From an uncultured Rhodocyclaceae bacterium (lineage in GTDB: Bacteria > Pseudomonadota > Gammaproteobacteria > Burkholderiales > Rhodocyclaceae): a stretch of 64,000 nucleotides of DNA. The notes below the pieces were generated by a model. The model made no database searches and was not told the origin of the DNA. It saw only the letters and a list, made by a program, of their open reading frames with translations. Shown in pieces: positions 1 through 64,000 of this stretch (its first letter is position 1; each line of letters opens with the position of its first letter). A program made the position numbers and the translations under genes. The stretch covers positions 868,001 through 932,000 of the forward strand of contig OU015322.1 in NCBI GenBank assembly GCA_907163225.1, in the 5' to 3' direction.

Positions 1-2481
1 AACCTTGGAAACCTGGAAGACCTGACGGATTTCCACCATACCGGTGATCTGTTCGCGCTTCTCCGGAGACAACATGCCAGACAGTGCCGATTTGACTTCG
101 TCGACCGCATCGTAAATCACGTTGTAGTAACGGATGTCGACGCCAAAGTTTTCAGCCAGCTTGCGCGAACCCGCATCAGCCCGGATATTGAAGCCAATGA
201 TGACGGCTCCCGAGGCCTGCGCCAGATTGACGTCGGATTCGCTGATCGCACCGACGGCACCATGGATAATCTGAACACGGACTTCCTCGTTGGAAAGCTT
301 GGACAGTGTCTGCACCAGCGCTTCCTGCGAACCTTGGACGTCGGCTTTGACGATCAGCGGCAAGGTCTTGACCTCGCCCTCTTCCATCTGCTGGAACATA
401 TTTTCTAGCTTGGCCGCCTGTTGCTTGGCCAGCTTGACGTCGCGGAACTTGCCTTGACGGAACAAGGCGATTTCACGCGCCTTCTTCTCGTCGGTCAGCA
501 CGATTGCCTCTTCGCCAGCGGCCGGCACGTCGGACAGACCGAGAATTTCGACCGGAATGGACGGGCCTGCCTCGTTGATCGGCTTACCGTTCTCGTCAAG
601 CATGGCACGAACGCGACCAAACACTTGACCGGCCAACACGACATCGCCGCGCTTGAGCGTACCGGACTGAACAAGCATGGTCGCCACGGCACCGCGCCCC
701 TTGTCGAGGCGTGCTTCGATGATCAAACCCTTGGCCGGCGCATCCTTCTGCGCCGTCAGTTCAAGTACTTCTGCCTGCAACAGAACCTGCTCAAGCAGTT
801 CGTCGATGCCGGTACCCTTCTTGGCTGACACCGGGCAGAACGGCGAATCGCCGCCGTACTCTTCCGGAATCACACCTTCCGCCACCAGTTCCTGCTTGAC
901 GCGATCCGGATTGGAATCCGGCTTGTCGATCTTGTTGACCGCAACCACCAGCGGCACACCGGCCGCCTTGGCGTGGTGGATCGCTTCCTTGGTCTGCGGC
1001 ATCACGCCATCGTCGGCTGCGACGACCAGAATGACGATGTCGGTCGCCTTCGCACCGCGAGCACGCATGGCCGTAAAGGCTTCGTGACCGGGGGTGTCGA
1101 GGAAGGTGATCATGCCGCGATCAGTTTCGACGTGGTAAGCACCGATGTGCTGGGTGATGCCACCGGCTTCGCCAGCAGCCACCTTGGCGCGGCGAATGTG
1201 GTCGAGCAGTGAGGTCTTGCCGTGGTCGACGTGACCCATCACGGTGACCACCGGAGCACGCGGCTCGAGTGGCACATCCTTATGTTCGGCCGACTCTTCA
1301 AGGAAGGCATCAGGATCGTCCAGCTTGGCGGCAAGCGCCTTGTGACCCATTTCCTCGACCACGATCATGGCCGTTTCCTGATCCAGAACCTGGTTGATGG
1401 TAACCATCGAACCCATCTTCATCATGACCTTGATAATTTCAACAGCCTTGATGGCCATTTTGTGCGCCAGATCGGACACCGAAATGGTTTCCGGGATATG
1501 AACTTCACGAACGACCTGCTCGGTCGGTGCCTGGAAGCTACCCTGGCCATCATCGTCCTTGTGCGAACGCTTGTGACCACCACGGCCGCTCTTCCAGGAG
1601 TTGCCGATATCGGAGCCGCGGGTCTTGATACCACCCTTTTTCTTGCCATCATCGGCTGGACGACCCTTGTCGCCCTTTTTGCCTACTGCATCCGGCTTCT
1701 TGTGCAAAGTACCTTTGTCTGCAGGGGCCGGAGCAGCGCCTTCACCTGACTTGGCGGCAGCAGCAGCCTGTTGCCTCGCCAACTCGGCAACCTTGGCTGC
1801 AGCTGAAGCGGCTTCTGCCTGCTGACGCATACGAACCAATTCAGCTTCCCTGGCCTGCTTTTCGCGAAGTTCGCGCTCTTGAATTTCGCGCAGTGTCGTA
1901 TAACGGCGAGACTCAACCTCGCGAGCCTTCAACTCTTTTGCGCCAATAATTGCGGCACGATCATGAATGATCGGGCCAGTCTTTTCGGGAGGCGCTTCAA
2001 CCGGCGGCTGTGGTGACTGCTCAACAACCGGCTCGACCGGTGCCGCCACCACTTCAGGCTCAGGAATGATTTCGACAACTGGCTCAGGAATCGGCTCCGG
2101 CTCAGGAACAACCTCAACAACCGGCAACTCGACCTCAATCTCTTCGCCCGGCGCCTCAAGCTCGACTTCCGGCATATGTTCGCCGACTTCACGCTTGACC
2201 AAAACACGCTTTTTACGCACCTCGACCTGAACGGTCCTGGCGCGGCCATGAGAATCAGTGGCCTTGATTTCCGACGTTTGTTTGCGGGTCAGGGTAATTT
2301 TGGCCTGTGATTCGTCACCATGCGCGCGGCGCAGGTAATCGAGCAGTTTGGCCTTGTCTTGGTCGGTCAGTGCGTCGTTGGAGCCCCCTTTGCCAACGCC
2401 GGCCTTACCCAATTGCTCGAGCAGGGCCACGACGGGCATTTTGAGTTCAACGGCAAATTGTGAAACTGTTGTTGCGGACAT
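1..2481 (-). CDS. infB: Translation initiation factor IF-2 (3' end outside window)
   Basis: GTPase that delivers initiator fMet-tRNA to the 30S subunit. The 827 codons present start at ATG 2481, 17 bp after nusA, behind a GGAGGTAGGAA ribosome site. An N-terminal IF2_N-like segment is followed by a long Glu/Pro/Val and Lys/Arg-rich linker (about residues 90-330). The G domain then begins near residue 415 with GHVDHGKT (G1), DTPGHEAF (G3) and NKID (G4), followed by domain II and most of the IF-2 domain III region. The reading frame is open to base 1, so roughly the last hundred residues lie outside the window. It is the distal gene of rimP-nusA-infB. Identification is secure. Confidence 0.97.
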
Positions 2482-2498
2482 ACTTTCCTACCTCCCGC

Positions 2499-3971
2499 TC
2501 ACTCGAACCAGTGAGCCCGTGCCTTCAGAATAAGTTCCTTGGCACGCTCGTCGTCGATGCCGGTCATTTCGGTCAATTCATCCACCGCCAGTTCCGCGAG
2601 ATCATCGCGGGTCTTGACGTTGTGACTAGCCAGTTTAGCGGCCAGCTCCTTGCTCATTCCCTCAAGACCCATCAGGTCTTCAGAAACGTTTTCCAACTGC
2701 TCTTCGGTCGCGATGGCTTCCGTCAGCAAAATATTCCGGGCGCGGTTACGCAGTTCATTGACGATTCCTTCGTCAAGGCCGTCGATTTCCAGCATCTCGG
2801 CGAGCGGCACATAGGCCACTTCCTCAAGCGAGGAGAAACCCTCTTCGATCAGCAAATCAGCCAGCTCTTCATCGATATCAAGCTTTTCCATGAAGGTAAC
2901 GCGGGTCACGGCGTACTCAGCCTCGGACCGCTTCGCTGACTCATCCTGAGTCATCAGATTGATGGTCCAACCAGTGAGTTCAGAAGCAAGGCGCACATTC
3001 TGTCCATTGCGACCAATGGCGATAGCGAGGTTATCCTCGTCGACCACCACGTCCATGGCGTGTTTTTCTTCATCAACAACGATCGAAGAGACTTCAGCTG
3101 GCGACAGCGCGCCAATGACGAATTGAGCCGGATCAGCCGACCACAGGACGATGTCAATATTCTCGCCACCGATTTCGTTGCGAACCGCTGTAACTCGGGA
3201 ACCACGCAGGCCGACACAGGTACCGATCGGATCGACACGCGGGTCGTTGGACTTGACGGCGATCTTCGCACGCAGACCGGGATCACGGGCACAGGCCTTC
3301 AATTCCATCAGACCATCGGAGATTTCCGGCACTTCCATGTCGAAAAGTTTGACAACAAAATCAGGGGCAGTGCGTGACAGAACAATTTGCGGACCACGCG
3401 CATTGCGGTCAATGCGCAGCAAGTAGGCACGAATGCGATCGCCGACACGGAGATTCTCTTTGGGGATCATCTGATCACGGGGCAACATAGCCTCGATCTT
3501 GCCAGCTTCGACTATGGCGTTTCCGCGCTCCATGCGCTTGATGGTACCGGAGACGACATGTTCCTTGCGATCAAGAAAATCAGCCAGAATCTGCTCACGC
3601 TCGGCATCGCGAATTTTTTGCAGGATGACCTGCTTGGCGGCCTGCGCGCCGATGCGACCAAAATCGACCGGCTCGATCGTTTCTTCCAGGGTATCCCCGG
3701 ACTCGATCTCGGGATCATCCTTCTGGGCCTCGGAGAGAGGGATTTCCAGATACTCGTTGACGTATTCATTATCCGGCACGACTTGCCAGCGACGAAAGGA
3801 CTCGAAGTTACCCGTAGTGCGATCAACCGAGACACGGACTTCCGCCTCGTCATGGATACGTTTCTTGGTCGCCGAAGCAAGCGCAAGCTCAAGGGCACCA
3901 AAAACGATCTCCTTGGATACGTTTTTCTCTCGGGCCAATGCATCAACCAGCAGTAACAATTCACGGCTCAT
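2499..3971 (-). CDS. nusA: Transcription termination/antitermination factor NusA
   Basis: RNA-polymerase-binding elongation factor acting in pausing, termination and antitermination. At 490 aa it has the full proteobacterial length: an N-terminal RNAP-binding domain (to about residue 125), an S1 domain, two KH domains including the [11 protein letters not shown] and [18 protein letters not shown] signatures, and two acidic C-terminal helix-hairpin repeats (from about residue 365). The start at 3971 is supported by a perfect AGGAGG about 10 bp upstream. It sits between rimP and infB, the usual order, and NusA is known in E. coli to feed back on its own operon leader, which may matter for the hairpins upstream of rimP. 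Confidence 0.97.
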
Positions 3972-3992
3972 GGGCTAAAACCTCCTAGTCCT

Positions 3993-4433
3993 TCAGTCGA
4001 AACGAGGCACCAGACGTGCCTTCTCGATATTATTGAATTCCAGTTCCACATCATCTTTTTCCAGACGAAGGCCAACTTTTCCATCCTTGCAACCCAGGAG
4101 TTCACCCTGAAAATTGCGGCGGCCGCCATGCGGAATACGCAACTTGATCTGAATACCCTGACCGGCAAAACGCTCGAAATCTTCGACCTTCTTGACGACA
4201 CGATCCAGACCCGGCGAGGATATTTCCAGACGATCGAAATCAAAATTTTCGACCTCGAAAATGCGGGTCAATTGATTGGAGACCTTGGCACAATCCTCAA
4301 CGTCGATCCCCGTGTCGCGCCCCGGAGCGTCAATGAAGACGCGAATCGTCCGGCCACGAGGCGACATCTCGACATCAACGAGCTCATAACCCAGACCGAC
4401 AACAGTCGTTTCAAGCAGTGCGTTTAAATCCAT
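3993..4433 (-). CDS. rimP: Ribosome maturation factor RimP
   Basis: Small-subunit assembly factor that binds pre-30S particles. The product of about 146 aa has the two-domain RimP layout: an alpha/beta N-terminal part with GYELVDVEMSPRG and the conserved SPGLDR segment, then a C-terminal Sm-like beta barrel (from about residue 90). ATG 4433 (MDLNALLE) is preferred; an in-frame GTG at 4439 would add two residues, and neither has a strong Shine-Dalgarno. It is the first gene of rimP-nusA-infB and lies directly behind a promoter and two terminator-like hairpins, so its transcription may be attenuated. Confidence 0.95.
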   Translation of the reverse strand: MDLNALLETTVVGLGYELVDVEMSPRGRTIRVFIDAPGRDTGIDVEDCAKVSNQLTRIFEVENFDFDRLEISSPGLDRVVKKVEDFERFAGQGIQIKLRIPHGGRRNFQGELLGCKDGKVGLRLEKDDVELEFNNIEKARLVPRFD

Positions 4434-4443
4434 AGCCACAAAT

Positions 4444-4500
4444 AAAAAATGGGCGAAACGCCCACCTCAATAAAAAAAGATACCCGCCAAAAACGACGGG
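4444..4500 (-). terminator. Two tandem terminator-like hairpins in the rimP leader
   Basis: Read on the minus strand, hairpin 1 pairs 4495-4500 with 4483-4488 and is followed by a seven-T run (4472-4478). Hairpin 2 pairs 4459-4464 with 4450-4455 (TGGGCG/CGCCCA) and is followed by six Ts (4444-4449). Both lie downstream of a strong promoter (4517-4545) and upstream of rimP, so they are inside the operon leader as well as downstream of rluB. They could stop read-through from rluB, or attenuate rimP-nusA-infB. Confidence 0.75.
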
Positions 4501-4516
4501 GGGAACAAACCCGTGA

Positions 4517-4545
4517 ATTATAACGGATTTATTCCCCCCGGTAAA
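4517..4545 (-). promoter_or_regulatory. Sigma70-type promoter of rimP-nusA-infB
   Basis: On the minus strand a -35 element TTTACC (4545-4540) and a perfect TATAAT (4522-4517) are separated by 17 bp. Transcription would start near 4510, giving a leader of about 75 nt before rimP that includes the two terminator-like hairpins. It lies just downstream of the rluB stop codon. Confidence 0.75.
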
Positions 4546-4550
4546 TCGCT

Positions 4551-5576
4551 TTACGTGGTTTCGGCAGCTTTTCGCTGGCTTTGCGGCATGCTTTCGAGCT
4601 CTCGCATCAAGGTCTTGATTTCTGCCTCTTTCAACTCACGCGCCATACCTCGTTTCAATTGCGGCGGCAGGACGAAGGGACCGTAGCGAACACGGATCAG
4701 GCGACTGACCGTACACCCAACCGCCTCGAACATGCGACGCACTTCGCGGTTGCGGCCTTCGAAAATCGTCACGCGATACCAGTGGTTGGCGCCTTCGCCG
4801 CCGCCGTCGTGCAATGTTCCGAAATTGGCGCGACCATCTTCCAGTTCGACGCCGTGGAGTAGTTGCTGCTGTGCTTCCAGCGTCAGCTCACCCAGCACGC
4901 GCACGGCGTATTCGCGAACCAGCTCGGAGCTGGGGTGCATCAGTTTGTTGGCCAGATCGCCGGAGGTCGTGAAGATGAGCAGGCCGGAGGTGTTGAAGTC
5001 AAGACGCCCGACGTTGATCCAGCGACCGCCACGCATGCGGGGCAGCGCCGCGAAGACCGACGGACGGCCATCCGGATCGTCGCGCGAGACGATTTCGCCT
5101 TCCGGCTTGTGGTACATCAGGACGCGCGGAGGGCGCGAACTGCCGGTGAAGCGGATATTGATCAGCCGGCCGCCGATCTTGACCTTGTCGGTCGGCACGA
5201 CAGACTGACCAATGGTCGCTACGACGCCATTGACGCTGACCTTGCCGGCGGTAATCCACTCTTCCATTTCGCGGCGGGAGCCAACGCCGGCCTGAGCCAA
5301 AATCTTTTGCAGCCTTTCCGGCTTGGCCTCGACGACGAGCTTCCCGCTGCGGGCGACGGTGCCACGGCTGGCCCGACCGGTAGCCGGCAAAGGGGCCCGG
5401 CGGCGCGACTTTGGTGCCTCGACGATTTCTGCTGCCTCGGGCGCCTCGTCGTGCGCATTGCGTGACTTTCGGCCACGCGCGGGCGCATTCCCACGGTCAA
5501 CCGGAAATTCCGGCTTATTTTGAAATCCGCCCGGCTTGCCGGGTGAACGAAGAGGTGAGCGTTTATTGGTTTTCAT
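4551..5576 (-). CDS. rluB: 23S rRNA pseudouridine synthase RluB
   Basis: RsuA-family enzyme that makes a pseudouridine in 23S rRNA (U2605 in E. coli). The protein has 341 aa. A basic low-complexity extension (about 1-85) precedes an S4 RNA-binding domain ([20 protein letters not shown]) and the catalytic domain with the [14 protein letters not shown] motif that carries the catalytic Asp. A later segment, [14 protein letters not shown], is also typical. The first codons overlap the end of scpB by 14 bp, indicating translational coupling. The basic N-terminal tail is longer than in E. coli but common in betaproteobacteria. RluB rather than RluE/RluF is inferred from position beside scpAB. Confidence 0.93.
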
Positions 5577-6108
5577 GGTTCAGCTCCAGTGTCTGGGCGA
5601 TTTGTTCGAGCGGCGGCAATTCGCTGACGCTACGCAAACCCAGATCATCGAGAAATTGCTTGGTGGTGGCAAACAGGGCCGGACGGCCGGGGGTTTCGCG
5701 GTGGCCGACAACGTCGATCCAGCCGCGCTCTTCAAGTGTTTTGACAACATTGGTATTGACCGCAACGCCGCGGATTTCCTCGATGTCGCCGCGCGTCACT
5801 GGCTGGCGATAGGCGATGATGGCCAGGGTTTCAAGTACGGCACGCGAGTACTTGGGCGGGCGCTCCGGGTTCAGGCGTTCCAGATACGGCAGATATTCGG
5901 CCCGCGTCCGGAAGCGCCAGCCGGAGGCAAGCTGGATCAGCTCGACCGGCCGCTCGGCCCATTCCTCGCGCAGCTCGTCGAGCAGCTTGCGCAGGGTCTC
6001 GGTCGACAGTTCCTCGTCGAACATCTTTTTCATTTCGCTCGGGGACATCGGCTCGCGGGCAGCGAGCAGCGCTGCCTCAAGCACTCTCTTGACCTGGCTC
6101 GGTTCCAC
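5563..6108 (-). CDS. scpB: Segregation and condensation protein B
   Basis: Winged-helix kleisin partner of ScpA and SMC in chromosome condensation and segregation. The sequence shows the two winged-helix halves with the ScpB motifs LASGWRFRT and [23 protein letters not shown], followed by [15 protein letters not shown]. The start is uncertain. GTG 6108 (181 aa) overlaps scpA by 32 bp. An in-frame ATG at 6186 (207 aa) would overlap scpA by 110 bp and add a Pro/Ser-rich stretch not expected in the family. It ends 14 bp inside rluB, so scpA-scpB-rluB are probably co-translated. Confidence 0.93.
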
Positions 6109-6916
6109 CTTGATGCACTCGGACGTAAATGGGTTGAAAGGCTTCGGTCTGGGTGATTTCAATGAGCTTTTCGCGACCCAGTTCAAGCATGGCGATGAAA
6201 TGGACGACCAGTCCCGGCACGCCCATTTCCGGATCGAAAAGATGCTCGAACTGGACGAATCCGCCCCTCGCCTGCAAGGCGCGCAGGATGATGCCCATGT
6301 GCTCGCGCACCGACAATTCCTCGCGCCCGATTTTGTGATGCCGCTTCAGGTTGGCCTGACGAACGACCGCCATCCAGGCGTCTTTCAGATCGCTGACCGA
6401 GACTTCCGGCAGTCGAACCAGCAGCGATTTTTCGACCAGCGTCTCGACCCAGAAAAACTCGCGCTCGGCCTGCGGCATCGCATTCAGATTCTGGCCGGCG
6501 AGCTTCATCTGCTCGTACTCCATGAGCCGGCGCACCAGCTCGGCGCGCGGATCTTCGGCTTCATCGCCCTCGCCCAGCTTGGGCCGTGGCAGCAACATGC
6601 GCGACTTGATCTCAATCAGCATCGCCGCCATCACGAGATAATCGGCCGCCAATTCCAGATTGCTCGCCCGCATCGCCTCGACGTAATCGAGATACTGCCG
6701 GGTCAGCGGCGCCATCGGGATATCGAGGATGTCGATATTGGCGCGGCGGATCATGTAGAGCAAAAGGTCGAGCGGTCCTTCAAAAGCGTCGAGCATCACC
6801 GCCAGCGCATCAGGCGGGATATAGAGATCGAGCGGCAACTGCTCGAGCGGCTGCCCGTACACACGGGCTACCGGTTCGACTTCGCCTACCGGCGGTGCCT
6901 CGAGAAGTTCGCTCAT
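6077..6916 (-). CDS. scpA: Segregation and condensation protein A (kleisin)
   Basis: Kleisin subunit bridging the SMC heads in the bacterial condensin complex. The 279-aa protein shows the ScpA signature [19 protein letters not shown] (residues about 45-63) and the helical [21 protein letters not shown] segment. A C-terminal winged-helix portion follows. A non-conserved Pro/Glu-rich N terminus of about 35 residues precedes the kleisin N domain. It starts 5 bp after the LAB_N gene and overlaps scpB, within a compact minus-strand operon. Confidence 0.94.
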
Positions 6917-6920
6917 GCGT

Positions 6921-7223
6921 TCAGGATGCCGCGGCGCGGCCCTTGGCCTTGAAATGCAGATGCAGGTTGCGGAAATAGATGATCAGGCCGAGCCCCTGCC
7001 CGAAGATGAAGACTGGGTCATTGCGATGCACGGCATAGATGGTCAACACCACGCCGCCCAGGATGCTGAAATACCAGAAGGCGACTGGTACCACGACCTG
7101 CTTGGCCTTTTCGCTTGACCACCACTGCACGACAAAGCGCATCATGAACAGGCCCTGGCCGCCAAAGCCAATGCCGATCCAGATCAGGGTTTCCCAGTCT
7201 TGGGCGAAAAACTGCGCGAACAT
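6921..7223 (-). CDS. Lipid-A-disaccharide synthase N-terminal-like (LAB_N) membrane protein
   Basis: Small inner-membrane protein of 100 aa with about three hydrophobic segments. It matches the LAB_N domain (PF07578), which occurs alone or at the N terminus of some lipid A synthases, by its GFGGQGLFMMRFVVQWW block and by FWYFSILGGVVLTIYA. The family is PQ-loop-like and its function is unproven; a link to lipid A or surface glycan modification is only suggested by domain fusions elsewhere. Its ATG overlaps the trpS stop codon (TGATG), so it is translationally coupled to trpS. Confidence 0.85.
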   Translation of the reverse strand: MFAQFFAQDWETLIWIGIGFGGQGLFMMRFVVQWWSSEKAKQVVVPVAFWYFSILGGVVLTIYAVHRNDPVFIFGQGLGLIIYFRNLHLHFKAKGRAAAS

Positions 7224-8425
7224 CAGTTGTATTCCAGCCCCATCGATTCGCGGACATCGCGCATCGTTTCGCGCGCATATTCACGCGCCTTCTCGCAGCC
7301 GTCGGCAATGATGTTCTTGACCAGCGTCGGATCGTCGAGATAGACCTGAGCGCGTTCGCGCATCGGTGCCTGCTCCCTCAGGATGCCGTCGATCACCGGC
7401 TGTTTGCATTCGATACAACCAATGCCGGCGGTACGACAGCCCTGTTGCACCCATTCCTTGCAAGCATCGTTCGAATAGACCAGATGCAATTGCCAGACCG
7501 GACATTTGGCCGGATCACCCGGATCGGTGCGACGCGCCCGCGCCGGATCGGTCGGCATGCTTTTGACCTTCTTGGCCACCGACTCCTCGGATTCCCGCAT
7601 GGTGATCGTGTTGTTGTAAGACTTGGACATTTTCTGGCCATCCAGCCCTGGCATCTTGGATGCCTCGGTCAACAGGTAACCTGGCTCGACCAGAATCATC
7701 TTGCCTGTGCCCTCAAGGTAGCCAAACAAACGCTCACGGTCGGCCATCGACAAATGCTGAACTTCATCAAGCACCGCCTTGGCCTGCTCGATGGCTTCGC
7801 GGTCGCCGTTCTGCTGGAAGCGGGTACGCATCTCTTCGTAGAGGCGCGCCTTCTTGCTGCCCAGCTTCTTGACCGCTTCACGCGCCTTGTCCTCGAAGCC
7901 TGGTTCGCGGCCGTACATGTGGTTGAAACGACGAGCCAGTTCGCGCGTGAATTCGACGTGCGGAATCTGGTCTTCGCCGACCGGCACCTTGTCGGCGCGG
8001 TAGATCAGGATGTCGGCACTCATCAGCAGCGGATAACCAAGGAAGCCGTAGGTCGTCAGATCCTTGCCGGCCAGCTTTTCCTGCTGATCCTTGTAGGTTG
8101 GCACGCGCTCCAGCCAACTGAGCGGGGTCATCATCGACATCAGCAGGTGCAGTTCTGCATGCTCGGGCACACGGGACTGAACGAACAAGGTCGCCTGGTT
8201 CGGATCGACACCAGCCGCCAACCAGTCCACGACCATGTCCATCGAGGCTTTTTCGATCCCCTGCGGGTTGTCGTATTGCGTCGTCAACGCATGCCAGTCG
8301 GCCACGAAGAACAGGCAGGGGTACTCGTGCTGGAGTTCGATCCAGTTTTTGAGAACGCCGTGATAATGGCCAAGATGCAGCGACCCGGTCGGGCGCATGC
8401 CGGAGAGAACACGTTCTGCGTACAT
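7223..8425 (-). CDS. trpS: Tryptophanyl-tRNA synthetase
   Basis: Class I aminoacyl-tRNA synthetase charging tRNA-Trp. At 400 aa it is longer than the roughly 330-aa E. coli enzyme, as in many betaproteobacteria with an inserted helical region (about residues 150-220). The ATP-binding motifs are visible: the HIGH equivalent HLGH near residue 18 and KMSKS within GLDGQKMSKS near residue 265. It follows the M50 protease gene by 6 bp and shares its stop codon with the next start. The C-terminal part includes a CRTAGIGCIECK stretch, typical of this long form. Confidence 0.95.
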   Translation of the reverse strand: MYAERVLSGMRPTGSLHLGHYHGVLKNWIELQHEYPCLFFVADWHALTTQYDNPQGIEKASMDMVVDWLAAGVDPNQATLFVQSRVPEHAELHLLMSMMTPLSWLERVPTYKDQQEKLAGKDLTTYGFLGYPLLMSADILIYRADKVPVGEDQIPHVEFTRELARRFNHMYGREPGFEDKAREAVKKLGSKKARLYEEMRTRFQQNGDREAIEQAKAVLDEVQHLSMADRERLFGYLEGTGKMILVEPGYLLTEASKMPGLDGQKMSKSYNNTITMRESEESVAKKVKSMPTDPARARRTDPGDPAKCPVWQLHLVYSNDACKEWVQQGCRTAGIGCIECKQPVIDGILREQAPMRERAQVYLDDPTLVKNIIADGCEKAREYARETMRDVRESMGLEYN

Positions 8426-8431
8426 ATTTAT

Positions 8432-9088
8432 TTAGTAGAGACCAAAAATGAGTTCGATAGCCCAAGTCGACAAATTGACCAACGGATTCATGACTGCGCC
8501 GAGAATACCGGTGAACAACAAGAGCAGCAAAATGGGAAAGCCCCAGCGCTCAAGTTGGGCAAATTTATAGGCCATCGCGTGCGGCAACAGGCTGACAGCA
8601 ATACGCCCACCATCGAGCGGTGGCAGCGGAATCAAATTGAGCACCATGAGCACGCAGTTGATCTGGATGCCCATTTCGGCCATACGCGCCAGCGGTGTGC
8701 TGAAAAACTGCGGCAACAGCCATGAAAGCTTGAAAGCCAGCGCCCAGGCGCAGGCCATCAGCAGATTGGCCCCCGGCCCGGCGGCTGCCACCCAGAACAT
8801 GTCTTTCTTGGGATTGCGCAGGCGGCTGAAATCGACCGGCACCGGCTTGGCGTAGCCAAACAGAAAATTGCCGCCGGAAAAAAGAAGAATGGAAAGAGGA
8901 ATCAGGATGGTGCCAACCGGATCGATGTGGCGCAACGGATTCAGGCTGATCCGGCCAAGCTGCCAAGCTGTCGGGTCGCCAAAGTGACGCGCGGCGTAGC
9001 CGTGGGCTGCCTCATGCAGCGTGATGGCGAAAACCAGTGGCAGGGCGAGAATGGCGATCGCCTGGACGATTGCGTTGATATCCATCAT
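8432..9088 (-). CDS. Site-2-protease-type membrane metalloprotease (M50 family)
   Basis: Integral membrane zinc protease of the small SpoIVFB/YwhC-like branch. The 218-aa product has about five or six hydrophobic segments. The zinc-binding HEAAH lies in transmembrane helix 1 (LHEAAHGYAARHFGD) and the second metal-ligand motif NLIPLPPLDGG lies in a later helix. No PDZ domain is present, so it is not RseP. The substrate is unknown. The chosen ATG 9088 overlaps the TGA of the Sua5/YciO gene (TGATG). The gene pair with trpS and Sua5/YciO is common in betaproteobacteria. Confidence 0.9.
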   Translation of the reverse strand: MMDINAIVQAIAILALPLVFAITLHEAAHGYAARHFGDPTAWQLGRISLNPLRHIDPVGTILIPLSILLFSGGNFLFGYAKPVPVDFSRLRNPKKDMFWVAAAGPGANLLMACAWALAFKLSWLLPQFFSTPLARMAEMGIQINCVLMVLNLIPLPPLDGGRIAVSLLPHAMAYKFAQLERWGFPILLLLLFTGILGAVMNPLVNLSTWAIELIFGLY

Positions 9089-9714
9089 CAGCTCAGCCCG
9101 AAAGGTTCCAGCGAACCGCGCCCGGCCCGGATCAATTCGGGGACAGAACCGGTCAGGTCGATGATGCTCGTGGGTTCCGTCCCGCACTGACCACCATCAA
9201 GAATGAGTTCCAGATGATCTTCAAGGCGATCCTGGATTTCCCAGCCCTCGGTCAGCGGAAACTCTTCGCCGGGCAATTGCAGTGTAGTCGTCAGCAGCGG
9301 CTCGTTCAGCTCCTCCAGCAAAGCCAGCGCCACCGGGTGATCCGGAACGCGCAGGCCAATGGTCTTGCGCTTGGGATGCATGACCCGGCGCGGCAATTCC
9401 TTGGAGCCTTCGAGAATGAAGGTATAGCTTCCCGGTGTCGTTGCCTTGAGCAACCTGTATTGGGCGTTGTCGACGCGGGCAAAATGGGCGATCTCCGAAA
9501 GGTCGCGAACCATCAAGGTCAGGTGGTGGCGTTCGTCGATCTGGCGGATCTGGCGAATGCGATCCAGTGCCTCCCGGTCGCCCAGGTGGCAACCCAGCGC
9601 GTAGCAGGAATCCGTCGGAAACGCAACGATGGCGCCATTGCGAATGAATTCTGCAGCCTGAGCGAGCAAGCGTTGCTGCGGCGATTCCGGGTGAATATTG
9701 ACAACGCGCGCCAT
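9088..9714 (-). CDS. Sua5/YciO/TsaC-family protein
   Basis: Member of the YrdC-domain family whose best-known activity is making threonylcarbamoyl-AMP for tRNA t6A37. The 208-aa protein carries the YrdC core motifs AFPTDSCYALGCHLGD near residue 36, RHHLTLMVRDLSEI, and SYTFILEGSKELPRR. The wording PTDSCYALGC is closer to the YciO branch than to TsaC, so the t6A role is not certain. It lies between the PHP gene (2 bp away) and the M50 protease gene (overlapping) in one operon. Confidence 0.88.
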   Translation of the reverse strand: MARVVNIHPESPQQRLLAQAAEFIRNGAIVAFPTDSCYALGCHLGDREALDRIRQIRQIDERHHLTLMVRDLSEIAHFARVDNAQYRLLKATTPGSYTFILEGSKELPRRVMHPKRKTIGLRVPDHPVALALLEELNEPLLTTTLQLPGEEFPLTEGWEIQDRLEDHLELILDGGQCGTEPTSIIDLTGSVPELIRAGRGSLEPFGLS

Positions 9715-9716
9715 GA

Positions 9717-10604
9717 CTAAACCACCAGGCGCCAGACCGGCTTCAGGTCTTCCGGTAACGGCGGCGCCCTGCCGAGATCAACGTAGCTCTCTTCAGGTCC
9801 GTGAAAGTCGGAGCCACGCGAGGCGTGAAATTCGTAGTGCCGAGCCAGCCGGGCAAAATGCAGGATGTGATCTGGCGAATGGCTGCCACAACTAACTTCG
9901 ATCCCTCTCCCGCCAAGATCTTTGAAATCATCCAGAAAATGGCGCATGTCAGCACCGGACATCTTGTAGCGCCCCGGGTGCGCTACGACCGCCACACCAC
10001 CAGCGCCGTTGATCCAGTTGACCGCAGTTTCCAGTGATATCCAGCGATGATCGACGTATCCTGGCTTGCCTGGTGTCAGGTAATGCTGAAAAACCCCCGG
10101 CACATCACGGGCAATACCGATGGACACCAGATAGCGGGCGAAGTGGGCTCGCGAGATCAAGCTGGGGTTGGTGACAAAACACAAGGCGCCTTCATAGACA
10201 CCCGGGATGCCGATAGCTGCCAACGCATCGCCCATGCGTTTGGCGCGGTCGACGCGACCACGGCGCAAATCTTCAAGGCCGCTGGTCAATGCCGAATCGT
10301 TGGCGGCAAATCCGAGGCCAACAACATGAATCGGCACACCGCGCCATTCGATGGAAATTTCGACGCCATTGACGAAGCGCATACCGACTTCTTCCGCCGT
10401 TGCCCGGGCCTCGGAGAGACCGCCGAGGTCATCATGGTCGGTCAGCGCCCAGAGATCGACCCCGTTACCGGCGGCGCGCCGAGCTACCACCTGAGGCGGC
10501 AAAAAACCGTCGGAAACGATGGAGTGGCAATGAAAATCGAAATTGGCTGGCGTCACGGGTAAGCAATTGAAGGCAAACGAAGAGTTTAGCACGAACGAGG
10601 CCAT
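9717..10604 (-). CDS. PHP-domain metal-dependent phosphoesterase
   Basis: PHP-family phosphoesterase, related to the RNase AM/YciV-TrpH group that acts on 3',5'-nucleotide bisphosphates or RNA 5' ends. The metal-binding histidines are visible in FDFHCHSIVSDG, WALTDHDDLGG, VVAHPGRY and the terminal RGSDFHGP. ATG 10604 is chosen because GGGAGG lies about 6-11 bp upstream. An in-frame GTG at 10556 would start closer to the domain (about 279 aa), and the upstream ORF reaches 10652. It is the first gene of the minus operon running to rluB and is divergent from the gcv riboswitch. Confidence 0.88.
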   Translation of the reverse strand: MASFVLNSSFAFNCLPVTPANFDFHCHSIVSDGFLPPQVVARRAAGNGVDLWALTDHDDLGGLSEARATAEEVGMRFVNGVEISIEWRGVPIHVVGLGFAANDSALTSGLEDLRRGRVDRAKRMGDALAAIGIPGVYEGALCFVTNPSLISRAHFARYLVSIGIARDVPGVFQHYLTPGKPGYVDHRWISLETAVNWINGAGGVAVVAHPGRYKMSGADMRHFLDDFKDLGGRGIEVSCGSHSPDHILHFARLARHYEFHASRGSDFHGPEESYVDLGRAPPLPEDLKPVWRLVV

Positions 10605-10634
10605 GCTCCGGCCTCCCTTGTGCAGTGCAGCAGG

Positions 10635-10663
10635 TTGATAAGACCGATGCATCCCGTTATAGT
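10635..10663 (+). promoter_or_regulatory. Sigma70-type promoter of gcvTHP
   Basis: TTGATA (10635-10640) and TATAGT (10658-10663) are separated by 17 bp, each matching five of six consensus bases. Transcription would start near 10670, immediately before the first glycine aptamer, which supports the assignment. Confidence 0.8.
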
Positions 10664-10673
10664 GCCTCCCGTT

Positions 10674-10848
10674 CCGTGGGAGAGCGCAGATTCAGTCTGC
10701 CGCCGAAGGCGCAATTTCACCCGAAAACGCTCAGGCAAAAGGACCGCGGAACGCAGGTGCAATGTAGCTGTTGCACCAAAAACTCTGGAGAGCGGCGTTT
10801 ACAGCGCCCACCGATGGGGCAAATCTCTCAGGTATCGAGGACAGAGGG
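10674..10848 (+). ncRNA. Tandem glycine riboswitch
   Basis: Two successive glycine aptamers precede gcvT. Aptamer 1 (about 10674-10750) is closed by CCGTGG/CCGCGG and has the conserved GGGAGAGC and CTCAGGCAAAAGGAC blocks. Aptamer 2 (about 10781-10848) has CTGGAGAGC, the GCGCCCACCGATGGGGC arm and CTCAGGTATCGAGGACAGAG. The short linker between them is characteristic. Glycine riboswitches upstream of gcvT normally switch the glycine cleavage operon on when glycine is abundant. The expression platform is probably the terminator immediately downstream. Confidence 0.95.
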
Positions 10849-10887
10849 GTGAAACGCAAGATCCGATCTTTCGTTTCACCCCTTTTT
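10846..10887 (+). terminator. Riboswitch expression-platform terminator
   Basis: An 11-bp stem (10846-10856 with 10872-10882) is extended by an inner AAGATC/GATCTT pairing and followed by five Ts (10883-10887). The 5' arm overlaps the last bases of aptamer 2, so ligand binding could compete with terminator formation. It ends about 40 nt before the gcvT start. Confidence 0.88.
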
Positions 10888-10930
10888 CGTTTCCAGAAAT
10901 GGCATTGATAAATGCCTGTAAAGGACTGAT

Positions 10931-12022
10931 ATGCTGAAGAAAACAGTTTTGAATGCCGCTCACCGCGCGATGAATGCCCGGATGGTCGATTTCGGTGGTT
11001 GGGATATGCCGGTGAACTACGGTTCGCAGATCGAGGAGCACAACGCGGTCCGCAACAACTGCGGCATGTTCGACGTTTCGCACATGTGCCCGGTTGATGT
11101 TGTCGGCGCCGATTGCCGCGCTTTCCTCTCCCGCCTCGTTGCCAACGATGTCGCGAAACTCAAGGTTTCCGGCAAGGCGCTCTACGCTGCCATGCTCAAC
11201 GACGCCGGCGGCGTCATCGACGACCTGATCATCTATTTCCTGACCGAAACGCGCTTCCGCATCGTCGTCAATGCCGGAACGGCCGAGAAGGATCTGGCCT
11301 GGATGCAGGCCAAGGCGGCTGAATGGAAACTGGATGTGACCATCACCCAACGCCGCGACGGTGCCAACAACCTCGGCATCATCGCCGTGCAGGGCCCGAA
11401 TGCCCGCGCCAAGGTCTGGGAAGTGCTGCCCCAGGCCAAGGCTGCGACCGAAGGTCTGAAGGCTTTCTTTGCTGCTGAAGTCGACCAGTATTTCATCGCC
11501 AGCACCGGCTACACCGGTGAGGACGGCTACGAAATAATGCTGCCAGCCGGCGAAGCCGAAGCCATGTGGAACAAGCTCAATGCCGCCGGCGTCGCCCCTT
11601 GCGGCCTCGGCGCCCGCGACACGCTGCGCCTCGAAGCCGGCATGAATCTCTACGGTCAGGACATGGACGAGACGGTTTCGCCGCTCGACGCCGGTCTGGC
11701 CTGGACGGTTTCGCTCAACACGGACCGCGATTTTGTCGGAAAATCCGCGTTGACCGCAGCAGGCCAGCAGAAACAGTTCCTCGGCCTGATCCTGCTCGAC
11801 AAGGGCGTGCTGCGTGGCCACCAAAAGGTGATGACCGCGCACGGTAATGGTGAAATCACCTCCGGCAGCTTCTCGCCGACGCTCCAGCAGTCCATCGCCC
11901 TCGCCCGCCTGCCGCTCGGCGTGCAGGTCGGCGACGAAGTCGAAGTCGATATTCGTGGCAAGGCGCTCAAGGCCAAGGTCACCAAACCCGTATTCGCCCG
12001 CAACGGCAAAGCAGTTCAGTAA
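10931..12022 (+). CDS. gcvT: Aminomethyltransferase, glycine cleavage T protein
   Basis: Takes the aminomethyl group from lipoylated H protein and yields 5,10-methylene-THF and ammonia. The 363-aa length is normal. Family motifs include [14 protein letters not shown] near residue 17, [18 protein letters not shown], and [23 protein letters not shown], the last near the conserved folate-binding acidic residues. It is the first gene after the glycine riboswitch, preceded by AAAGGA about 8 bp upstream, and is followed by gcvH after 24 bp. Confidence 0.97.
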
Positions 12023-12046
12023 ATTCAACCCATTCAGGAGAAAACC

Positions 12047-12433
12047 ATGTCCAACGTCCTCGCCAACCTCAAGTACGCCGCCTCCCACGAATGGATGCTG
12101 CTCAACGCTGACGGCTCCGTCACCGTCGGCATTACCGACCACGCCCAGGAAGCCCTCGGCGACCTCGTTTTCGTCGAACTGCCGGAAGTCGGCGCCCATT
12201 ACGCTGCCGAGAAGGAAATCGCCGTCGTTGAATCCGTCAAGGCTGCTGCCGACGTCTACGCCCCGATCGCCGGTACCGTCACCGAAGTCAATCAGGCTGC
12301 TGCCGATGCACCGGAATCGGTCAATCAGGACGCCTACGCTGCCTGGCTGTTCAAGATGACCCCGGACAACGTCGCCGACCTCGACAAGATGCTTGACGCC
12401 GCCGCCTACCAGGCCGTCGCTGACGCCGCCTAA
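12047..12433 (+). CDS. gcvH: Glycine cleavage H protein
   Basis: Lipoyl carrier of the glycine cleavage complex shuttling the aminomethyl intermediate between P and T proteins. The 128-aa protein has the H-protein signature with the lipoyl lysine in [13 protein letters not shown] near residue 64 and the [18 protein letters not shown] block before it. An AGGAG site lies upstream of ATG 12047. It is followed by gcvP after 13 bp. Confidence 0.97.
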
Positions 12434-12446
12434 GCTAGGACAGCCC

Positions 12447-15353
12447 ATGCCGCTCAATCAACCGCTCTCCGCTCTGGAGCAGCACGACGAGTTCATCGGT
12501 CGCCACATCGGCCCGTGCTCGACGGAAATCGCCGCCATGCTCGCCGCCATCGGTGCCAACAGCCTGGAACAGCTCATCGACCAGACCGTTCCCGCCGCCA
12601 TCCGCCTGCCGGCCGACCTGCCACTGCCGCCCCCGCGTCGCGAACATGAAGCGCTGGCCGACCTCAAGGCCATCGCCAGCAAGAATGTCGTCAACAAGTC
12701 CTGCATCGGCATGGGCTATTACGACACCCTGACGCCCAAGGTCATCCTGCGCAACGTCATGGAAAACCCGGGCTGGTACACCGCCTACACGCCCTACCAG
12801 GCCGAAATCGCCCAGGGCCGCCTGGAAGCGCTAATGAATTTCCAGCAGATGGTCGTTGATTTGACCGGCCTCGAAATCGCCAACGCCTCGCTGCTCGACG
12901 AAGCCACGGCCGCTGCCGAAGCGATGACCATGGCGCGCCGCGTTTCCAAGTCGAAATCCAACCGTTTCCTGGTCGATGCCAACTGCTTCCCGCAGACCAT
13001 CGACGTGGTCAAGACCCGCGCCGGCTATTTTGGCTTTGAACTGGTCATTGCTGCGGTCAACCCGGAAAATGCTGCAAAAATCGAAAGTGAAGATTTCTTC
13101 GGCGCCCTGCTCCAGTACCCGGGCGACAACGGCGAAGTCCGCGACCTAACCGCCACCATCGCCGGCCTCAAGGCCAAGGGCACGACGGTTGCTGTCGCCT
13201 CCGACCTGATGGCGCTGGTTCTGCTCAAGTCACCCGGCGCCATGGGCGCTGACATCGCCCTCGGTTCCAGCCAGCGCTTCGGCATCCCGATGGGCTTCGG
13301 TGGCCCGCATGCCGCCTTCTTCGCCACCCGCGAAGCCTTCGTCCGCTCGATGCCGGGCCGCATCATCGGCCTGTCCAAGGATGCCCGCGGCAAGACGGCT
13401 TACCGCATGGCGCTGCAAACCCGCGAGCAGCACATCCGCCGCGAGAAAGCCAACTCCAACATCTGCACCTCGCAGGTTCTGCTCGCCAACATGGCCGGCA
13501 TGTACGCCGTCTATCACGGCGCCGAGGGACTGCGCACCATCGCCGGCCGCATCCACCGCCTAACTGCCATTCTGGCTGAAGGCCTCAAGCGCGCCGGTGT
13601 CACCCTGCTGACCAAGCAGTTCTATGACACCGTGCACCTCGACCTGGGTGCCCGCGCCGAAACGGTCTATCACGACACCCTCGCCGCCGGTTACAACCTG
13701 CGCCGCGTCGCGGCCGGAGTGCTCGGCATTTCCTTCGACGAAACCACGACGCGCGATGACGTGACCACGCTGTTCAAGCTGATCGCAGAAGTCACACTCG
13801 ATATCGAAGCCATAGACGCACAGGTTGCCGCCGCTGATGCCGCGTTGCCTGCCGAGCTGATCCGCAGCGACGCCGTCCTCCAGCACCCGGTGTTCAACAC
13901 GCACCACACCGAGCACGAGATGCTGCGCTACCTGAAATCGCTGCAAAACAAGGATCTGGCACTCGACCACTCGATGATTTCGCTCGGTTCATGCACTATG
14001 AAGCTGAACGCGACGAGCGAGATGATTCCGGTTACCTGGCCTGAATTCGGCGGCATGCACCCCTTCGCCCCGCGCGATCAGTCCGTCGGCTATCTGGAAA
14101 TGATCGCCGGCCTGACCGATTGGCTGAAGACAGTCACCGGTTTCGACGCCATCTGCATGCAGCCGAACTCCGGTGCACAGGGCGAATACGCCGGCCTGGT
14201 CGCCATTGCCCGTTACCACACCAGCCGTGGTGACAGCCATCGCGACATCTGCCTGATCCCCAAGTCGGCCCACGGCACCAACCCGGCGACGGCACAAATG
14301 GCCAACATGAAGGTCGTTGTCGTCGATTGCGACGAGAACGGTAACGTCGATGTCGCCGACCTCAAGGCCAAGGCCGAAGAGCACAAGGACGACCTGGCCT
14401 GCCTGATGATCACCTACCCGTCCACGCACGGCGTGTTCGAGGAAGCGGTCCGCGAGATCTGCGCCATCGTCCATGCCAACGGCGGCCAGGTGTACATGGA
14501 TGGCGCCAACCTCAACGCCCAGGTCGGCCTGACCTCGCCCGGCTTCATCGGTGCCGACGTCAGCCACATGAACCTGCACAAGACCTTCGCCATCCCGCAC
14601 GGCGGCGGCGGACCGGGCATGGGGCCGATCGGCCTCAAGGCGCACCTGGCGCCATTCATGGCCGACCACGCCGTTCAGCCGACCGGTGATGCCAACCGCG
14701 TCAACGCCGGCCAGGGCGCGGTCTCCGCCGCCCCGTTCGGCTCGGCCTCGATCCTGACCATCTCCTGGATGTATCTGGCGATGTTGGGCGGCGAAGGCGT
14801 CAAGAAGGCGACGCAAGTTGCCATCCTGAACGCCAACTACGTCGCGCAAAAGCTGACTGCGCACTACCCGGTGCTCTACGTCGGCAAGAACGGCCGCGTC
14901 GCCCACGAGTGCATCCTCGACATCCGTCCGATCAAGGCCGCCACCGGCATCGCCGAGATCGACATCGCCAAGCGCCTGATGGACTACGGTTTCCATGCGC
15001 CGACGGTCTCCTTCCCGGTCGCCGGCACGATCATGGTCGAGCCGACGGAGTCCGAATCGATGGCTGAACTGGATCGCTTCATCGCAGCCATGATCAGCAT
15101 CCGCGAGGAAATCCGCCAGATCGAAAATGGCGTGTGGACAGCCGACAACAACCCGCTGAAGAATGCCCCGCATTCGCAGGCGGACGTCATCGATGCCGAC
15201 TGGAAACACCCCTACAGCCGCGAACAGGCCGTCTTCCCGCTGCCCTGGGTGGCTGCCAACAAGTTCTGGCCGAGCGTCAATCGCATCGACGATGTGTACG
15301 GCGACCGCAACCTGAACTGCGCCTGCCCGCCGATGGAAGCGTACGCCGACTGA
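12447..15353 (+). CDS. gcvP: Glycine dehydrogenase (decarboxylating), P protein
   Basis: PLP enzyme that decarboxylates glycine and loads the aminomethyl group onto GcvH. At 968 aa it is the single-chain form, a fusion of the P1 and P2 halves. ATG 12447 is chosen, with AGGA upstream; an open frame extends back to 12393 inside gcvH but does not look coding. The N-terminal half has [10 protein letters not shown]-like sequence and the C-terminal half has the PLP lysine in [16 protein letters not shown]. It closes gcvTHP and shares bases with the next start (TGATG). Confidence 0.97.
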
Positions 15354-15898
15354 TGACCGTCGATCTCTCTGCCATCGCCAAGTGGCCCAACGTCCCCGCC
15401 TGTTACGACTGGCTGTCGCTCGACCGGCGGGGTGACTGGCGATTGCAGGGAGAACGCGTCACCCATCACGGCTTCATTGCCCTGCTCAACCGGCAATACG
15501 GGGTCGATGACCGCGGTTGCTGGTTCGTGCAGAACGGCCCGCAACGGGTATTCGTTGCGCTGGCCTACACCCCGTGGATATTCCGGCGCGAAGGCGAGTC
15601 CTTCGTCAGCCATACCGGCGAACCAGCCGGTGACATCAAGGCCGTCTACCTCGATGAAGAAGGCAGCATCCTGGTCGAAACCACGCTCGGCATCGGCCTG
15701 CTCGATGACCGCGATTTGCCCGCCTTTCTCGACCAATGCCGCCAAAGCGGGAATGCTACGGTCAACGAGGAAAACTGGCTAAAAACGATGTCCGGCGAAG
15801 CCGTGGCCGATATTCACTGGAGCCAGTTCCCGGTGCAACCCATTCATCGAAACGACGTCGCCGGGCGTTTCAATTTCCAGCCAAATCCGCGCCCCTGA
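15353..15898 (+). CDS. Conserved hypothetical protein coupled to gcvP
   Basis: I do not recognise a function. The 181-aa product starts at an ATG overlapping the gcvP stop (TGATG), so it is very likely the fourth cistron of the glycine cleavage operon. It is soluble and acidic, with no signal peptide or membrane segment. Aromatic blocks stand out: WLSLDRRGDWRL, GCWFVQNGPQRVFVALAYTPWIFR near residues 60-85, and DIHWSQFP near the C terminus. The layout recalls the roughly 180-aa proteobacterial DUF2944-type proteins, but that is a weak memory-based guess. A role in glycine or one-carbon metabolism is suggested only by coupling. Confidence 0.75.
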   Translation: MTVDLSAIAKWPNVPACYDWLSLDRRGDWRLQGERVTHHGFIALLNRQYGVDDRGCWFVQNGPQRVFVALAYTPWIFRREGESFVSHTGEPAGDIKAVYLDEEGSILVETTLGIGLLDDRDLPAFLDQCRQSGNATVNEENWLKTMSGEAVADIHWSQFPVQPIHRNDVAGRFNFQPNPRP

Positions 15899-16065
15899 GG
15901 GCAATGCTTTCAAACCACAAACAGCGGATCAAATCGTCTTCGTTCTGTTTCCGAGCGGCATTTGCTACTCTCAAACCCAGCGGCAAAAAATTTGGGCGTG
16001 CAGGCCACAACTTGATCAACCCTTTGCCACACACATTTTAGGTATTTGCAATCAAGAATAGCCCC

Positions 16066-16257
16066 ATGACCTACGCTTGTATCTTTCAGTCTGGCAACAG
16101 CCGAGCCATTCGTCTGCCCAAGGAACTCCACCCGGAAATCGGGCAACTCGATATTCTTCGGCGCGCCGATGGATGGATTCTGGGCAAAAATATTCAGCAG
16201 GAATTCGTTCGCGTGCCCGGCTTGCAGGTCGAAAATCGGGTAAGCGCAAATGACTGA
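16066..16257 (+). CDS. Orphan SpoVT-AbrB/VapB-like DNA-binding protein
   Basis: A 63-aa protein with the swapped-hairpin AbrB signature of VapB/MazE-type antitoxins: FQSGNSRAIRLPKEL at residues 7-21, then a second strand LDILRRADGWILGK. No PIN-domain or other toxin gene follows. Instead its last 8 bp overlap the bioF start, so it appears to be the first cistron of the biotin operon. It could be an antitoxin left after toxin loss or a local transcription regulator. About 165 bp upstream separate it from the previous gene, with room for a promoter. Confidence 0.75.
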   Translation: MTYACIFQSGNSRAIRLPKELHPEIGQLDILRRADGWILGKNIQQEFVRVPGLQVENRVSAND

Positions 16258-17413
16258 AAGCCGCTTGGTTGCGGAACTTGCCGAAATCGCCGCCGCCGAC
16301 CTGACCCGCCGCCGCCGCGTACTCCAGTCCCCCTGTGGCCGGATTGCCACGGTCGACGGGAAAAATCTGCTCAATTTCGCCAGCAACGACTACCTCGGGC
16401 TGGCCGGCAATGCCGAGATCGCCCGGGTGCTGGCCGATGGCGCGCTGCAATGGGGCGCCGGTGCCGGTGCCTCGCATCTGGTCAGCGGCCACCTCGCGCC
16501 GCATGACGCGCTGGAAAACGAAATCGCCGCCTTCACCGGCTTCCCACGCGCGCTCACCTTCTCCACAGGCTACCTGGCCAATCTCGCCGTCACGCCCACG
16601 CTGGCCGGGCGCGGCGATGCCGTCTTTGCCGACAAGCTCAACCACGCCTCGCTGATCGATGCCATGCAACTGGCCAAGGCGAACGGCGCCGACGTCCAGC
16701 GCTACCCGCACAACGATGTTGCGGCGCTGGAAAAGATGCTCGCCGCCAGCACGGCCGCCCACAAGATCATCGTCACCGACGCCGTGTTCAGCATGGATGG
16801 CGACCTCGCGCCGCTGCCGCTGATCTTCGCGCTGGCCGAACGTTACAACGCCTGGCTGGTGATCGACGACGCGCACGGCTTCGGCGTGCTCGGCCGGCAC
16901 GGTAAAGGCGCTCTGGCCCACTTCAACCTGCCCGCCTCGCCGCGCATTTTGCTGATGGGCACGCTGGGCAAGGCGGCTGGCGTCGGTGGTGCCTTCGTCG
17001 CCGGCTCGGAAACGGCCATCGAATACCTGCTGCAAAAAGGCCGCGCCTACATTTTCACCACCGCCCAGCCGCCGGCCATCGCCTGCGCGCTGAGCAAGAG
17101 CCTGCAACTGATCCAGAACGGTGACGCCCTGCGCGCCAACCTGATGGCCCGCATCGCTCAGTTGCGCGACGATTTGGCCGGCCTGCCGCTGAAATTGCTG
17201 CCCTCGCTGACCGCCATCCAGCCGCTGATCGTCGGCGCCAACGAGGCTGCCGTCGCCCTGTCAAAAGCCCTGTGGGAACGCGGCCTGTGGGTGCCGGCCA
17301 TCCGCCCGCCGACGGTGCCGAAAGGCACGGCGCGGCTACGCATTTCCGTGTCCGCCGCCCACACCGAGGCCGACATCGACCAACTCATCGCTGCCTTGAA
17401 GGAATTGTCATGA
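16250..17413 (+). CDS. bioF: 8-amino-7-oxononanoate synthase
   Basis: PLP enzyme condensing pimeloyl-ACP and L-alanine in biotin synthesis. The 387-aa length is typical. Visible alpha-oxoamine synthase features are NFASNDYLGLAGN near residue 43, the glycine-rich SHLVSGHLAPHDALE block, VIDDAHGFGVLGRHGKG, and the PLP-lysine segment MGTLGKAAGVGGAF. The start overlaps the AbrB-like gene by 8 bp and the stop overlaps bioH (ATGA). The genes for the other biotin steps, bioA and bioB, are not in the window. Confidence 0.96.
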   Translation: MTESRLVAELAEIAAADLTRRRRVLQSPCGRIATVDGKNLLNFASNDYLGLAGNAEIARVLADGALQWGAGAGASHLVSGHLAPHDALENEIAAFTGFPRALTFSTGYLANLAVTPTLAGRGDAVFADKLNHASLIDAMQLAKANGADVQRYPHNDVAALEKMLAASTAAHKIIVTDAVFSMDGDLAPLPLIFALAERYNAWLVIDDAHGFGVLGRHGKGALAHFNLPASPRILLMGTLGKAAGVGGAFVAGSETAIEYLLQKGRAYIFTTAQPPAIACALSKSLQLIQNGDALRANLMARIAQLRDDLAGLPLKLLPSLTAIQPLIVGANEAAVALSKALWERGLWVPAIRPPTVPKGTARLRISVSAAHTEADIDQLIAALKELS

Positions 17414-18135
17414 GCGCTCCCCTCGCCCGCCCCCTTGTTTTCCTGCCCGGCTGGTGCGTCGGCCGCGGCCCGTTGAATGCTGCGGTCAACGCGATAAATG
17501 GCCAGTTTTTTGATTTGCCGGGCTACGGCAATGCGCCGCTGATCGCTGATTTTCACGCCGCCGTCGACGACATCGCCGCTCGGCTGCAACCGGGCAGCAC
17601 GCTGGCCGGCTGGTCGCTCGGCGCCCAATTGGCGCTGGCCGTCGCCGCCCGCCATCCGGACAAGGTCGGCAAGCTGCTGCTCGTCGCCGGCACCACCTCT
17701 TTCGTCCAGCGCGACGGCTGGCCGCACGCCATGGCGCCCGACATGCTGGCCGAATTCGCCGCCGGCATTGCGGCCGATGTCGAAGCCATGCTGCCCCGCT
17801 TCGTCGGCGGCTTCAACCGCGGCGATGCGCGCGCCAAGGCCATCACCCTCGAACTGCTCGAACTGGCCGACCCGCGCCCATCGGGCGAAGTGCTGGCGAC
17901 CGGGCTGAATTGGCTGCGCGACGTCGACCTGCGTGACCTCGCCCCCCAGGTCAAGGCACCCACCCTGCTCATCCACGGCGCGGCCGACCCGCTGATGCCG
18001 CTTGGCGCCGCTGAAGCCCTCGCCGCGCTGATACCCGGCGCCCGGCTGGCTGTTTTCGACGACTGCGCCCACGCGCCCTTCATGTCCCGCCCGGACGATT
18101 TTCTGACTACGGTGCGCCAATTCCTGAATGACTAG
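17410..18135 (+). CDS. bioH: Pimeloyl-ACP methyl ester carboxylesterase
   Basis: Alpha/beta hydrolase that removes the methyl group from pimeloyl-ACP methyl ester, ending the BioC-BioH pathway. The 241-aa sequence begins with FLPGWCVGRGPL. A full catalytic triad can be placed at Ser69 (GWSLGA), Asp193 (HGAADPL) and His221 (CAHAPF). The start ATGA overlaps the bioF stop and the end overlaps bioC by 8 bp. Being next to bioC makes BioH more likely than a generic hydrolase. Confidence 0.94.
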   Translation: MSAPLARPLVFLPGWCVGRGPLNAAVNAINGQFFDLPGYGNAPLIADFHAAVDDIAARLQPGSTLAGWSLGAQLALAVAARHPDKVGKLLLVAGTTSFVQRDGWPHAMAPDMLAEFAAGIAADVEAMLPRFVGGFNRGDARAKAITLELLELADPRPSGEVLATGLNWLRDVDLRDLAPQVKAPTLLIHGAADPLMPLGAAEALAALIPGARLAVFDDCAHAPFMSRPDDFLTTVRQFLND

Positions 18136-18916
18136 CAGCAGCAACTCCGTTAGCAGCAGCCGCCCCTCCAAAGCCCGCATCCGCTTGTCTTTCGAGCGCG
18201 CCGCGCCGACTTACGACAGCGCTGCCGACATCCAGCGCCGCATTTGCACCGAGCTGGCTGAAGCTCTGCCCGCCATCGACCCGGCCCGCGTTCTTGATGC
18301 CGGTTGCGGCACCGGCTACGCGCAGGCCGACCTGCAGGCCCGTTTTCCTGACGCTCACACCCTCGGCCTCGACCTCTCGCCCGCCATGCTGCAGCGGATT
18401 CCAACGCCCTGCTGTCGCATCGCCGGCGATCTGGAACACCTGCCGCTGGCCGATGCCAGCCTCGACCTGTACTGGTCCAGCCTTGCCGTGCAGTGGTGCG
18501 ATCTCGCGCTAGCCCTGCGCGAAGCGCTGCGCACGCTACGCCCGAATGGCCTCGTCGCGCTGGCAAGCCTCGGCCCGGCCACCTTCCACGAACTGCGCCA
18601 CGCCTTTGCCGGTATCGACAGCTATCGCCACACGCTGAGTTTTCACAGCGAGAATGAAATCCGGAAAGTTGCGTCCGGTCTCGGCTTTGCTACGGTCGAC
18701 ACGAAAAAACGCACAAAAATTGCCCATTACGCCGACTTCAAAACCCTGCTCCGCGCCGTCAAGGCGATCGGCGCCAACCAGCTCGGCGACGGCCGGCGCA
18801 CCAGCCTGATGAGCCGCACCACCTTCCTGCGCGCCGAAACGGCCTACGAACCGCTGCGTACCCCGGCCGGCCTGCCGCTCAGCTACGACGTCATCTATCT
18901 TTATGCCCGCAAATAG
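18128..18916 (+). CDS. bioC: Malonyl-ACP O-methyltransferase
   Basis: SAM-dependent methyltransferase that starts pimelate synthesis by methylating malonyl-ACP. The 262-aa protein has a Ser-rich N terminus, then FERAAPTYDSAADIQRRI, typical of BioC. The SAM-binding motif VLDAGCGTGYAQADL lies near residue 56, and LDLYWSSLAVQWC follows. It overlaps both neighbours, bioH by 8 bp and bioD by up to 14 bp. Confidence 0.95.
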   Translation: MTSSSNSVSSSRPSKARIRLSFERAAPTYDSAADIQRRICTELAEALPAIDPARVLDAGCGTGYAQADLQARFPDAHTLGLDLSPAMLQRIPTPCCRIAGDLEHLPLADASLDLYWSSLAVQWCDLALALREALRTLRPNGLVALASLGPATFHELRHAFAGIDSYRHTLSFHSENEIRKVASGLGFATVDTKKRTKIAHYADFKTLLRAVKAIGANQLGDGRRTSLMSRTTFLRAETAYEPLRTPAGLPLSYDVIYLYARK

Positions 18917-19592
18917 CCGCCCGCCGATGTGTCCCGCTTACTTTCTGACCGGCACCGATACCGAAATCGGCAAGACCTTCATCACCTGCGCCCTGCTCCA
19001 CCGCGCGGCCCGGGATGGACTGCGCGCCGCCGGCCTCAAGCCGGTGGCCGCCGGCACCGATGCGGCGGGACTGAACGACGATGTCGAAGCCATCCGTGCC
19101 GCCAGCAATGTCGAACTCTCACGGAAGGTCATCAACCCGTATTGTTTCCAGGCAGCCATAGCGCCGCATATCGCTGCGGCCGATGAAGGCGTCAGCATTG
19201 AATTCGGGCTGATCAAGGCCAGCTGCGATGCCGCCCGGCAACAGGCTGATCGGGTCATTGTCGAAGGCGTAGGCGGTTTTTGCGTGCCACTGGGCGTTGA
19301 CCACAGCACCGCCGATCTGGCCGTCGAACTCGGCCTGCCGGTAATTCTGGTCGTCGGCATGCGGCTCGGCTGCTTGAATCACGCCCTGTTGACGGGGGAA
19401 TCCATCCTGGCAAGAGGCTTGACCATGGCGGGGTGGGTAGCCAACCGTATCGATCCGGCGATGTCGCGTTTCGATGAAAATCTGGCAACACTACGGTCGC
19501 TGTTGCCGGCGCCCCTGCTCGGGGTCGTACCGCACAACCCGGCCGGCGGCGTCATTGGCGCCGCCGCGTTCCTGCGCCTACCCGGCGCTTAG
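18903..19592 (+). CDS. bioD: Dethiobiotin synthetase
   Basis: ATP-dependent ureido-ring closing enzyme of biotin synthesis. The P-loop TGTDTEIGKTF lies near residues 14-24, followed by GLKPVAAG and later VEGVGGFCVPL, all typical of BioD. The start is either ATG 18903 (229 aa, overlapping bioC) or ATG 18927 (MCPAYFLTG, closer to the usual N terminus); neither has a clear ribosome site. The 3' end overlaps the convergent Hpt gene by 15 bp, with no terminator between. Confidence 0.95.
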   Translation: MPANSRPPMCPAYFLTGTDTEIGKTFITCALLHRAARDGLRAAGLKPVAAGTDAAGLNDDVEAIRAASNVELSRKVINPYCFQAAIAPHIAAADEGVSIEFGLIKASCDAARQQADRVIVEGVGGFCVPLGVDHSTADLAVELGLPVILVVGMRLGCLNHALLTGESILARGLTMAGWVANRIDPAMSRFDENLATLRSLLPAPLLGVVPHNPAGGVIGAAAFLRLPGA

Positions 19593-19916
19593 GGCGGCGG
19601 CCACTTCACGCAAGCGCTGCTGCAGGCCCGAAACAGCGTCGCCCAGGCCGGCGATTTCGCCTTGCCTGGCAATCTGCTCAAGGTCGTGGGCATCAGCCGC
19701 GCCGACCGCATCTGAAAACGTCACAAGCAAGCCTTTGACCGTGTGCGCTTCGCGCTGCAAAACCGATGCATCCCCGGAATCGAAAGCAGCCGACAGCGCA
19801 GCACAATTGTTGCCAACGTCCTCCAGATACATCTCGACCATCATTTCGTAAATATCCTCGTCGTCACCGAGACGTTCGAGAATTGATGCCCGGTCAAGTA
19901 CGAATACTTCTGCCAT
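19578..19916 (-). CDS. Histidine phosphotransfer (Hpt) domain protein
   Basis: Single-domain phosphorelay protein of 112 aa, all predicted helical. The phosphoacceptor is His58 in REAHTVKGLLVTFSD, matching the HxxKG rule. It lies 51 bp downstream of the HD-GYP response regulator on the same strand and may pass phosphate to or from its receiver. No sensor kinase is encoded nearby, so the phosphate donor must be elsewhere. A GGAG-type ribosome site is present upstream. Confidence 0.88.
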   Translation of the reverse strand: MAEVFVLDRASILERLGDDEDIYEMMVEMYLEDVGNNCAALSAAFDSGDASVLQREAHTVKGLLVTFSDAVGAADAHDLEQIARQGEIAGLGDAVSGLQQRLREVAAALSAG

Positions 19917-19967
19917 TCAACGCTCCTTTCCAGCCACCAGCGCCCACTGCAATGCGCCAAGATCCGG

Positions 19968-21020
19968 TCAAATCAACGGCACTTCCTCGTCGCGGAAGCG
20001 CTGACGGATATCAAGAACATGCTCCCAACCAGCGAGCAAAGCCTCGACGCACAACGGATCGAAATGTTTGCCGCGCCCATCTTCCAGAAACTTGCAAGCA
20101 TCGCTCAGCGGCCACGCCCGCTTGTATGGACGCTCTGAAGTCAGCGCATCAAAAACGTCGGCGACTGCGACGATCCGGCCGAACAGCGGAATTTTGTTGC
20201 CCTTCAGACCGTACGGATAACCGGTGCCATCGTATTTCTCGTGGTGGGAAATCGCCACCTCAGCACCCGCCTGCATGATTTCCGAGCGGCTGTTTTTAAG
20301 CAACTCATGGCCAATTTTCGAGTGCCCCTTCATCACCTCGAACTCTTCCGGCGTCAATTTGCCGGGCTTGAGCAGAATGTAATCAGGAATGCCGATCTTG
20401 CCTACATCGTGCATCGGCGCCGCTTCCAGAATCAGCTTCTGCTGGGGAATGCTGAGATCGAGGCCGAGCGCAATGACCTGCGAGTAATGCGCCATGCGCT
20501 GAATGTGCGCACCGGTTTCCGGATCGCGAAATTCTGCCGCGCGCGAGATACGGAAAATCAACTCCTTTTCGCGCTCACGGATTTCAGCAGTGCGTTCCTC
20601 AACCAGTGACGCTAGATGTTCGGCACGATCGGCCAGGTATTTTTGACCGGTTCGCAGCGACAGCATGTTGCGGGCGCGCGCTGAAAACTCGATCCGGTCA
20701 ATCGGCTTGGTCAAAAAATCATTGGCCCCGCCGAGCAGGGCATCGTAGCGAATGTCCTTCTGATCGTTGGCCGTGATCATCAGCACCGGAATTTCGTTGC
20801 GCCCGTGCAAGGCGCGGAAGGCGCTGATGAATTTCAGCCCATCCATGTCCGGCATCATGTAATCAACGATGACCAGATCAGGCACGTTCCCGCGACACCA
20901 CTCCAGCGCCGCCAGAGGATTATCGAAAACGACAGGGCTACAGTCACCCAATTTGAGCACCAGCGCCTTGATCAGCGTCAGGTTAATGTCGCTGTCATCA
21001 ATGATCAGGACGTTGTTCAT
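19968..21020 (-). CDS. Response regulator with HD-GYP c-di-GMP phosphodiesterase domain
   Basis: Two-component output protein of 350 aa. The receiver domain (about 1-120) has the acidic pair DD at 8-9, phosphoacceptor Asp53 in DLVIVDYMMPDMDG, and the LTKPID lysine. A short coiled linker (about 135-170) precedes the HD-GYP domain. That domain has HDVGKIGIPD, the HH pair in ISHHEKYDGTGYP and DVFDALTSERPYK, the residues needed for c-di-GMP hydrolysis. ATG 21020 is chosen because the receiver starts there with GGGAG upstream; the frame is open further but non-coding. It is divergent from ispZ. Confidence 0.95.
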   Translation of the reverse strand: MNNVLIIDDSDINLTLIKALVLKLGDCSPVVFDNPLAALEWCRGNVPDLVIVDYMMPDMDGLKFISAFRALHGRNEIPVLMITANDQKDIRYDALLGGANDFLTKPIDRIEFSARARNMLSLRTGQKYLADRAEHLASLVEERTAEIREREKELIFRISRAAEFRDPETGAHIQRMAHYSQVIALGLDLSIPQQKLILEAAPMHDVGKIGIPDYILLKPGKLTPEEFEVMKGHSKIGHELLKNSRSEIMQAGAEVAISHHEKYDGTGYPYGLKGNKIPLFGRIVAVADVFDALTSERPYKRAWPLSDACKFLEDGRGKHFDPLCVEALLAGWEHVLDIRQRFRDEEVPLI

Positions 21021-21032
21021 AGACTCCCAAGT

Positions 21033-21064
21033 TTGCAGGACAGTTGTTTCGCAGAGTATATAAT
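21033..21064 (+). promoter_or_regulatory. Candidate ispZ promoter giving an almost leaderless mRNA
   Basis: TTGCAG (21033-21038) is followed after 18 bp by TATATA (21057-21062), which overlaps a perfect TATAAT (21059-21064). Either -10 would place the start at about 21068-21072, while the ispZ ATG is at 21073. No Shine-Dalgarno is visible between them. The TATATA core is also placed to act as a -10 for the divergent HD-GYP gene. Confidence 0.5.
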
Positions 21065-21072
21065 GCTCCGCC

Positions 21073-21681
21073 ATGAAACTGCTCTTCGACCTCTTCCCTG
21101 TCATCCTCTTTTTCGCGACTTTCAAGTACGCCGAAAAAAGCCCCGAACTCGCGGCCAGCTGGATGGGCTCGCTGCTTGGTTTCGTCCCTGACGACATCAA
21201 GCTGGCGCCCATACTCTTGGCCACAATCGTGGTCATCGCCGCCACCGTTGCCCAGATCATCTGGGTTCACTTTCGCCATGGCAAGGTCGACAAGATGCTC
21301 TGGATCAGCCTGGTACTCGTCGTCGTCTTCGGCGGCATGACGCTGGCGTTCCAGAACGAAGCCTTCATCAAATGGAAGCCAACCATTCTTTACTGGGTAT
21401 TCGCCAGCAGCATGGCGTTCAGCGCATTGATCCTGAAAAAAAACCCGATCAAGGCCATGCTCGGAGAACAACTGACCTTGCCCGAACCCATCTGGGGCAA
21501 GCTCAATCTGGCATGGATCGGCTTTTTCCTGGTCATGGGCGTGCTCAACCTGTTCATCGCCTTCAATTTCTCGACCGATACCTGGGTCAATTTCAAACTC
21601 TTCGGCGGCATGGGCCTGATGCTCGTCTTCGTGCTCGGCCAGGGCATGCTGCTTTCCAAATACGTTGAGGAAGAAAAATAA
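21073..21681 (+). CDS. ispZ: Intracellular septation protein A (YciB family)
   Basis: Inner-membrane protein linked to septation and envelope integrity. The 202-aa sequence has five or six hydrophobic segments and starts with the family's [17 protein letters not shown]. Later conserved blocks are KPTILYW and [15 protein letters not shown]. It is the first of four co-directional genes; its stop overlaps the yciI start (TAATG). Confidence 0.93.
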
Positions 21682-21983
21682 TGCTTTACGCCATCATCGC
21701 TGAAGACAAGGCCGGCACGCTGGACAAGCGCATGGCCGCCCGCCCGGCCCACGTCGAGCGCCTGCAGGCCCTGCAGGCCGAAGCCCGCCTGATCCTGGCC
21801 GGCCCCTGCCCGGCCATCGACTCGCCCGACCCCGGCCCCGCCGGCTTTTCGGGCAGCCTCATTGTTGCGGAATTTGCTTCGCTCGAAGCGGCACGGGCCT
21901 GGGCTGATGCCGATCCCTACATTGCCGCCGGCGTCTATGAAAAAGTCGTCATCAAGCCTTTCAAGAAAGTCCTGCCGGCGTGA
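21681..21983 (+). CDS. YciI family protein
   Basis: Small YciI-like ferredoxin-fold protein of 100 aa. It has the family's [11 protein letters not shown] histidine motif near residue 22 and LAGPCPAID. YciI proteins often act as small lyases or dehalogenase-like enzymes, but the substrate here is unknown. It overlaps ispZ upstream and bolA downstream, as in the conserved ispZ-yciI-bolA-ppiC string of betaproteobacteria. Confidence 0.9.
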
Positions 21984-22249
21984 GCGCCGAAACCATCGAA
22001 CTTCTGCGCCAGCGCCTCACCGTGCTGCAACCGCAATCTGTCAGCATTGAAGACGACTCCGCCCGCCATGCCGGCCATGCCGGTGCGCGCGATGGCGGCG
22101 GCCACTACCAGTTACAAATTGTTGCACAGGCATTTGCCGGTAAAAGTACCATTGCCCGTCACCGCATGATTTATGATGCGGCAGGTGACCTGATGCGCGG
22201 ACGGATTCATGCGCTCAGCATCCGCGCCGAAGTTCCCGGCGAAGTATAA
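21980..22249 (+). CDS. bolA: BolA family protein
   Basis: Small BolA-fold protein of 89 aa, a family that works with monothiol glutaredoxins in iron-sulfur handling or regulation. The conserved [11 protein letters not shown] segment and the [13 protein letters not shown] strand-helix are visible. A GTG start overlaps the yciI stop (GTGA), so translation is coupled. It ends 33 bp before ppiC. Confidence 0.93.
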
Positions 22250-22282
22250 TTTTCGTTACTCCCCTTACCCTAGGATAGATAC

Positions 22283-23074
22283 ATGCTCAAGCTCTCCCGT
22301 CTGGCCGCTCTGCTGATCGCTGGCGCCATCGTTTCCGCCCCGGCCTTTTCTGCCGAGAAGGGCAAGGCATTCGCCACTGTCAACGGCCAGCCGATCTCCC
22401 AGTCCGTTTATAACGCCTTCGCTGCCGAACAAAAGGCCCAGGGTGCGCCGGATTCCCCTGAACTACAAAATGCGGTCAAGGAAGAGCTTGTCCGTCGCGA
22501 AATTCTTGCGCAGGAAGCCAAAAAGAAGGGCCTCGACAAGAGCGCCAACATTCAGGGCCAGATCGAACTGGCCAAGCAGGCCGTGTTGATCCGCGCTTAC
22601 CTGTCCGACTACGTCAAGGCGAACCCAATCAGCGAAGCCCAGCTCAAGGCTGAATACGAACTGATCAAGAACAACCTCGGCAGCACCGAATACAAGGCCC
22701 GCCACGTGCTGGTTGAGAAAGAAGACGAAGCCAAGGCCATCATCGCCAAGCTGGAAAAGGGCGAGAAGTTCTCAGAACTGGCCAAGGCATCCAAAGACCC
22801 CGGCTCCAAAGACAAAGGCGGCGAACTCGGCTGGAGTTCCCCGAACGCCTACGTCAAGCCGTTTGGCGAAGCACTGGGCAAGCTGAAAAAGGGCGAATAC
22901 ACCAAGGCCCCGGTCAAGTCTGACTTCGGTTACCACGTCATCCAGCTCGACGACTCCCGTCCGATGACCCCGCCGCCGTTCGATCAGGTCAAGCCGCAGT
23001 TGCAGCAACGCGCGAGCCAGCAACAGGTTGAAAGCCTGGTCAAGGAACTGCGCGGCAAGGCCAAGGTCGACTAA
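22283..23074 (+). CDS. Periplasmic parvulin-type peptidyl-prolyl isomerase
   Basis: PpiC/SurA-like foldase of 263 aa. A signal peptide (about 1-24, ending APAFSA) is followed by a SurA_N-like helical part (about 30-125). The rotamase domain follows, with KARHVLVEKEDEAK near residue 138, GGELGWSSPNAYVKPFGEAL and FGYHVIQLDDSR. A Gln-rich helix and a C-terminal basic tail end the protein. A strong terminator lies 23 bp downstream, so it closes the ispZ operon. Confidence 0.93.
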   Translation: MLKLSRLAALLIAGAIVSAPAFSAEKGKAFATVNGQPISQSVYNAFAAEQKAQGAPDSPELQNAVKEELVRREILAQEAKKKGLDKSANIQGQIELAKQAVLIRAYLSDYVKANPISEAQLKAEYELIKNNLGSTEYKARHVLVEKEDEAKAIIAKLEKGEKFSELAKASKDPGSKDKGGELGWSSPNAYVKPFGEALGKLKKGEYTKAPVKSDFGYHVIQLDDSRPMTPPPFDQVKPQLQQRASQQQVESLVKELRGKAKVD

Positions 23075-23096
23075 TCCGTCAGCGACCATGCGAGAA

Positions 23097-23127
23097 TGCC
23101 CACCACTATGGTGGGCATTTTTGTTTT
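23097..23127 (+). terminator. Rho-independent terminator after the parvulin gene
   Basis: A perfect 8-bp stem GCCCACCA/TGGTGGGC (23098-23105 with 23109-23116) with a 3-nt loop is followed by TTTTTGTTTT. It ends the ispZ-yciI-bolA-ppiC unit and also argues that the next gene starts beyond it. Confidence 0.92.
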
Positions 23128-23140
23128 GGGGGAGACGTTT

Positions 23141-24478
23141 TTGTTCAGAATCCTGAAAAACCTCTTTGGCGGGGGTTCCACCCGGCCAATCGGCTCTCCG
23201 TCAGAGCTCCCCGAAGCTGCGACACCCTCCTCGCAAGTGATCAGCAAGGTCTCGCCTTTCCTTCGTCGTGAACCGGTTTTTGACCGTAGCAACCGCCTCT
23301 CGGGTCATCTTTTTTATTTGCAGGAATCAACGGCGCTGGCCAATGCAGAGGGCGCGCGGCAACGTGATTTCGACAAAACCCTGCTCGACACCCTGAACGC
23401 TAGCCCGGAAGCCTGGAACACCAACCTCGCGTTTCTTCCGCTTAGCTCATCCAGCCTCGATCTCGACGCAATTGAGCGCCTGAAGACAACGAACGTCGTA
23501 CTACTAATTCAGCTAGCGGAAGACGCTGAAGCGGAGATCATCGGTGACACCATCGCACAGCTCCATGAACGCGGCATCCAGGTCGGCATTTTTCGCCAAC
23601 CTAAAAATCCTGCTTTCGCCAAGCTCATCACCCTGGCCGATCACGCCGCCATAGACGTCAGCGGCAGCGATGCAAACGCCCCCCGCGATTTCTCCGCGGC
23701 GGTCCGGGCCGTGGAGAAATCGCAGCAACTCCGCCTGATCGCTTGCAACATTGACACCCAGGACGACTTTCGTTGCTGTCGCCAATGGTATTACGAGTAT
23801 TTTCACGGAAAATTCGCCTCCGCGCCTCCGGAAAACAAGCCGGACCCTGCTGCTGATCCGCATCGGGCACAGTTGGTCAACCTGCTTCGTCTCGTCCAGA
23901 GCGATGCTGAAACGGCCGAACTTGCCGCAGCCATGAAACAGGATCCACTGCTCAGTTTTCGTATTCTGCGTTACCTCAACTCGCCGGCCCTCGGCCTTTC
24001 CCACCGCATCGACTCGCTCGAGCAAGCGCTGATCATCCTTGGCCGCCAGCGCTTGACCCGCTGGCTCGCTGTGCTCCTTTTTTCCGTGCGCGACCCCCAT
24101 GTCGATGACTGGCTGATGGTTGAAAACGCCCTGACCCGCGGCCGCTTGATGGAAGTACTGGGCGAGGTCTCAATGCCGGGCCAGTCACACGACCCACTTT
24201 TTCTGACCGGCATTTTTTCCTGCCTGGGGGCCCTGCTGCACCGGCCACTGGCTGAAATTCTCGACGACATGCTGCTGGCGGACGATATCCGGCGCGCCCT
24301 GCTCGAACACCGTGGCCCCTACGCGCCACTTCTGGCGGTGGCCGAAGCCAGCGAAAACTTCGATCTGCCGCGCATGGAAATTGCCGGCATCGCAGCCGGC
24401 ATTGATCCGGACAGCCTTAATCGCGCCCTGCTCGCAGCAACTGCATGGGCCAGCGAAGTGACCGAATACTGGGAATAA
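23141..24478 (+). CDS. HDOD-domain signalling protein with degenerate EAL region
   Basis: YuxH-like protein of 445 aa. The N-terminal half keeps the outline of an EAL barrel, starting REPVFDRSNRLSGHLFYLQ, but no EAL or other catalytic motif is present. The C-terminal half (about residues 245-440) is an HDOD domain with MKQDPLLSFRILRYLNSPALGL and SLEQALIILGRQRLTRWL. HDOD proteins are output modules, not known hydrolases. TTG 23141 is chosen, with GGGGGA 7 bp upstream, because the in-frame ATG at 23096 lies before the terminator. Confidence 0.85.
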   Translation: MFRILKNLFGGGSTRPIGSPSELPEAATPSSQVISKVSPFLRREPVFDRSNRLSGHLFYLQESTALANAEGARQRDFDKTLLDTLNASPEAWNTNLAFLPLSSSSLDLDAIERLKTTNVVLLIQLAEDAEAEIIGDTIAQLHERGIQVGIFRQPKNPAFAKLITLADHAAIDVSGSDANAPRDFSAAVRAVEKSQQLRLIACNIDTQDDFRCCRQWYYEYFHGKFASAPPENKPDPAADPHRAQLVNLLRLVQSDAETAELAAAMKQDPLLSFRILRYLNSPALGLSHRIDSLEQALIILGRQRLTRWLAVLLFSVRDPHVDDWLMVENALTRGRLMEVLGEVSMPGQSHDPLFLTGIFSCLGALLHRPLAEILDDMLLADDIRRALLEHRGPYAPLLAVAEASENFDLPRMEIAGIAAGIDPDSLNRALLAATAWASEVTEYWE

Positions 24479-24551
24479 GCCCGACAGAATCAGCTGAAAA
24501 CTTGATGCAGGTCGAGGCTGGCGTTCTCCGATGGTGGCTAAATCGGCGCCA

Positions 24552-25778
24552 ATGGTTCTTCGTATCTACTTCGCCCTGATTTGCCTGTGCCTGCTGGTGC
24601 CGGCACAGGCCGACCAATCCCTGCAAGCCTGGATCGACACGGCGCTGCCGGGCAGTATCCTTCGCCTGCCTCCCGGCACATATCGCGGCCCCGGTGTCAT
24701 CACCAAACCGTTGACACTGGAGGGGATGGGCAAGGTCGTCATTGACGGCGGAGCAAAGGGAACGGTGCTCACCATCAAGGCTGACCGCGTCACCATCCGT
24801 GGTCTGCTGCTGCGCGGCAGTGGCAATTCACACGATGCTATCGACGGGGGCATCATGGTCAGCGAAGGCAATCAGTTGCTGATTGAAAACAACATTCTTG
24901 AGGACGTGTTGTTCGGCATTTCGTTGCACCGGACAACCGACAGCATCGTGCGCCACAATCGCATCCGCTCACGTGGCACCGATTCAGCCGATCGCGGTGA
25001 CGGCCTGCGCCTCTGGTACAGCACCGGCAACCGGATCGAGGACAACGATATTGCCCACATTCGTGACATTACGGTCAGCAATTCGCCGCACAACCGCTAC
25101 TCGGGCAACACTATCCGTGACAGCCGGCGCGCTTTCAATTTCCTTTTTTCGCACAGAAGTCTGGTTGACCGTAACCTTCTGGAAAAAAACTCGACCGGCA
25201 TCATCGCCCTCAACTCCGATGGCCTGATCATCCGCGGCAACCGCATCCTGCACGCCATGGATGCCTCCGGAGCAGGCATCGCGCTCAAGGAAACCTCTGC
25301 GGCGCTGATTGTCGACAACGAAATCGTCCATTGCGCCCACGGCATCATGGCCGATTCGCCGATGGACGCGATTAACCGCATTGTTTTCATCAACAACGTG
25401 ATCGCCCACAACATCACGGGCATCTACTTCTACGGCGCCAAGGGCGGCCACATCGCCATCAACAACACTTTCCGCAGCAATTTGTGGCCGGTCACGGTCA
25501 TCGGCGACGGTGACCCGATGAACGATACCTGGTGGGGCAACACCTGGGACACCTATGAAGGTTTCGACTTAGACGGTGACGGCTTTGGCGACAAACCGCA
25601 CGAACTGCACGCCTACGCCGACCGCCTGTGGATCGAAACGCCCAGCGCCACCTTCTTCCGCAATTCGCCGGTGCTGGAACTACTCGATTTCCTCGAACGG
25701 CTGGCGCCCTTTTCGGCGCCTTCGCTCATTCTGCGCGACACGGCGCCGCGCATGCAGCCAGCCACAACCTACAACTGA
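24552..25778 (+). CDS. NosD-like right-handed beta-helix protein
   Basis: Periplasmic beta-helix protein of about 408 aa with a signal peptide ending AQADQ. Repeated N-x-I and G-I-x-x strands (IENNILEDV, VRHNRIRSR, IRGNRILHA, VDNEIVHC, FINNVIAHN) form the helix. The C terminus has the NosD pattern, with FDLDGDGFGDKPHELHAYAD, SPVLELLDFLERLAPFSAP and a final RDTAPRM. NosD helps nitrous-oxide reductase maturation, but no nosZ, nosF, nosY or nosL is present here, so this is an orphan. ATG 24531 is an alternative start. It converges on cysB with 10 bp overlap. Confidence 0.85.
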   Translation: MVLRIYFALICLCLLVPAQADQSLQAWIDTALPGSILRLPPGTYRGPGVITKPLTLEGMGKVVIDGGAKGTVLTIKADRVTIRGLLLRGSGNSHDAIDGGIMVSEGNQLLIENNILEDVLFGISLHRTTDSIVRHNRIRSRGTDSADRGDGLRLWYSTGNRIEDNDIAHIRDITVSNSPHNRYSGNTIRDSRRAFNFLFSHRSLVDRNLLEKNSTGIIALNSDGLIIRGNRILHAMDASGAGIALKETSAALIVDNEIVHCAHGIMADSPMDAINRIVFINNVIAHNITGIYFYGAKGGHIAINNTFRSNLWPVTVIGDGDPMNDTWWGNTWDTYEGFDLDGDGFGDKPHELHAYADRLWIETPSATFFRNSPVLELLDFLERLAPFSAPSLILRDTAPRMQPATTYN

Positions 25779-26710
25779 TATTCGTCGCCACCGCCCTGCA
25801 TGGCCATTTCGACCACCCGCTTCGACAGATGCGGGGCAAATAGCGAAATGAAGTCGTAGTCGTAACGCCGCAGGTAGGTGCCACGGCGCAGCGCCAGGCG
25901 CGTTGTGTTGGACTCGAAGAGGTGCGCCGCATCGAGCGCAATCAGGCCGGCGTCGCGCTGAGCATCGAAGGCCAGCGCAGAAATGATGCCCAGACCAAGG
26001 CCAAGGCTGACGTAGGTCTTGATCACGTCGGCATCGAGGGCAGTCAGCGCGACGTTGGGCTGGGCGCCGATACGCTCGAAAGCGCGGTTGATGCGCGAAC
26101 GCCCGGTAAAGGCCGTGTCGTAAGTAATCAGCGGCCATTTCGCCAGCTCGTTCAACGCCAGCGGCTGCGATTTCAAAATGGGGTGCCCTTCCGGCGCGAT
26201 GACACAATGCGTCCACTGACGAACCGGCAGGGTAATCAGTTGGGGGTATTGGTCGAGCGACTCGGTGGCGATGCCGATGTCGGCCTCGCCAGCCACCACC
26301 CAGTCGGCAATCTGGGTCGGGCTGCCCTGATGCATTTCGAGCTTGACGTCCGGGTGTTGCGCCACAAAGTCACGAACAACCACCGGCAAGGCGTAACGAG
26401 CCTGCGTATGCGTCGCCGCCAGAACCAGCCGGCCGCTATCGCCGGTAGCAAATTCGGCGCTGGCCCGCTTCAGATTTTCCGCCTCGCGCAGGATACGTTC
26501 GGCGATGGCCAGCACCGCCTTGCCCGGCTCTGTCACGCCAGTGAAACGCTTGCCGCTGCGCTCGAAAATCGAGATCCCTAGTTCGTCTTCGAGCAGTTTG
26601 ACCTGCTTTGAGATACCGGGTTGTGAGGTGTAGAGCGACTCGGCAGCCTCGGAGACGTTGAGCCCCTGACGCTCGATTTCGACGATGTAACGTAATTGCT
26701 GGAGTTTCAT
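25769..26710 (-). CDS. cysB: CysB-type LysR-family regulator of sulfur assimilation
   Basis: LysR-type transcription factor of 313 aa. The N-terminal helix-turn-helix reads LNVSEAAESLYTSQPGISKQVKLLEDELG, the CysB/Cbl form, and the effector domain has the ATHTQARYALP segment where O-acetylserine or N-acetylserine binds in CysB. It is divergent from the TSUP-cysI-DUF934-cysH operon across an AT-rich gap, the natural place for its operators, so it very likely activates that operon under sulfur limitation. Confidence 0.95.
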   Translation of the reverse strand: MKLQQLRYIVEIERQGLNVSEAAESLYTSQPGISKQVKLLEDELGISIFERSGKRFTGVTEPGKAVLAIAERILREAENLKRASAEFATGDSGRLVLAATHTQARYALPVVVRDFVAQHPDVKLEMHQGSPTQIADWVVAGEADIGIATESLDQYPQLITLPVRQWTHCVIAPEGHPILKSQPLALNELAKWPLITYDTAFTGRSRINRAFERIGAQPNVALTALDADVIKTYVSLGLGLGIISALAFDAQRDAGLIALDAAHLFESNTTRLALRRGTYLRRYDYDFISLFAPHLSKRVVEMAMQGGGDEYQL

Positions 26711-26792
26711 GGCGAGACTTAATAACCTAACGATATAACAATCTAACCCAATATTCTTTTTGATTCAAATGGCCGCTGTTAACATCCGTCCC
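26711..26792. promoter_or_regulatory. AT-rich cysB/sulfur-operon divergent control region
   Basis: The gap between cysB and the TSUP gene is strikingly AT-rich against the GC-rich background and carries repeats of the form TAACCTAACG and CAATCTAACC about 17 bp apart. The position fits a CysB operator, but CysB sites have loose consensus and no site is called precisely. Confidence 0.4.
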
Positions 26793-27569
26793 ATGGATTA
26801 CCTGTACACCCTTTCCGGCTTTGCAGTCGGCGCCATTGTCGGACTGACCGGCGTTGGCGGCGGCTCGCTGATGACGCCGCTGCTCGTGCTGCTGTTTGGC
26901 GTCCCACCGGCTACTGCCGTGGGCACCGACCTGCTCTACGCCGCCATGACCAAGGCCGGCGGTACGGTAGCGCACGGCAGGAAAGGGCATATTGACTGGG
27001 CCATCACTGGCCGGCTGGCAGCCGGCAGCATTCCCGCCGCCGCGATAACGCTGCTCGTGCTATCGCAACTGCCCAAGGGCAGCAATGTGATCGGCCAAAT
27101 CATTTCGCATGGCCTCGGATTCGCCTTGATGCTAACCGCTGTTGCCATTCTTTTCGGCCGCAAGCTGCGCGACTATGCGGGCAAGCACGACGACTCGCCG
27201 TTGCGCCAGTGCTGCCTGGGCAAGATTACCGTCGCCGTCGGCGCCCTGCTCGGCGTATTGGTCACTATTTCCTCGGTCGGCGCCGGCGCCCTCGGCGTGG
27301 CCGCACTGTTTTTCCTCTACCCCAAACTTTCGCCGGTCAAGATTGTCGGATCGGATGTCGCCCACGCCGTGCCGCTGACGCTGGTTGCAGGCCTTGGCCA
27401 CTGGATGCTCGGCGGCGTGGACTGGTCGCTGCTCGGTGCGCTGCTGCTCGGTTCGCTGCCCGGCATATGGGTGGGTACACAAGTTTCCGCCAAGGTGCCG
27501 GAGCACATCCTGCGCCGTATTCTGGCTGCCATGCTGGTGCTCATTGGCACAAAGCTGGTTTTTGCCTGA
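26793..27569 (+). CDS. TauE/SafE (TSUP) family transporter, probably sulfur related
   Basis: Inner-membrane transporter of the TSUP (former DUF81) family, about 258 aa with seven or eight hydrophobic helices. The family repeat is seen as GFAVGAIVGLTGVGGGSLMTPLL at the N terminus and VGALLGVLVTISSVGAGALG in the second half. Family members move sulfite, sulfonates or related anions; position in front of cysI and behind cysB suggests a sulfur oxyanion. Starts at ATG 26769 or TTG 26760 would add 8-11 residues. cysI follows after 21 bp. Confidence 0.88.
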   Translation: MDYLYTLSGFAVGAIVGLTGVGGGSLMTPLLVLLFGVPPATAVGTDLLYAAMTKAGGTVAHGRKGHIDWAITGRLAAGSIPAAAITLLVLSQLPKGSNVIGQIISHGLGFALMLTAVAILFGRKLRDYAGKHDDSPLRQCCLGKITVAVGALLGVLVTISSVGAGALGVAALFFLYPKLSPVKIVGSDVAHAVPLTLVAGLGHWMLGGVDWSLLGALLLGSLPGIWVGTQVSAKVPEHILRRILAAMLVLIGTKLVFA

Positions 27570-27590
27570 CGTTTTCCCGAAGGACGTTTC

Positions 27591-29282
27591 ATGTACAAAT
27601 ACGATGCCATCGACCGCCAGCTCATCAACGAGCGTGTCGACCAGTTCCGAGATCAAGTTCGCCGCTGGAAAGCCGGCGAACTGACCGACGACGAATTCCG
27701 CCCGCTGCGCCTGCAGAACGGTCTCTACATCCAGCGCCATGCCCCCATGTTCCGCATTGCGGTGCCTTACGGCATGCTGGGCTCGGCCCAACTGCGCGCC
27801 CTCGGCCATGTCGCCAGCAAGTACGATCGTGGCTACGGCCACTTCACGACGCGCCACAATCTGCAACTGAACTGGCCAAAGATCGAGGATGTGCCGGACA
27901 TGATGGCCGAGCTGGCCAAAGTCGAGATGCACGCCATCCAGACCTCGGGCAACTGCCTGCGCAACATCACCACTGACCCGTTTGCCGGTGTCGCCGCAGA
28001 CGAAGTGATCGACCCGCGCCCGCTGGCCGAGATCCTCCGCGAATGGACGACCTTCCACCCTGAATTCGCCTTCCTGCCGCGCAAGTTCAAGATCGCCATT
28101 TCGGGGACCAAGGAAGACCGCGCCGTGACGTGGTTCCACGACATCGGCCTGCAGTTGCAAGAACAAAACGGCGAAACGGGTTTCCGCGTCATCGTCGGTG
28201 GCGGCCTCGGCCGGACGCCGATCCGCGGCCAGGTTGTTCGTGAATTCCTGCCCTGGCAGCACATCCTGACCTATTGTGAAGCCATCCTGCGCGTCTATAA
28301 CCGCGCCGGCCGTCGCGACAACGCCTACAAAGCACGCATCAAGATTCTCGTTCAAGCCACCGGCATTGAAGCCTTCAGCCAGCAAGTAGAAGACGAATGG
28401 GCCTACATGAAAGATGGCCCGGCCACGCTGCCCCAAGCCGAGTTCGACCGCGTTGCCGCCCACTTCGGTGCACCCGCTTACGAAAAGCTGAGCGCCGACG
28501 ATGCCGGCCTGAGCGAAAAGCTGGCACTTGAAAAATCGTTCAAAAATTGGGTTGACCGTAGCACTCATCCGCACAAAGTGCCGGGCTACACCGCCGTCAC
28601 GCTGTCGCTGAAAAAGCACGGCGTCGCCCCGGGCGACATCACCTCCGAGCAAATGGCGATGGTCGCCGACCTCGCCGACCAGTACAGTTTCGGCGAACTG
28701 CGCATTAGCCACGAACAGAACATCATCCTGGCCGACGTCAAGCTGGCCGACCTCTACGCAGTCTGGCAAAAGGCCAAAGTGGCCGGACTGGCGACGCCGA
28801 ACATCGGCCTGTTGACCGGCATCATCTGCTGCCCGGGCGGCGACTTCTGTGATCTGGCAAACGCCAAGTCCATCCCCATCGCCAACGCCATCCAGGCCCG
28901 TTTCGACGACCTCGACTACCTGTTCGACATCGGCGAGATAGACCTCAACATCTCCGGCTGCATGAACGCCTGCGGCCACCACCACGTCGGCCACATCGGC
29001 GTTCTCGGCGTCGACAAGAACGATTCCGAGTTCTACCAGGTCACGCTGGGCGGCCGCCAAGGCAATGACGCAAAGCTCGGCAAGGTCATCGGCCCGTCGT
29101 TCGCGGCTGATGAAATGCCGGATGTCGTCGACAAGATCATCAAGGTTTATGTCGAAAGCCGTCACGCCGACGAGCGTTTCCTCGACACCTTCGATCGCAT
29201 CGGCATCGACCCGTTCAAGAACCGCGTTTACGAAGGCCGCGCCCACGGCAAGGCCAAGGCAGCACAAAAGGAGGCCGCATAA
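27591..29282 (+). CDS. cysI: Assimilatory sulfite/nitrite reductase hemoprotein
   Basis: Siroheme and [4Fe-4S] enzyme of 563 aa that reduces sulfite to sulfide. The two ferredoxin-like half-domains and two siroheme domains are recognisable: RLQNGLYIQRHAPMFRIAVPYG, then TSGNCLRNITTDP. The cluster ligands are C414-x5-C420 (CPGGDFC) and C457-x3-C461 (CMNAC), the latter followed by GHHHVGHIG. Operon context (cysB, DUF934, cysH) favours sulfite over nitrite. The stop overlaps the DUF934 start (TAATG). Confidence 0.95.
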   Translation: MYKYDAIDRQLINERVDQFRDQVRRWKAGELTDDEFRPLRLQNGLYIQRHAPMFRIAVPYGMLGSAQLRALGHVASKYDRGYGHFTTRHNLQLNWPKIEDVPDMMAELAKVEMHAIQTSGNCLRNITTDPFAGVAADEVIDPRPLAEILREWTTFHPEFAFLPRKFKIAISGTKEDRAVTWFHDIGLQLQEQNGETGFRVIVGGGLGRTPIRGQVVREFLPWQHILTYCEAILRVYNRAGRRDNAYKARIKILVQATGIEAFSQQVEDEWAYMKDGPATLPQAEFDRVAAHFGAPAYEKLSADDAGLSEKLALEKSFKNWVDRSTHPHKVPGYTAVTLSLKKHGVAPGDITSEQMAMVADLADQYSFGELRISHEQNIILADVKLADLYAVWQKAKVAGLATPNIGLLTGIICCPGGDFCDLANAKSIPIANAIQARFDDLDYLFDIGEIDLNISGCMNACGHHHVGHIGVLGVDKNDSEFYQVTLGGRQGNDAKLGKVIGPSFAADEMPDVVDKIIKVYVESRHADERFLDTFDRIGIDPFKNRVYEGRAHGKAKAAQKEAA

Positions 29283-29791
29283 TGGCGCAACTTATCAAAC
29301 AAGGCACTGCTGCGGTCGACACCTGGACAACGCTCGAAATCGCTGAAGGCGAAACGCCGGAAACGGTCGCCCTGCCCGCCGGCGACGTCATCTTCCCGCT
29401 CGCCGTCTGGCAAGCGCGCAAGGCCGAGATCATCTCGTGCCACAAGCGCATTGGCCTGCTCATCCAGCCCGATGAGCGCGTCGAAGATGTCGCGGCCGAT
29501 CTCGACTACTTCATCGTCATCGCCGTCAATTTTCCCAAATTCGTCGATGGCCGCGGCTATTCGACAGCCAGCCTGCTCCGCCAGCGCTACAAGTATCAAG
29601 GCGAATTGCGCGCTGTCGGCGACGTGCTGCACGACCAGCTTTTCTACATGCAGCGCGTCGGCTTCGACAGCTATGCGCTGAAGGACGGCAAGAACGCGGT
29701 GTACGCCATCGAAGCCGGCTTCAGCCCGTTCAGCGACGCCTACCAGGCCTCGACCACCCAGCCGCAACCCCATTTCCGCCGCCGCGCCTGA
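29282..29791 (+). CDS. DUF934 family protein
   Basis: Protein of 169 aa that always travels with this type of cysI in proteobacteria and is sometimes called an oxidoreductase accessory. It has the family blocks LPAGDVIFPLAVW, GLLIQPDERVEDVAADLDYF, NFPKFVDGRGYSTASLLRQRY, and DQLFYMQRVGFDSYALKDGK. No cofactor motif is visible. Overlap with cysI and 19 bp to cysH indicate co-translation. A role as electron-transfer or assembly partner of CysI is a common inference, not demonstrated here. Confidence 0.92.
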   Translation: MAQLIKQGTAAVDTWTTLEIAEGETPETVALPAGDVIFPLAVWQARKAEIISCHKRIGLLIQPDERVEDVAADLDYFIVIAVNFPKFVDGRGYSTASLLRQRYKYQGELRAVGDVLHDQLFYMQRVGFDSYALKDGKNAVYAIEAGFSPFSDAYQASTTQPQPHFRRRA

Positions 29792-29810
29792 TTCTTCGGA
29801 AAATCCCGCC

Positions 29811-30530
29811 ATGTCCCCCAGTCTGCTCAACATCACCCCCGAACTGACCGCCAGCGTCGCCACCAAGACCCAGGCCGTCAAGGCCCTGCTCGCCGACATC
29901 GCCGCCAACTGGTCGACCGCCGCCTTCGCCAACAGCCTGGGCGCCGAAGACATGGTGCTGACCGACCTCATCGTCAAGGCCAAGCTACCGATTGAAATCT
30001 TCAGCCTCGACACCGGCCGCCTGCCGCTCGAAACCTACGACCTGATGGACGCCCTGCGCAAGCACTACGGCCTCAAGCTCAAAATTTACTTCCCGCAAGC
30101 CAAAGAGGTAGAAGCCTTCGTCCGCAACCACGGCATCAACGGCTTCTACGACTCCGTCACCCTGCGCAAGGCCTGCTGCCACGCCCGCAAGGTCGAGCCG
30201 CTCAAGCGCGCCCTGGCCGGCAAGCGTGCCTGGATCACCGGCCTGCGCGCCCAGCAAGCCGCCACGCGCACCGGCCTGCCCTTCCGCGAATACGACGAAG
30301 GCAACGGCTTGGAGAAATTCAACCCGCTGTCCGACTGGACCGAGAAGGAGGTCTGGGCTTACATCAAGCAAAACGACGTGCCCTACAACGCCCTGCACGA
30401 CAAGTTCTACCCCAGCATCGGCTGCGCCCCCTGCACCCGCGCCATCGCACCGGGAGAAGACGTGCGCGCCGGCCGCTGGTGGTGGGAGAACCCGGAAACA
30501 AAGGAGTGCGGCCTGCACGTCAAGGGCTGA
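29811..30530 (+). CDS. cysH: Assimilatory adenylyl-sulfate (APS) reductase
   Basis: Reduces activated sulfate to sulfite using thioredoxin. The 239-aa protein has SLDTGRLPLETY near residue 64. The cysteine pattern C122-C123 with C205-x2-C208 marks a [4Fe-4S] enzyme using APS rather than PAPS. The C-terminal ECGLH supplies the catalytic Cys233. It ends the sulfur operon and is followed by a strong terminator. The sulfate-activating genes cysD and cysN are not in the window. Confidence 0.95.
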   Translation: MSPSLLNITPELTASVATKTQAVKALLADIAANWSTAAFANSLGAEDMVLTDLIVKAKLPIEIFSLDTGRLPLETYDLMDALRKHYGLKLKIYFPQAKEVEAFVRNHGINGFYDSVTLRKACCHARKVEPLKRALAGKRAWITGLRAQQAATRTGLPFREYDEGNGLEKFNPLSDWTEKEVWAYIKQNDVPYNALHDKFYPSIGCAPCTRAIAPGEDVRAGRWWWENPETKECGLHVKG

Positions 30531-30547
30531 CCCCGTTCAAAACCATT

Positions 30548-30577
30548 AAAACCCGGCTTCACGCCGGGTTTTTTTTG
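30548..30577 (+). terminator. Terminator of the sulfur assimilation operon
   Basis: Stem ACCCGGC/GCCGGGT (30551-30557 with 30563-30569) with a five-base loop and a run of eight Ts, preceded by a matching A-rich stretch. It separates cysH from the PEP-CTERM esterase gene. Confidence 0.93.
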
Positions 30578-30813
30578 GTCATGAAACTCACCCTCTGACG
30601 AGATATTTCATACAAAACCCAGTTCTAGATCGGGGCCATACCAAGCGGCGAACTCTGCTTTCGCGCGTTGTCATACTCCAGCAACAGAATGAATCTACAG
30701 TCAGGCGCGGGGGATTGCCGTCGCAAATCGGGAGATATTTCGGAACCGATTAAAAGCGCATTTGTTTTTTGTCCCTTCCGACCGCCACCCACAACCATTC
30801 TCATAAAGTGATC

Positions 30814-32232
30814 ATGAAACTCAAACCAAGCATCGCGCTGCTGGGCATTTTGTTTGCAAGTGCCGCTCAGGCCGCCCCTTCATTCGTCAACGGCCTTGCG
30901 CTGGATGGCAGCATGCTAGACCAGTCCGGCGGCACAACCGTGAACAACGGCCGCGTCGGGTATTTTTCCGATATTTACTACGACACCAACCGCAACGAAT
31001 GGTGGGGACTTTCCGACCGCGGCCCGGGTGGCGGCACGCTAAGCTACGACACCCGTGTCCAGCGCTTTACGCTGGATTTCAATCAGACCACTGGTGCCAT
31101 CTCCAATTTCCAGATTGCTCAGACCGTTGTGTTCAAGAACGGTGCCTCGTCATTGAATGGCCTGGCCCCCGCGCCAACCAACGTGCTCGGCAATTCGATG
31201 GATCCGGAAGGCTTCGTCGTAAATCCGACCAACGGCAATTTCCTGGTTTCCGACGAATATGGCCCGTCCGTCCGCGAATTCGACCGCAACGGCAATTTGC
31301 TCCGAACCTTCAACACGCCGGCCAATCTGGTCCCGCGCAACGCGACGACGACCGTTGCCAACTACGCTGGGGACACCGGCAACAGCGCCGGCAAGCGGAC
31401 CAATCGCGGCTTTGAAGGCCTGGCTATCAGCCCGGACGGCAAGTACGCCTATGCCATGCTGCAAAGTGCCATGCTGGATGAAGGCGGCAGCAGTGGTTCG
31501 GTCAATCGCATCGTCAAATTCGACGTAACTACCGGCGAAGCCGTCGGCCAATATGCCTACCAGATGAAGCGAAACAATCAGGGACAGGGCATTTCTTCGC
31601 TGGTCGCCATCAACGACCATGAGTTTTATGTACTCGAACGAAACAATCGTGGCGTCGGTGTTGGTGCTGAATTCGCCACTGCCGACAAGGAAGTCTACAA
31701 AATCAACCTGACCGGTGCGACCGATGTCAGCAACATTAATCTCGGTGCCGCTGGAGCCGTTTACACCATGGTCAGCAAATCAGGCGTGATTGTCGATCTC
31801 GACCTGAACACCCTGTCTGCCCTAGGCAACAAGTCACCCGAAAAATGGGAAGGCCTGGCGATTGGGCCGAAGCTGGCCGACGGCAGCTTCATGATGCTGG
31901 CTGGCACGGACAACGACTACAGCGTCACCCAAAATGCTAAGGGCACCCAGTTCGACGTCTATTTCCGCTTCAGCGATGCTGATCCTTACAAGACCTCGAT
32001 CCAGTGTCCGCTAGGCTCAACTTCGGGATGTTTCCTGACCAGCGATAGCACCGCCTCGGCAACCCTGACCGGCGACTACAAGCTATTGCCCGGCGTCCTG
32101 CATTCCTACAAGGTCAGCGCGACTGATCTTGCCGGCTACACGGCACCAGTGCCGGAGCCGGAATCTTGGGCCATGCTGATGGCTGGTCTTGGTTTGATCA
32201 GCGTTGCCGCCCGTCGTCGAAAGGCAAAATAA
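30814..32232 (+). CDS. Exported esterase-like phytase-family protein with PEP-CTERM anchor
   Basis: Secreted or surface protein of 472 aa. A signal peptide (about 1-22, SAAQA) is followed by a domain resembling the esterase-like phytase family (PF13449): NGLALDGSMLDQ, GLSDRGPGGG, MDPEGFVVNPTNGNFLVSDEYGPSVREFDRNG, and WEGLAIGPKLADG. It ends in a sorting signal with VPEPESWAMLMAGLGL, a hydrophobic stretch and RRRKAK, the PEP-CTERM substrate of exosortases such as XrtB at 58343. ATG 30814 is chosen for the signal peptide; a TTG at 30769 is less likely. Activity on phosphoesters is inferred. Confidence 0.87.
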   Translation: MKLKPSIALLGILFASAAQAAPSFVNGLALDGSMLDQSGGTTVNNGRVGYFSDIYYDTNRNEWWGLSDRGPGGGTLSYDTRVQRFTLDFNQTTGAISNFQIAQTVVFKNGASSLNGLAPAPTNVLGNSMDPEGFVVNPTNGNFLVSDEYGPSVREFDRNGNLLRTFNTPANLVPRNATTTVANYAGDTGNSAGKRTNRGFEGLAISPDGKYAYAMLQSAMLDEGGSSGSVNRIVKFDVTTGEAVGQYAYQMKRNNQGQGISSLVAINDHEFYVLERNNRGVGVGAEFATADKEVYKINLTGATDVSNINLGAAGAVYTMVSKSGVIVDLDLNTLSALGNKSPEKWEGLAIGPKLADGSFMMLAGTDNDYSVTQNAKGTQFDVYFRFSDADPYKTSIQCPLGSTSGCFLTSDSTASATLTGDYKLLPGVLHSYKVSATDLAGYTAPVPEPESWAMLMAGLGLISVAARRRKAK

Positions 32233-32242
32233 GTGCTTGAAC

Positions 32243-32266
32243 GATCCCGCGCATCGGCGCGGGATC
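32243..32266. terminator. Perfect hairpin between convergent genes
   Basis: A 10-bp perfect stem GATCCCGCGC/GCGCGGGATC with loop ATCG lies between the convergent esterase and GspC/PilP-like genes. No T run follows on either strand, so if it terminates it does so weakly or acts by protecting 3' ends. Confidence 0.5.
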
Positions 32267-32285
32267 AACTACGAATGGCAGCGCT

Positions 32286-32825
32286 TTACTTGTCGCTGCC
32301 AATTGAAAGAATCTGTTTTTCTTTCAGCGGCTGGTAGAGAAGAACCATCTGCCCGCCAGAGATTTCTTCAACGGTATAGGTGTTGTTGATGACATCGCCA
32401 ACCTTGGCGATGATGTGCTTACCCTGGTGGTTGAGGAAGACGCGGATTTCACCCTCTTCGTTCAACTTGCCAAGAAACTGGAAGGGTAGCGGCGGCGCTG
32501 TCGGCTTGGGCGGTTTGGGCGGCGGCGGGGCAACAAACCAGCTTTTTGTGCGGAAGGGATCAATCACCTTCTTGCGATCGCTCCCCACTTCATCCAGCTC
32601 CGGCTCGGGAAAACTTAGCGGTTGGGCGACCTGCTCAGGTACAGCGCTGTTGGCAACAAGACGACCACTACCAGCTGAAGATGAAGGTGATACCGCAGAT
32701 TTTTTTGCAACACTCCCCTTGCGCTTGGTTTTTTCAGGTGCCGGTTCGTCCTCGACCAGATAACCGGCGACAAGCGTAGCCAGCAGCAAACTGCCGAGGA
32801 TCAGCCAGCGCTGCTTCGGTTTCAT
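32286..32825 (-). CDS. GspC/PilP-like inner-membrane component of the secretion system
   Basis: Product of 179 aa, the last gene of the PilM-N-O-like block. One N-terminal transmembrane segment (about 7-21) is followed by a Ser/Lys-rich and then Pro-rich periplasmic linker. A small C-terminal beta domain follows (PFQFLGKLNEEGEIRVFLNHQGKHIIAKVGDVINNTY), resembling the HR domain of GspC or PilP that contacts the secretin. Similar proteins are sometimes labelled secretion system X translation initiation factor, a name with no support in the sequence. It overlaps the PilO-like gene by 4 bp. Confidence 0.75.
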   Translation of the reverse strand: MKPKQRWLILGSLLLATLVAGYLVEDEPAPEKTKRKGSVAKKSAVSPSSSAGSGRLVANSAVPEQVAQPLSFPEPELDEVGSDRKKVIDPFRTKSWFVAPPPPKPPKPTAPPLPFQFLGKLNEEGEIRVFLNHQGKHIIAKVGDVINNTYTVEEISGGQMVLLYQPLKEKQILSIGSDK

Positions 32826-33391
32826 GCTGCACTCCTTCGGCCAAACAGAATGAAGCGGATCTGCGCCTCGACCTCCGGGCTGGCAATATTTTCGCGACGC
32901 AAGCTGATGTCGTCGACCGCAAGATCAGGATATGCCTTGCGCACCGCCACAACGTAGCGGCGAATGCTCTGGTAGCTGCCCTTGACCGGCAGATTGAGCA
33001 CATAGCGATCAAACAGGCCGTCCTTGCCGGGCATCAGACGATAGTCGCCACTCGGCACTTGCAGCCCGCCCTTGTTCGCCAGTTCAATCAGGCCGCCAAG
33101 CTCGGCGTTAAGCTGATCCTGCATCGGAAAACGATCCAGCAAGCGCTGACGGGTGTCTTCAGGCGTGGTCTGTTCGCTCTGCTTTTCAATTGCGGCGCGC
33201 CGGGTGCTGCGTTCGAGGCTGGCCACTCGGCGCTCTGCCTCTTCGATGGCCTCTTCGCGAGCGGGCAGCAGAAATAACTGCGTCAACGCGGCGGTGACGA
33301 CCAATAAAAAGGCAATCAGCGGCAACAGCGGCAAATTGGCCGCGACAAATTGCAGGCGAGCCAGCAGGAGTTTCAGGAGCCGGTCAGCCAT
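32822..33391 (-). CDS. PilO/GspM-like secretion platform protein
   Basis: Inner-membrane assembly protein of 189 aa with one transmembrane helix (about 22-42), a long charged coiled-coil (about 45-75), and a C-terminal ferredoxin-like domain with GLFDRYVLNLPVKGSYQSIRRYVVAV, the pattern of PilO and GspM. It overlaps its upstream neighbour by 19 bp and its downstream neighbour by 4 bp. Identification rests on fold pattern and gene order PilM-N-O-P rather than strong sequence signature. Confidence 0.8.
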   Translation of the reverse strand: MADRLLKLLLARLQFVAANLPLLPLIAFLLVVTAALTQLFLLPAREEAIEEAERRVASLERSTRRAAIEKQSEQTTPEDTRQRLLDRFPMQDQLNAELGGLIELANKGGLQVPSGDYRLMPGKDGLFDRYVLNLPVKGSYQSIRRYVVAVRKAYPDLAVDDISLRRENIASPEVEAQIRFILFGRRSAA

Positions 33392-33900
33392 GTCGCGGAT
33401 ATCTCAAAAATGATGGGGCGTTGCGGGTCGTTCTGCTTGAGCTGGTGCGAGAGCAGTGCGGCGTTGTCCAGCGGCTCACGACGCAGGGCTTCGACGAAGG
33501 CCAGCGCCGCCTTCATGTCGCGCGCCTCGCCGGAAATCTGTACGGATTTGCCCGCCGCATTGGGCCGGATGGCGAGCAGGCTGATATTTTCCGTGGTGGC
33601 CTCGTCGATGCTGCGATACAGCCGCTCCCAGTCGATACGGATGGCGCCGATGGCCTGGCGCAGTGCCTTGCTTTCATCGGCCGAGAAGACATTTTCCGGA
33701 CGGCTGTCACGGCGGCTGACGTCAATCCGGTCAGCCCGGCGTTTGGCCTGAGCCAGTTTGGACTCGGCTTCGTCAAGCTGGCTGCGCAAGGTGCTGGCCT
33801 CCAGCCATGCGTCAGCACAGAGCAGCAAGCTGGCGAGGAGCAGTACCACCGTCAGCAAGCCGGGCCGGCGCGGCTGAAAATTCAGGGCTGGATCACGCAT
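33373..33900 (-). CDS. PilN/GspL-like secretion platform protein
   Basis: Inner-membrane protein of about 175 aa. A short cytoplasmic N terminus (MRDPALNFQPRRP) contains the NFQ-type motif by which PilN binds PilM. A transmembrane helix (about 16-34), coiled-coil and C-terminal ferredoxin-like domain follow. ATG 33900 overlaps the end of the PilM-like gene by 8 bp; an in-frame ATG at 33915 is possible. Its position makes it the partner of the PilM- and PilO-like proteins. Confidence 0.8.
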   Translation of the reverse strand: MRDPALNFQPRRPGLLTVVLLLASLLLCADAWLEASTLRSQLDEAESKLAQAKRRADRIDVSRRDSRPENVFSADESKALRQAIGAIRIDWERLYRSIDEATTENISLLAIRPNAAGKSVQISGEARDMKAALAFVEALRREPLDNAALLSHQLKQNDPQRPIIFEISATWLTGS

Positions 33901-34663
33901 GAGCGCCTCCGCCAATTGCTGGCACTTCAGTCATTTCCCAGCTAGCGCCCAGTTTGGGAAGGGCTACGGAAATCTTCGAAATCAGCACTTTTTTCCCGTT
34001 GACCGCAGCAGCCTCGGCCGCCAGCAGACCCGACAATTCGCCCGCCAGAATCGCCGGATCGGCGGTGCTGGCGCGGTGATTGCGCAGGCTGGAAATTTCG
34101 CCATCGCGCACACCGGCCAGCGTCAGCCAGCCGAGGTCGAGACAGGCAAACCAGCCGTCGTCCAGTTGCTTCTGGTGCGCCGCCAGTTCGGCGATCAGCC
34201 GCGGCTGCAGACTGCTCAGGCGCAAGTGCCGGGTCTTGGCCATGGCACGCAGACCGGCCAGCAGATTGCTATCGATGCCGGCAGCAATGCCGCTTTTGCC
34301 AAAGACCGGGCGATCAAGGGCGATCTCCAGGCGGTCAGCCCGTTCGCCCAGCGTGTGCTTGAGCAGCGCCCTGGCCATCATCAACCGAGCCTTTTTCCCA
34401 ATGACATTTTCGCTCCATGGCAACAGCGTATAGCTGGCGAAATGGTCGGCAACCACCACATGCAACGCCGCACCGCCTTTGCCATCAGCCTTGAGCAGCG
34501 CCTCGGCAGCGGCAAGCGCCGGCTGCCAGTCAGCGTCACCAGCGGCTGGCGGCGCAACGTCGGCCTGTTGCCGGGAAACAGCACCGCGCCACGACTGTCG
34601 TTCGAGAACAACGCGCTGCGGGTGAACAAAAAGGGTCAGGCGGTCAAGCCACGAAAGTGACAC
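33893..34663 (-). CDS. PilM/GspL-cytoplasmic-like secretion protein
   Basis: Cytoplasmic actin-fold-like component of about 256 aa that would link the ATPase to the PilN-like protein. Sequence is diverged: LVLLPWSENV-type and DDGWFACLDLGWLTLAGVRDGEI segments recall the PilM/GspL nucleotide-fold core. GTG 34663 is preferred because it overlaps the gspE stop by 20 bp; the open frame extends to 34741 with non-typical residues. Assignment depends on gene order between GspE and the PilN-like gene. Confidence 0.72.
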   Translation of the reverse strand: MSLSWLDRLTLFVHPQRVVLERQSWRGAVSRQQADVAPPAAGDADWQPALAAAEALLKADGKGGAALHVVVADHFASYTLLPWSENVIGKKARLMMARALLKHTLGERADRLEIALDRPVFGKSGIAAGIDSNLLAGLRAMAKTRHLRLSSLQPRLIAELAAHQKQLDDGWFACLDLGWLTLAGVRDGEISSLRNHRASTADPAILAGELSGLLAAEAAAVNGKKVLISKISVALPKLGASWEMTEVPAIGGGAHA

Positions 34664-36353
34664 GATTGGCTTCTTCCAGACTGGTGATCCCGTCGCGGAC
34701 GAGGTCAAGGGCGCTTTCGCGCAGCGAGCGGGTACCGCCACGGCGGGCGGCTTCCTTGAGTTGGCGGATCGGGGCGCGGCTGATGATCAGCTCGCGGATT
34801 TCGTCGTTGAGGACAAGCAGTTCGGCAATCGCTTTCCGGCCGCGATAGCCGGTGCCGCGACAACCGCCGCAGCCAACCGCGCGCTGGAATTTCCAGTCGG
34901 AACTGGCGGCGAGATCGATGTCGGCATGACTCAAATCGTCCGCTGTCGGTACAGTCGGCTGCATACAGGCCGGGCACAGCGTGCGGATCAGACGCTGGGC
35001 AACCACGCCATTGAGCGCCGAAACGAGGTTGTAGGGATCGACTTCCATGTGCAGGAAGCGGCCGATCACATCGAACACATTGTTGGCGTGCACCGTGGTG
35101 AACACGAGGTGACCGGTCAATGCCGCCTGGACGGCGATCTGCGCGGTTTCCGGGTCACGGATTTCGCCAACCATGATCTTGTCCGGGTCATGACGCAGGA
35201 TGGAACGCAGGCCACGGGCGAAAGTCAGGCCTTTTTTCTCGTTGACCGGTATCTGCAAGACGCCGGAAAGCTGGTACTCGACCGGGTCTTCGATGGTGAT
35301 GATCTTGTCTTCGCCGTGATTGATTTCCGTCAGCGCTGCGTACAGCGTCGTCGTCTTGCCGCTGCCGGTCGGGCCGGTCACCAGCACCATGCCGTAAGGC
35401 TCGCTGGAAAGCCGCCGAATACGCGCCATGATGTCGGCGTCAAAGCCCATGGCATCGAGGCGCAGGCCTTGCAGATGGTCAGTCAATGCCTGCTTGTCGA
35501 GGACCCGCAAAACGGCATCCTCGCCCCAGATGCTGGGCATGATGGAGACTCGGATGTCGATCTCCCTATCCTGCCAGCTCACCTTGAAGCGACCGTCCTG
35601 CGGCACGCGTCGCTCGGAAATATCGAGCTCCGAGAGCACCTTGACCCGCGAAACCATCTGCTCGGCAGTCTCGATGCCATCGATGGAACCGGCATAATTG
35701 AGCACGCCGTCGATGCGGTACTTGATCGCCAGACCGCGATTATTTGCCTCGATGTGAATGTCGCTGGCGCCGGCTTTCAAGCCGTCATGCAGCGTCGACC
35801 GCAGCAGGCGAACCACCGCACTGCCGTCTTCAGAAATACGCTGCAGCGACAGATCTTCGGCCACAGAACCGATGGCGATCTGACCGCCTTCGCCACTCAA
35901 GCTGCCATCGAGCGCCCGCACTCGTGATTCCTCGCGAGCCAAAAAGGCGGTCAGCACCGACGGCGGCGCCAGGCGCCAATGCAACCGCTTGCCAAGCGGA
36001 ACCAGGCCCTCCAGCCAGTCGCGCAAAGCGGCATCGAACGGGTTGGGCGTGGCGATCAGGTAGGCGTCGCCAGCTTCCAGCACCAGCGCTTGGCGCCGGA
36101 TGAACTCGGCAAATGGCGCCAGCGCCAAGGCCAGCGAATGCTCCGACAGCTCGGCCAGGCTGATCGCCTGCAAGCCGAAGGCAGCTGCGGTCAGCTCACC
36201 GGCCGCCTCTTCGCCTTGGCCGAAATCGGCCTGCAGGGCCGCCATCACCGCCGGCAATCCACCGCCGGCCGCCGCCAACTGGCGCGCCTGGGCAAGCAAG
36301 GCATCATGTTCCAGGCTATCGGTCAGAAAGCGTTCCTCCATCGGTGAGTTCAT
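34644..36353 (-). CDS. gspE: Type II secretion/type IV pilus assembly ATPase GspE
   Basis: Hexameric cytoplasmic ATPase that drives pseudopilus assembly, 569 aa. The N-terminal ~150 residues are diverged and lack the MshEN repeat. The core has the Walker A GPTGSGKTTT, Asp box ITIEDPVEYQL, Walker B-region MVGEIRDPETAQIA and His box TGHLVFTTVHAN. Near the C terminus a tetracysteine zinc site is visible (CPACMQ plus CGGCRGTGYRGR). It lies 8 bp after gspF on the minus strand. Confidence 0.94.
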   Translation of the reverse strand: MNSPMEERFLTDSLEHDALLAQARQLAAAGGGLPAVMAALQADFGQGEEAAGELTAAAFGLQAISLAELSEHSLALALAPFAEFIRRQALVLEAGDAYLIATPNPFDAALRDWLEGLVPLGKRLHWRLAPPSVLTAFLAREESRVRALDGSLSGEGGQIAIGSVAEDLSLQRISEDGSAVVRLLRSTLHDGLKAGASDIHIEANNRGLAIKYRIDGVLNYAGSIDGIETAEQMVSRVKVLSELDISERRVPQDGRFKVSWQDREIDIRVSIMPSIWGEDAVLRVLDKQALTDHLQGLRLDAMGFDADIMARIRRLSSEPYGMVLVTGPTGSGKTTTLYAALTEINHGEDKIITIEDPVEYQLSGVLQIPVNEKKGLTFARGLRSILRHDPDKIMVGEIRDPETAQIAVQAALTGHLVFTTVHANNVFDVIGRFLHMEVDPYNLVSALNGVVAQRLIRTLCPACMQPTVPTADDLSHADIDLAASSDWKFQRAVGCGGCRGTGYRGRKAIAELLVLNDEIRELIISRAPIRQLKEAARRGGTRSLRESALDLVRDGITSLEEANRVTFVA

Positions 36354-36361
36354 CGCGAATC

Positions 36362-37546
36362 CTACTGGAAATTCCCGGCCAGTTCGAAGATCGGCATGTA
36401 CAGGAGCAGCACGATGCCACCAATGACGCCACCAATGACCGTCATCAGCAAGGGTTCGAACAAACGGGTGAAGGTGTCGACCAGGCGGTTGATTTCCTCG
36501 TCATAGAAGGTGGCGACGGCTTCCATCATGTCGCCGAGCTGGCCACTGCGTTCGCCGACGGCAATCATGCGCATGGCCACCGGCGTTGTCAGGCCGCCAC
36601 TTTCGGCCGCCTTGGAAAACGGCTGGCCCTGCTCGATGTCGGCAATGGTCTGCAGCAAGCCGCTACGCAGCGCCGACGGGAGAATGTCGGCAACCATGCC
36701 CAGCGTCGTCTTGAGCGGGATACCGGCGCGCAGCAACATGCCCGTAGTGCGGTAAAAACGGGCAAGAAAAACCAGCCGAATACGCTCACCGAGCGCCGGC
36801 ACGCGCCAGGCCGCACGGGCAACTGCGGCGCGCACGGCGGGCAGTGAAAACAGGCCAACCAGCCCGGCCATCGCCAGCACACAACCAATAGCCAGCGCCC
36901 CGGCATGGTGGTTGATGAAACCGCCCCAGGCGAACAGCAGGCTGGAGAGCCCTTCCGGATCACGCCCGCTGTCCGCAAAAACAAGGGCGAAACGCGGCAC
37001 AACGTAGCCGAGCAGAAAAAGCGTGACGATGGCGCCGACCGACATCAGCAAGACCGGATAGATGGCGGCGCTGACGATCTTCTTCTTGAGGTCGGCCACT
37101 TTTTCGTGGAACACGATGTAGCGTTGCAGCGCTTCCGGCATGTCACCGGTACGCTCGCTGGCCCTGACCGTAGCAACATAGAGATCGGGAAAAGCCTCGG
37201 GGTGGTTCTGTAGCGCGGTCGACAGCGACTGTCCTTCGCGCAGGTGCGTCAGCAGGCTGCTCAGGATATCGGACGTCAGCGAGCCTTGATCCTGTTCAGC
37301 CAGCGTTTCCAGGCCCTCAACAACCGTCAGGCCGGCCTTGAGCAGCGAAAGCATCTGCCGCGTGAACAGGGGCAGTGGAAATTTTCCGCCCCGCCCCGTC
37401 GCCTTGCGCTGGCCGAGCGGACGCAGCGAGACTACGACGCCTCCCTGGAGGGCAGGCGCCGATGCAACCAGTTCAGGAGACTCGGCCGCCACCGTCAGCC
37501 GGGAAACGCCCCGGCCAGGAAAGACGGCCATCACTTCGTAGTTCAT
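36362..37546 (-). CDS. gspF: Type II secretion inner-membrane platform protein GspF
   Basis: Polytopic platform protein of 394 aa. It has the duplicated GspF domain: FTRQMLSLLKAGLTVVEGLETLAEQ in the first half and FYRTTGMLLRAGIPLKTTLGMV in the second. Transmembrane segments lie near residues 170-190, 220-240 and 370-390. An N-terminal GspF cyto domain with about 60 extra residues is present. It lies between gspG (14 bp) and gspE (8 bp). Confidence 0.93.
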   Translation of the reverse strand: MNYEVMAVFPGRGVSRLTVAAESPELVASAPALQGGVVVSLRPLGQRKATGRGGKFPLPLFTRQMLSLLKAGLTVVEGLETLAEQDQGSLTSDILSSLLTHLREGQSLSTALQNHPEAFPDLYVATVRASERTGDMPEALQRYIVFHEKVADLKKKIVSAAIYPVLLMSVGAIVTLFLLGYVVPRFALVFADSGRDPEGLSSLLFAWGGFINHHAGALAIGCVLAMAGLVGLFSLPAVRAAVARAAWRVPALGERIRLVFLARFYRTTGMLLRAGIPLKTTLGMVADILPSALRSGLLQTIADIEQGQPFSKAAESGGLTTPVAMRMIAVGERSGQLGDMMEAVATFYDEEINRLVDTFTRLFEPLLMTVIGGVIGGIVLLLYMPIFELAGNFQ

Positions 37547-37560
37547 GACTTAACCGAGGC

Positions 37561-37965
37561 TCACCAGTTGGTGATGTCGGCGTTTTCGTCTTCGCCGCCT
37601 GCCTTGCCATCCTTGCCGAAAGAAAAGAGATCAAACTCGCCATGCTCACCTGGCTGGGCGTACTGGTAGGTAGCCCCCCACGGGTCAAGCGGCACATCTT
37701 TTTTCAGATACGGCCCCTGCCAGCGGCTCTCGCCTGCCGGGCGCTTCATTAGAGACGCAAGACCCTGCTCGGTATTGGGGTAGCGCCCCACATCAAGGCG
37801 ATATTGATCGAGCGCTTTTTCCAGCGAGTCAATCTGGGCCTTGGTCGCCTTGATTTCTGATTTACCGATTTGCGAAAAATACTTCGGGCCGACATAGCCG
37901 GCGAGCAGACCGATAATGACCATGACGACGAGCAGTTCAAGCAGGGTAAAGCCACGCTGACGCAT
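37561..37965 (-). CDS. gspG: Major pseudopilin GspG
   Basis: Type II secretion major pseudopilin, about 134 aa. The class III prepilin leader MRQRG is cut before FTLLELLVVMVIIGLLAGYVGPKYF, with Glu5 of the mature protein present. The C-terminal domain has the GspG features TKAQIDSLEKALDQYRLDVGRYP, EQGLASLMKRP, PYLKKDVPLDPWG and acidic calcium-site residues near the end. ATG 37965 is preferred over a TTG at 38025. It heads gspG-gspF-gspE-pilMNOP-like on the minus strand, with an AT-rich 160-bp upstream region. Confidence 0.94.
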   Translation of the reverse strand: MRQRGFTLLELLVVMVIIGLLAGYVGPKYFSQIGKSEIKATKAQIDSLEKALDQYRLDVGRYPNTEQGLASLMKRPAGESRWQGPYLKKDVPLDPWGATYQYAQPGEHGEFDLFSFGKDGKAGGEDENADITNW

Positions 37966-38187
37966 CAGTGATGCGGCAGCAGACGGCTGAAAACGATCGA
38001 AGAGTCGGGAAATAAATTTGCGCAACGCGGGCTCGCCAAAAGTGATTAATCGTATTGATGATAATACTATGCAAGCCGCGTTACATCAGCATGACTCAGG
38101 CCCGAGCGGCCAGCCAGTCATGCAATGGTCAATCCTTTGTAACACGCCGTGCCTAAACTGAACGGTTGGTTATATGATTGAAGCTCC

Positions 38188-38802
38188 ATGAATTTTCGCC
38201 CCGCCCTCCTCTGCCTTACCCTTGCTGCTCTCGCGCCGCTGCATGCGCTGGCGGCGAGCGGCATTTTCGGCTTTGTCGATGAAGACGGCGTCGAGCACCT
38301 CAGCAACATTCCCGATGACAAGCGCTACCGGTTGGTTCTGGCCGACCGCTTTGAACCGGCCCGCACGGCCTTGCGTGCGCCGCGCGGCGTGTTTGCGATG
38401 CCTTACGGCCAGCGGCCATTTCACGACTCGGTGATGCGCGCCAGCAGCGACACCGGCGTCGACGCCAAGCTGCTGCACGCGGTAATCAGCGTCGAATCCG
38501 GCTACAACCAGCGCGCCGTTTCACCCAAGGGCGCCACCGGCCTGATGCAATTGCTGCCGAGCACAGCCCGCCGCTATGGCACCGTCAATCTCCTCGATCC
38601 CAGCGAAAATATCCGGGCCGGCGCGCGCTATCTGCGCGATCTGCTGGGCATGTTCGACAACAATATGGAACTGGCGCTGGCCGCCTACAACGCGGGGGAA
38701 AATGCGGTTATCCGCCATGGTCGCCGCCTGCCGCCTTACGCCGAAACCCGGCGTTACGTGCCGCTGGTGGTAGCGCATTACCAGCGACTGGGCGGTCACT
38801 GA
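38188..38802 (+). CDS. Lytic transglycosylase with SLT domain
   Basis: Periplasmic murein-cleaving enzyme of 204 aa. A signal peptide (about 1-23, ALAAS) is followed by a DUF4124-like short segment (IFGFVDEDGVEHLSNIPDD). The SLT catalytic domain then has the catalytic Glu in AVISVESGYNQRAVSPKGATGLMQLLPSTA and the AAYNAGENAV motif. It lies on the opposite strand inside the secretion gene block and divergent from gspG, so it may open the cell wall for assembly of the machine. That role is inferred. Confidence 0.92.
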   Translation: MNFRPALLCLTLAALAPLHALAASGIFGFVDEDGVEHLSNIPDDKRYRLVLADRFEPARTALRAPRGVFAMPYGQRPFHDSVMRASSDTGVDAKLLHAVISVESGYNQRAVSPKGATGLMQLLPSTARRYGTVNLLDPSENIRAGARYLRDLLGMFDNNMELALAAYNAGENAVIRHGRRLPPYAETRRYVPLVVAHYQRLGGH

Positions 38803-38913
38803 GCGAGAAGCAGCAAGAGGTGCAGGTTTGCTGCAGCCACAGAAACAAAGGCTGACCCCTGGACCATAGAAGCAACTGCCGGCCGTACGGTCAACCGGAA
38901 ATTTCGACCAAAA

Positions 38914-40119
38914 TCAGAAACTCAAACGGACATTCAGGCTAAGGATATTGGCCTTGAAATCAGAATTGACCCGGGTTGAACTTCGGGTGTCGCGCTGATA
39001 GCCGGTCGACAGCGTCGCCCAGCGCACCGGCGCCCAGTCCACACTGACGCGAGCCGTTTGCAGCGTGTCGCGCCATTCCGGCTGACCGGTAACCAGCGCG
39101 CCCTCGTATTTGCGACGCTGCCAATCGTAGTTGAAGCGCGCAACCACCTTAGGGCTGATCTGCCAGGCCGGCTGGATATTGAAACCGTCGGCCACGTAGT
39201 AGCTACTGATCGGCGTTTGATAAGCGGCGACTTCGCGGCGCAAGCCAGTCGCCAACGAGATATTCCCGGTTGCCCGCCAGGTGTAATCAACGCGGCCAAT
39301 ATTTACCGAATAATCCCGCTGGCTGAAATGATCATGCTTTCGCGTCTGGTGCATCACCCGGCCGTCAAGGCTTGATTTACCGGTGAGCGGCACATACAGA
39401 CGAGCCTCGGTATCCGTCTGAGTAAATCCGGTATCAAATTGAGAATTGAACGGTGCTGGCACAACATCGAACCCAACCAGAGCCCGATCCTTGTACTCGC
39501 CGCTACCCTCTCGACGCAGCAATTGCAGGTAATTGCCGGACGGCCAGACGTACTTCGCGCCCAGCTCCCAGGAGTTCAACTCATAGCTGTTCTGCGCTGT
39601 GAATGTGCTGCTGTTGGATTGCTGATTATTGGTCAGGCCACCGAGTAATCGCCAGCCACCCATGACCTGCCATTCAGCGCCGAAATGATTGACATTGGTC
39701 CGCCGCACAATCGGGCGGGTCAATTGAGCACCCTGCGAGTAGTCGACAAAACTGGTCTGGGCCTCGACCTGGCTGAACGAAAGAACCCCCGTCAACCGAT
39801 GCGTCAGCGCCCAGTTCCAGGCACCGTTGTAATTCGTGGCGCGATAATCCAGGTAGTCATTTTTCGAATAGCGATAGTCGATCAAGCTCGCATCCAGCGA
39901 AAAACGCTGCTGAGCAAGCGGCTTGCTGAAGGCCAGTGTCGCTGATGTCGTCAGAATTGAATCGCTCTGTTGATTGGCGGACTGACGAAACAGATTGCTG
40001 TCTTGCTGATACCCCTCGGCCAAATAGACATTGAAGGTATCGTCCGCGTCGGCCTGTGCGGAAGGAGCCATGCAGGCCACCAGCAGGCAGCCGAAGAATT
40101 GACGAGTAGGGAAAGACAC
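38914..40119 (-). CDS. epsL: EpsL-type outer-membrane beta-barrel protein for EPS
   Basis: Predicted outer-membrane beta barrel of 401 aa of the XrtB-associated EpsL/BBP2-like group. A signal peptide (about 1-23, SAQA) is followed by alternating beta strands rich in aromatic residues and a C-terminal Phe (NVRLSF), as needed for BAM insertion. Family-like blocks are YQQDSNLFR near the N terminus and the D-rich strand turns. GTG 40119 is the start. Normally EpsL is encoded within or near epsDEFG; here it is separated from them by about 14 kb and sits in the secretion gene block. Confidence 0.85.
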   Translation of the reverse strand: MSFPTRQFFGCLLVACMAPSAQADADDTFNVYLAEGYQQDSNLFRQSANQQSDSILTTSATLAFSKPLAQQRFSLDASLIDYRYSKNDYLDYRATNYNGAWNWALTHRLTGVLSFSQVEAQTSFVDYSQGAQLTRPIVRRTNVNHFGAEWQVMGGWRLLGGLTNNQQSNSSTFTAQNSYELNSWELGAKYVWPSGNYLQLLRREGSGEYKDRALVGFDVVPAPFNSQFDTGFTQTDTEARLYVPLTGKSSLDGRVMHQTRKHDHFSQRDYSVNIGRVDYTWRATGNISLATGLRREVAAYQTPISSYYVADGFNIQPAWQISPKVVARFNYDWQRRKYEGALVTGQPEWRDTLQTARVSVDWAPVRWATLSTGYQRDTRSSTRVNSDFKANILSLNVRLSF

Positions 40120-40186
40120 CTAAGAAAATCCAATATCCAAAATAGATGGTGCAGCAATATACGACAAACCAAATAAAAATGGGGCT

Positions 40187-40318
40187 TCAGGCACCATTCC
40201 GGCTGATCGAAAAGCGATAGCCCATGCCTCGAACCGTCTGAACCATGCCGTCCAGTTCATGGTTTTCCAGAACGCTGCGCAAGCGACGAATATGCACGTC
40301 TACAGAGCTGGTCCCGTT
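40187..40318 (-). pseudogene. C-terminal fragment of an OmpR/PhoB-type response regulator
   Basis: The final part of a winged-helix DNA-binding domain is readable: SSVDVHIRRLRSVLE, then MVQTVRGMGYRFSIS, ending at 40187. No receiver domain or first half of the winged helix precedes it; the sequence changes to an IS3-family remnant. On the other side of that remnant a 12-codon open start (about 40757-40722, MSQGKESRPQKF) directly follows the pseudopilin gene and could be the original N terminus. The right boundary given is approximate. Confidence 0.75.
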
Positions 40319-40735
40319 TGTTTGGACAGATTTTCCACGGCGATAAGTGGAGCCCTGCAGGTGTAGCGTTGACGCTGTAGAAAAACCCTTTTCCTGAGCG
40401 CCTTTTCTAAAAAATCGTTCTCCAGCGTCAGCTGACCAATCTTGGCCTGCATGGTCTGGATATCCGGCCCGGATTCCTTTGTCGCTTTCTCGCCAAACAC
40501 GACCGACGAACGTTCCAGCAGTTGCGTCTTCCAGTCCGTAATCTGGTTCGGATGAACATCGAATTGCTGCGCCAGTTCGGCCAGCGTCTTCTCGCCCTTC
40601 ACGGCAGCGATCGCCACCTTGGCCTTGAACTCCGGCGAGTGATTCCGCCGCTTCCTTCTCGTCATACTCTTGCTCCATTTCTCGGCCGCTACGCGGCCTA
40701 CGGTTGAGCAAGGCTATCACTTATCCTTCTGTCAG
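40319..40735 (-). mobile_element. Internally deleted IS3-family element (orfA remnant)
   Basis: From ATG 40665 the minus strand encodes an IS3-family OrfA: TRRKRRNHSPEFKAKVAIAA, ELAQQFDVHPNQITDWK with its helix-turn-helix, then leucine-zipper-like QLTLENDFLEKAL. After about 95 residues the OrfA sequence breaks off and the frame continues into an IS-end-like stretch (GATAAGTGGAG and CTGTCCAAAC). OrfB is absent. The outer ends carry related GACAGA and GATAAGTG words in inverted orientation. Boundaries are estimates. It lies inside a destroyed response-regulator gene. Confidence 0.72.
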
Positions 40736-40766
40736 AATTTCTGAGGCCGGCTCTCTTTTCCCTGGC

Positions 40767-41459
40767 TCATCTTCTACCTGTGAAAATTTTTGCGGCGACC
40801 GCCGGGGCCGGGGCCGGGCTAGCCGGAGCAGCACCCGCACCGGAAGCGCTCCCCTGCCCTGGTGCAGCATTGGGTGCATTGGGCGCATTGGCAGCGCCGA
40901 CCTGACCTGTTGTGCCATTGCTGATAAACCGCCATTCCGAATAACTCACGGCGCCCTCGAAATCTTCCTGCTCGGGGCCGAAGCCGGCGATTTTAATAGG
41001 CACCTCTTGTGAGCGGCTGACGACGCCGATGATGCGGCCTTGCTGGCGGATCAGTTCCCACTGGCCGTCCGGATTCATCGGCTCGCGATAGAGGCGGCGC
41101 AGATGGCGGACCGGGTTCGGGAAGCGGGTGTCGAGCAGGAGGTCTTCGAGTTTTTGCGGAAACTGCGTGTCGCCACCGGGCGATTTGCTGAAATAGCTGC
41201 CGATGGCACGACGGTATTCCTCGCCGACGAAAAGCAACTCCTTTTCCTTCTCGCGCCGGCTTTCCATCTGCCAGAGAACACCAATACCGGCCAGGGCGAT
41301 ACCGGCGATGGCGATCGCGAACATCAGGCCGATATAGGTAAATCCGGCCTCCCGGAAAATTTCATTTTTGGCCAAAATTTCTGGTTGACCGCAATCTTCC
41401 ACGCCAGGGGACTTCCTTTGCGACGCTAGAAGTTCCCGTGGGGTGCAGAACCTCACCAT
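40767..41459 (-). CDS. Pseudopilin-like protein with long leader
   Basis: Third of three co-directional pseudopilin genes after the secretin, up to 230 aa. The prepilin motif is REAGFTYIGLMFAIAIAGIALAGIG, but Glu5 of the mature chain is replaced and the leader is about 38 residues if ATG 41459 is used. That ATG overlaps the previous stop, while an in-frame TTG near 41374 would give a short leader. The body has a KSPGG/PNPVRHLRRLYREPM region, and the C terminus is an Ala/Pro/Gly-rich tail. Confidence 0.8.
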   Translation of the reverse strand: MVRFCTPRELLASQRKSPGVEDCGQPEILAKNEIFREAGFTYIGLMFAIAIAGIALAGIGVLWQMESRREKEKELLFVGEEYRRAIGSYFSKSPGGDTQFPQKLEDLLLDTRFPNPVRHLRRLYREPMNPDGQWELIRQQGRIIGVVSRSQEVPIKIAGFGPEQEDFEGAVSYSEWRFISNGTTGQVGAANAPNAPNAAPGQGSASGAGAAPASPAPAPAVAAKIFTGRR

Positions 41460-41833
41460 GTCGAATATTCGCTGCCGTTCTGCCCCTGCCCTTCGGCCCC
41501 GCTGTGAATATCCCAGACCTTGCGCTGACCGGGTTCGTCCGGGGGCGGCACGATGACCCAGGTTTCGGTACTTTCGGTGATCGGGTCGGGTGGCACTTTG
41601 CGCAGGTAGCGTTTGGTCACCAGCTCTTCCAGCGTTTCCGGGTAACGCCCGGTGTCGGCTCGAAATTTATCGACAGCGTCACGCATGACGGCCAGCGATT
41701 CGCGCAGCGAAGCTTCGCGCGCCCGATCAAGGTGCTGAAAATAACGTGGCACGGCAATGGTCAGTAGCGTGGCGATCACCGACATGACGACCAGCAGTTC
41801 AATCAGCGTAAAGCCTTTTTTACGGGAGCGCAT
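41453..41833 (-). CDS. GspG-like pseudopilin
   Basis: Pseudopilin of 126 aa. The leader MRSRKKG is followed by FTLIELLVVMSVIATLLTIAVPRYFQHL with Glu5, then a helix and a short C-terminal domain with DTGRYPETLEELVTKRYLRKVPPDPI, close to GspG. It overlaps the next gene by 7 bp and follows the previous pseudopilin by 3 bp, so the three are one translation unit. Together with gspG at 37561 it gives this locus two GspG-type subunits. Confidence 0.9.
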   Translation of the reverse strand: MRSRKKGFTLIELLVVMSVIATLLTIAVPRYFQHLDRAREASLRESLAVMRDAVDKFRADTGRYPETLEELVTKRYLRKVPPDPITESTETWVIVPPPDEPGQRKVWDIHSGAEGQGQNGSEYSTW

Positions 41834-41836
41834 CGG

Positions 41837-42316
41837 CTACCACTCCCGGTAAGGAACGCCGTTCAGGCCGTTGCCCTTGGTCAGCGAATAAACATCAAAA
41901 ACATCGGCGCCCTCCAGCGGCTGATCCGGCGGGCTGGCGTAGCTGCGCTTGCCCCAGGTGCTGGCCGCAGGAGCTTCCGGGTCGGGAAAAAACGGGTCGC
42001 GCGGCAAACGGCGCAGGAAATAGAGCTTTCCCTTGTTCGGGTCCTGAATGTTCTCGACGCCATTGGCCAACTCTTCCAGCCGATGCGGATAACCGCTTTC
42101 GTCGATTTTTTTCTCCAGCTTGCCCTCGTCTATCGCTCGCCGATAGGCGTCGATCCCCGTGCGTATCTCACGCAGGGCCGTGCGCAATTCAGTTTCCTTC
42201 TGCCGCCTGGCCGTCATCTCGATCATCGGCATCGCCGTCATCGCCAGGATGCCGACGATGGCGACGGTGATGACCAGTTCGATCAGGGTAAAACCCCGGC
42301 CCGGCTTGCCGATCAT
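41837..42316 (-). CDS. GspG/GspH-like pseudopilin
   Basis: Pseudopilin of 159 aa. The leader MIGKPGRG precedes FTLIELVITVAIVGILAMTAMPMIEM with Glu5 in the mature chain. The soluble part includes ELRTALREIRTGIDAYRRAIDEGK and LPRDPFFP. ATG 42316 is chosen because it gives a normal short leader; the open frame continues to 42454 but that stretch is the MITE-like repeat, not coding. Hence the insertion sits immediately upstream of this start and supplies its leader region. Confidence 0.88.
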   Translation of the reverse strand: MIGKPGRGFTLIELVITVAIVGILAMTAMPMIEMTARRQKETELRTALREIRTGIDAYRRAIDEGKLEKKIDESGYPHRLEELANGVENIQDPNKGKLYFLRRLPRDPFFPDPEAPAASTWGKRSYASPPDQPLEGADVFDVYSLTKGNGLNGVPYREW

Positions 42317-42321
42317 GGTTA

Positions 42322-42483
42322 GTGGTCTGCTTCGCAATTGATCGATCCATGAAAGCTTGTCTTTGTGCCCCTGGCGTTGTTGCTCATCCTCGCAATAGCT
42401 TCGGCTATTGCTGCGGTTCGCGCCTATCCAGGAACACAAATCCGTCGCCTTCATTTTGGCTCGCCAATTACCAAGCAGACCAC
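42322..42483. repeat. 162-bp MITE-like imperfect palindrome with TA flanks
   Basis: The sequence begins GTGGTCTGCTT and ends with its exact complement AAGCAGACCAC. Inner parts of both arms also pair (AATTG, TTTGTG with CACAAA, CCTGG with CCAGG), converging on a central GCAATAGC-TTCG-GCTATTGC hairpin. TA dinucleotides flank both ends (42320-42321 and 42484-42485), as expected for IS630/Tc1-type target duplication. It codes for no transposase, separates the secretin from the pseudopilins, and its right TA is part of the secretin stop codon. Confidence 0.8.
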
Positions 42484-44780
42484 TAGTTGATTCTCAGTAC
42501 GTGCGAACTGGCGGCGCCGGTATAGGGCTCGCCACTTTCCAGCGTTGCACCGGTCACGTCGAGTCGGGCTTCACCCTTGGCGCCGGGCAAGGCACGCAGA
42601 CGCAAGGTGCCGCGGCCCTGATCGACGCGCAGCGAAATACGCCCGGCCGAACTGGCAGCCGGCAACTTGGCCTCAAGCAGGCTTGGATCGTAGGAAACAT
42701 CGACCATCAAATTTCCGGCCTGTCCCGGCGCCACCAGGCCCAGCTCCACCTCGCTGCCGGCAGAGGCATCGGTCGGCCCGATAAACTGGAACGGCTCAGG
42801 CGTCGCCCCCGGCACGCCGGCGCCACGACCCGACAAGCCGTCCAGCTCGGCGCCCGGCGCCTGAACGGCTTGCACCGTCGTCCGGCTGACAATGGCGGCA
42901 TTGGCCGAACCACCACTCGGCGCCATGCCAAGCGATTTTGGCCCTTGTGTCTTGATGACCATCGGCGCCGACCCAATCGCCGATTCGGTGCCTGAGGGCA
43001 AGGCCGGCTGGCCAAAGTCCGGACGATGAATATTGCGCAGCACGCGCGGCGTGATGAGCAGGATGATCTCCGTCTTCACCGTCGAATCCCGCTGGCTGCC
43101 AAAAGCCCGGCCAACGACGGGAATCTCGCCTAGACCGGGAATATGGTTGGTGGTCTTGCGGTCTTCATCGCTGATCAGGCCGGCCAGCACCTGCGTTTCA
43201 CCATTTTTCAGGCGCAGCACGGTGCTCGCGCTGCGCGTGCCGATTTGATAGGCCAGCGAATTGGTTGGCCCGGCAATTTCCTTGACGATGCTGCTGACTT
43301 CCAGCCCGACCTTCATCGACACTTCGTCGTCAAGCGTGACATTCGACTCGACATCGAGCTTGAGACCGACGTCCAGATAGGTAACCGAAGCAGAAACGCC
43401 GACGTTGGCGGTGGACGTCGTGGTGAACACCGGCAGCTTGTCGCCAATGTGAATCTTGGCCTTTTCGCGGTTCTTGACGCGGATACGCGGATTGGCCAGC
43501 AGGTTGGTATCGCCATTCTGGCCCTTGAGATTGAGGGTCAGGCCGGGGTTGGCGACGAAGCTGGTCAGGTTGGAGCCGCCGTTTTTCAGGCCGATGTACC
43601 CCGGAGCAAGCGTCCCGCCCGGCGTGATGCTCTGCACAATGCCGGCAGCGGTACTGGTCGTTGTCGATATTGTCTGTTGCAACGCCCCGTAGCCGATCGA
43701 GTCCGGCCAATCCAGACCGATTTCATTCAAGCGGCTGCGCGTCACTTCCAGCACCTCGACCTCCAGCATCACCTCCGGCTCGGCCAGGTCGATGGACTCG
43801 ATCAGGCGTTCAATCAGCCGCATGGCATCCGGAGTGTCCTTGACGATCAACAGATTCAGCTTTTCGTCGGCAAAGACGTCCTTGCTCTTGGCCACAGTCT
43901 TGATCAGCGTCTGCGCCTGCTTCACATCGGCGTTGGCCAGATAAAAGCTGCGCACCACCAACTCCTGGTAGTCCTTGGCCTTGGCTGGGGTATTCGGGTA
44001 GATCAGGAAACTATTGTCGTTGAGCTGGCGCTTTTCCAGCTGATTGGTCGACAGAATCAGGCGCAGGATGTCTTCCAGCGGGCTGTTGCGGACGAAAAAG
44101 GTTACCTTGGTGTCGCCCTTGACGTCCTTGTCGAACACGAAATTCAGGCCGGACGAACGCGACAGCACTTCAAAAACCGACTTCAGCGTCGCATCACGGA
44201 ACTCCAGCACCACCGGCTTGGCCAGTGCTGCCTTGACGGCCGGGTTGGCTGCCGGATTCAATTCTTTTTCGCGTTGTGTATCGATCTGCTGCTGCAAACC
44301 ACGCGCCTGTGAATTTTGCGGGTCCTGCACCCGCACGGTACGCACGATACGCTCGGCGCCAAGCAAGTCGCCCTTCTTCAACAACTGTTCAGCCGTTGCC
44401 AATTGCGCCGCATTTTTCCGGTCGACCGCAAGTTGCTCCAAACCCTGCAAGGCACGGGTATTTCGCCCATCCAGTCCGAGCACCCGGCGGTAGGCAGCGT
44501 CGGCCGCTTCCGGCTTGCCTGCTGCCCGCTGACGCGCCGCATCATCGAGGTATGCATCGATCGACTCGCCCTTGTGGCGAATCATCGCGGCCTTGATTTC
44601 GGCATCACGTGGCCGATCACGCGCGGCCTTTTGGAGCGAGGCGACGCCCTCTTCTCGTTTACCGGCTGCCATGAAATCAAGCCCGCCCCGAAAATCGGGG
44701 TGGGAGCACCCACTCAGGAACATTGCCATGAGCACAAAAATCCGGCTTTGTTTCAAACAATTATCCAATCGGATCTGCAT
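42483..44780 (-). CDS. gspD: Secretin (GspD/PilQ-like lipoprotein) with cohesin-like tail
   Basis: Outer-membrane secretin of about 765 aa. A lipoprotein signal ends LSGC at about residue 25. TPR-like helices (about 30-160) are followed by an STN/N0-type domain (VLEFRDATLKSVFEVLSRSSGLNFVFD) and an N1-like domain. The secretin core has VMLEVEVLEVTRSRLNEIG and ILLITPRVLRNI. After a Pro/Gly-rich linker the last about 100 residues (FIGPTDASAGSEVELGLVAPG onward) look like a cohesin-type beta domain, unusual for a secretin. TTG 44798 is an alternative start. The TAG stop abuts the MITE. Confidence 0.9.
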   Translation of the reverse strand: MQIRLDNCLKQSRIFVLMAMFLSGCSHPDFRGGLDFMAAGKREEGVASLQKAARDRPRDAEIKAAMIRHKGESIDAYLDDAARQRAAGKPEAADAAYRRVLGLDGRNTRALQGLEQLAVDRKNAAQLATAEQLLKKGDLLGAERIVRTVRVQDPQNSQARGLQQQIDTQREKELNPAANPAVKAALAKPVVLEFRDATLKSVFEVLSRSSGLNFVFDKDVKGDTKVTFFVRNSPLEDILRLILSTNQLEKRQLNDNSFLIYPNTPAKAKDYQELVVRSFYLANADVKQAQTLIKTVAKSKDVFADEKLNLLIVKDTPDAMRLIERLIESIDLAEPEVMLEVEVLEVTRSRLNEIGLDWPDSIGYGALQQTISTTTSTAAGIVQSITPGGTLAPGYIGLKNGGSNLTSFVANPGLTLNLKGQNGDTNLLANPRIRVKNREKAKIHIGDKLPVFTTTSTANVGVSASVTYLDVGLKLDVESNVTLDDEVSMKVGLEVSSIVKEIAGPTNSLAYQIGTRSASTVLRLKNGETQVLAGLISDEDRKTTNHIPGLGEIPVVGRAFGSQRDSTVKTEIILLITPRVLRNIHRPDFGQPALPSGTESAIGSAPMVIKTQGPKSLGMAPSGGSANAAIVSRTTVQAVQAPGAELDGLSGRGAGVPGATPEPFQFIGPTDASAGSEVELGLVAPGQAGNLMVDVSYDPSLLEAKLPAASSAGRISLRVDQGRGTLRLRALPGAKGEARLDVTGATLESGEPYTGAASSHVLRIN

Positions 44781-44970
44781 CGTGGGGAACCGTGACAAAA
44801 GCTTATTATGCTAGGAACACAGCGTTACAGGTGTGTTAAAAGCCCTCAAATTTTCAGATGGCAGCCCATGCCGCGCTTCACACGAGTGAAACCTGACGGC
44901 GCAATACTCTTCCGAAATCACGCCGGACTGCAAAAATTGCAGGTGCCGGCCGCGCCGAAGGAAGAAACCG

Positions 44971-45300
44971 ATGAGCCGCCAAATACCCGCAGCCAATAAC
45001 CACCCGGAAGACATTCAGGCGCTCCGTCGCCTGATCACCCAGCTTGCCCCGCAGTGCGGCCTTGATCCAAGCGACCGGGCCGCCGTGCGCCGCTTTCTGG
45101 AGAACGATCAAACGTCTGGCCGCAGCGAAAGCATAGACCCGCAAATCTGCCAGGAACTACGGGCCATGCTGATCCTGCTCTATCGACTTGAAGCGAGCAG
45201 CAGCGAAGACCTCGGCGTCGAAGGCCTGCGTCGCCTTTGGCACCAGCACGGCGAAATCCTTGCCCGCTTTCAAGCGGCCGGGAAGCTGACTGCAAGGTAG
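44971..45300 (+). CDS. Small hypothetical helical protein
   Basis: I do not recognise this protein. It is 109 aa, soluble, rich in Leu, Arg and Glu, and predicted almost entirely helical, with AVRRFLENDQ and ELRAMLILLYRLEASSSEDLGVEGLRRLWHQHGEIL. GAAGGAAG lies about 6 bp before the ATG, supporting expression. It is divergent from the secretin operon and stands before the PEP-CTERM gene cluster, separated from it by about 195 bp in which no clear promoter or terminator was found. Confidence 0.65.
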   Translation: MSRQIPAANNHPEDIQALRRLITQLAPQCGLDPSDRAAVRRFLENDQTSGRSESIDPQICQELRAMLILLYRLEASSSEDLGVEGLRRLWHQHGEILARFQAAGKLTAR

Positions 45301-45494
45301 GGAAGACTTTCCTCGAAAAAGACAGAGCGGCATGGCGTCACTGTTTTGTTTCAACAAGTCACCAAAACTAATCCGTTCGGCTCATTTTGTCCCTCGCCAG
45401 CAAGGCTGTTCCTGTCACGCCTGATCCATATGCTGGACGTCACTCGCAGACTCAAATTCGAATTTGTCTTCAACTATCAACAGGGGTAACAACC

Positions 45495-46265
45495 ATGATC
45501 CGCAAGACCGTCCTCGCCCTTCTGCTCGCCGCTACCGGCGTCAGCGCTCACGCTGCACTCAACGCTGGTGACATCGCCATCGTTGGCCGCATCAACAACG
45601 GCACACCAGATGCTTTCTCTTTCATTGCCCTCAGCAACATCGCAGCCGGTGAAACCGTTTACTTCACTGACAATGGCTGGACTGGTTCAGCGTTTCGTGG
45701 CGCCAGCGCCACCGACGGCGACGGTAATGAAAACCTGACTAAATGGACTGCCGCCAGCGCTGTTACTGCCGGAACGATCATCTCCAGCACCTCCGCCGCT
45801 TTCACAACCTCGGGTTCAATCGCTGGCACCACCAGCGGCAGCTATGCTTCCCTGGCACTAGGCCAAGGCGGCGATCAAATCTACGCTTTCCAGGCTGCAG
45901 CTTCCAATCCGTTGTTCAACCCAACAACTCAGCTGTATATGTTCGATGACACCAACGGTTTCGAAAACGCCACTAGTTCCAGCCAGGGCAACATCCCGAC
46001 CAATTTGGTCGGCGGTGTAACCGCTGTCAGCTTCAATCAGGCTGTCGGAGGTGGCTTCAGCGTCAAATCCAGCGCACTGAGCGGCTCGGCTCAAACCAAG
46101 GATCAGTGGCTCTCCACTTTTGCCAACACCGATAACTGGCAAGCCGGCACCAGCCTCCCAACTGGCTCCGTGCTGGTCACCGCCGTTCCCGAGCCAAAGA
46201 ACTACGCCATGCTGCTCGCCGGCCTCGGCCTGATGGGTGCCATCGCTCGTCGTCGCAGCCGCTAA
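45495..46265 (+). CDS. Lamin-tail-like exported PEP-CTERM protein
   Basis: Exported protein of 256 aa. A signal peptide (about 1-20, SAHAA) precedes a beta-rich domain starting LNAGDIAIVGRINNGTPDAFSFIAL. It continues with GETVYFTDNGWTGSAFRG, the lamin-tail-like layout often found with extracellular nucleases. The C terminus is a PEP-CTERM signal (VPEPKNYAMLLAGLGLMG, RRRSR). AGGGG lies before ATG 45495. It stands in front of a 5'-nucleotidase and an ExeM-type nuclease, suggesting a matrix or nucleic-acid related role, which is inferred. Confidence 0.83.
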   Translation: MIRKTVLALLLAATGVSAHAALNAGDIAIVGRINNGTPDAFSFIALSNIAAGETVYFTDNGWTGSAFRGASATDGDGNENLTKWTAASAVTAGTIISSTSAAFTTSGSIAGTTSGSYASLALGQGGDQIYAFQAAASNPLFNPTTQLYMFDDTNGFENATSSSQGNIPTNLVGGVTAVSFNQAVGGGFSVKSSALSGSAQTKDQWLSTFANTDNWQAGTSLPTGSVLVTAVPEPKNYAMLLAGLGLMGAIARRRSR

Positions 46266-46286
46266 AAACAAAAATATTGACTCACC

Positions 46287-46309
46287 GGCCGGGGCCATTC
46301 GTCCCGGCC
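46287..46309 (+). other. Intergenic hairpin without T run
   Basis: GGCCGGG (46287-46293) pairs with CCCGGCC (46303-46309) around a nine-base loop, 20 bp after a PEP-CTERM gene and before the nucleotidase gene. With no T run it is more likely a partial terminator or mRNA stabiliser than a full stop. Confidence 0.5.
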
Positions 46310-46364
46310 GAACTGTTTCTGAACCAGTCACCGTTTCGCGCCCCATCGCCCCGAGGAGATTCCC

Positions 46365-48365
46365 ATGTTCAAACTTTCCACCCTGGCGCTCGTACTCGCC
46401 AGCGCCTTCACCTGCCACTCGGCTTTTGCCGTCACCACCGCCTGCACCGACACCTCCGGCCAAAATGTGGTCTTCGGCAGCACCGACAGCGGCGTGCCGA
46501 ATCGGGTCGTTGATCTGGCCTGCAACAACATCGATGGCCTGATCCTCGACGAACAGCAGTGGGGTAGCCAGGCCGCCTTCCTGTCGCACGTTTCTAAAAT
46601 CAGCTTCGACCTGCTCAAGCAGACCAAAATCAGTGCCGCCGAACGCGCCAAGCTGATGAGCGCCGCCCAGACCTCGGCTATCGGCACGACCATCAAGGTC
46701 AAGATCATCGGCTTCAACGATTTCCACGGCTACATCAAGAGCCGCGAAGGCTCCAGCAGCAATCCGGGCGCTGCCAGCTTCGCCTATCAGCTCAACGCCC
46801 TGCGCGCCCAGAACCCGCTTAACGCGGTGGTTTCAGCCGGCGACATGATCGGCGCCAGCCCGCTGACCTCGGCCCTGTTCAAGGATGAGCCGACGATCGA
46901 AGTAATGAACCGTATCGGCATCGACTTCAACGCCGTCGGCAACCATGAGTTCGACGAAGGCAAGGAAGAACTGCTGCGCATGCAGAACGGCGGCAATCAT
47001 CCGACCGATATCTACTCCGGCAAGGGCCTGCCGGCCGACCTGACGAACGGCGAATTCGCCGGCGCCAAGTTCAAGTTCCTGGCTGCCAACGTCCTCGACA
47101 CCACCACCGGCCAGACTGTTTTCCCCGGTGTCGGCATCAAGAATTTCCTGGGCAACAAGGTCGCTTTCATCGGCATGACGCTCGAAGGCACGCCGACCAT
47201 CGTGTCACCGTCCGGCGTTGCCGGCCTGAATTTCGGCGACGAAGCCGATACGGTCAACGCACTGGTTCCGCAATTGAAGGCGCAGGGCATTCAGTCCATC
47301 GTTGTCCTGGTTCACGAAGGTGGCTTCCCGACCGTTTCCGGTGGCCAATGCACCGGTATCTCTGGTGCCATTCTCGACATCGTGAATCGCCTTGACCCGG
47401 CGGTCGACCTCGTTATCTCGGGCCACACCCACCAGGAATACAGCTGCCTGGTCAACAACAGTGCCGGCAAGCCGATTCGCGTTACTTCCGCCTTCCAGTA
47501 CGCCCGCCGCCTGACCGACATCGACATGGTCATCGACACCAAGAGCAAGGATGTGCTGAGCATCGCTGCCAACAACGTGCCGGTGCCGGTACCGGCCGTC
47601 AGCAACAACACCGTGCCGCTCAATGTGTCGGTGCAGGAAGTTGTCGATCACTACGCGGCAGAATCAGCCGTGCCGGCTGCCCGTGTCGTCGGCACCATCA
47701 CCGCCACGCTGTCCCGCACGTTCAGCGCCGCTGGCGAATCGGCACTGGGTGACGTGATTGCCGACGCACAGCTCGCCGCCACGGCCAGCCCGACCAGGGG
47801 CAATGCTGTCATCGCCTTCATGAATCCGGGCGGCATTCGCGCCGACATCCCGTTTGCCGCTGCTGGCAAGACCGATGGCAACGTGACCTACGGCGAAGCC
47901 TTCACTGCCCAGCCGTTCGGTAACTCCTTGGTCACCATGACACTGACCGGTGCGCAGATTTACGCCGCGCTCGAACAGCAGTGGGGCACCGCCCAGCCGT
48001 ACCCGCGCATCCTGCAGGTGTCCAACGGGTTTGCCTACTCCCATACCTTCCCGCTGCCTCTGGATCGCAACCTGCTTGCTGCTGAAGGCGTTACCTTCAC
48101 CACCAGCATCCGTGGCAACAGCTATGTCGTGCCGAACTCGGTCACCCTGAACGGCGTTCCGGTCGATACCGCCGCCACCTACCGCGTCACGGTCAACAGC
48201 TTCATGGCCGACGGCGGCGACACCTTCACCGCCTTGATCGGCGGCACCAACCGTCTCGGTGGTGCGGTCGATACCGATGCGCTGGAAGCCTATTTCACCG
48301 CCAACCCGACCGGCGTTGCCCCCGGCCCGCAAAACCGCATCACCAAGATCGCCGCCCCCCTCTGA
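46365..48365 (+). CDS. Exported bifunctional metallophosphatase/5'-nucleotidase
   Basis: Secreted or periplasmic nucleotidase of 666 aa that should release phosphate from nucleotides. After a signal peptide (about 1-22) and about 80 residues unlike the family, the metallophosphatase domain shows KIIGFNDFHGYI, GDMIGASPL, GNHEFDEG and GHTHQEYSC as metal ligands. The 5_nucleotid_C domain has GDVIADAQLAAT and FMNPGGIRADIPF, and later YGEAFTAQPFGN. CGAGGAG precedes ATG 46365. It lacks a PEP-CTERM tail, so it is either released or periplasmic. The ExeM-like nuclease three genes on is an obvious functional partner. Confidence 0.93.
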   Translation: MFKLSTLALVLASAFTCHSAFAVTTACTDTSGQNVVFGSTDSGVPNRVVDLACNNIDGLILDEQQWGSQAAFLSHVSKISFDLLKQTKISAAERAKLMSAAQTSAIGTTIKVKIIGFNDFHGYIKSREGSSSNPGAASFAYQLNALRAQNPLNAVVSAGDMIGASPLTSALFKDEPTIEVMNRIGIDFNAVGNHEFDEGKEELLRMQNGGNHPTDIYSGKGLPADLTNGEFAGAKFKFLAANVLDTTTGQTVFPGVGIKNFLGNKVAFIGMTLEGTPTIVSPSGVAGLNFGDEADTVNALVPQLKAQGIQSIVVLVHEGGFPTVSGGQCTGISGAILDIVNRLDPAVDLVISGHTHQEYSCLVNNSAGKPIRVTSAFQYARRLTDIDMVIDTKSKDVLSIAANNVPVPVPAVSNNTVPLNVSVQEVVDHYAAESAVPAARVVGTITATLSRTFSAAGESALGDVIADAQLAATASPTRGNAVIAFMNPGGIRADIPFAAAGKTDGNVTYGEAFTAQPFGNSLVTMTLTGAQIYAALEQQWGTAQPYPRILQVSNGFAYSHTFPLPLDRNLLAAEGVTFTTSIRGNSYVVPNSVTLNGVPVDTAATYRVTVNSFMADGGDTFTALIGGTNRLGGAVDTDALEAYFTANPTGVAPGPQNRITKIAAPL

Positions 48366-48394
48366 TCGGCTGAGCACAACAGGAGTTTGAACAC

Positions 48395-49159
48395 ATGAAA
48401 CAACACGCAATCAAGCCACTGCTCGCCGCCCTGCTGCTGGCCGGCAGCTGCGCCGCCCAGGCAGCGCATTTCGAGGTGGTCAGCTACTCGGGTTTTGCTG
48501 GCTACAACGGCACGGCAAACGAGGAGTTCTTTAGCGATGAAGCTATCGACACCTCCCAAGATGATGACTTCAGCTTCTTTGGCGCCAATGTCTATTCCGG
48601 AAACGGCATCGACCACGCCTACGCTGCCGATGCATCGTTCTTCAAGGCCGGCCAGAACTTTTCAATGAGCGTTTCACAGTCGCTCACCTCGCCGTTGGGT
48701 TCCATTTTCAGCGCCAACACGCTGGTTTCAATGCCCAGCCTGAAGCTCAAGATCGTTGGCGACGGCGAAGCCATCGGCTCCAATGTTTCCATCAGCTTTG
48801 CAGTCGAAAGTACGGCAATCAACACCTACGCCCTGAACGGTGGCACGCTTACCATGGACTTCGCCTTCACGGGCCCGGATGACAGCACAACTTCAGCGCT
48901 GTTCGATTTCAGCAGCGAGTCGACGCGAACCGAGTCCTTCACCCTTGGCTTCACCGGCAAAGTGGGCGACGAATTCCAGCTAAGCGGCAACATGATGAGC
49001 AGCCTGAACGCCGACGGCTTGCAAGCCGTCGAGGCCAGCGCCAGTGGTCAGTTGGTCGGCAACTTCACCATCGCCGCCGTTCCGGAACCCGAGCAGTACG
49101 CAATGTTGCTCGCCGGTCTCGGCCTGCTGGCCGTCGCTGCCCGCCGCCGCAATCGCTAA
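48395..49159 (+). CDS. PEP-CTERM protein, function unknown
   Basis: Exported protein of 254 aa. A signal peptide (about 1-24, AAQAA) is followed by a Ser/Gly/Asp-rich beta domain with no recognised motif, containing SFFGANVYSGNGIDHAYAADAS. The C terminus is VPEPEQYAMLLAGLGLLAV plus RRRNR, a PEP-CTERM signal. AGGAG precedes the ATG. It is 29 bp after the nucleotidase stop and 18 bp before the next PEP-CTERM gene, so the three are probably co-transcribed. Confidence 0.82.
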   Translation: MKQHAIKPLLAALLLAGSCAAQAAHFEVVSYSGFAGYNGTANEEFFSDEAIDTSQDDDFSFFGANVYSGNGIDHAYAADASFFKAGQNFSMSVSQSLTSPLGSIFSANTLVSMPSLKLKIVGDGEAIGSNVSISFAVESTAINTYALNGGTLTMDFAFTGPDDSTTSALFDFSSESTRTESFTLGFTGKVGDEFQLSGNMMSSLNADGLQAVEASASGQLVGNFTIAAVPEPEQYAMLLAGLGLLAVAARRRNR

Positions 49160-49177
49160 TCGAACCGGATATTCCCC

Positions 49178-49678
49178 ATGAAACGACTCTTCCGTACCAC
49201 CGCGCTTGCCGCCCTATTGCTGGCTGCCCTTCCCTCTGCTCAGGCAGCCACCTACAGCTTCTCGGGCATGATGGATTCAGGCTCGCTGACCGGCTCCAGC
49301 TTTTTCGGTAACTTCAGCTTCGACGACCTCGGCCTGAGCGGTATCGGCAGCGAAATTCGCGGCCTGAGCAGCCTCAGCCTGAGATTTGCCGGCCAAACCT
49401 ACACGCTGTTCGATGCCGATGCAGCGCCGGATGTCAGCTATCTGGACGGCGCCTTTCTTGGTCTCTCCTACTCAGCATCCGGCATTGAGCCGAAAGTTGC
49501 CTTCGTCGCTGGCCACAACGATGTCAGCGGCGCCTATCTGGCCTACACCAAAAATGGTCTCGATGGTGCCGGCACCGTGATCTACGCCGCTGTTCCCGAA
49601 CCCGAGTCCTACGCCATGTTCCTGGCCGGCCTCGGGCTGATGGGACTGGCTGCGCTACGCCGTTCCAAACAAGCTTGA
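49178..49678 (+). CDS. Short PEP-CTERM protein, function unknown
   Basis: Exported protein of 166 aa. A signal peptide (about 1-23, AQAAT) precedes a short beta domain beginning YSFSGMMDSGSLTGSSFFGNFSFDD, similar in style to many small PEP-CTERM proteins. The sorting tail is VPEPESYAMFLAGLGLMG with RRSKQA. It is followed by a good terminator, so it closes the unit that begins at the nucleotidase or earlier. Confidence 0.82.
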   Translation: MKRLFRTTALAALLLAALPSAQAATYSFSGMMDSGSLTGSSFFGNFSFDDLGLSGIGSEIRGLSSLSLRFAGQTYTLFDADAAPDVSYLDGAFLGLSYSASGIEPKVAFVAGHNDVSGAYLAYTKNGLDGAGTVIYAAVPEPESYAMFLAGLGLMGLAALRRSKQA

Positions 49679-49708
49679 TTCGTTCAGGCTCGATTCAATG
49701 ATTCAAAA

Positions 49709-49734
49709 ATGGCTCCTGCGGGGGCCATTTTTTT
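49709..49734 (+). terminator. Terminator after PEP-CTERM gene cluster
   Basis: An eight-base-pair stem ATGGCTCC/GGGGCCAT (one G-T pair) with loop TGCG is followed by seven Ts. It lies about 55 bp before the ExeM-like gene, which therefore probably has its own promoter. Confidence 0.9.
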
Positions 49735-49789
49735 AAGTTTCTCTGATGCCAATACGGCTCCCTGCCCCCTTTTCCATGAGTGACATGCC

Positions 49790-52700
49790 ATGAAAACCAA
49801 CGCTTCGAAATCGCATCGTTTCGCCCGAACCATCATCGCCGCCAGCCTGGTAGCCGCCATGGCGCCGGCTTTTGCCGATGCTACCTATCAGATGCTGCCG
49901 TTTAGCCAGAACTGGTCGAATGCTGGTCTGATTTCGACCAACGATAGCTGGAGCGGCGCGCCCGGCATCATCGGCTACCGTGGCGACGGCCTTACTGGCG
50001 CTGACCCGCAAACCATTTTGGGAGAGGGCTCGCTGGTCATTGACGTCAACGCCAACCAAAACACCCCGAACACCTTCGGCACGGGTGGCGTCACCGAATT
50101 TCAACTCACTGACCCGACCATTGCACTCGCCGGCTCCGGTACTGCCAACGCACCGTACATCCAGCTTCACCTGAATACCACCGGCTTGCAGAATATCCAG
50201 GTTGCGTACAATTTGCGCGACGTCGATGGCTCTGCCGATAACGCCGTCCAGCCGGTCGCCCTGCAATACCGGGTCGGCACCAGCGGCAACTTCATCAATG
50301 TTCCGGCCGCCTTCGTCGCCGATGCCACGACAGCCAATAGCGCCACGCAGGTAACCCCAGTCAGCGTCATTCTGCCGGCTGCGGCCAACAACCAGCCGCA
50401 ACTGCAACTCCGCATCATGACGATCAACGCTGGTGGAAATGACGAATGGGTCGGCATTGACGACATCGCCATCAGCGGCAGCGGCACGGGTGGTGGCGAC
50501 ATCAACCAGCCGATTTCAACCACCTGCCCGGCCGGAACCCTGGCCCAGGGTGAAGGTGGCAGCATCATGCTAACGGCGACCGATGCTGACAGCGTCGTCA
50601 ATGCTGCCAGCCTCGCCGCCGGCACCCCGGCCGGCTTCACGCTCGGCACGCTGACCGCCGCGTCTGTCGATGGTGGCGCTGCCTCCGTTGCGCTCAATGC
50701 CGCCGCCAATCTTGCCGCCGGCAATTACGCCGTGGTCGTCGATTTCGCCAATGACGAAGCCCAGAGCGCCAGTTGCACGGTCAACGTGAATATCAGCGGA
50801 ATAACGCCCATCCATGCCATCCAGGGCAACGGCGCGAGCAGCCCGCTGGATAGCCAGCAAGTCACCACCCAGGGCGTCGTCACCAAGGTGATGAACAACG
50901 GCTTTTTCATGCAGGACGAAACCCCGGATGCCGACGAGGCGACCTCTGAAGGCATCTACGTCTTCACCAGCACCGCCCCGACCGTGGCGGTCGGCAATCG
51001 CGTGCGGGTTGCCGCCACCGTCAAGGAATTCAACGTCGGCACCTTGACCAATAGCGCCACGGCAGCCAATCCGCTGACCGAACTGATCAACGCTTCGGTC
51101 ACCGTCGTCGCGTCTGGCATCACCATCGCGCCAACCGTCATCACCTTCCCGGAAATCAACGAAGGCGATCTCGAACGCTACGAAGGCATGCTCGTCCGCA
51201 TTGAAGGGCCGCTGACCGTGGGTCAGAACTATTTCCTTGGCCGCTTCGGCCAGCTCACGGTTTCCGCCGGTGGCCGCCTCGAAAAGCCGACCAATCGTTA
51301 CCCGGCCGGCAGCCTCGATGCCATCGAGATGGCTGACAACAACGCCCGCCGCCGCATTCTGCTCGACGACGGCACCAGCCTGCAGAACCCCAACCCGACG
51401 CCCTACCTTGCCGCCGACAACACGGTGCGCGCCGGCGACAGCATCGACGGCATCACCGGCGTCATCGACTACGGTCTGGCCACCAGCAGCAACACCGGTC
51501 TGGGCGATTTCCGCATCCACCCGACCGCCGCGCCGACATTCACCCGCAGCAACCCGCGCACCACCGCACCGGCTAGCGTCAATGGCAACATCAAGGTCGC
51601 CAGCTTCAATGTTCTCAACTATTTCACCACCTTCACCAACGGCCAGACAGCCAGTGGCGGCAGCGGTCAGGGCTGTACATTGGGCGGCGCCAGCGCGGCC
51701 GCCAACTGCCGCGGTGCCGACAATTTGGCTGAATTTACCCGTCAGCAAACCAAGATCGTCAATGCGATCAAGGCGCTCAACGCCGACGTGGTTGGCCTGA
51801 TGGAAATCCAGAATAACGGCAACGTTGCGCTCCAGAATCTGGTTTCCGCGCTGAACACCGCTTACGGCAACAACGTCTACGCCGCCGTAACCAACCTCAA
51901 CGGCAGCACCGGCGACGACGCGATCCGCGTTGCCATGATCTACAAGCCTTCTGCGGTCAACCCGATAAATCAGGCAATTTCCGACAACGATCCGATCCAC
52001 AACCGCCCGCCGCTCATGCAAACCTTTGCGGCGGCGAATGGCGAGAAATTCAGCGTTGTCGTCAATCACTTCAAGTCCAAGGGTAGCTGCCCGTCATCAA
52101 GCAGCGATACCAACGCCGATCAGGGCGATGGCCAGGGTTGCTGGAATGTCCTGCGTACCGAACAGGCGCAAGCCTTGCGCAACACCGTGCAAAACCTGCA
52201 AATCAGCAGCGGCGACAATGACGTCATCGTCATCGGCGACCTGAACGCCTACGGCAAGGAAGATCCGATCCTCAACTTCACCGATGCCGGCTACGTCGAC
52301 CAGGTAGCCCGCTTCGACAGCTTCGGCTACTCCTATGTTTTCGATGGCGAAGCCGGCTACCTCGACCACGCGCTGGCCACCCCCAGCCTGAGCGCCCAGA
52401 TCGCGGGTGCCAAGCATTGGCGCATCAACGCCGACGAACCGGCCATCATCGATTACAACACCGAGTTCAAGCAGCCCGCCTGCGCCACCTGCGGCCCCGA
52501 CTACTACAGCAACACGGTGTATCGCTCGTCCGACCACGATCCGGTCATCATTGGCCTCAATCTGGTCAAGCAAATCGGCGGCACGGCTGGACGTGACACC
52601 CTCATTGGCACGGCTGGCGACGATGTCATCACCGGCGGTATCGGTGCCGATACACTGACCGGCGGTACGGGCGCCGACCAGTTCGTATTCACCAGCCTGC

Positions 52701-52951
52701 GCGACGGTGTCGATACCATCACCGACTTCCAGCCAGGTATCGACCGCGTCGTCCTGACACAGGTACTAGCATCAACAGGCATCGTCAGCGGCAACCCGAT
52801 CGCTGCTGGATACGTCACCTGCAAGGCCGTTGGCAGCGATGCCATGATCAGCATCGACCCGGATGCCGCCGGCGCTGCTCTCAGCCGCAACCTGGTGTTG
52901 CTGAAGAACCAGAGCTGTGCTGTAGCAATTCCGGGCAACTTCATCTTCTGA
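49790..52951 (+). CDS. ExeM/NucH-family extracellular endonuclease with RTX-type tail
   Basis: Large exported nuclease of 1053 aa. A signal peptide (about 1-28, AFADA) is followed by a beta-sandwich (to about 240) and a Cys-containing Ig-like domain (about 245-340). The ExeM OB-like domain (VVTKVMNNGFFMQDETPDADEATSEGIYVF) follows. The endonuclease/exonuclease/phosphatase domain has IKVASFNVLNYF, LMEIQNNG, VIVIGDLNAYGKEDP and RSSDHDPVI, the usual catalytic set. The last about 120 residues hold GGTGADQF-type RTX calcium repeats. It should digest extracellular DNA. The combination of Sec signal and RTX tail points to export through the type II-like system. Confidence 0.92.
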   Translation: MKTNASKSHRFARTIIAASLVAAMAPAFADATYQMLPFSQNWSNAGLISTNDSWSGAPGIIGYRGDGLTGADPQTILGEGSLVIDVNANQNTPNTFGTGGVTEFQLTDPTIALAGSGTANAPYIQLHLNTTGLQNIQVAYNLRDVDGSADNAVQPVALQYRVGTSGNFINVPAAFVADATTANSATQVTPVSVILPAAANNQPQLQLRIMTINAGGNDEWVGIDDIAISGSGTGGGDINQPISTTCPAGTLAQGEGGSIMLTATDADSVVNAASLAAGTPAGFTLGTLTAASVDGGAASVALNAAANLAAGNYAVVVDFANDEAQSASCTVNVNISGITPIHAIQGNGASSPLDSQQVTTQGVVTKVMNNGFFMQDETPDADEATSEGIYVFTSTAPTVAVGNRVRVAATVKEFNVGTLTNSATAANPLTELINASVTVVASGITIAPTVITFPEINEGDLERYEGMLVRIEGPLTVGQNYFLGRFGQLTVSAGGRLEKPTNRYPAGSLDAIEMADNNARRRILLDDGTSLQNPNPTPYLAADNTVRAGDSIDGITGVIDYGLATSSNTGLGDFRIHPTAAPTFTRSNPRTTAPASVNGNIKVASFNVLNYFTTFTNGQTASGGSGQGCTLGGASAAANCRGADNLAEFTRQQTKIVNAIKALNADVVGLMEIQNNGNVALQNLVSALNTAYGNNVYAAVTNLNGSTGDDAIRVAMIYKPSAVNPINQAISDNDPIHNRPPLMQTFAAANGEKFSVVVNHFKSKGSCPSSSSDTNADQGDGQGCWNVLRTEQAQALRNTVQNLQISSGDNDVIVIGDLNAYGKEDPILNFTDAGYVDQVARFDSFGYSYVFDGEAGYLDHALATPSLSAQIAGAKHWRINADEPAIIDYNTEFKQPACATCGPDYYSNTVYRSSDHDPVIIGLNLVKQIGGTAGRDTLIGTAGDDVITGGIGADTLTGGTGADQFVFTSLRDGVDTITDFQPGIDRVVLTQVLASTGIVSGNPIAAGYVTCKAVGSDAMISIDPDAAGAALSRNLVLLKNQSCAVAIPGNFIF

Positions 52952-53009
52952 GCCGATAATGAGGAATAGCCAACTCAACGGCTAGCTAGACCGTTCGTAC
53001 CGCATAACA

Positions 53010-53045
53010 AAAGGCCGGCAGAGAAATATCTGCCGGCCTTTTTAT
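53010..53045 (+). terminator. Terminator of the ExeM-like gene
   Basis: AAGGCCGGCAGA (53012-53023) pairs with TCTGCCGGCCTT (53030-53041) and is followed by a short T run. It lies about 60 bp past the stop codon. Confidence 0.88.
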
Positions 53046-53061
53046 TCGGTGAAGGCACAAA

Positions 53062-53096
53062 TAGAAAGGGCCGGGAAACTCCCGGCCCTTTCTATT
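53062..53096. terminator. Long bidirectional terminator
   Basis: ATAGAAAGGGCCGGGA and its perfect complement form a stem of 15-16 bp with a 3-nt loop. T/A runs flank both sides (TATTT and, on the minus strand, TATTT), so it can serve the ExeM-like gene and, in the other direction, the PEP-CTERM gene ending at 53136. Confidence 0.85.
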
Positions 53097-53135
53097 TGGC
53101 ACTGGAGACGCATCCCCAATGCCAGCAAGCACTTA

Positions 53136-53828
53136 TCAGGAACGCTTGTTGCGACGACGGGAAACCACCGCCATCATCATGCCCAAACCGGCCAACAGCA
53201 TGGCGTAGGACTCGGGTTCCGGCACTGCTGAGAGCATGAAGCCAAGTTCGACGTTCTTCTTTTCGATGAACGCGTAGCCGGCAGCAGGAACGTAGGCACC
53301 GAGGATGTTTTCGATGCTGACGGTCGCGGAAGTCAGGGCAGTCGCCGGAACGACACTGGCGTGCGCTTCCCAGTCGGTGGTGGCGTACGACAAGAATGAA
53401 GTCTTGGTAGACAGGGGCGCCGTCGCGGTAATCTGGGAGGTCATGGCCGAAACGCCCACCGGCTTGACACGCAGTTGGCCGCCCACGAGCACGGCGCTAT
53501 CGCCACCGATAACCGCATAGTCGCCAGCTTCAAAGAGATTGAAGCCAGAAAGCTTGTAACCCTGGTCTGCGGTAATCGTGAAGGCAAAAGTGGAGTTTGT
53601 GAACTTGATACCGCTGGCCGTCTGAGCAGCGAAACCCGGGGAACCACCGATATTGCCAAAGACCAGACTGGAATTCACCAACGATGGCGCGCCAAACAAC
53701 CCAATTACCGCTTCGTCATAAGTGATCGTAAAGTGATCGCCATCGAGCGTCTTGGTTGCAGCAAAAGCTTGGACAGAGAAAGCTGCAAACAAAACAGCTG
53801 CGGCTAGCGGCTTGAATTTAAAGGCCAT
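53136..53828 (-). CDS. PEP-CTERM protein, function unknown
   Basis: Exported protein of 230 aa on the minus strand. A signal peptide (about 1-23, AFAAT) is followed by a beta-rich domain with no recognised motif. The domain starts KTLDGDHFTITYDEAVIGLFG and contains FTITADQGYKLSGFNLFEAGDY. The C terminus is VPEPESYAMLLAGLGMMMAV plus RRRNKRS. GGAG precedes the ATG. The gene is alone between terminators and the divergent eps operon, so it is a candidate direct target of the same regulator as the eps genes. Confidence 0.82.
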   Translation of the reverse strand: MAFKFKPLAAAVLFAAFSVQAFAATKTLDGDHFTITYDEAVIGLFGAPSLVNSSLVFGNIGGSPGFAAQTASGIKFTNSTFAFTITADQGYKLSGFNLFEAGDYAVIGGDSAVLVGGQLRVKPVGVSAMTSQITATAPLSTKTSFLSYATTDWEAHASVVPATALTSATVSIENILGAYVPAAGYAFIEKKNVELGFMLSAVPEPESYAMLLAGLGMMMAVVSRRRNKRS

Positions 53829-54166
53829 TTAAGAACTCCAGAAGAACCAATACGATGGGGAAGTGGTGAAAAAGTGAGCGATGCGTTTAATTGGGTAAGA
53901 CCACCCTAACACTAATACTGAGTCAAAAATATTACGTCCGCCACCTCAAAAAAATGCGAAAACCATAGTCCGATATGACTACATTGTGCCTCAATCCTTC
54001 TCTCCCTGTCCATTCTAAAAGCGTAATTCATGCATTTCGCGTGAAAAAATCGAGGGATTGGCGCAAAAATATCCCCTAACATGTCGGCCTTAATCTTTTT
54101 GACATCTTGGCTTCCTACAATCGCCTTCCGGCCGTCATAGAAATCACTTATCAAGGACCCCTCCCG
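53829..54166. other. 338-bp divergent control region, PEP-CTERM gene / eps operon
   Basis: AT-rich spacer between the divergent PEP-CTERM gene and epsD. It contains TTGAC-like elements on both strands (near 54096 on plus, near 53921 on minus) but no well-spaced -10 for either, and a GG-N10-GC sigma54 arrangement was looked for and not found. No coding frame in it is convincing. Confidence 0.5.
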
Positions 54167-55141
54167 ATGCACGCCCACCGCTTTCAAAAATCGTTCTCAC
54201 TGCTCGCCGCTGCTCTCGCTGTGGCCATTCCGCTGGCTGGTTGCGGAAGCGACAAAGCCGATGGAAAAGCTGCGACGCAGGTAGCCGCAAAGGTCAATGG
54301 CGCTGAAATCTCGGTCCATCAGATCAATTCCGTGCTGACCAAGGCCTCTGGCGTCACCAACGAGAACGCACCACGTGCCCGCAAGGAAGTCCTTGACCGC
54401 CTGGTCGACCAGCAAATTGCCGTTGAACAAGCCCTCGCCAAGAAACTCGACCGCAGCCCTGAAGTCCTGCTCAATATTGAAGCCGCCCGCCGCGAGATCC
54501 TGGCCCGCGCCTACCTGGAGCAAATTGCCGCCGCCCAGCCCAAGGCCACTGACGAAGAAGTCAAGCGCTACTACGACGAACACCCAGACCTCTTCGCCAA
54601 GCGTCGCGTGTACAACATCCAGGAGCTGACCATTGCCAAGACGGGTGCGCCGCTGGACGAACTGAAGACACTGGTTTCCTCGGGCAAGCCGATGGAAGAA
54701 ATTGCTGGATGGCTGAAGAGCAAAAATATCCCGGCTCGTGGCAATGCTGGCGCCCGTGCCGCCGAACAGCTGCCGCTCGAACTCCTGCCCAAGCTGGCCC
54801 AGATGAAAGATGGCCAGACCGCACTGATCGATGGCCCGCAGCAAGCATTCGTCATGCGCGTTGTTGCCTCGCAATCTGCTCCGGTAGACGAAGCCGCCGC
54901 CAAGCCGCGAATTCAGCAGTTCCTGCAGAACCAGCGCAGCAGCAAGGCCGTTGCTGAAGAAATGAAGAAACTCAAGGACGCCGCCAAAATTGAACTGGTT
55001 GGCGATTTTGCCAAGACCGTCGAAGCCCCCGCCGCCCAGCCAGCCGCTCCGGTTGCTGCCGCGGCAGCCACTCCGGCACCGGCCAGTACTGAAAAGCCCG
55101 TCGCCAACGCCATCGAAAAAGGCGTCGCCGGTCTGAAATGA
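54167..55141 (+). CDS. epsD: EpsD-family peptidyl-prolyl isomerase lipoprotein
   Basis: Outer-periplasmic lipoprotein of 324 aa, the first gene of the XrtB-type EPS operon. The lipobox LAGC ends the signal at about residue 27. A SurA_N-like helical domain (VAAKVNGAEISVHQINSVL to about residue 140) precedes a diverged parvulin-like rotamase domain. A C-terminal Ala/Pro-rich tail (from about 290) follows. AAGGA lies upstream of ATG 54167; the frame is open to 54107 but would bury the signal. The stop overlaps epsE (ATGA). Confidence 0.88.
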   Translation: MHAHRFQKSFSLLAAALAVAIPLAGCGSDKADGKAATQVAAKVNGAEISVHQINSVLTKASGVTNENAPRARKEVLDRLVDQQIAVEQALAKKLDRSPEVLLNIEAARREILARAYLEQIAAAQPKATDEEVKRYYDEHPDLFAKRRVYNIQELTIAKTGAPLDELKTLVSSGKPMEEIAGWLKSKNIPARGNAGARAAEQLPLELLPKLAQMKDGQTALIDGPQQAFVMRVVASQSAPVDEAAAKPRIQQFLQNQRSSKAVAEEMKKLKDAAKIELVGDFAKTVEAPAAQPAAPVAAAAATPAPASTEKPVANAIEKGVAGLK

Positions 55142-56004
55142 TCAGCCACGCCACCGAAAAGAAAGCAGACTCAATGACCCAGGCAATTCACCGCCTCCTC
55201 GCTTCACTCTGGCTACTGCTCTCGGCAGCGCTGCTTACCGCCTCATCAATGGCGGCAGCGGCTGAACCGCGTGTCAATGTCGACTACAAACTCGGGCAAG
55301 GCGACGCCATTCGCATCGTCGTCTTTCAAAACCCGGATCTGACCCTCGACAGCCGCGTTTCCGAAAGCGGCACCATCACCTACCCGCTGATCGGCACCGT
55401 CGACATCGGTGGCCTGAGCATCGAAGCAGCCGAAAAGCGCATCGCCAAAGGCCTCAAGGATGGTGGTTTCGTGCAGAAGCCGCAGGTCAACATCATTCTC
55501 ATGCAGGTACGCGGCAATCAAATCTCCGTACTCGGCCAGGTTAACCGTCCCGGCCGCTTCCCGCTTGAAACCGCCAACAACCGGGTTTCAGACGTTCTGG
55601 CCATGGCCGGCGGCATGACCCCGAACGGCTCGGACACCGTGGTCATCACCGGCATCCGCGAAGGCAAGCCCTTCCGCCGCGAAATCGACTTCCCGGCCAT
55701 CTTCATCGACAACAAGAGCGACGAAGACATTCAGGTATCCGGTGGCGACGTCATCTACGTCCACCGCGCCCCGGTCTTCTACATCTACGGCGAAGCGCAG
55801 CGCTCCGGCTCCTACCGCATCGAACGCGGCATGACCGTTCAGCAAGCCCTGGCCCAGGCCGGTGGCCCGACACTGCGCGGCACCGAAGACAGAATTCGCG
55901 TCCACCGCCGCATTGCCGGCGGTGAAATCAGCCGGCTTTCTCTGGAAGCCAACGAGCCCGTCCGAGCGGACGACGTCATTTTCGTACGCGAAAGCCTGTT
56001 TTAA
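55138..56004 (+). CDS. epsE: EpsE-family polysaccharide export protein
   Basis: Wza-like outer-membrane export protein of 288 aa. A signal peptide (about 13-42, ending AAAAEP) precedes the Poly_export domain (YKLGQGDAIRIVVFQNPDLTLDSRVSESGTITYPLIGTV). Two SLBB-type repeats follow (VRGNQISVLGQVNRPGRFPL and FYIYGEAQRSGSYRIERGMTVQQAL). ATG 55138 overlaps the epsD stop; ATG 55174 would start right at the signal peptide. It should form the outer gate for the EPS together with EpsF and EpsL. Confidence 0.92.
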   Translation: MISHATEKKADSMTQAIHRLLASLWLLLSAALLTASSMAAAAEPRVNVDYKLGQGDAIRIVVFQNPDLTLDSRVSESGTITYPLIGTVDIGGLSIEAAEKRIAKGLKDGGFVQKPQVNIILMQVRGNQISVLGQVNRPGRFPLETANNRVSDVLAMAGGMTPNGSDTVVITGIREGKPFRREIDFPAIFIDNKSDEDIQVSGGDVIYVHRAPVFYIYGEAQRSGSYRIERGMTVQQALAQAGGPTLRGTEDRIRVHRRIAGGEISRLSLEANEPVRADDVIFVRESLF

Positions 56005-56016
56005 GGCGAATCAACA

Positions 56017-57423
56017 ATGAACTTGCAACAATTCCTGCTCATTCTTTGGGCACACCGCAAACTGGTGATGTTTACTTTTTTTGCTACCGTGATTGCTACC
56101 ACGGTAGTTACATTCATGCTTCCCAAGGAATACAGCGCCACCGCCGCTGTGGTACTTGACGTCAAGTCACCTGACCCCATCGCCGGCATGGTTCTGCCCG
56201 GCTTGATGGCTCCTGGCTATATGGCCACCCAGGTCGACATCATCAACAGTGACCGCGTCACCATGCGCGTCATCAAGATGTTGCGCATGGATGAAAACCC
56301 GAACATTCAGGAGCAGTGGCAGGAAGCCACAGAAGGCAAGGGAAAGATCGGGCCTTGGCTAGCTCAGTTGTTGCAGAAAAAACTCGACGTGAAGCCCTCG
56401 CGCGAAAGTAACGTCATCTCAATCAGCTACTCCGGAGCCAGCCCGGAATTTGCCGCAGCCATGGCCAATGCCTTCGCCCAGGCCTACATCGACGTCAATC
56501 TCGAACTGCGCATCGAACCGGCCCGCCAAAACGCCAAATGGTTCGACGAACAAAGCAAGCAATACCGCGAACGTCTCGACACCGCACAAAAGGCCCTTTC
56601 CGACTACCAGCAAAAATCCGGCATCGTCGCCACCGACGAACGCCTGGACTACGAAACCCAGAAACTGAACGAACTCTCGACCCAGCTCACCGTTGCCCAA
56701 GCCCAAGGCACCGACTCCAGCAGCAAGCGCAAGAGCAGCGGCAGCGCCGACACCCTGCCGGAAGTCATGCAAAGCGGTCTGATCAGCCAAATGAAGGGTG
56801 ACATTGCCCGCCTGGAATCCCGCCTGAAAGAGGTCTCTGGCAATTTTGGCGTCAATCACCCGCAATACCAGCGCTCACAAGCCGAACTGGCCGAACTGAA
56901 GAGCAAGATGAACGCCGAAATCGCGCGCATCTCCAGTTCCATCGGCACCGCCGGAAATATCAGCAAACAAAAGGTTAGCGAACTGATTGCTGCGGTCAAC
57001 GCCCAAAAGAAGCGAATTCTCGAACTCAAAGAACAGCGTGACGAAATCACCTTGCTCGTTCGTGAGGTTGAAACCGCCCAGCGCGCCTTTGATGCAGTCG
57101 GCCAGCGCACCACCCAGAGCCGCCTCGAGTCGCAAAGCGTTCAGACCAACGTTGCCGTCCTTAACACAGCCACCGAGCCTGCCAAACACGCACGCCCCAA
57201 GAGAATGATCAACATCATGCTATCGATGTTCGTCGGCCTCATGCTTGGCGTTGGCGCTGCGCTTCTACTTGAACTTAGCCAGCGTCGTATCCGCTCCGCT
57301 GACGATCTGGTACAGACCCTCGGCATTCCCGTCCTCGCATCGCTTGATGCCGAACAAACTGACCTGAACTGGATGAGCGCCCTGCGCCGCCTCTTCTCTT
57401 CACGTCAAGCACGCCCAGCATGA
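56017..57423 (+). CDS. epsF: EpsF-family chain-length determinant protein
   Basis: Wzz/PCP-type inner-membrane protein of 468 aa. Transmembrane helices lie near residues 12-33 and 400-420, around a long periplasmic coiled-coil region (about 170-360) with LRIEPARQNAKWFDEQSKQYRERLDTAQKAL and many Gln/Glu/Lys. A Pro-rich motif PAKHARPKRM precedes the second helix, as in PCP proteins. It sets chain length and links export to the cognate EpsG. It starts 12 bp after epsE and overlaps epsG by 4 bp. Confidence 0.92.
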   Translation: MNLQQFLLILWAHRKLVMFTFFATVIATTVVTFMLPKEYSATAAVVLDVKSPDPIAGMVLPGLMAPGYMATQVDIINSDRVTMRVIKMLRMDENPNIQEQWQEATEGKGKIGPWLAQLLQKKLDVKPSRESNVISISYSGASPEFAAAMANAFAQAYIDVNLELRIEPARQNAKWFDEQSKQYRERLDTAQKALSDYQQKSGIVATDERLDYETQKLNELSTQLTVAQAQGTDSSSKRKSSGSADTLPEVMQSGLISQMKGDIARLESRLKEVSGNFGVNHPQYQRSQAELAELKSKMNAEIARISSSIGTAGNISKQKVSELIAAVNAQKKRILELKEQRDEITLLVREVETAQRAFDAVGQRTTQSRLESQSVQTNVAVLNTATEPAKHARPKRMINIMLSMFVGLMLGVGAALLLELSQRRIRSADDLVQTLGIPVLASLDAEQTDLNWMSALRRLFSSRQARPA

Positions 57424-58328
57424 GCGAAACAGCCATGAACTTTGCCACACCCGAATCCATTATTTCCCGTGCTGCTCAGCATCACGGGTTAGCCAGCCAG
57501 TCTATCGGGGCAATCCTCGTCGACTCAGGCCGACTCAGCGCCGATGCCGCCGAAAGCATCATCAAGCTGCAAAAAGCTGAGGGCCTGCGCTTTGGTGACG
57601 CCGCTATCCAACTCGGCCTGCTGACCGAAGCAGACGTCCGTTACGCACTCTCACACCAATTCAATTACCCCTACCTTCTCCCTGACGATAAAAACATCAG
57701 CGAAGAAGTAGTTGCCGCCTTCAAGCCCTTCAGCCCTGTCGTCGAAAAACTTCGCGCCCTGCGTAGCCAACTGATGCTGCGCTGGTTTGATGGCGAAACC
57801 GGCAACAAGATGCTGGCACTGACCAGCCCTGACACAGGCGAAGGTCGTAGCTACATCGCCGCCAACCTCGCCGTCGTATTCTCGCAGCTAGGCGAACGCA
57901 CCCTGCTTATTGATGCCGACCTGCGCAACCCGAGGCAGCACGAAATATTCAAACTCGGCAATCGCACCGGGCTCTCTACCATCCTGGCCGGCAGAACCAC
58001 CCTGGACGAATCCATCAATCGCATTCCTAACCTGCTCGGGCTATCTGTCCTCCCGGCAGGCGCAATTCCGCCCAATCCGCAAGAACTGCTCAGCCGCCCA
58101 CAGTTCACCAGCATGCTTCAAGCCGCCCAACAGCAATTTGACGTCATTCTTTTCGACACCTCGGCCGGCGCCGAATTTGCCGACGCGCAAATGATTGCTG
58201 CCCGTGCCGGCGGCGCCATTGTTCTTAGTCGAAAGAACATCACCCACGCCTCCCGACTGCGCGACCTAACGACTTCCCTGCAACACTCCGGGGCTACCGT
58301 TGTTGGCTCTGTCCTCAACGGCAACTAA
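57420..58328 (+). CDS. epsG: EpsG-type BY-kinase-like protein with N-terminal MshEN domain
   Basis: Cytoplasmic partner of EpsF, 302 aa. Residues 28-51 and 57-80 form two 24-residue motifs separated by five residues, each with G at positions 3 and 10 and Q at 24, the layout of the c-di-GMP-binding MshEN domain. A short linker leads to a P-loop domain resembling bacterial tyrosine kinases, with SPDTGEGRS (Arg143 in place of the P-loop lysine), LLIDADLR (Walker A') and later DVILFDTSAG. A C-terminal tyrosine cluster is absent. ATG overlaps epsF (ATGA); the next gene follows by 14 bp. Confidence 0.9.
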   Translation: MSETAMNFATPESIISRAAQHHGLASQSIGAILVDSGRLSADAAESIIKLQKAEGLRFGDAAIQLGLLTEADVRYALSHQFNYPYLLPDDKNISEEVVAAFKPFSPVVEKLRALRSQLMLRWFDGETGNKMLALTSPDTGEGRSYIAANLAVVFSQLGERTLLIDADLRNPRQHEIFKLGNRTGLSTILAGRTTLDESINRIPNLLGLSVLPAGAIPPNPQELLSRPQFTSMLQAAQQQFDVILFDTSAGAEFADAQMIAARAGGAIVLSRKNITHASRLRDLTTSLQHSGATVVGSVLNGN

Positions 58329-58342
58329 GCGAGACCCGTTTC

Positions 58343-59206
58343 GTGAACACCCTGAGCAAACCTCTGCCAAGCCCCCTGACCCAGTGGTTTCCAGTACTTC
58401 TAGGTATTGGAATGCTCTTCATCCCGACCATCTTCGATCTGACGCGCACGCTCTGGCGCAGCGATGATCAAGTTCACGGCCCCATCGTACTTTTCGTTGC
58501 CCTCTATTTATTCTGGAGCCTGCGCAACGACGTACTTGAAGCACCTGTTGCGCCCAAACCACTTATCGGCTGGCCACTCCTGATCATCGGCCTGATCACC
58601 TACACCCTGGGGCGCTCCCAGGGGTTGGTCATCTTCGAAATTGGATCATTGCTGCTCATCCTGCCCGCTCTGCTGCTTCTCATGCGTGGCGGCAAGGGCC
58701 TCAAGGCCGCCTGGTTCCCAATATTCTTTCTGTTTTTCATGATTCCGTTGCCCGGCCCGATCGTCGACTCGCTCACCATGCCGATGAAAATTGCCGTCTC
58801 CTACGTCACTGAAAACATCCTCTACAACGTTGGCTACCCCATCTCCCGCAACGGCGTCATCCTGCACATGGGTCAATACCAACTGCTGGTTGCCGACGCC
58901 TGCGCCGGGCTACACACCCTATTTTCGCTGGAAGCACTCGGCCTGCTCTACCTTCACATTATCAAACATGAATCCTGGACGCGAAATACGGTCCTGGCCA
59001 TTCTGATCATTCCCATCTCCTTCACCGCCAACGTTATCCGTGTCATCACGCTAACGCTGGTCACCTACTACTTCGGCGACGAAGCCGGCCAGGGATTTGT
59101 TCATGGATTTGCCGGCATGGTGCTATTCATCACCGCACTCATGCTCATCATCGCCACCGACTCGCTGCTGCGCTTCGGCGCCAAGAATCAAAGAGAACAG
59201 ACGTGA
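58343..59206 (+). CDS. xrtB: Exosortase B (XrtB)
   Basis: Polytopic membrane transpeptidase-like enzyme of 287 aa with about eight hydrophobic segments. It recognises PEP-CTERM tails, cleaves, and probably transfers the protein to the surface or matrix. The catalytic residues can be placed at Cys187 (ADACAGLHTLFSLEALG), Arg233 (ANVIRVITLTLV) and His254 (GFVHGFAGM). A GTG start at 58343 fits the reading frame. It lies in the eps operon between epsG and epsI and overlaps epsI (GTGA). It is the likely processing enzyme for the five PEP-CTERM proteins of this window. Confidence 0.94.
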   Translation: MNTLSKPLPSPLTQWFPVLLGIGMLFIPTIFDLTRTLWRSDDQVHGPIVLFVALYLFWSLRNDVLEAPVAPKPLIGWPLLIIGLITYTLGRSQGLVIFEIGSLLLILPALLLLMRGGKGLKAAWFPIFFLFFMIPLPGPIVDSLTMPMKIAVSYVTENILYNVGYPISRNGVILHMGQYQLLVADACAGLHTLFSLEALGLLYLHIIKHESWTRNTVLAILIIPISFTANVIRVITLTLVTYYFGDEAGQGFVHGFAGMVLFITALMLIIATDSLLRFGAKNQREQT

Positions 59207-59934
59207 CCAAGCCCCGCACCCTGACCGCCTTCTGGCCATGGATGGACTCGTTCGCCATCGTTCCCACAGCAATGCTCATTTTTGCCCTGATGGCATGCGC
59301 AGCACTCGGCAGCATTGCGCTGACCCCAACTCGAAAGCTTTCGGACAGCGCCCCCAAAGTCAACATTGAGAGAAGCATCCCCAAAGCCTTTGGCGACTGG
59401 ACAGTCGACGCCAAGAGCATGCCGATTGACCCCTCACCGGCCCAAAAAGCAACCATAGAACAAATCTACGACCAGACGGTAAGCCGCACCTACGTCAACA
59501 GCAAAGGTCAGCACGTCATGCTCTCCGTTGCCTATGGCGCCTCGCAAAACCGCGAAATGCGAGCCCACCGACAAGAAGTCTGCTATGCCGCGCAAGGCTT
59601 CCAGATCAACAACCTAAAACACGAAGTCATTGAAGTCAGTGGCGCCCAAGTACCAGTCACCCGCATGGTCGCCAAACACCAGTTCCGCACCGAACCGGTA
59701 ACCTACTGGTTCACCATGGGTGACGGCGTTGTGCGCAGCTATCTGGATCGCCAGATAGCGCAGTTGAAATACGCATTCTCAGGCCTTATCCCTGACGGCT
59801 ACCTCTTCCGCGTCTCCAGCATCGAAGACAACCCGGAAATCGCCTACCGTCGCCAGATCGAGTTCACCAACGAACTACTACAAGCAAGCGCGCCGGAACT
59901 GCGAAAAAAACTGCTTGGTGACGCAAGCCAGTAG
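59203..59934 (+). CDS. epsI: EpsI-family protein
   Basis: Exosortase-associated protein of 243 aa. One N-terminal transmembrane segment (about 19-43) precedes a periplasmic beta-rich domain with FGDWTVDAKSMPID, RTYVNSKGQHVMLSVAYG and HRQEVCYAAQGFQI, the usual EpsI signature with its conserved Cys. The EpsI family is found as a separate protein or fused to exosortase, with unknown biochemical role. GTG 59203 overlaps xrtB. The following 109-bp gap before the polymerase gene has no clear promoter. Confidence 0.9.
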   Translation: MTKPRTLTAFWPWMDSFAIVPTAMLIFALMACAALGSIALTPTRKLSDSAPKVNIERSIPKAFGDWTVDAKSMPIDPSPAQKATIEQIYDQTVSRTYVNSKGQHVMLSVAYGASQNREMRAHRQEVCYAAQGFQINNLKHEVIEVSGAQVPVTRMVAKHQFRTEPVTYWFTMGDGVVRSYLDRQIAQLKYAFSGLIPDGYLFRVSSIEDNPEIAYRRQIEFTNELLQASAPELRKKLLGDASQ

Positions 59935-60043
59935 ATCGTCGGATAGCCAGCTAAAGCCACCTGGCAACTAGCGCAAATTGATTAACGACATCAGCCAGAA
60001 CGTATCCATCGGGTAAATCTGGGCGAACACAGGAAAGACAAAG

Positions 60044-61546
60044 ATGGCGAGTCTGATCGCTTCTCAAAAATTTATTGCAGAAGCCGCTCAACGCTTGCCG
60101 TCGGCCCGCTGGATATTCCTCAGTCTTCTCTACGCCTTCGTCGTCGTCGTCTTCGGCATGGCCGTCCCCATTGCCGGAATCATTATTCCCGCCTTCATTC
60201 TGGTCATCATTTTCATGGCCTGGACGCTACTGGACTACCGGGTCGGGACAATCCTCGTCCTCGTCTTGATCCACATCTCAGGCACCGTCTTCATTCCACG
60301 CGAACTAGGCGGCATTCAAGGCCTGAACCCCATCAATCTGCTCATCTTGGGCACCATACTCAGCTACGTGATCAGCCACGCCGGCACCGGCAAATTTTCG
60401 GTTCCCTGGACACCGTCGTTAATTTATTACTACCTGCTGCCATTTATGCTGGCTGCACTTCTGGGCGCCACCAACGTCAGCCAAATACCCAGCGCTTTTG
60501 AAACCATGAAGCTAGTCAGCTTCAATTCCGGTTTCGGTTATTTCAGAGACATGTTCATCAAGCCGAACTTCGCCATCCTAGGCGCCTTTCTATTGGCGCT
60601 AGTAATTCAAGAAGCAAAAAATCCAAGCCGTTACGTTCATGTCATCTCGACGGGATGCCTCATGCTGGCTGGCGCAGTACTTGGCGCGTTCGTACTCTCA
60701 GGCGCCTCCATCGGACTACTATCCGGAGCCAATGCTCGCGGATTTCTATCCATGCTCGGCATGCACGCCAACGAAATCAGCCTTTGTCTCAATCTCGGCT
60801 ACGCGCTGCTGATCTTCTCTTTGGCCGGCCACAAAGGTTTTTCCCGCACCCTGCTTTTCCTGGCACTGATCCCCATCGCCATTGCCATCCTGATGACCTT
60901 TTCTCGTGCCGGCATCGGTGCATTTTTGGTCACCAATGCAATTTTTCTGATCCGCCGCCGACAAATCGGCACCATGATCGTATTTGCCATGGCCGCTGCC
61001 ATCATCGGCCTCATTTTCTTTGAACCCATAATGGATCGCTTGGGCACTGGCGTCGCCACCGGCAACCGCGCAGAAATATCAGCCGGTCGCCTGGACAAAA
61101 TTTGGCTCCCACTCCTCGATGACTTCTCGCTGACCTGGCTTTTCCCGCACGGGCCATCCGCCATCATGTGGTCACGCCCCATCCTGACCGGCGCCATCCT
61201 CTTCGTTGGCCACACCCACAGCGCCTACATCGGTTTGCTCTACGACTACGGCATCATCTTTGGCGCCTTGATCGCAGGCTTCCTGATCTACTTGTTCAAA
61301 CAGTTTTCACAATACGCAAAGAGCGACACCGACCCAGCCATGCGCCATCTCTTTGAAGGTGCCGCCGTTGCCATGATAGTCATGGCCTTGCAAGGCATTA
61401 GCGATGACCGCTTCACCCCAACCGTTGCCCAAACCCCATTATGGTGTGCGGTAGGGATTCTTATCGGGCGCGGTGGATTGCGGGCCAAAAAATCACCTGA
61501 AAATCGACTAAGTTCCGCTGTAACTCATGCTGGCGGTTTCAAATGA
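60044..61546 (+). CDS. O-antigen ligase/polymerase-type EPS protein
   Basis: Polytopic membrane protein of 500 aa with about eleven to twelve hydrophobic helices. It has the features of Wzy/WaaL-type polymerases: a central soluble loop (about residues 330-400) with NRAEISAGRLDKIWLPLLDDF and HGPSAIMWSRP, a His-containing GHTHSAYIGLLYDYG and a Phe-rich C-terminal helix. Operon position after epsI and before glycosyltransferases favours a polymerase or ligase for the EPS. ATG 60044 has AGGAAAGACAAAG before it. The stop overlaps the next ATG (ATGA). Confidence 0.85.
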   Translation: MASLIASQKFIAEAAQRLPSARWIFLSLLYAFVVVVFGMAVPIAGIIIPAFILVIIFMAWTLLDYRVGTILVLVLIHISGTVFIPRELGGIQGLNPINLLILGTILSYVISHAGTGKFSVPWTPSLIYYYLLPFMLAALLGATNVSQIPSAFETMKLVSFNSGFGYFRDMFIKPNFAILGAFLLALVIQEAKNPSRYVHVISTGCLMLAGAVLGAFVLSGASIGLLSGANARGFLSMLGMHANEISLCLNLGYALLIFSLAGHKGFSRTLLFLALIPIAIAILMTFSRAGIGAFLVTNAIFLIRRRQIGTMIVFAMAAAIIGLIFFEPIMDRLGTGVATGNRAEISAGRLDKIWLPLLDDFSLTWLFPHGPSAIMWSRPILTGAILFVGHTHSAYIGLLYDYGIIFGALIAGFLIYLFKQFSQYAKSDTDPAMRHLFEGAAVAMIVMALQGISDDRFTPTVAQTPLWCAVGILIGRGGLRAKKSPENRLSSAVTHAGGFK

Positions 61547-62652
61547 CACACAAAATTTGCTTGGTCAGCTATCTCGCGTGGCCAGTAATTTCTGGCCAAT
61601 CCGTGCCAGGTGCCAGCCCCGGTGGAGAAGAAGTACAACACTCGCTACTGGCCAGAACCTTAGCCCGGCGAGGTGCCAATGTCACCTTGGTAACCGGAGA
61701 TTTTGGGCAAGCGCAAAATACTCAGATTGAGAACGTTCGCGTCCTGAAAACATTTCGTCAAGACGCCGGCCTGCCGGTCATACGCATGATTTATCCGCGG
61801 CTGACTACGCTGTGGCAGGCGCTCAAGACGGCCGATGCCGACACGTATTACGTTAGCTGCGCCGGAAGCATCGTTGGCTACGTGGCCGCCTTCTGCGCCC
61901 TGCACAAGCGGCGCTTCGTGTTCCGTGTCGCCTCAGATGCCGATTGCTGCCCGGATCGCCTTCTCGTTTCCAACGCCAGAGATCGCTGGCTTTACGAATG
62001 GGGTATCAAAAAGGCAGCCAGCATTCTGGTTCAAACCGAACATCAAAAAAAGCTGCTCAAGACCAACTACGGCCTTGAATCCGAAGTCGCCGACATGCTG
62101 GTCGATATTCCCGATCAGCCCGCCCCTCAAGCAAATCGGGAGATTGACGTACTCTGGCTCGCCAACTTGCGCTCGGTAAAACGACCCGAGTGGGTAATCG
62201 ATCTGGCCAGGCGCCTTCCCTCCGTCAACTTCGTCATGGCAGGTGGCCCTTATTCCAGCCAGCCCGAAATCTTTGAAACGGTAAAAAAACAGGCGCAAGA
62301 TTTACCAAACCTGCAGTTTTTGGGTGGCATCGCGCATAGAGAAACAGCCAACCTGTTCAGCCGCGCCAAACTATTTCTGAACACCTCCGAACTCGAAGGA
62401 TTTCCAAACACCTACCTGCAAGCGTGGGCGAATGGAACGCCGATTGTTGCCACCTTCGATCCAGATGGTCTGATCCAAAAGAAAAGCTTTGGTAGCGCCT
62501 GCGTTACGCAAGATGAAACAGTCGCCGCCCTGCAAAAACTTCTTCTCGATGCCTCAACCCGAACAGAAATAGGGATAAAAACCCACGCGTTTGTCACAGA
62601 GCGATACGGGATGCCTGCCATCAAAAATTATGAACATCATCTACGGGGCTAA
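61543..62652 (+). CDS. Glycosyltransferase family 4-type protein
   Basis: GT-B fold glycosyltransferase of 369 aa. The N-terminal half has YLAWPVISGQ and GGEEVQHSLLARTLARRGANVTLVTGD, typical acceptor-domain starts. The C-terminal half has DVLWLANLRSVKRPEWVIDLARRLP, VMAGGP and the signature LNTSELEGFPNTYLQAWANGTPIVAT, which carries the EX7E-like nucleotide-sugar site. The sugar cannot be told from sequence. It overlaps the polymerase gene by 4 bp and is followed by a 126-bp gap. Confidence 0.9.
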   Translation: MTHKICLVSYLAWPVISGQSVPGASPGGEEVQHSLLARTLARRGANVTLVTGDFGQAQNTQIENVRVLKTFRQDAGLPVIRMIYPRLTTLWQALKTADADTYYVSCAGSIVGYVAAFCALHKRRFVFRVASDADCCPDRLLVSNARDRWLYEWGIKKAASILVQTEHQKKLLKTNYGLESEVADMLVDIPDQPAPQANREIDVLWLANLRSVKRPEWVIDLARRLPSVNFVMAGGPYSSQPEIFETVKKQAQDLPNLQFLGGIAHRETANLFSRAKLFLNTSELEGFPNTYLQAWANGTPIVATFDPDGLIQKKSFGSACVTQDETVAALQKLLLDASTRTEIGIKTHAFVTERYGMPAIKNYEHHLRG

Positions 62653-62778
62653 CGATAAGCAGATTGGCTGCAAAAGCGCTAATGACACCATTTCTTTCAT
62701 GTCCACAACCATCGATCAATAAACTCGCTGAAATATTCAAACAACTAACTCAGCTTGCTAGTCCCCAGGAGAACCATT

Positions 62779-63792
62779 TTGGAACGCACCCCGACAATCA
62801 GCGTCATCATGCCGGTATACAAGGTAGAGCGCTACGTGGCGCAGTCCATCCAGAGCGTTATTGACCAGTCGCTGACCGATTGGGAGTTAATTGTCATTGA
62901 CGACGCCTCGCCGGATGGCAGCGCCGATGTCATAGCAAAGTTTTCTGATCAGCGCATCCGGTACATTCGTCACGAAAAAAACAAAGGGAATGCGGAAGCA
63001 CGAAACACAGGCATTCTCGCCGCACGTGGCAACTACATTGCTCTCCTTGACTCTGATGACGTTGCGTTGCCGAATCGCCTGGATGAACAACTTAAACACC
63101 TGGAGAAAAACCCTGACGTCGGCCTGGTTGGTACGTGGGCAGAATTGATTGATGAATCAGGAAAAAAAATAGGCCTGCGCGACTGTCCCTACCCCGACAG
63201 TCTTCTACGCCCAATGCTGATTTTCCGGAATATTTTCATTACCTCATCATTGATGATGCGTAGGGATGCTCTGCCTCCAGGTCTATTCAAGACCATGCTT
63301 GCAGAAGACTACGATTTTATTAGTCGCCTGGCCGACAACTGGCAAATTGCCTACATCCCGAACTACCTCATGCAATACCGAATCAATTCACAAGGATTGA
63401 TGGGGACGCGATGGCAACAAATCAAAATCGATGCTTGGCTTACCCAACAACGCCTACTCCAACAAATGGGCGTCAGTGCAAGCATTGCTGAAGCAGAGCT
63501 TCATAAAAAAATCGCTCACGCGGTGGCAGATGGCAATAGTTCATCTGAAGCCCAAGAAGCCGGTCGCTGGCTTGAGAAAATTCTGCACACGAACGAAAAA
63601 TATCGTTGGTATGACCAAGCGGTTCTCCAAAATGTCTGCGAAGAAATTTTGCTAAGCCTGTGGCGTGGCGCAGCCAAGGAAGGCATTTCGACAGTTTTCA
63701 AGGCACGTACCTCGCTGGCAGAAATAGGCAAACCGCCAAGTTTGGGACAATTGGCACGTTTAGCCGCCAGAGCCTTGCGAACAGCCCAATGA
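62779..63792 (+). CDS. Glycosyltransferase family 2
   Basis: GT-A fold glycosyltransferase of 337 aa. The start is the TTG at 62779, with AGGAGA 7 bp upstream; an in-frame TTG at 62755 would add eight residues. The domain begins TISVIMPVYKVERYVAQSIQSV. It has the nucleotide-sugar motif DDASPDGSADV, RNTGILAARGNYIALLDSDD with the DxD-like site, and LAEDYDFISRL in the acceptor half. The last about 100 residues are helical. Its stop overlaps the flippase start (ATGA). Acts in assembling EPS repeat units. Confidence 0.92.
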   Translation: MERTPTISVIMPVYKVERYVAQSIQSVIDQSLTDWELIVIDDASPDGSADVIAKFSDQRIRYIRHEKNKGNAEARNTGILAARGNYIALLDSDDVALPNRLDEQLKHLEKNPDVGLVGTWAELIDESGKKIGLRDCPYPDSLLRPMLIFRNIFITSSLMMRRDALPPGLFKTMLAEDYDFISRLADNWQIAYIPNYLMQYRINSQGLMGTRWQQIKIDAWLTQQRLLQQMGVSASIAEAELHKKIAHAVADGNSSSEAQEAGRWLEKILHTNEKYRWYDQAVLQNVCEEILLSLWRGAAKEGISTVFKARTSLAEIGKPPSLGQLARLAARALRTAQ

Positions 63793-64000
63793 GCCTGTTG
63801 CGCTCATCCTTTCACTCGCTGATCCAAACCGCCGCACGTCTCGGTCTGGGTTTAGTCAACGTCAAGATCGCAGCGATCTACCTTGGCCCCGTCGGTGTCG
63901 GTTTATACGGACAATTCTGGAGTCTGTTCGGCGTATTCAGCGGCCCTTTGGTCGCCCCCATCGCAACTGTCCTTACACGAGAAATTGCGAGTATTGATGA
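63789..64000 (+). CDS. Wzx-type oligosaccharide flippase, N-terminal part
   Basis: Only the first 70 codons are in the window. The N terminus has a helix pair with TAARLGLGLVNVKIAAIYLGPVGVGLYGQFWSLFGV, the pattern of polysaccharide transporters of the Wzx/MATE-like class. The gene runs off the right edge. ATG 63789 overlaps the glycosyltransferase stop, so it belongs to the eps operon and probably flips lipid-linked repeat units. Confidence 0.85.
   Translation, partial: MSLLRSSFHSLIQTAARLGLGLVNVKIAAIYLGPVGVGLYGQFWSLFGVFSGPLVAPIATVLTREIASID

Follow-up and report, generated by a model that had tools for sequence, protein, structure and literature searches.

Organisation of the epsG locus

The window analysed here is a stretch of 64,000 nucleotides from an uncultured Rhodocyclaceae bacterium (contig OU015322.1, positions 868,001 to 932,000), and all of the genes and features described below are on its forward strand. 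The epsG gene (57420..58328) encodes a protein of 302 residues that scores 393.5 bits against the NCBIfam family TIGR03029, for which the cut-off is 313.8. Upstream lie the genes for an EpsD-family peptidyl-prolyl isomerase (54107..55141; TIGR02925), whose true start may be further in, for the polysaccharide export protein EpsE (55138..56004; TIGR03028) and for the polysaccharide co-polymerase, or chain-length determinant, EpsF (56017..57423; TIGR03017, 672.6 bits over residues 1–444 of 468). Downstream are those for exosortase B, xrtB (58343..59206; TIGR03113, 399.3 bits), and for EpsI of the B type (59203..59934; NF045609). With EpsD, EpsE and EpsF on one side of epsG and exosortase B and EpsI on the other, the locus is identified as an XrtB-type exopolysaccharide (EPS) gene cluster. 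The ORF coordinates place the ATG of epsG within the end of epsF, four bases being shared with the epsF stop (57420–57423). EpsF, in which the NCBIfam scan reported no kinase domain, is the presumed partner of EpsG. A scan for promoters and terminators gave nothing of use.

Of 399 genomes sampled from the order, 95 contain a member of the EpsG family at E ≤ 1e-60, and 67 contain one that passes the family cut-off. Our comparisons use 91 EpsG proteins, comprising that of the window and 90 loci drawn from the 103 with a match (109 loci in all). The loci dropped were L008, which is the window's own locus, L028–L036, which are nine BY-kinases belonging to other families, the distant L052 and L053, and L026, which is EpsG-like, with a 257-residue frame, but matches only from model position 38, so that part of motif 1 is missing. 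Because each search contributed its top-scoring loci, the sample leans to typical EpsGs. A non-redundant set, A1, consists of the window plus 64 rows with mutual identity below 75% (65 proteins); a second set, A2, has 60 rows, with L048, L058, L090, L092 and L097 of A1 left out for their longer trimmed stretches and less certain starts. As a control we used XrtA-type kinases of the order to which the genome belongs (the best 30 of 44 places).

In 88 of the 90 loci EpsF precedes EpsG and is read in the same direction. A downstream XrtB was found in 59 of the 90, many of which have short flanks; among the 15 loci with long flanks the count is 9. On these counts an adjoining XrtB was rejected as a universal rule. 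In L007, L022 and L025 the stop-to-stop frames are long and looked like EpsF-EpsG fusions, a possibility that was discarded as the text upstream of EpsG in these frames is not EpsF-like by eye.

The N-terminal domain of EpsG

The original prediction placed two copies of the 24-residue MshEN motif at residues 28–51 and 57–80 of EpsG, five residues apart. Both are present, as S28–Q51 (57501..57572) and R57–Q80 (57588..57659), and the spacer (residues 52–56; 57573..57587) is exactly of the predicted length. The consensus Gly residues at motif positions 3 and 10, Leu at 12 and Gln at 24 are all in place (G30/G59, G37/G66, L39/L68 and Q51/Q80), as are the hydrophobic residues at positions 6 and 7 (L33 and V34; A62 and I63), A62 being weakly hydrophobic. 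The first-position Arg to which that prediction also refers is found in motif 2 alone, as R57; motif 1 opens with Ser28. When the six-frame translation of the window (124,820 residues) is searched with the same pattern, the double motif with its five-residue spacer occurs once, in EpsG, and single motifs three times. Shuffling EpsG residues 1–92 200,000 times gave no double motif and 227 single motifs.

Profile and fold comparisons agree on the nature of this region (residues 28–80; 57501..57659). The NCBIfam model NF053729 ('c-di-GMP_motif, MshE-related') matches EpsG residues 29–80 with 38.2 bits (E 9.3e-10) in the protein scan, a margin of 0.2 bits over its cut-off of 38 bits that we count against the assignment; in the genome search EpsG scores 41.5 bits, the weakest of four genome places. 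At E ≤ 0.001 the model finds all but one of 65 EpsGs (64/65), not all of which need pass its cut-off. When a profile built from 60 EpsG N-domains was compared with the PDB, all eight distinct sequences matched at E ≤ 0.01 were MshEN-type ATPases (PilF, MshE and PilB; entries 5htl and 6f8l are among them), with E values of 2.3e-17 for PilF and 6.4e-10 for MshE (5htl), the remainder being PilF or PilB.

Four helices, at residues 29–35, 41–54, 58–64 and 70–80, are predicted with confidence by AlphaFold, and the model reproduces the four-helix fold of MshE. Its best Foldseek match is chain B of the MshE–c-di-GMP complex (5htl_B; 0.8 Å over 56 columns, probability 1.00, E 0.014). Ranks 1–13 are all MshEN-type and are followed by fumarases, none of the matches reaching E 0.001. 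Beyond the second motif, a conserved YPYL sequence (residues 83–86; 57666..57677) begins the link to the kinase-like domain; Y83 is kept in 86 of the 91 EpsGs, and P84, Y85 and L86 in 76 each.

On homology and predicted fold, the N-terminal domain of EpsG is almost certainly of the MshEN_N type. The claim of an MshEN c-di-GMP domain thus stands as regards homology, fold and conservation, and has to be narrowed in extent: the domain is the N-terminal subdomain of MshEN alone, the second half not being recognised. The profile match that was anticipated was likewise obtained in part, narrowly above cut-off with NF053729 and not at all with the Pfam MshEN model (PF05157), which finds no match in EpsG nor in any of the 65 A1 proteins. 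In three other proteins of the genome that carry both matches, PF05157 begins 0–15 bases past the end of NF053729, and it seems to describe the C-terminal MshEN subdomain. Since PF05157 adjoins the c-di-GMP motif rather than covering it, its silence on EpsG refutes nothing, and we rejected it as a deciding test. As it misses the EpsG class altogether (0/65), surveys that rely on Pfam MshEN would undercount candidate c-di-GMP receptors. The three proteins that carry both matches are presumed traffic ATPases.

The putative c-di-GMP binding site

In MshEN domains, c-di-GMP is contacted by motif positions 1, 2, 3, 17, 21 and 24 (PMC5013675). Arg, Lys or Leu is allowed at position 1 (PMC11731258), and the Leu positions may be taken by large hydrophobic residues, in line with the result for I55/I59 (PMC12002112). 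The corresponding residues of EpsG are S28, I29, G30, A44, I48 and Q51 in motif 1 and R57, F58, G59, V73, L77 and Q80 in motif 2. All six are acceptable in motif 2; in motif 1, Ser28 takes the place of the Arg and Ala44 that of the first Leu, leaving 10 of the 12 positions acceptable. Among the 91 EpsGs, all 12 positions are acceptable in 3 proteins (L011, L018 and L025), 11 in 19, 10 in 58 and 9 in 11.

Both deviations are widespread in the family. Column 28 is Ser in 54 of the 91 and Arg in 6, with Arg, Lys and Leu together accounting for 9, and an R/K/L start to both motifs is absent from the window EpsG (Ser28; R57). Column 44 is Ala in 55 and a large hydrophobic residue in only 30; A44 and V73 present a smaller hydrophobic face than do the leucines of MshE. 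Residue 27, which directly precedes motif 1, is Arg in 49 of the 91 EpsGs (Gln in the window), and an Arg here might replace the missing stack.

The remainder of the site is strongly retained. Conservation of the motifs in homologues, which the original prediction set as a test, was borne out for the Gly and Gln residues, with G30, G59 and Q80 each in 91/91 and Q51 in 78/91 (both Gly residues in all 91, both Gln residues in 78), and failed for the Arg of motif 1, present in 6/91. Invariant across the 60 N-domains are G30, F58, G59 and Q80, equivalent to G11, L39, G40 and Q61 of MshE. Mean entropy is 1.20 bits for the contact columns, 1.46 for the core and 2.13 for the rest, and the conservation of the contact columns is reached by 0.76% of random draws of sets from the 53 positions, in a test that down-weights near-copies among rows still of shared ancestry.

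A serious, if unlikely, alternative is that the N-domain is a relative of MshEN_N that has no dealings with c-di-GMP and acts purely as a docking module, tethering EpsG to EpsF or to another membrane partner. Docking is the role of the N-domain in XpsE and other type II secretion ATPases. Such a role would suit the presence of Ser28 and Ala44 in place of two guanine-stacking residues, in the window protein and in many relatives. XpsE, reported as a non-binder, has the same fold (PMC5013675), and its structure, 2d28, appears at rank 24 as a weak fold match to the EpsG model. In an engineered PilF GSPII-A domain whose motif-2 Gly had already been replaced by Ala, a Ser at the start of motif 2 removed what binding was left (PMC12002112). 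Against this, the positions altered in XpsE include, among others, G11, L29, R38, G40, L54, L58 and Q61 (PMC5013675), whereas EpsG keeps G30, R57, G59, L77 and Q80 and has I48 and V73 at the places of L29 and L54. The invariance of G30, F58, G59 and Q80 and the greater conservation of the contact columns also argue against docking alone. The predicted helix 1, moreover, starts at residue 29 with no confident upstream extension, unlike that of PilF GSPII-A, which is described as blocked, though a model is not decisive on this point.

The case for c-di-GMP is weaker than that for the domain itself, the Arg and first Leu of motif 1 being replaced by Ser and Ala. The genome encodes 25 GGDEF domains, which we count in favour of a c-di-GMP reading, and there is no GGDEF match within the window, which we count against it; a local diguanylate cyclase in the style of the Nfr system is ruled out on the same grounds. 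We consider it on balance probable that EpsG binds c-di-GMP; direct c-di-GMP control of the polysaccharide chain-length machinery is an inference.

The kinase-like domain

The remainder of EpsG (residues ∼99–302; 57714..58325) has the fold of the BY-kinases, matching TIGR01007 with 147.2 bits and, as its best fold matches, the structures of CapAB (3bfv) and Wzc (3la6). Residues E109, R112 and R115 (57744..57764), all three present in 88 of the 91 EpsGs, make up the EX2RX2R motif, which has a role in oligomerisation. The Walker A' motif, TLLIDADLR (residues 161–169; 57900..57926), is intact, D165 being kept in 91/91 and D167 as Asp in 70 and Asn in 21. Walker B, VILFDT (residues 242–247; 58143..58160), also retains its Asp (D246, 88/91), so that the window protein has all three of these aspartates.

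Walker A is different. In alignment with solved BY-kinases this region reads SPDTGEGRS (residues 136–144; 57825..57851), and the usual Lys is replaced by Arg143 (57846–57848). Over the 91 EpsGs, column 143 is Arg in 59, Lys in 12, Ala in 10, Cys in 6, Val in 3 and Thr in 1, although the neighbouring G142 and S144 are kept in 89 and 85. The C-terminus (residues 297–302; 58308..58325) is without a Tyr-rich tail; 82 of the 91 proteins, that of the window included, contain no Tyr from G296 onwards, and the other 9 contain one. By comparison, the XrtA-type kinases (best 30 of 44) have the Walker-A Lys and the adjacent Ser/Thr in 30/30 when read from the alignment column, a simple pattern search having seen the Lys in 26/30, and all 30 have at least 3 Tyr in their final 30 residues. 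One of the 30 is the genome's own XrtA-type kinase, at 807.6 kb, which has GEGKS and a YGYGYGYGYG tail. Nine further BY-kinases, drawn from the class sample, are looser controls: GxGK[ST] is seen in 7/9 and at least 4 Tyr in the final 30 residues in 7/9.

In a tree of 107 kinase domains the EpsGs form one group (99/97). The Walker-A Lys is absent from its deepest rows, L027 (on a long branch) and L018, and its distribution needs four changes. Residue 143 is thus free to vary, which makes EpsG a poor fit to an obligate autokinase. Arg P-loops are known, however, and Lys persists in 12/91, so that nucleotide binding or turnover may survive in EpsG. Low-molecular-weight Tyr phosphatases, the phosphatase family searched for, number two in the genome and none in the window; we count this zero in favour of the combined reading given below.

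It could instead be supposed that EpsG is an active BY-kinase or ATPase with an Arg P-loop, phosphorylating other proteins with its activity tuned by the N-domain. We regard this as improbable. It would account for the retention of D165 (91/91), D246 (88/91), S144 (85/91) and G142 (89/91) and for the Lys in 12 of the 91, and NCBIfam both labels the family as a tyrosine kinase and includes GR-variant ATPases. EpsG scores 29.5 bits against the NCBIfam 'KGGVGR-motif variant' ATPase family, far under the 90-bit cut-off. The case against an active enzyme comes from column 143, which is Ala, Cys, Val or Thr in 20 of the 91, including the deepest row, L027, with its long branch, implying that EpsG can do without a basic residue in the P-loop. 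It comes also from the lack of a Tyr-rich tail, where the XrtA-type kinases keep both Lys and tail in 30/30 (best 30 of 44). The predicted 'BY-kinase-like' domain is therefore upheld in its fold, that of CapAB and Wzc, and qualified in its function, the Walker-A Lys being mostly replaced and the Tyr-rich tail absent. From these sequence features we think it likely that EpsG is pseudokinase-like rather than an autokinase.

Comparison with other systems

EpsG shares with MshE of Vibrio cholerae (5htl) and with PilF GSPII-B the 53-residue double motif, the four-helix bundle, both Gly and both Gln residues and, in kind, the hydrophobic clusters; the Arg of motif 2 is as in MshE. It differs from both in that only the N-terminal subdomain is recognised, in the Ser for Arg and Ala for Leu of motif 1, and in its fusion partner, a BY-kinase fold in place of a traffic ATPase.

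The kinase-like half resembles the stand-alone BY pseudokinases EcpK (Myxococcus) and HfsB (Caulobacter), which also have a BY-kinase fold beside a kinase-less co-polymerase, no Tyr-rich tail and an altered active site (PMC12004946). Whereas EcpK is described as being without all Walker motifs (PMC12004946), EpsG mainly lacks the Walker-A Lys; fold, EpsF neighbour and absent Tyr tail fit the EcpK/HfsB type, but Walker A' and B remain. The main text of PMC12004946 contains neither MshEN nor c-di-GMP. The XrtA-associated tyrosine autokinases (TIGR03018) are likewise stand-alone BY-kinase folds in an exosortase-linked EPS system; they differ in keeping the Walker-A Lys and Tyr-rich tail (30/30, best 30 of 44). 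No match to the c-di-GMP motif is found in the TIGR03018 kinase of this genome (807.6 kb).

Another precedent is NfrB of E. coli, in which MshEN is fused to a component of an EPS machine and which is reported to bind and to need c-di-GMP; here the output domain is a glycosyltransferase and the MshEN domain is at the C-terminus (PMC8669469). Wang et al. (2016) placed an exopolysaccharide protein of Methylobacillus sp. 12S among the MshEN proteins, citing the methanolan eps genes (PMC5013675). That protein is very likely the EpsG orthologue, although neither 'EpsG' nor 'tyrosine' occurs in the main text of that paper. Of other candidate sources, the EpsG of PMC11340318 is a different EpsG, the text of PMC6325625 seen has EpsG and MshEN in its reference list only, and that of PMC1569441 does not mention EpsG. 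Among the matches listed, we found no paper in the open-licence literature that joins MshEN with EpsG-type BY-kinases. An MshEN domain in the Methylobacillus EPS protein (PMC5013675) and MshEN control of the EPS enzyme NfrB (PMC8669469) had thus already been reported; not found among the listed open-licence matches were an analysis across the family, the Ser/Ala departure in motif 1 and the pairing with a pseudokinase-like domain.

A proposed model for control of the EpsF co-polymerase

The weakest reading, a chance or low-complexity motif match with no MshEN-type domain in EpsG, could draw on the silence of PF05157 on EpsG and the 65 A1 proteins and on the weak fumarase matches, and is refuted by the profile and fold evidence (NF053729, the PDB profile matches and Foldseek) and by the single occurrence of the double motif in the window. 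Domain homology, predicted fold, retention across the sampled family and the losses on the kinase side were all obtained by computation. They lead us to a combined reading, to which we give about an even chance, in which EpsG carries an MshEN_N-type c-di-GMP module on a pseudokinase-like partner of EpsF.

EpsG would then consist of the module of residues 28–80, a short conserved link, and a BY-kinase-fold domain largely stripped of what an autokinase needs. In the mechanism that we propose, c-di-GMP would bind to the module and alter the packing of EpsG on the EpsF oligomer. The altered packing would drive a cycle of assembly and disassembly, the role that tyrosine phosphorylation has in Wzc-type systems, and EPS polymerisation and export would thereby track the c-di-GMP level. 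In the Wzc-type systems it is the phosphorylation state of the Tyr tail that sets octamer assembly, and for EcpK/EpsV and HfsB/HfsA a phosphorylation-free cycle of binding and unbinding has been proposed to guide assembly of the co-polymerase (PMC12004946); the text of that source seen names no signal for the EcpK-type cycle.

The analysis suggests, short of proof, that a messenger, and not phosphorylation, controls slime export. A bolder proposal, which we hold to be less likely than not, is that in XrtB-type systems a c-di-GMP-operated pseudokinase EpsG replaces tyrosine phosphorylation and drives the EpsF cycle, with a phosphotyrosine switch still in use in the cell's XrtA system. If this is correct, the c-di-GMP module on EpsG would supply the signal for a pseudokinase-type cycle, the polysaccharide co-polymerase would be free of phosphorylation and gated by a second messenger, and a new c-di-GMP input to a Wzy-type chain-length machine would be defined.

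Other sequence features of the window

Four ORFs lying shortly upstream of the eps genes, at window positions 45387-46265, 48395-49159 and 49178-49678 on the forward strand and 53136-53828 on the reverse strand, have a terminal VPEP...RR segment that by eye appears PEP-CTERM-like, as would be expected next to an exosortase. A 1053-residue ORF (49790-52951, forward strand) on visual inspection of its sequence resembles an extracellular nuclease and has apparent calcium-binding repeats close to its C-terminal end.

Another ORF in the window, judged by eye to encode a putative type II secretion or pilus-type ATPase (34644-36353, reverse strand), gives a weak match to the Pfam MshEN model PF05157 that is nevertheless above the cut-off (29.8 bits); a profile search of the genome found no match in it to the c-di-GMP motif NF053729 at E ≤ 0.01. 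Two glycine riboswitch aptamers (Rfam RF00504) stand in tandem at 10667-10854 on the forward strand, the first at 10667-10756 (70.2 bits) and the second at 10775-10854 (53.8 bits).

Kinase and EpsG variation within and between genomes

An XrtA-associated tyrosine autokinase is encoded outside the window, at ∼807.6 kb in the same genome (1144-2085 of locus L117), with the Walker-A Lys intact and a YGYG tail present. The cell thus seems to hold two exosortase-linked EPS systems, only one of which has a canonical kinase.

Among relatives, the loss of the basic P-loop residue is clearest in one branch of the kinase-domain tree, comprising L040, L042, L043 and 15 further loci. All 18 EpsGs of this branch, the Janthinobacterium sequences among them, have Ala, Cys, Val or Thr at the Walker-A Lys position. 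Some genomes, including G404, G424, G448, G651, G712 and G721, carry two or three EpsG-type genes, and multiple EPS systems in one cell may therefore each employ an EpsG-type protein.
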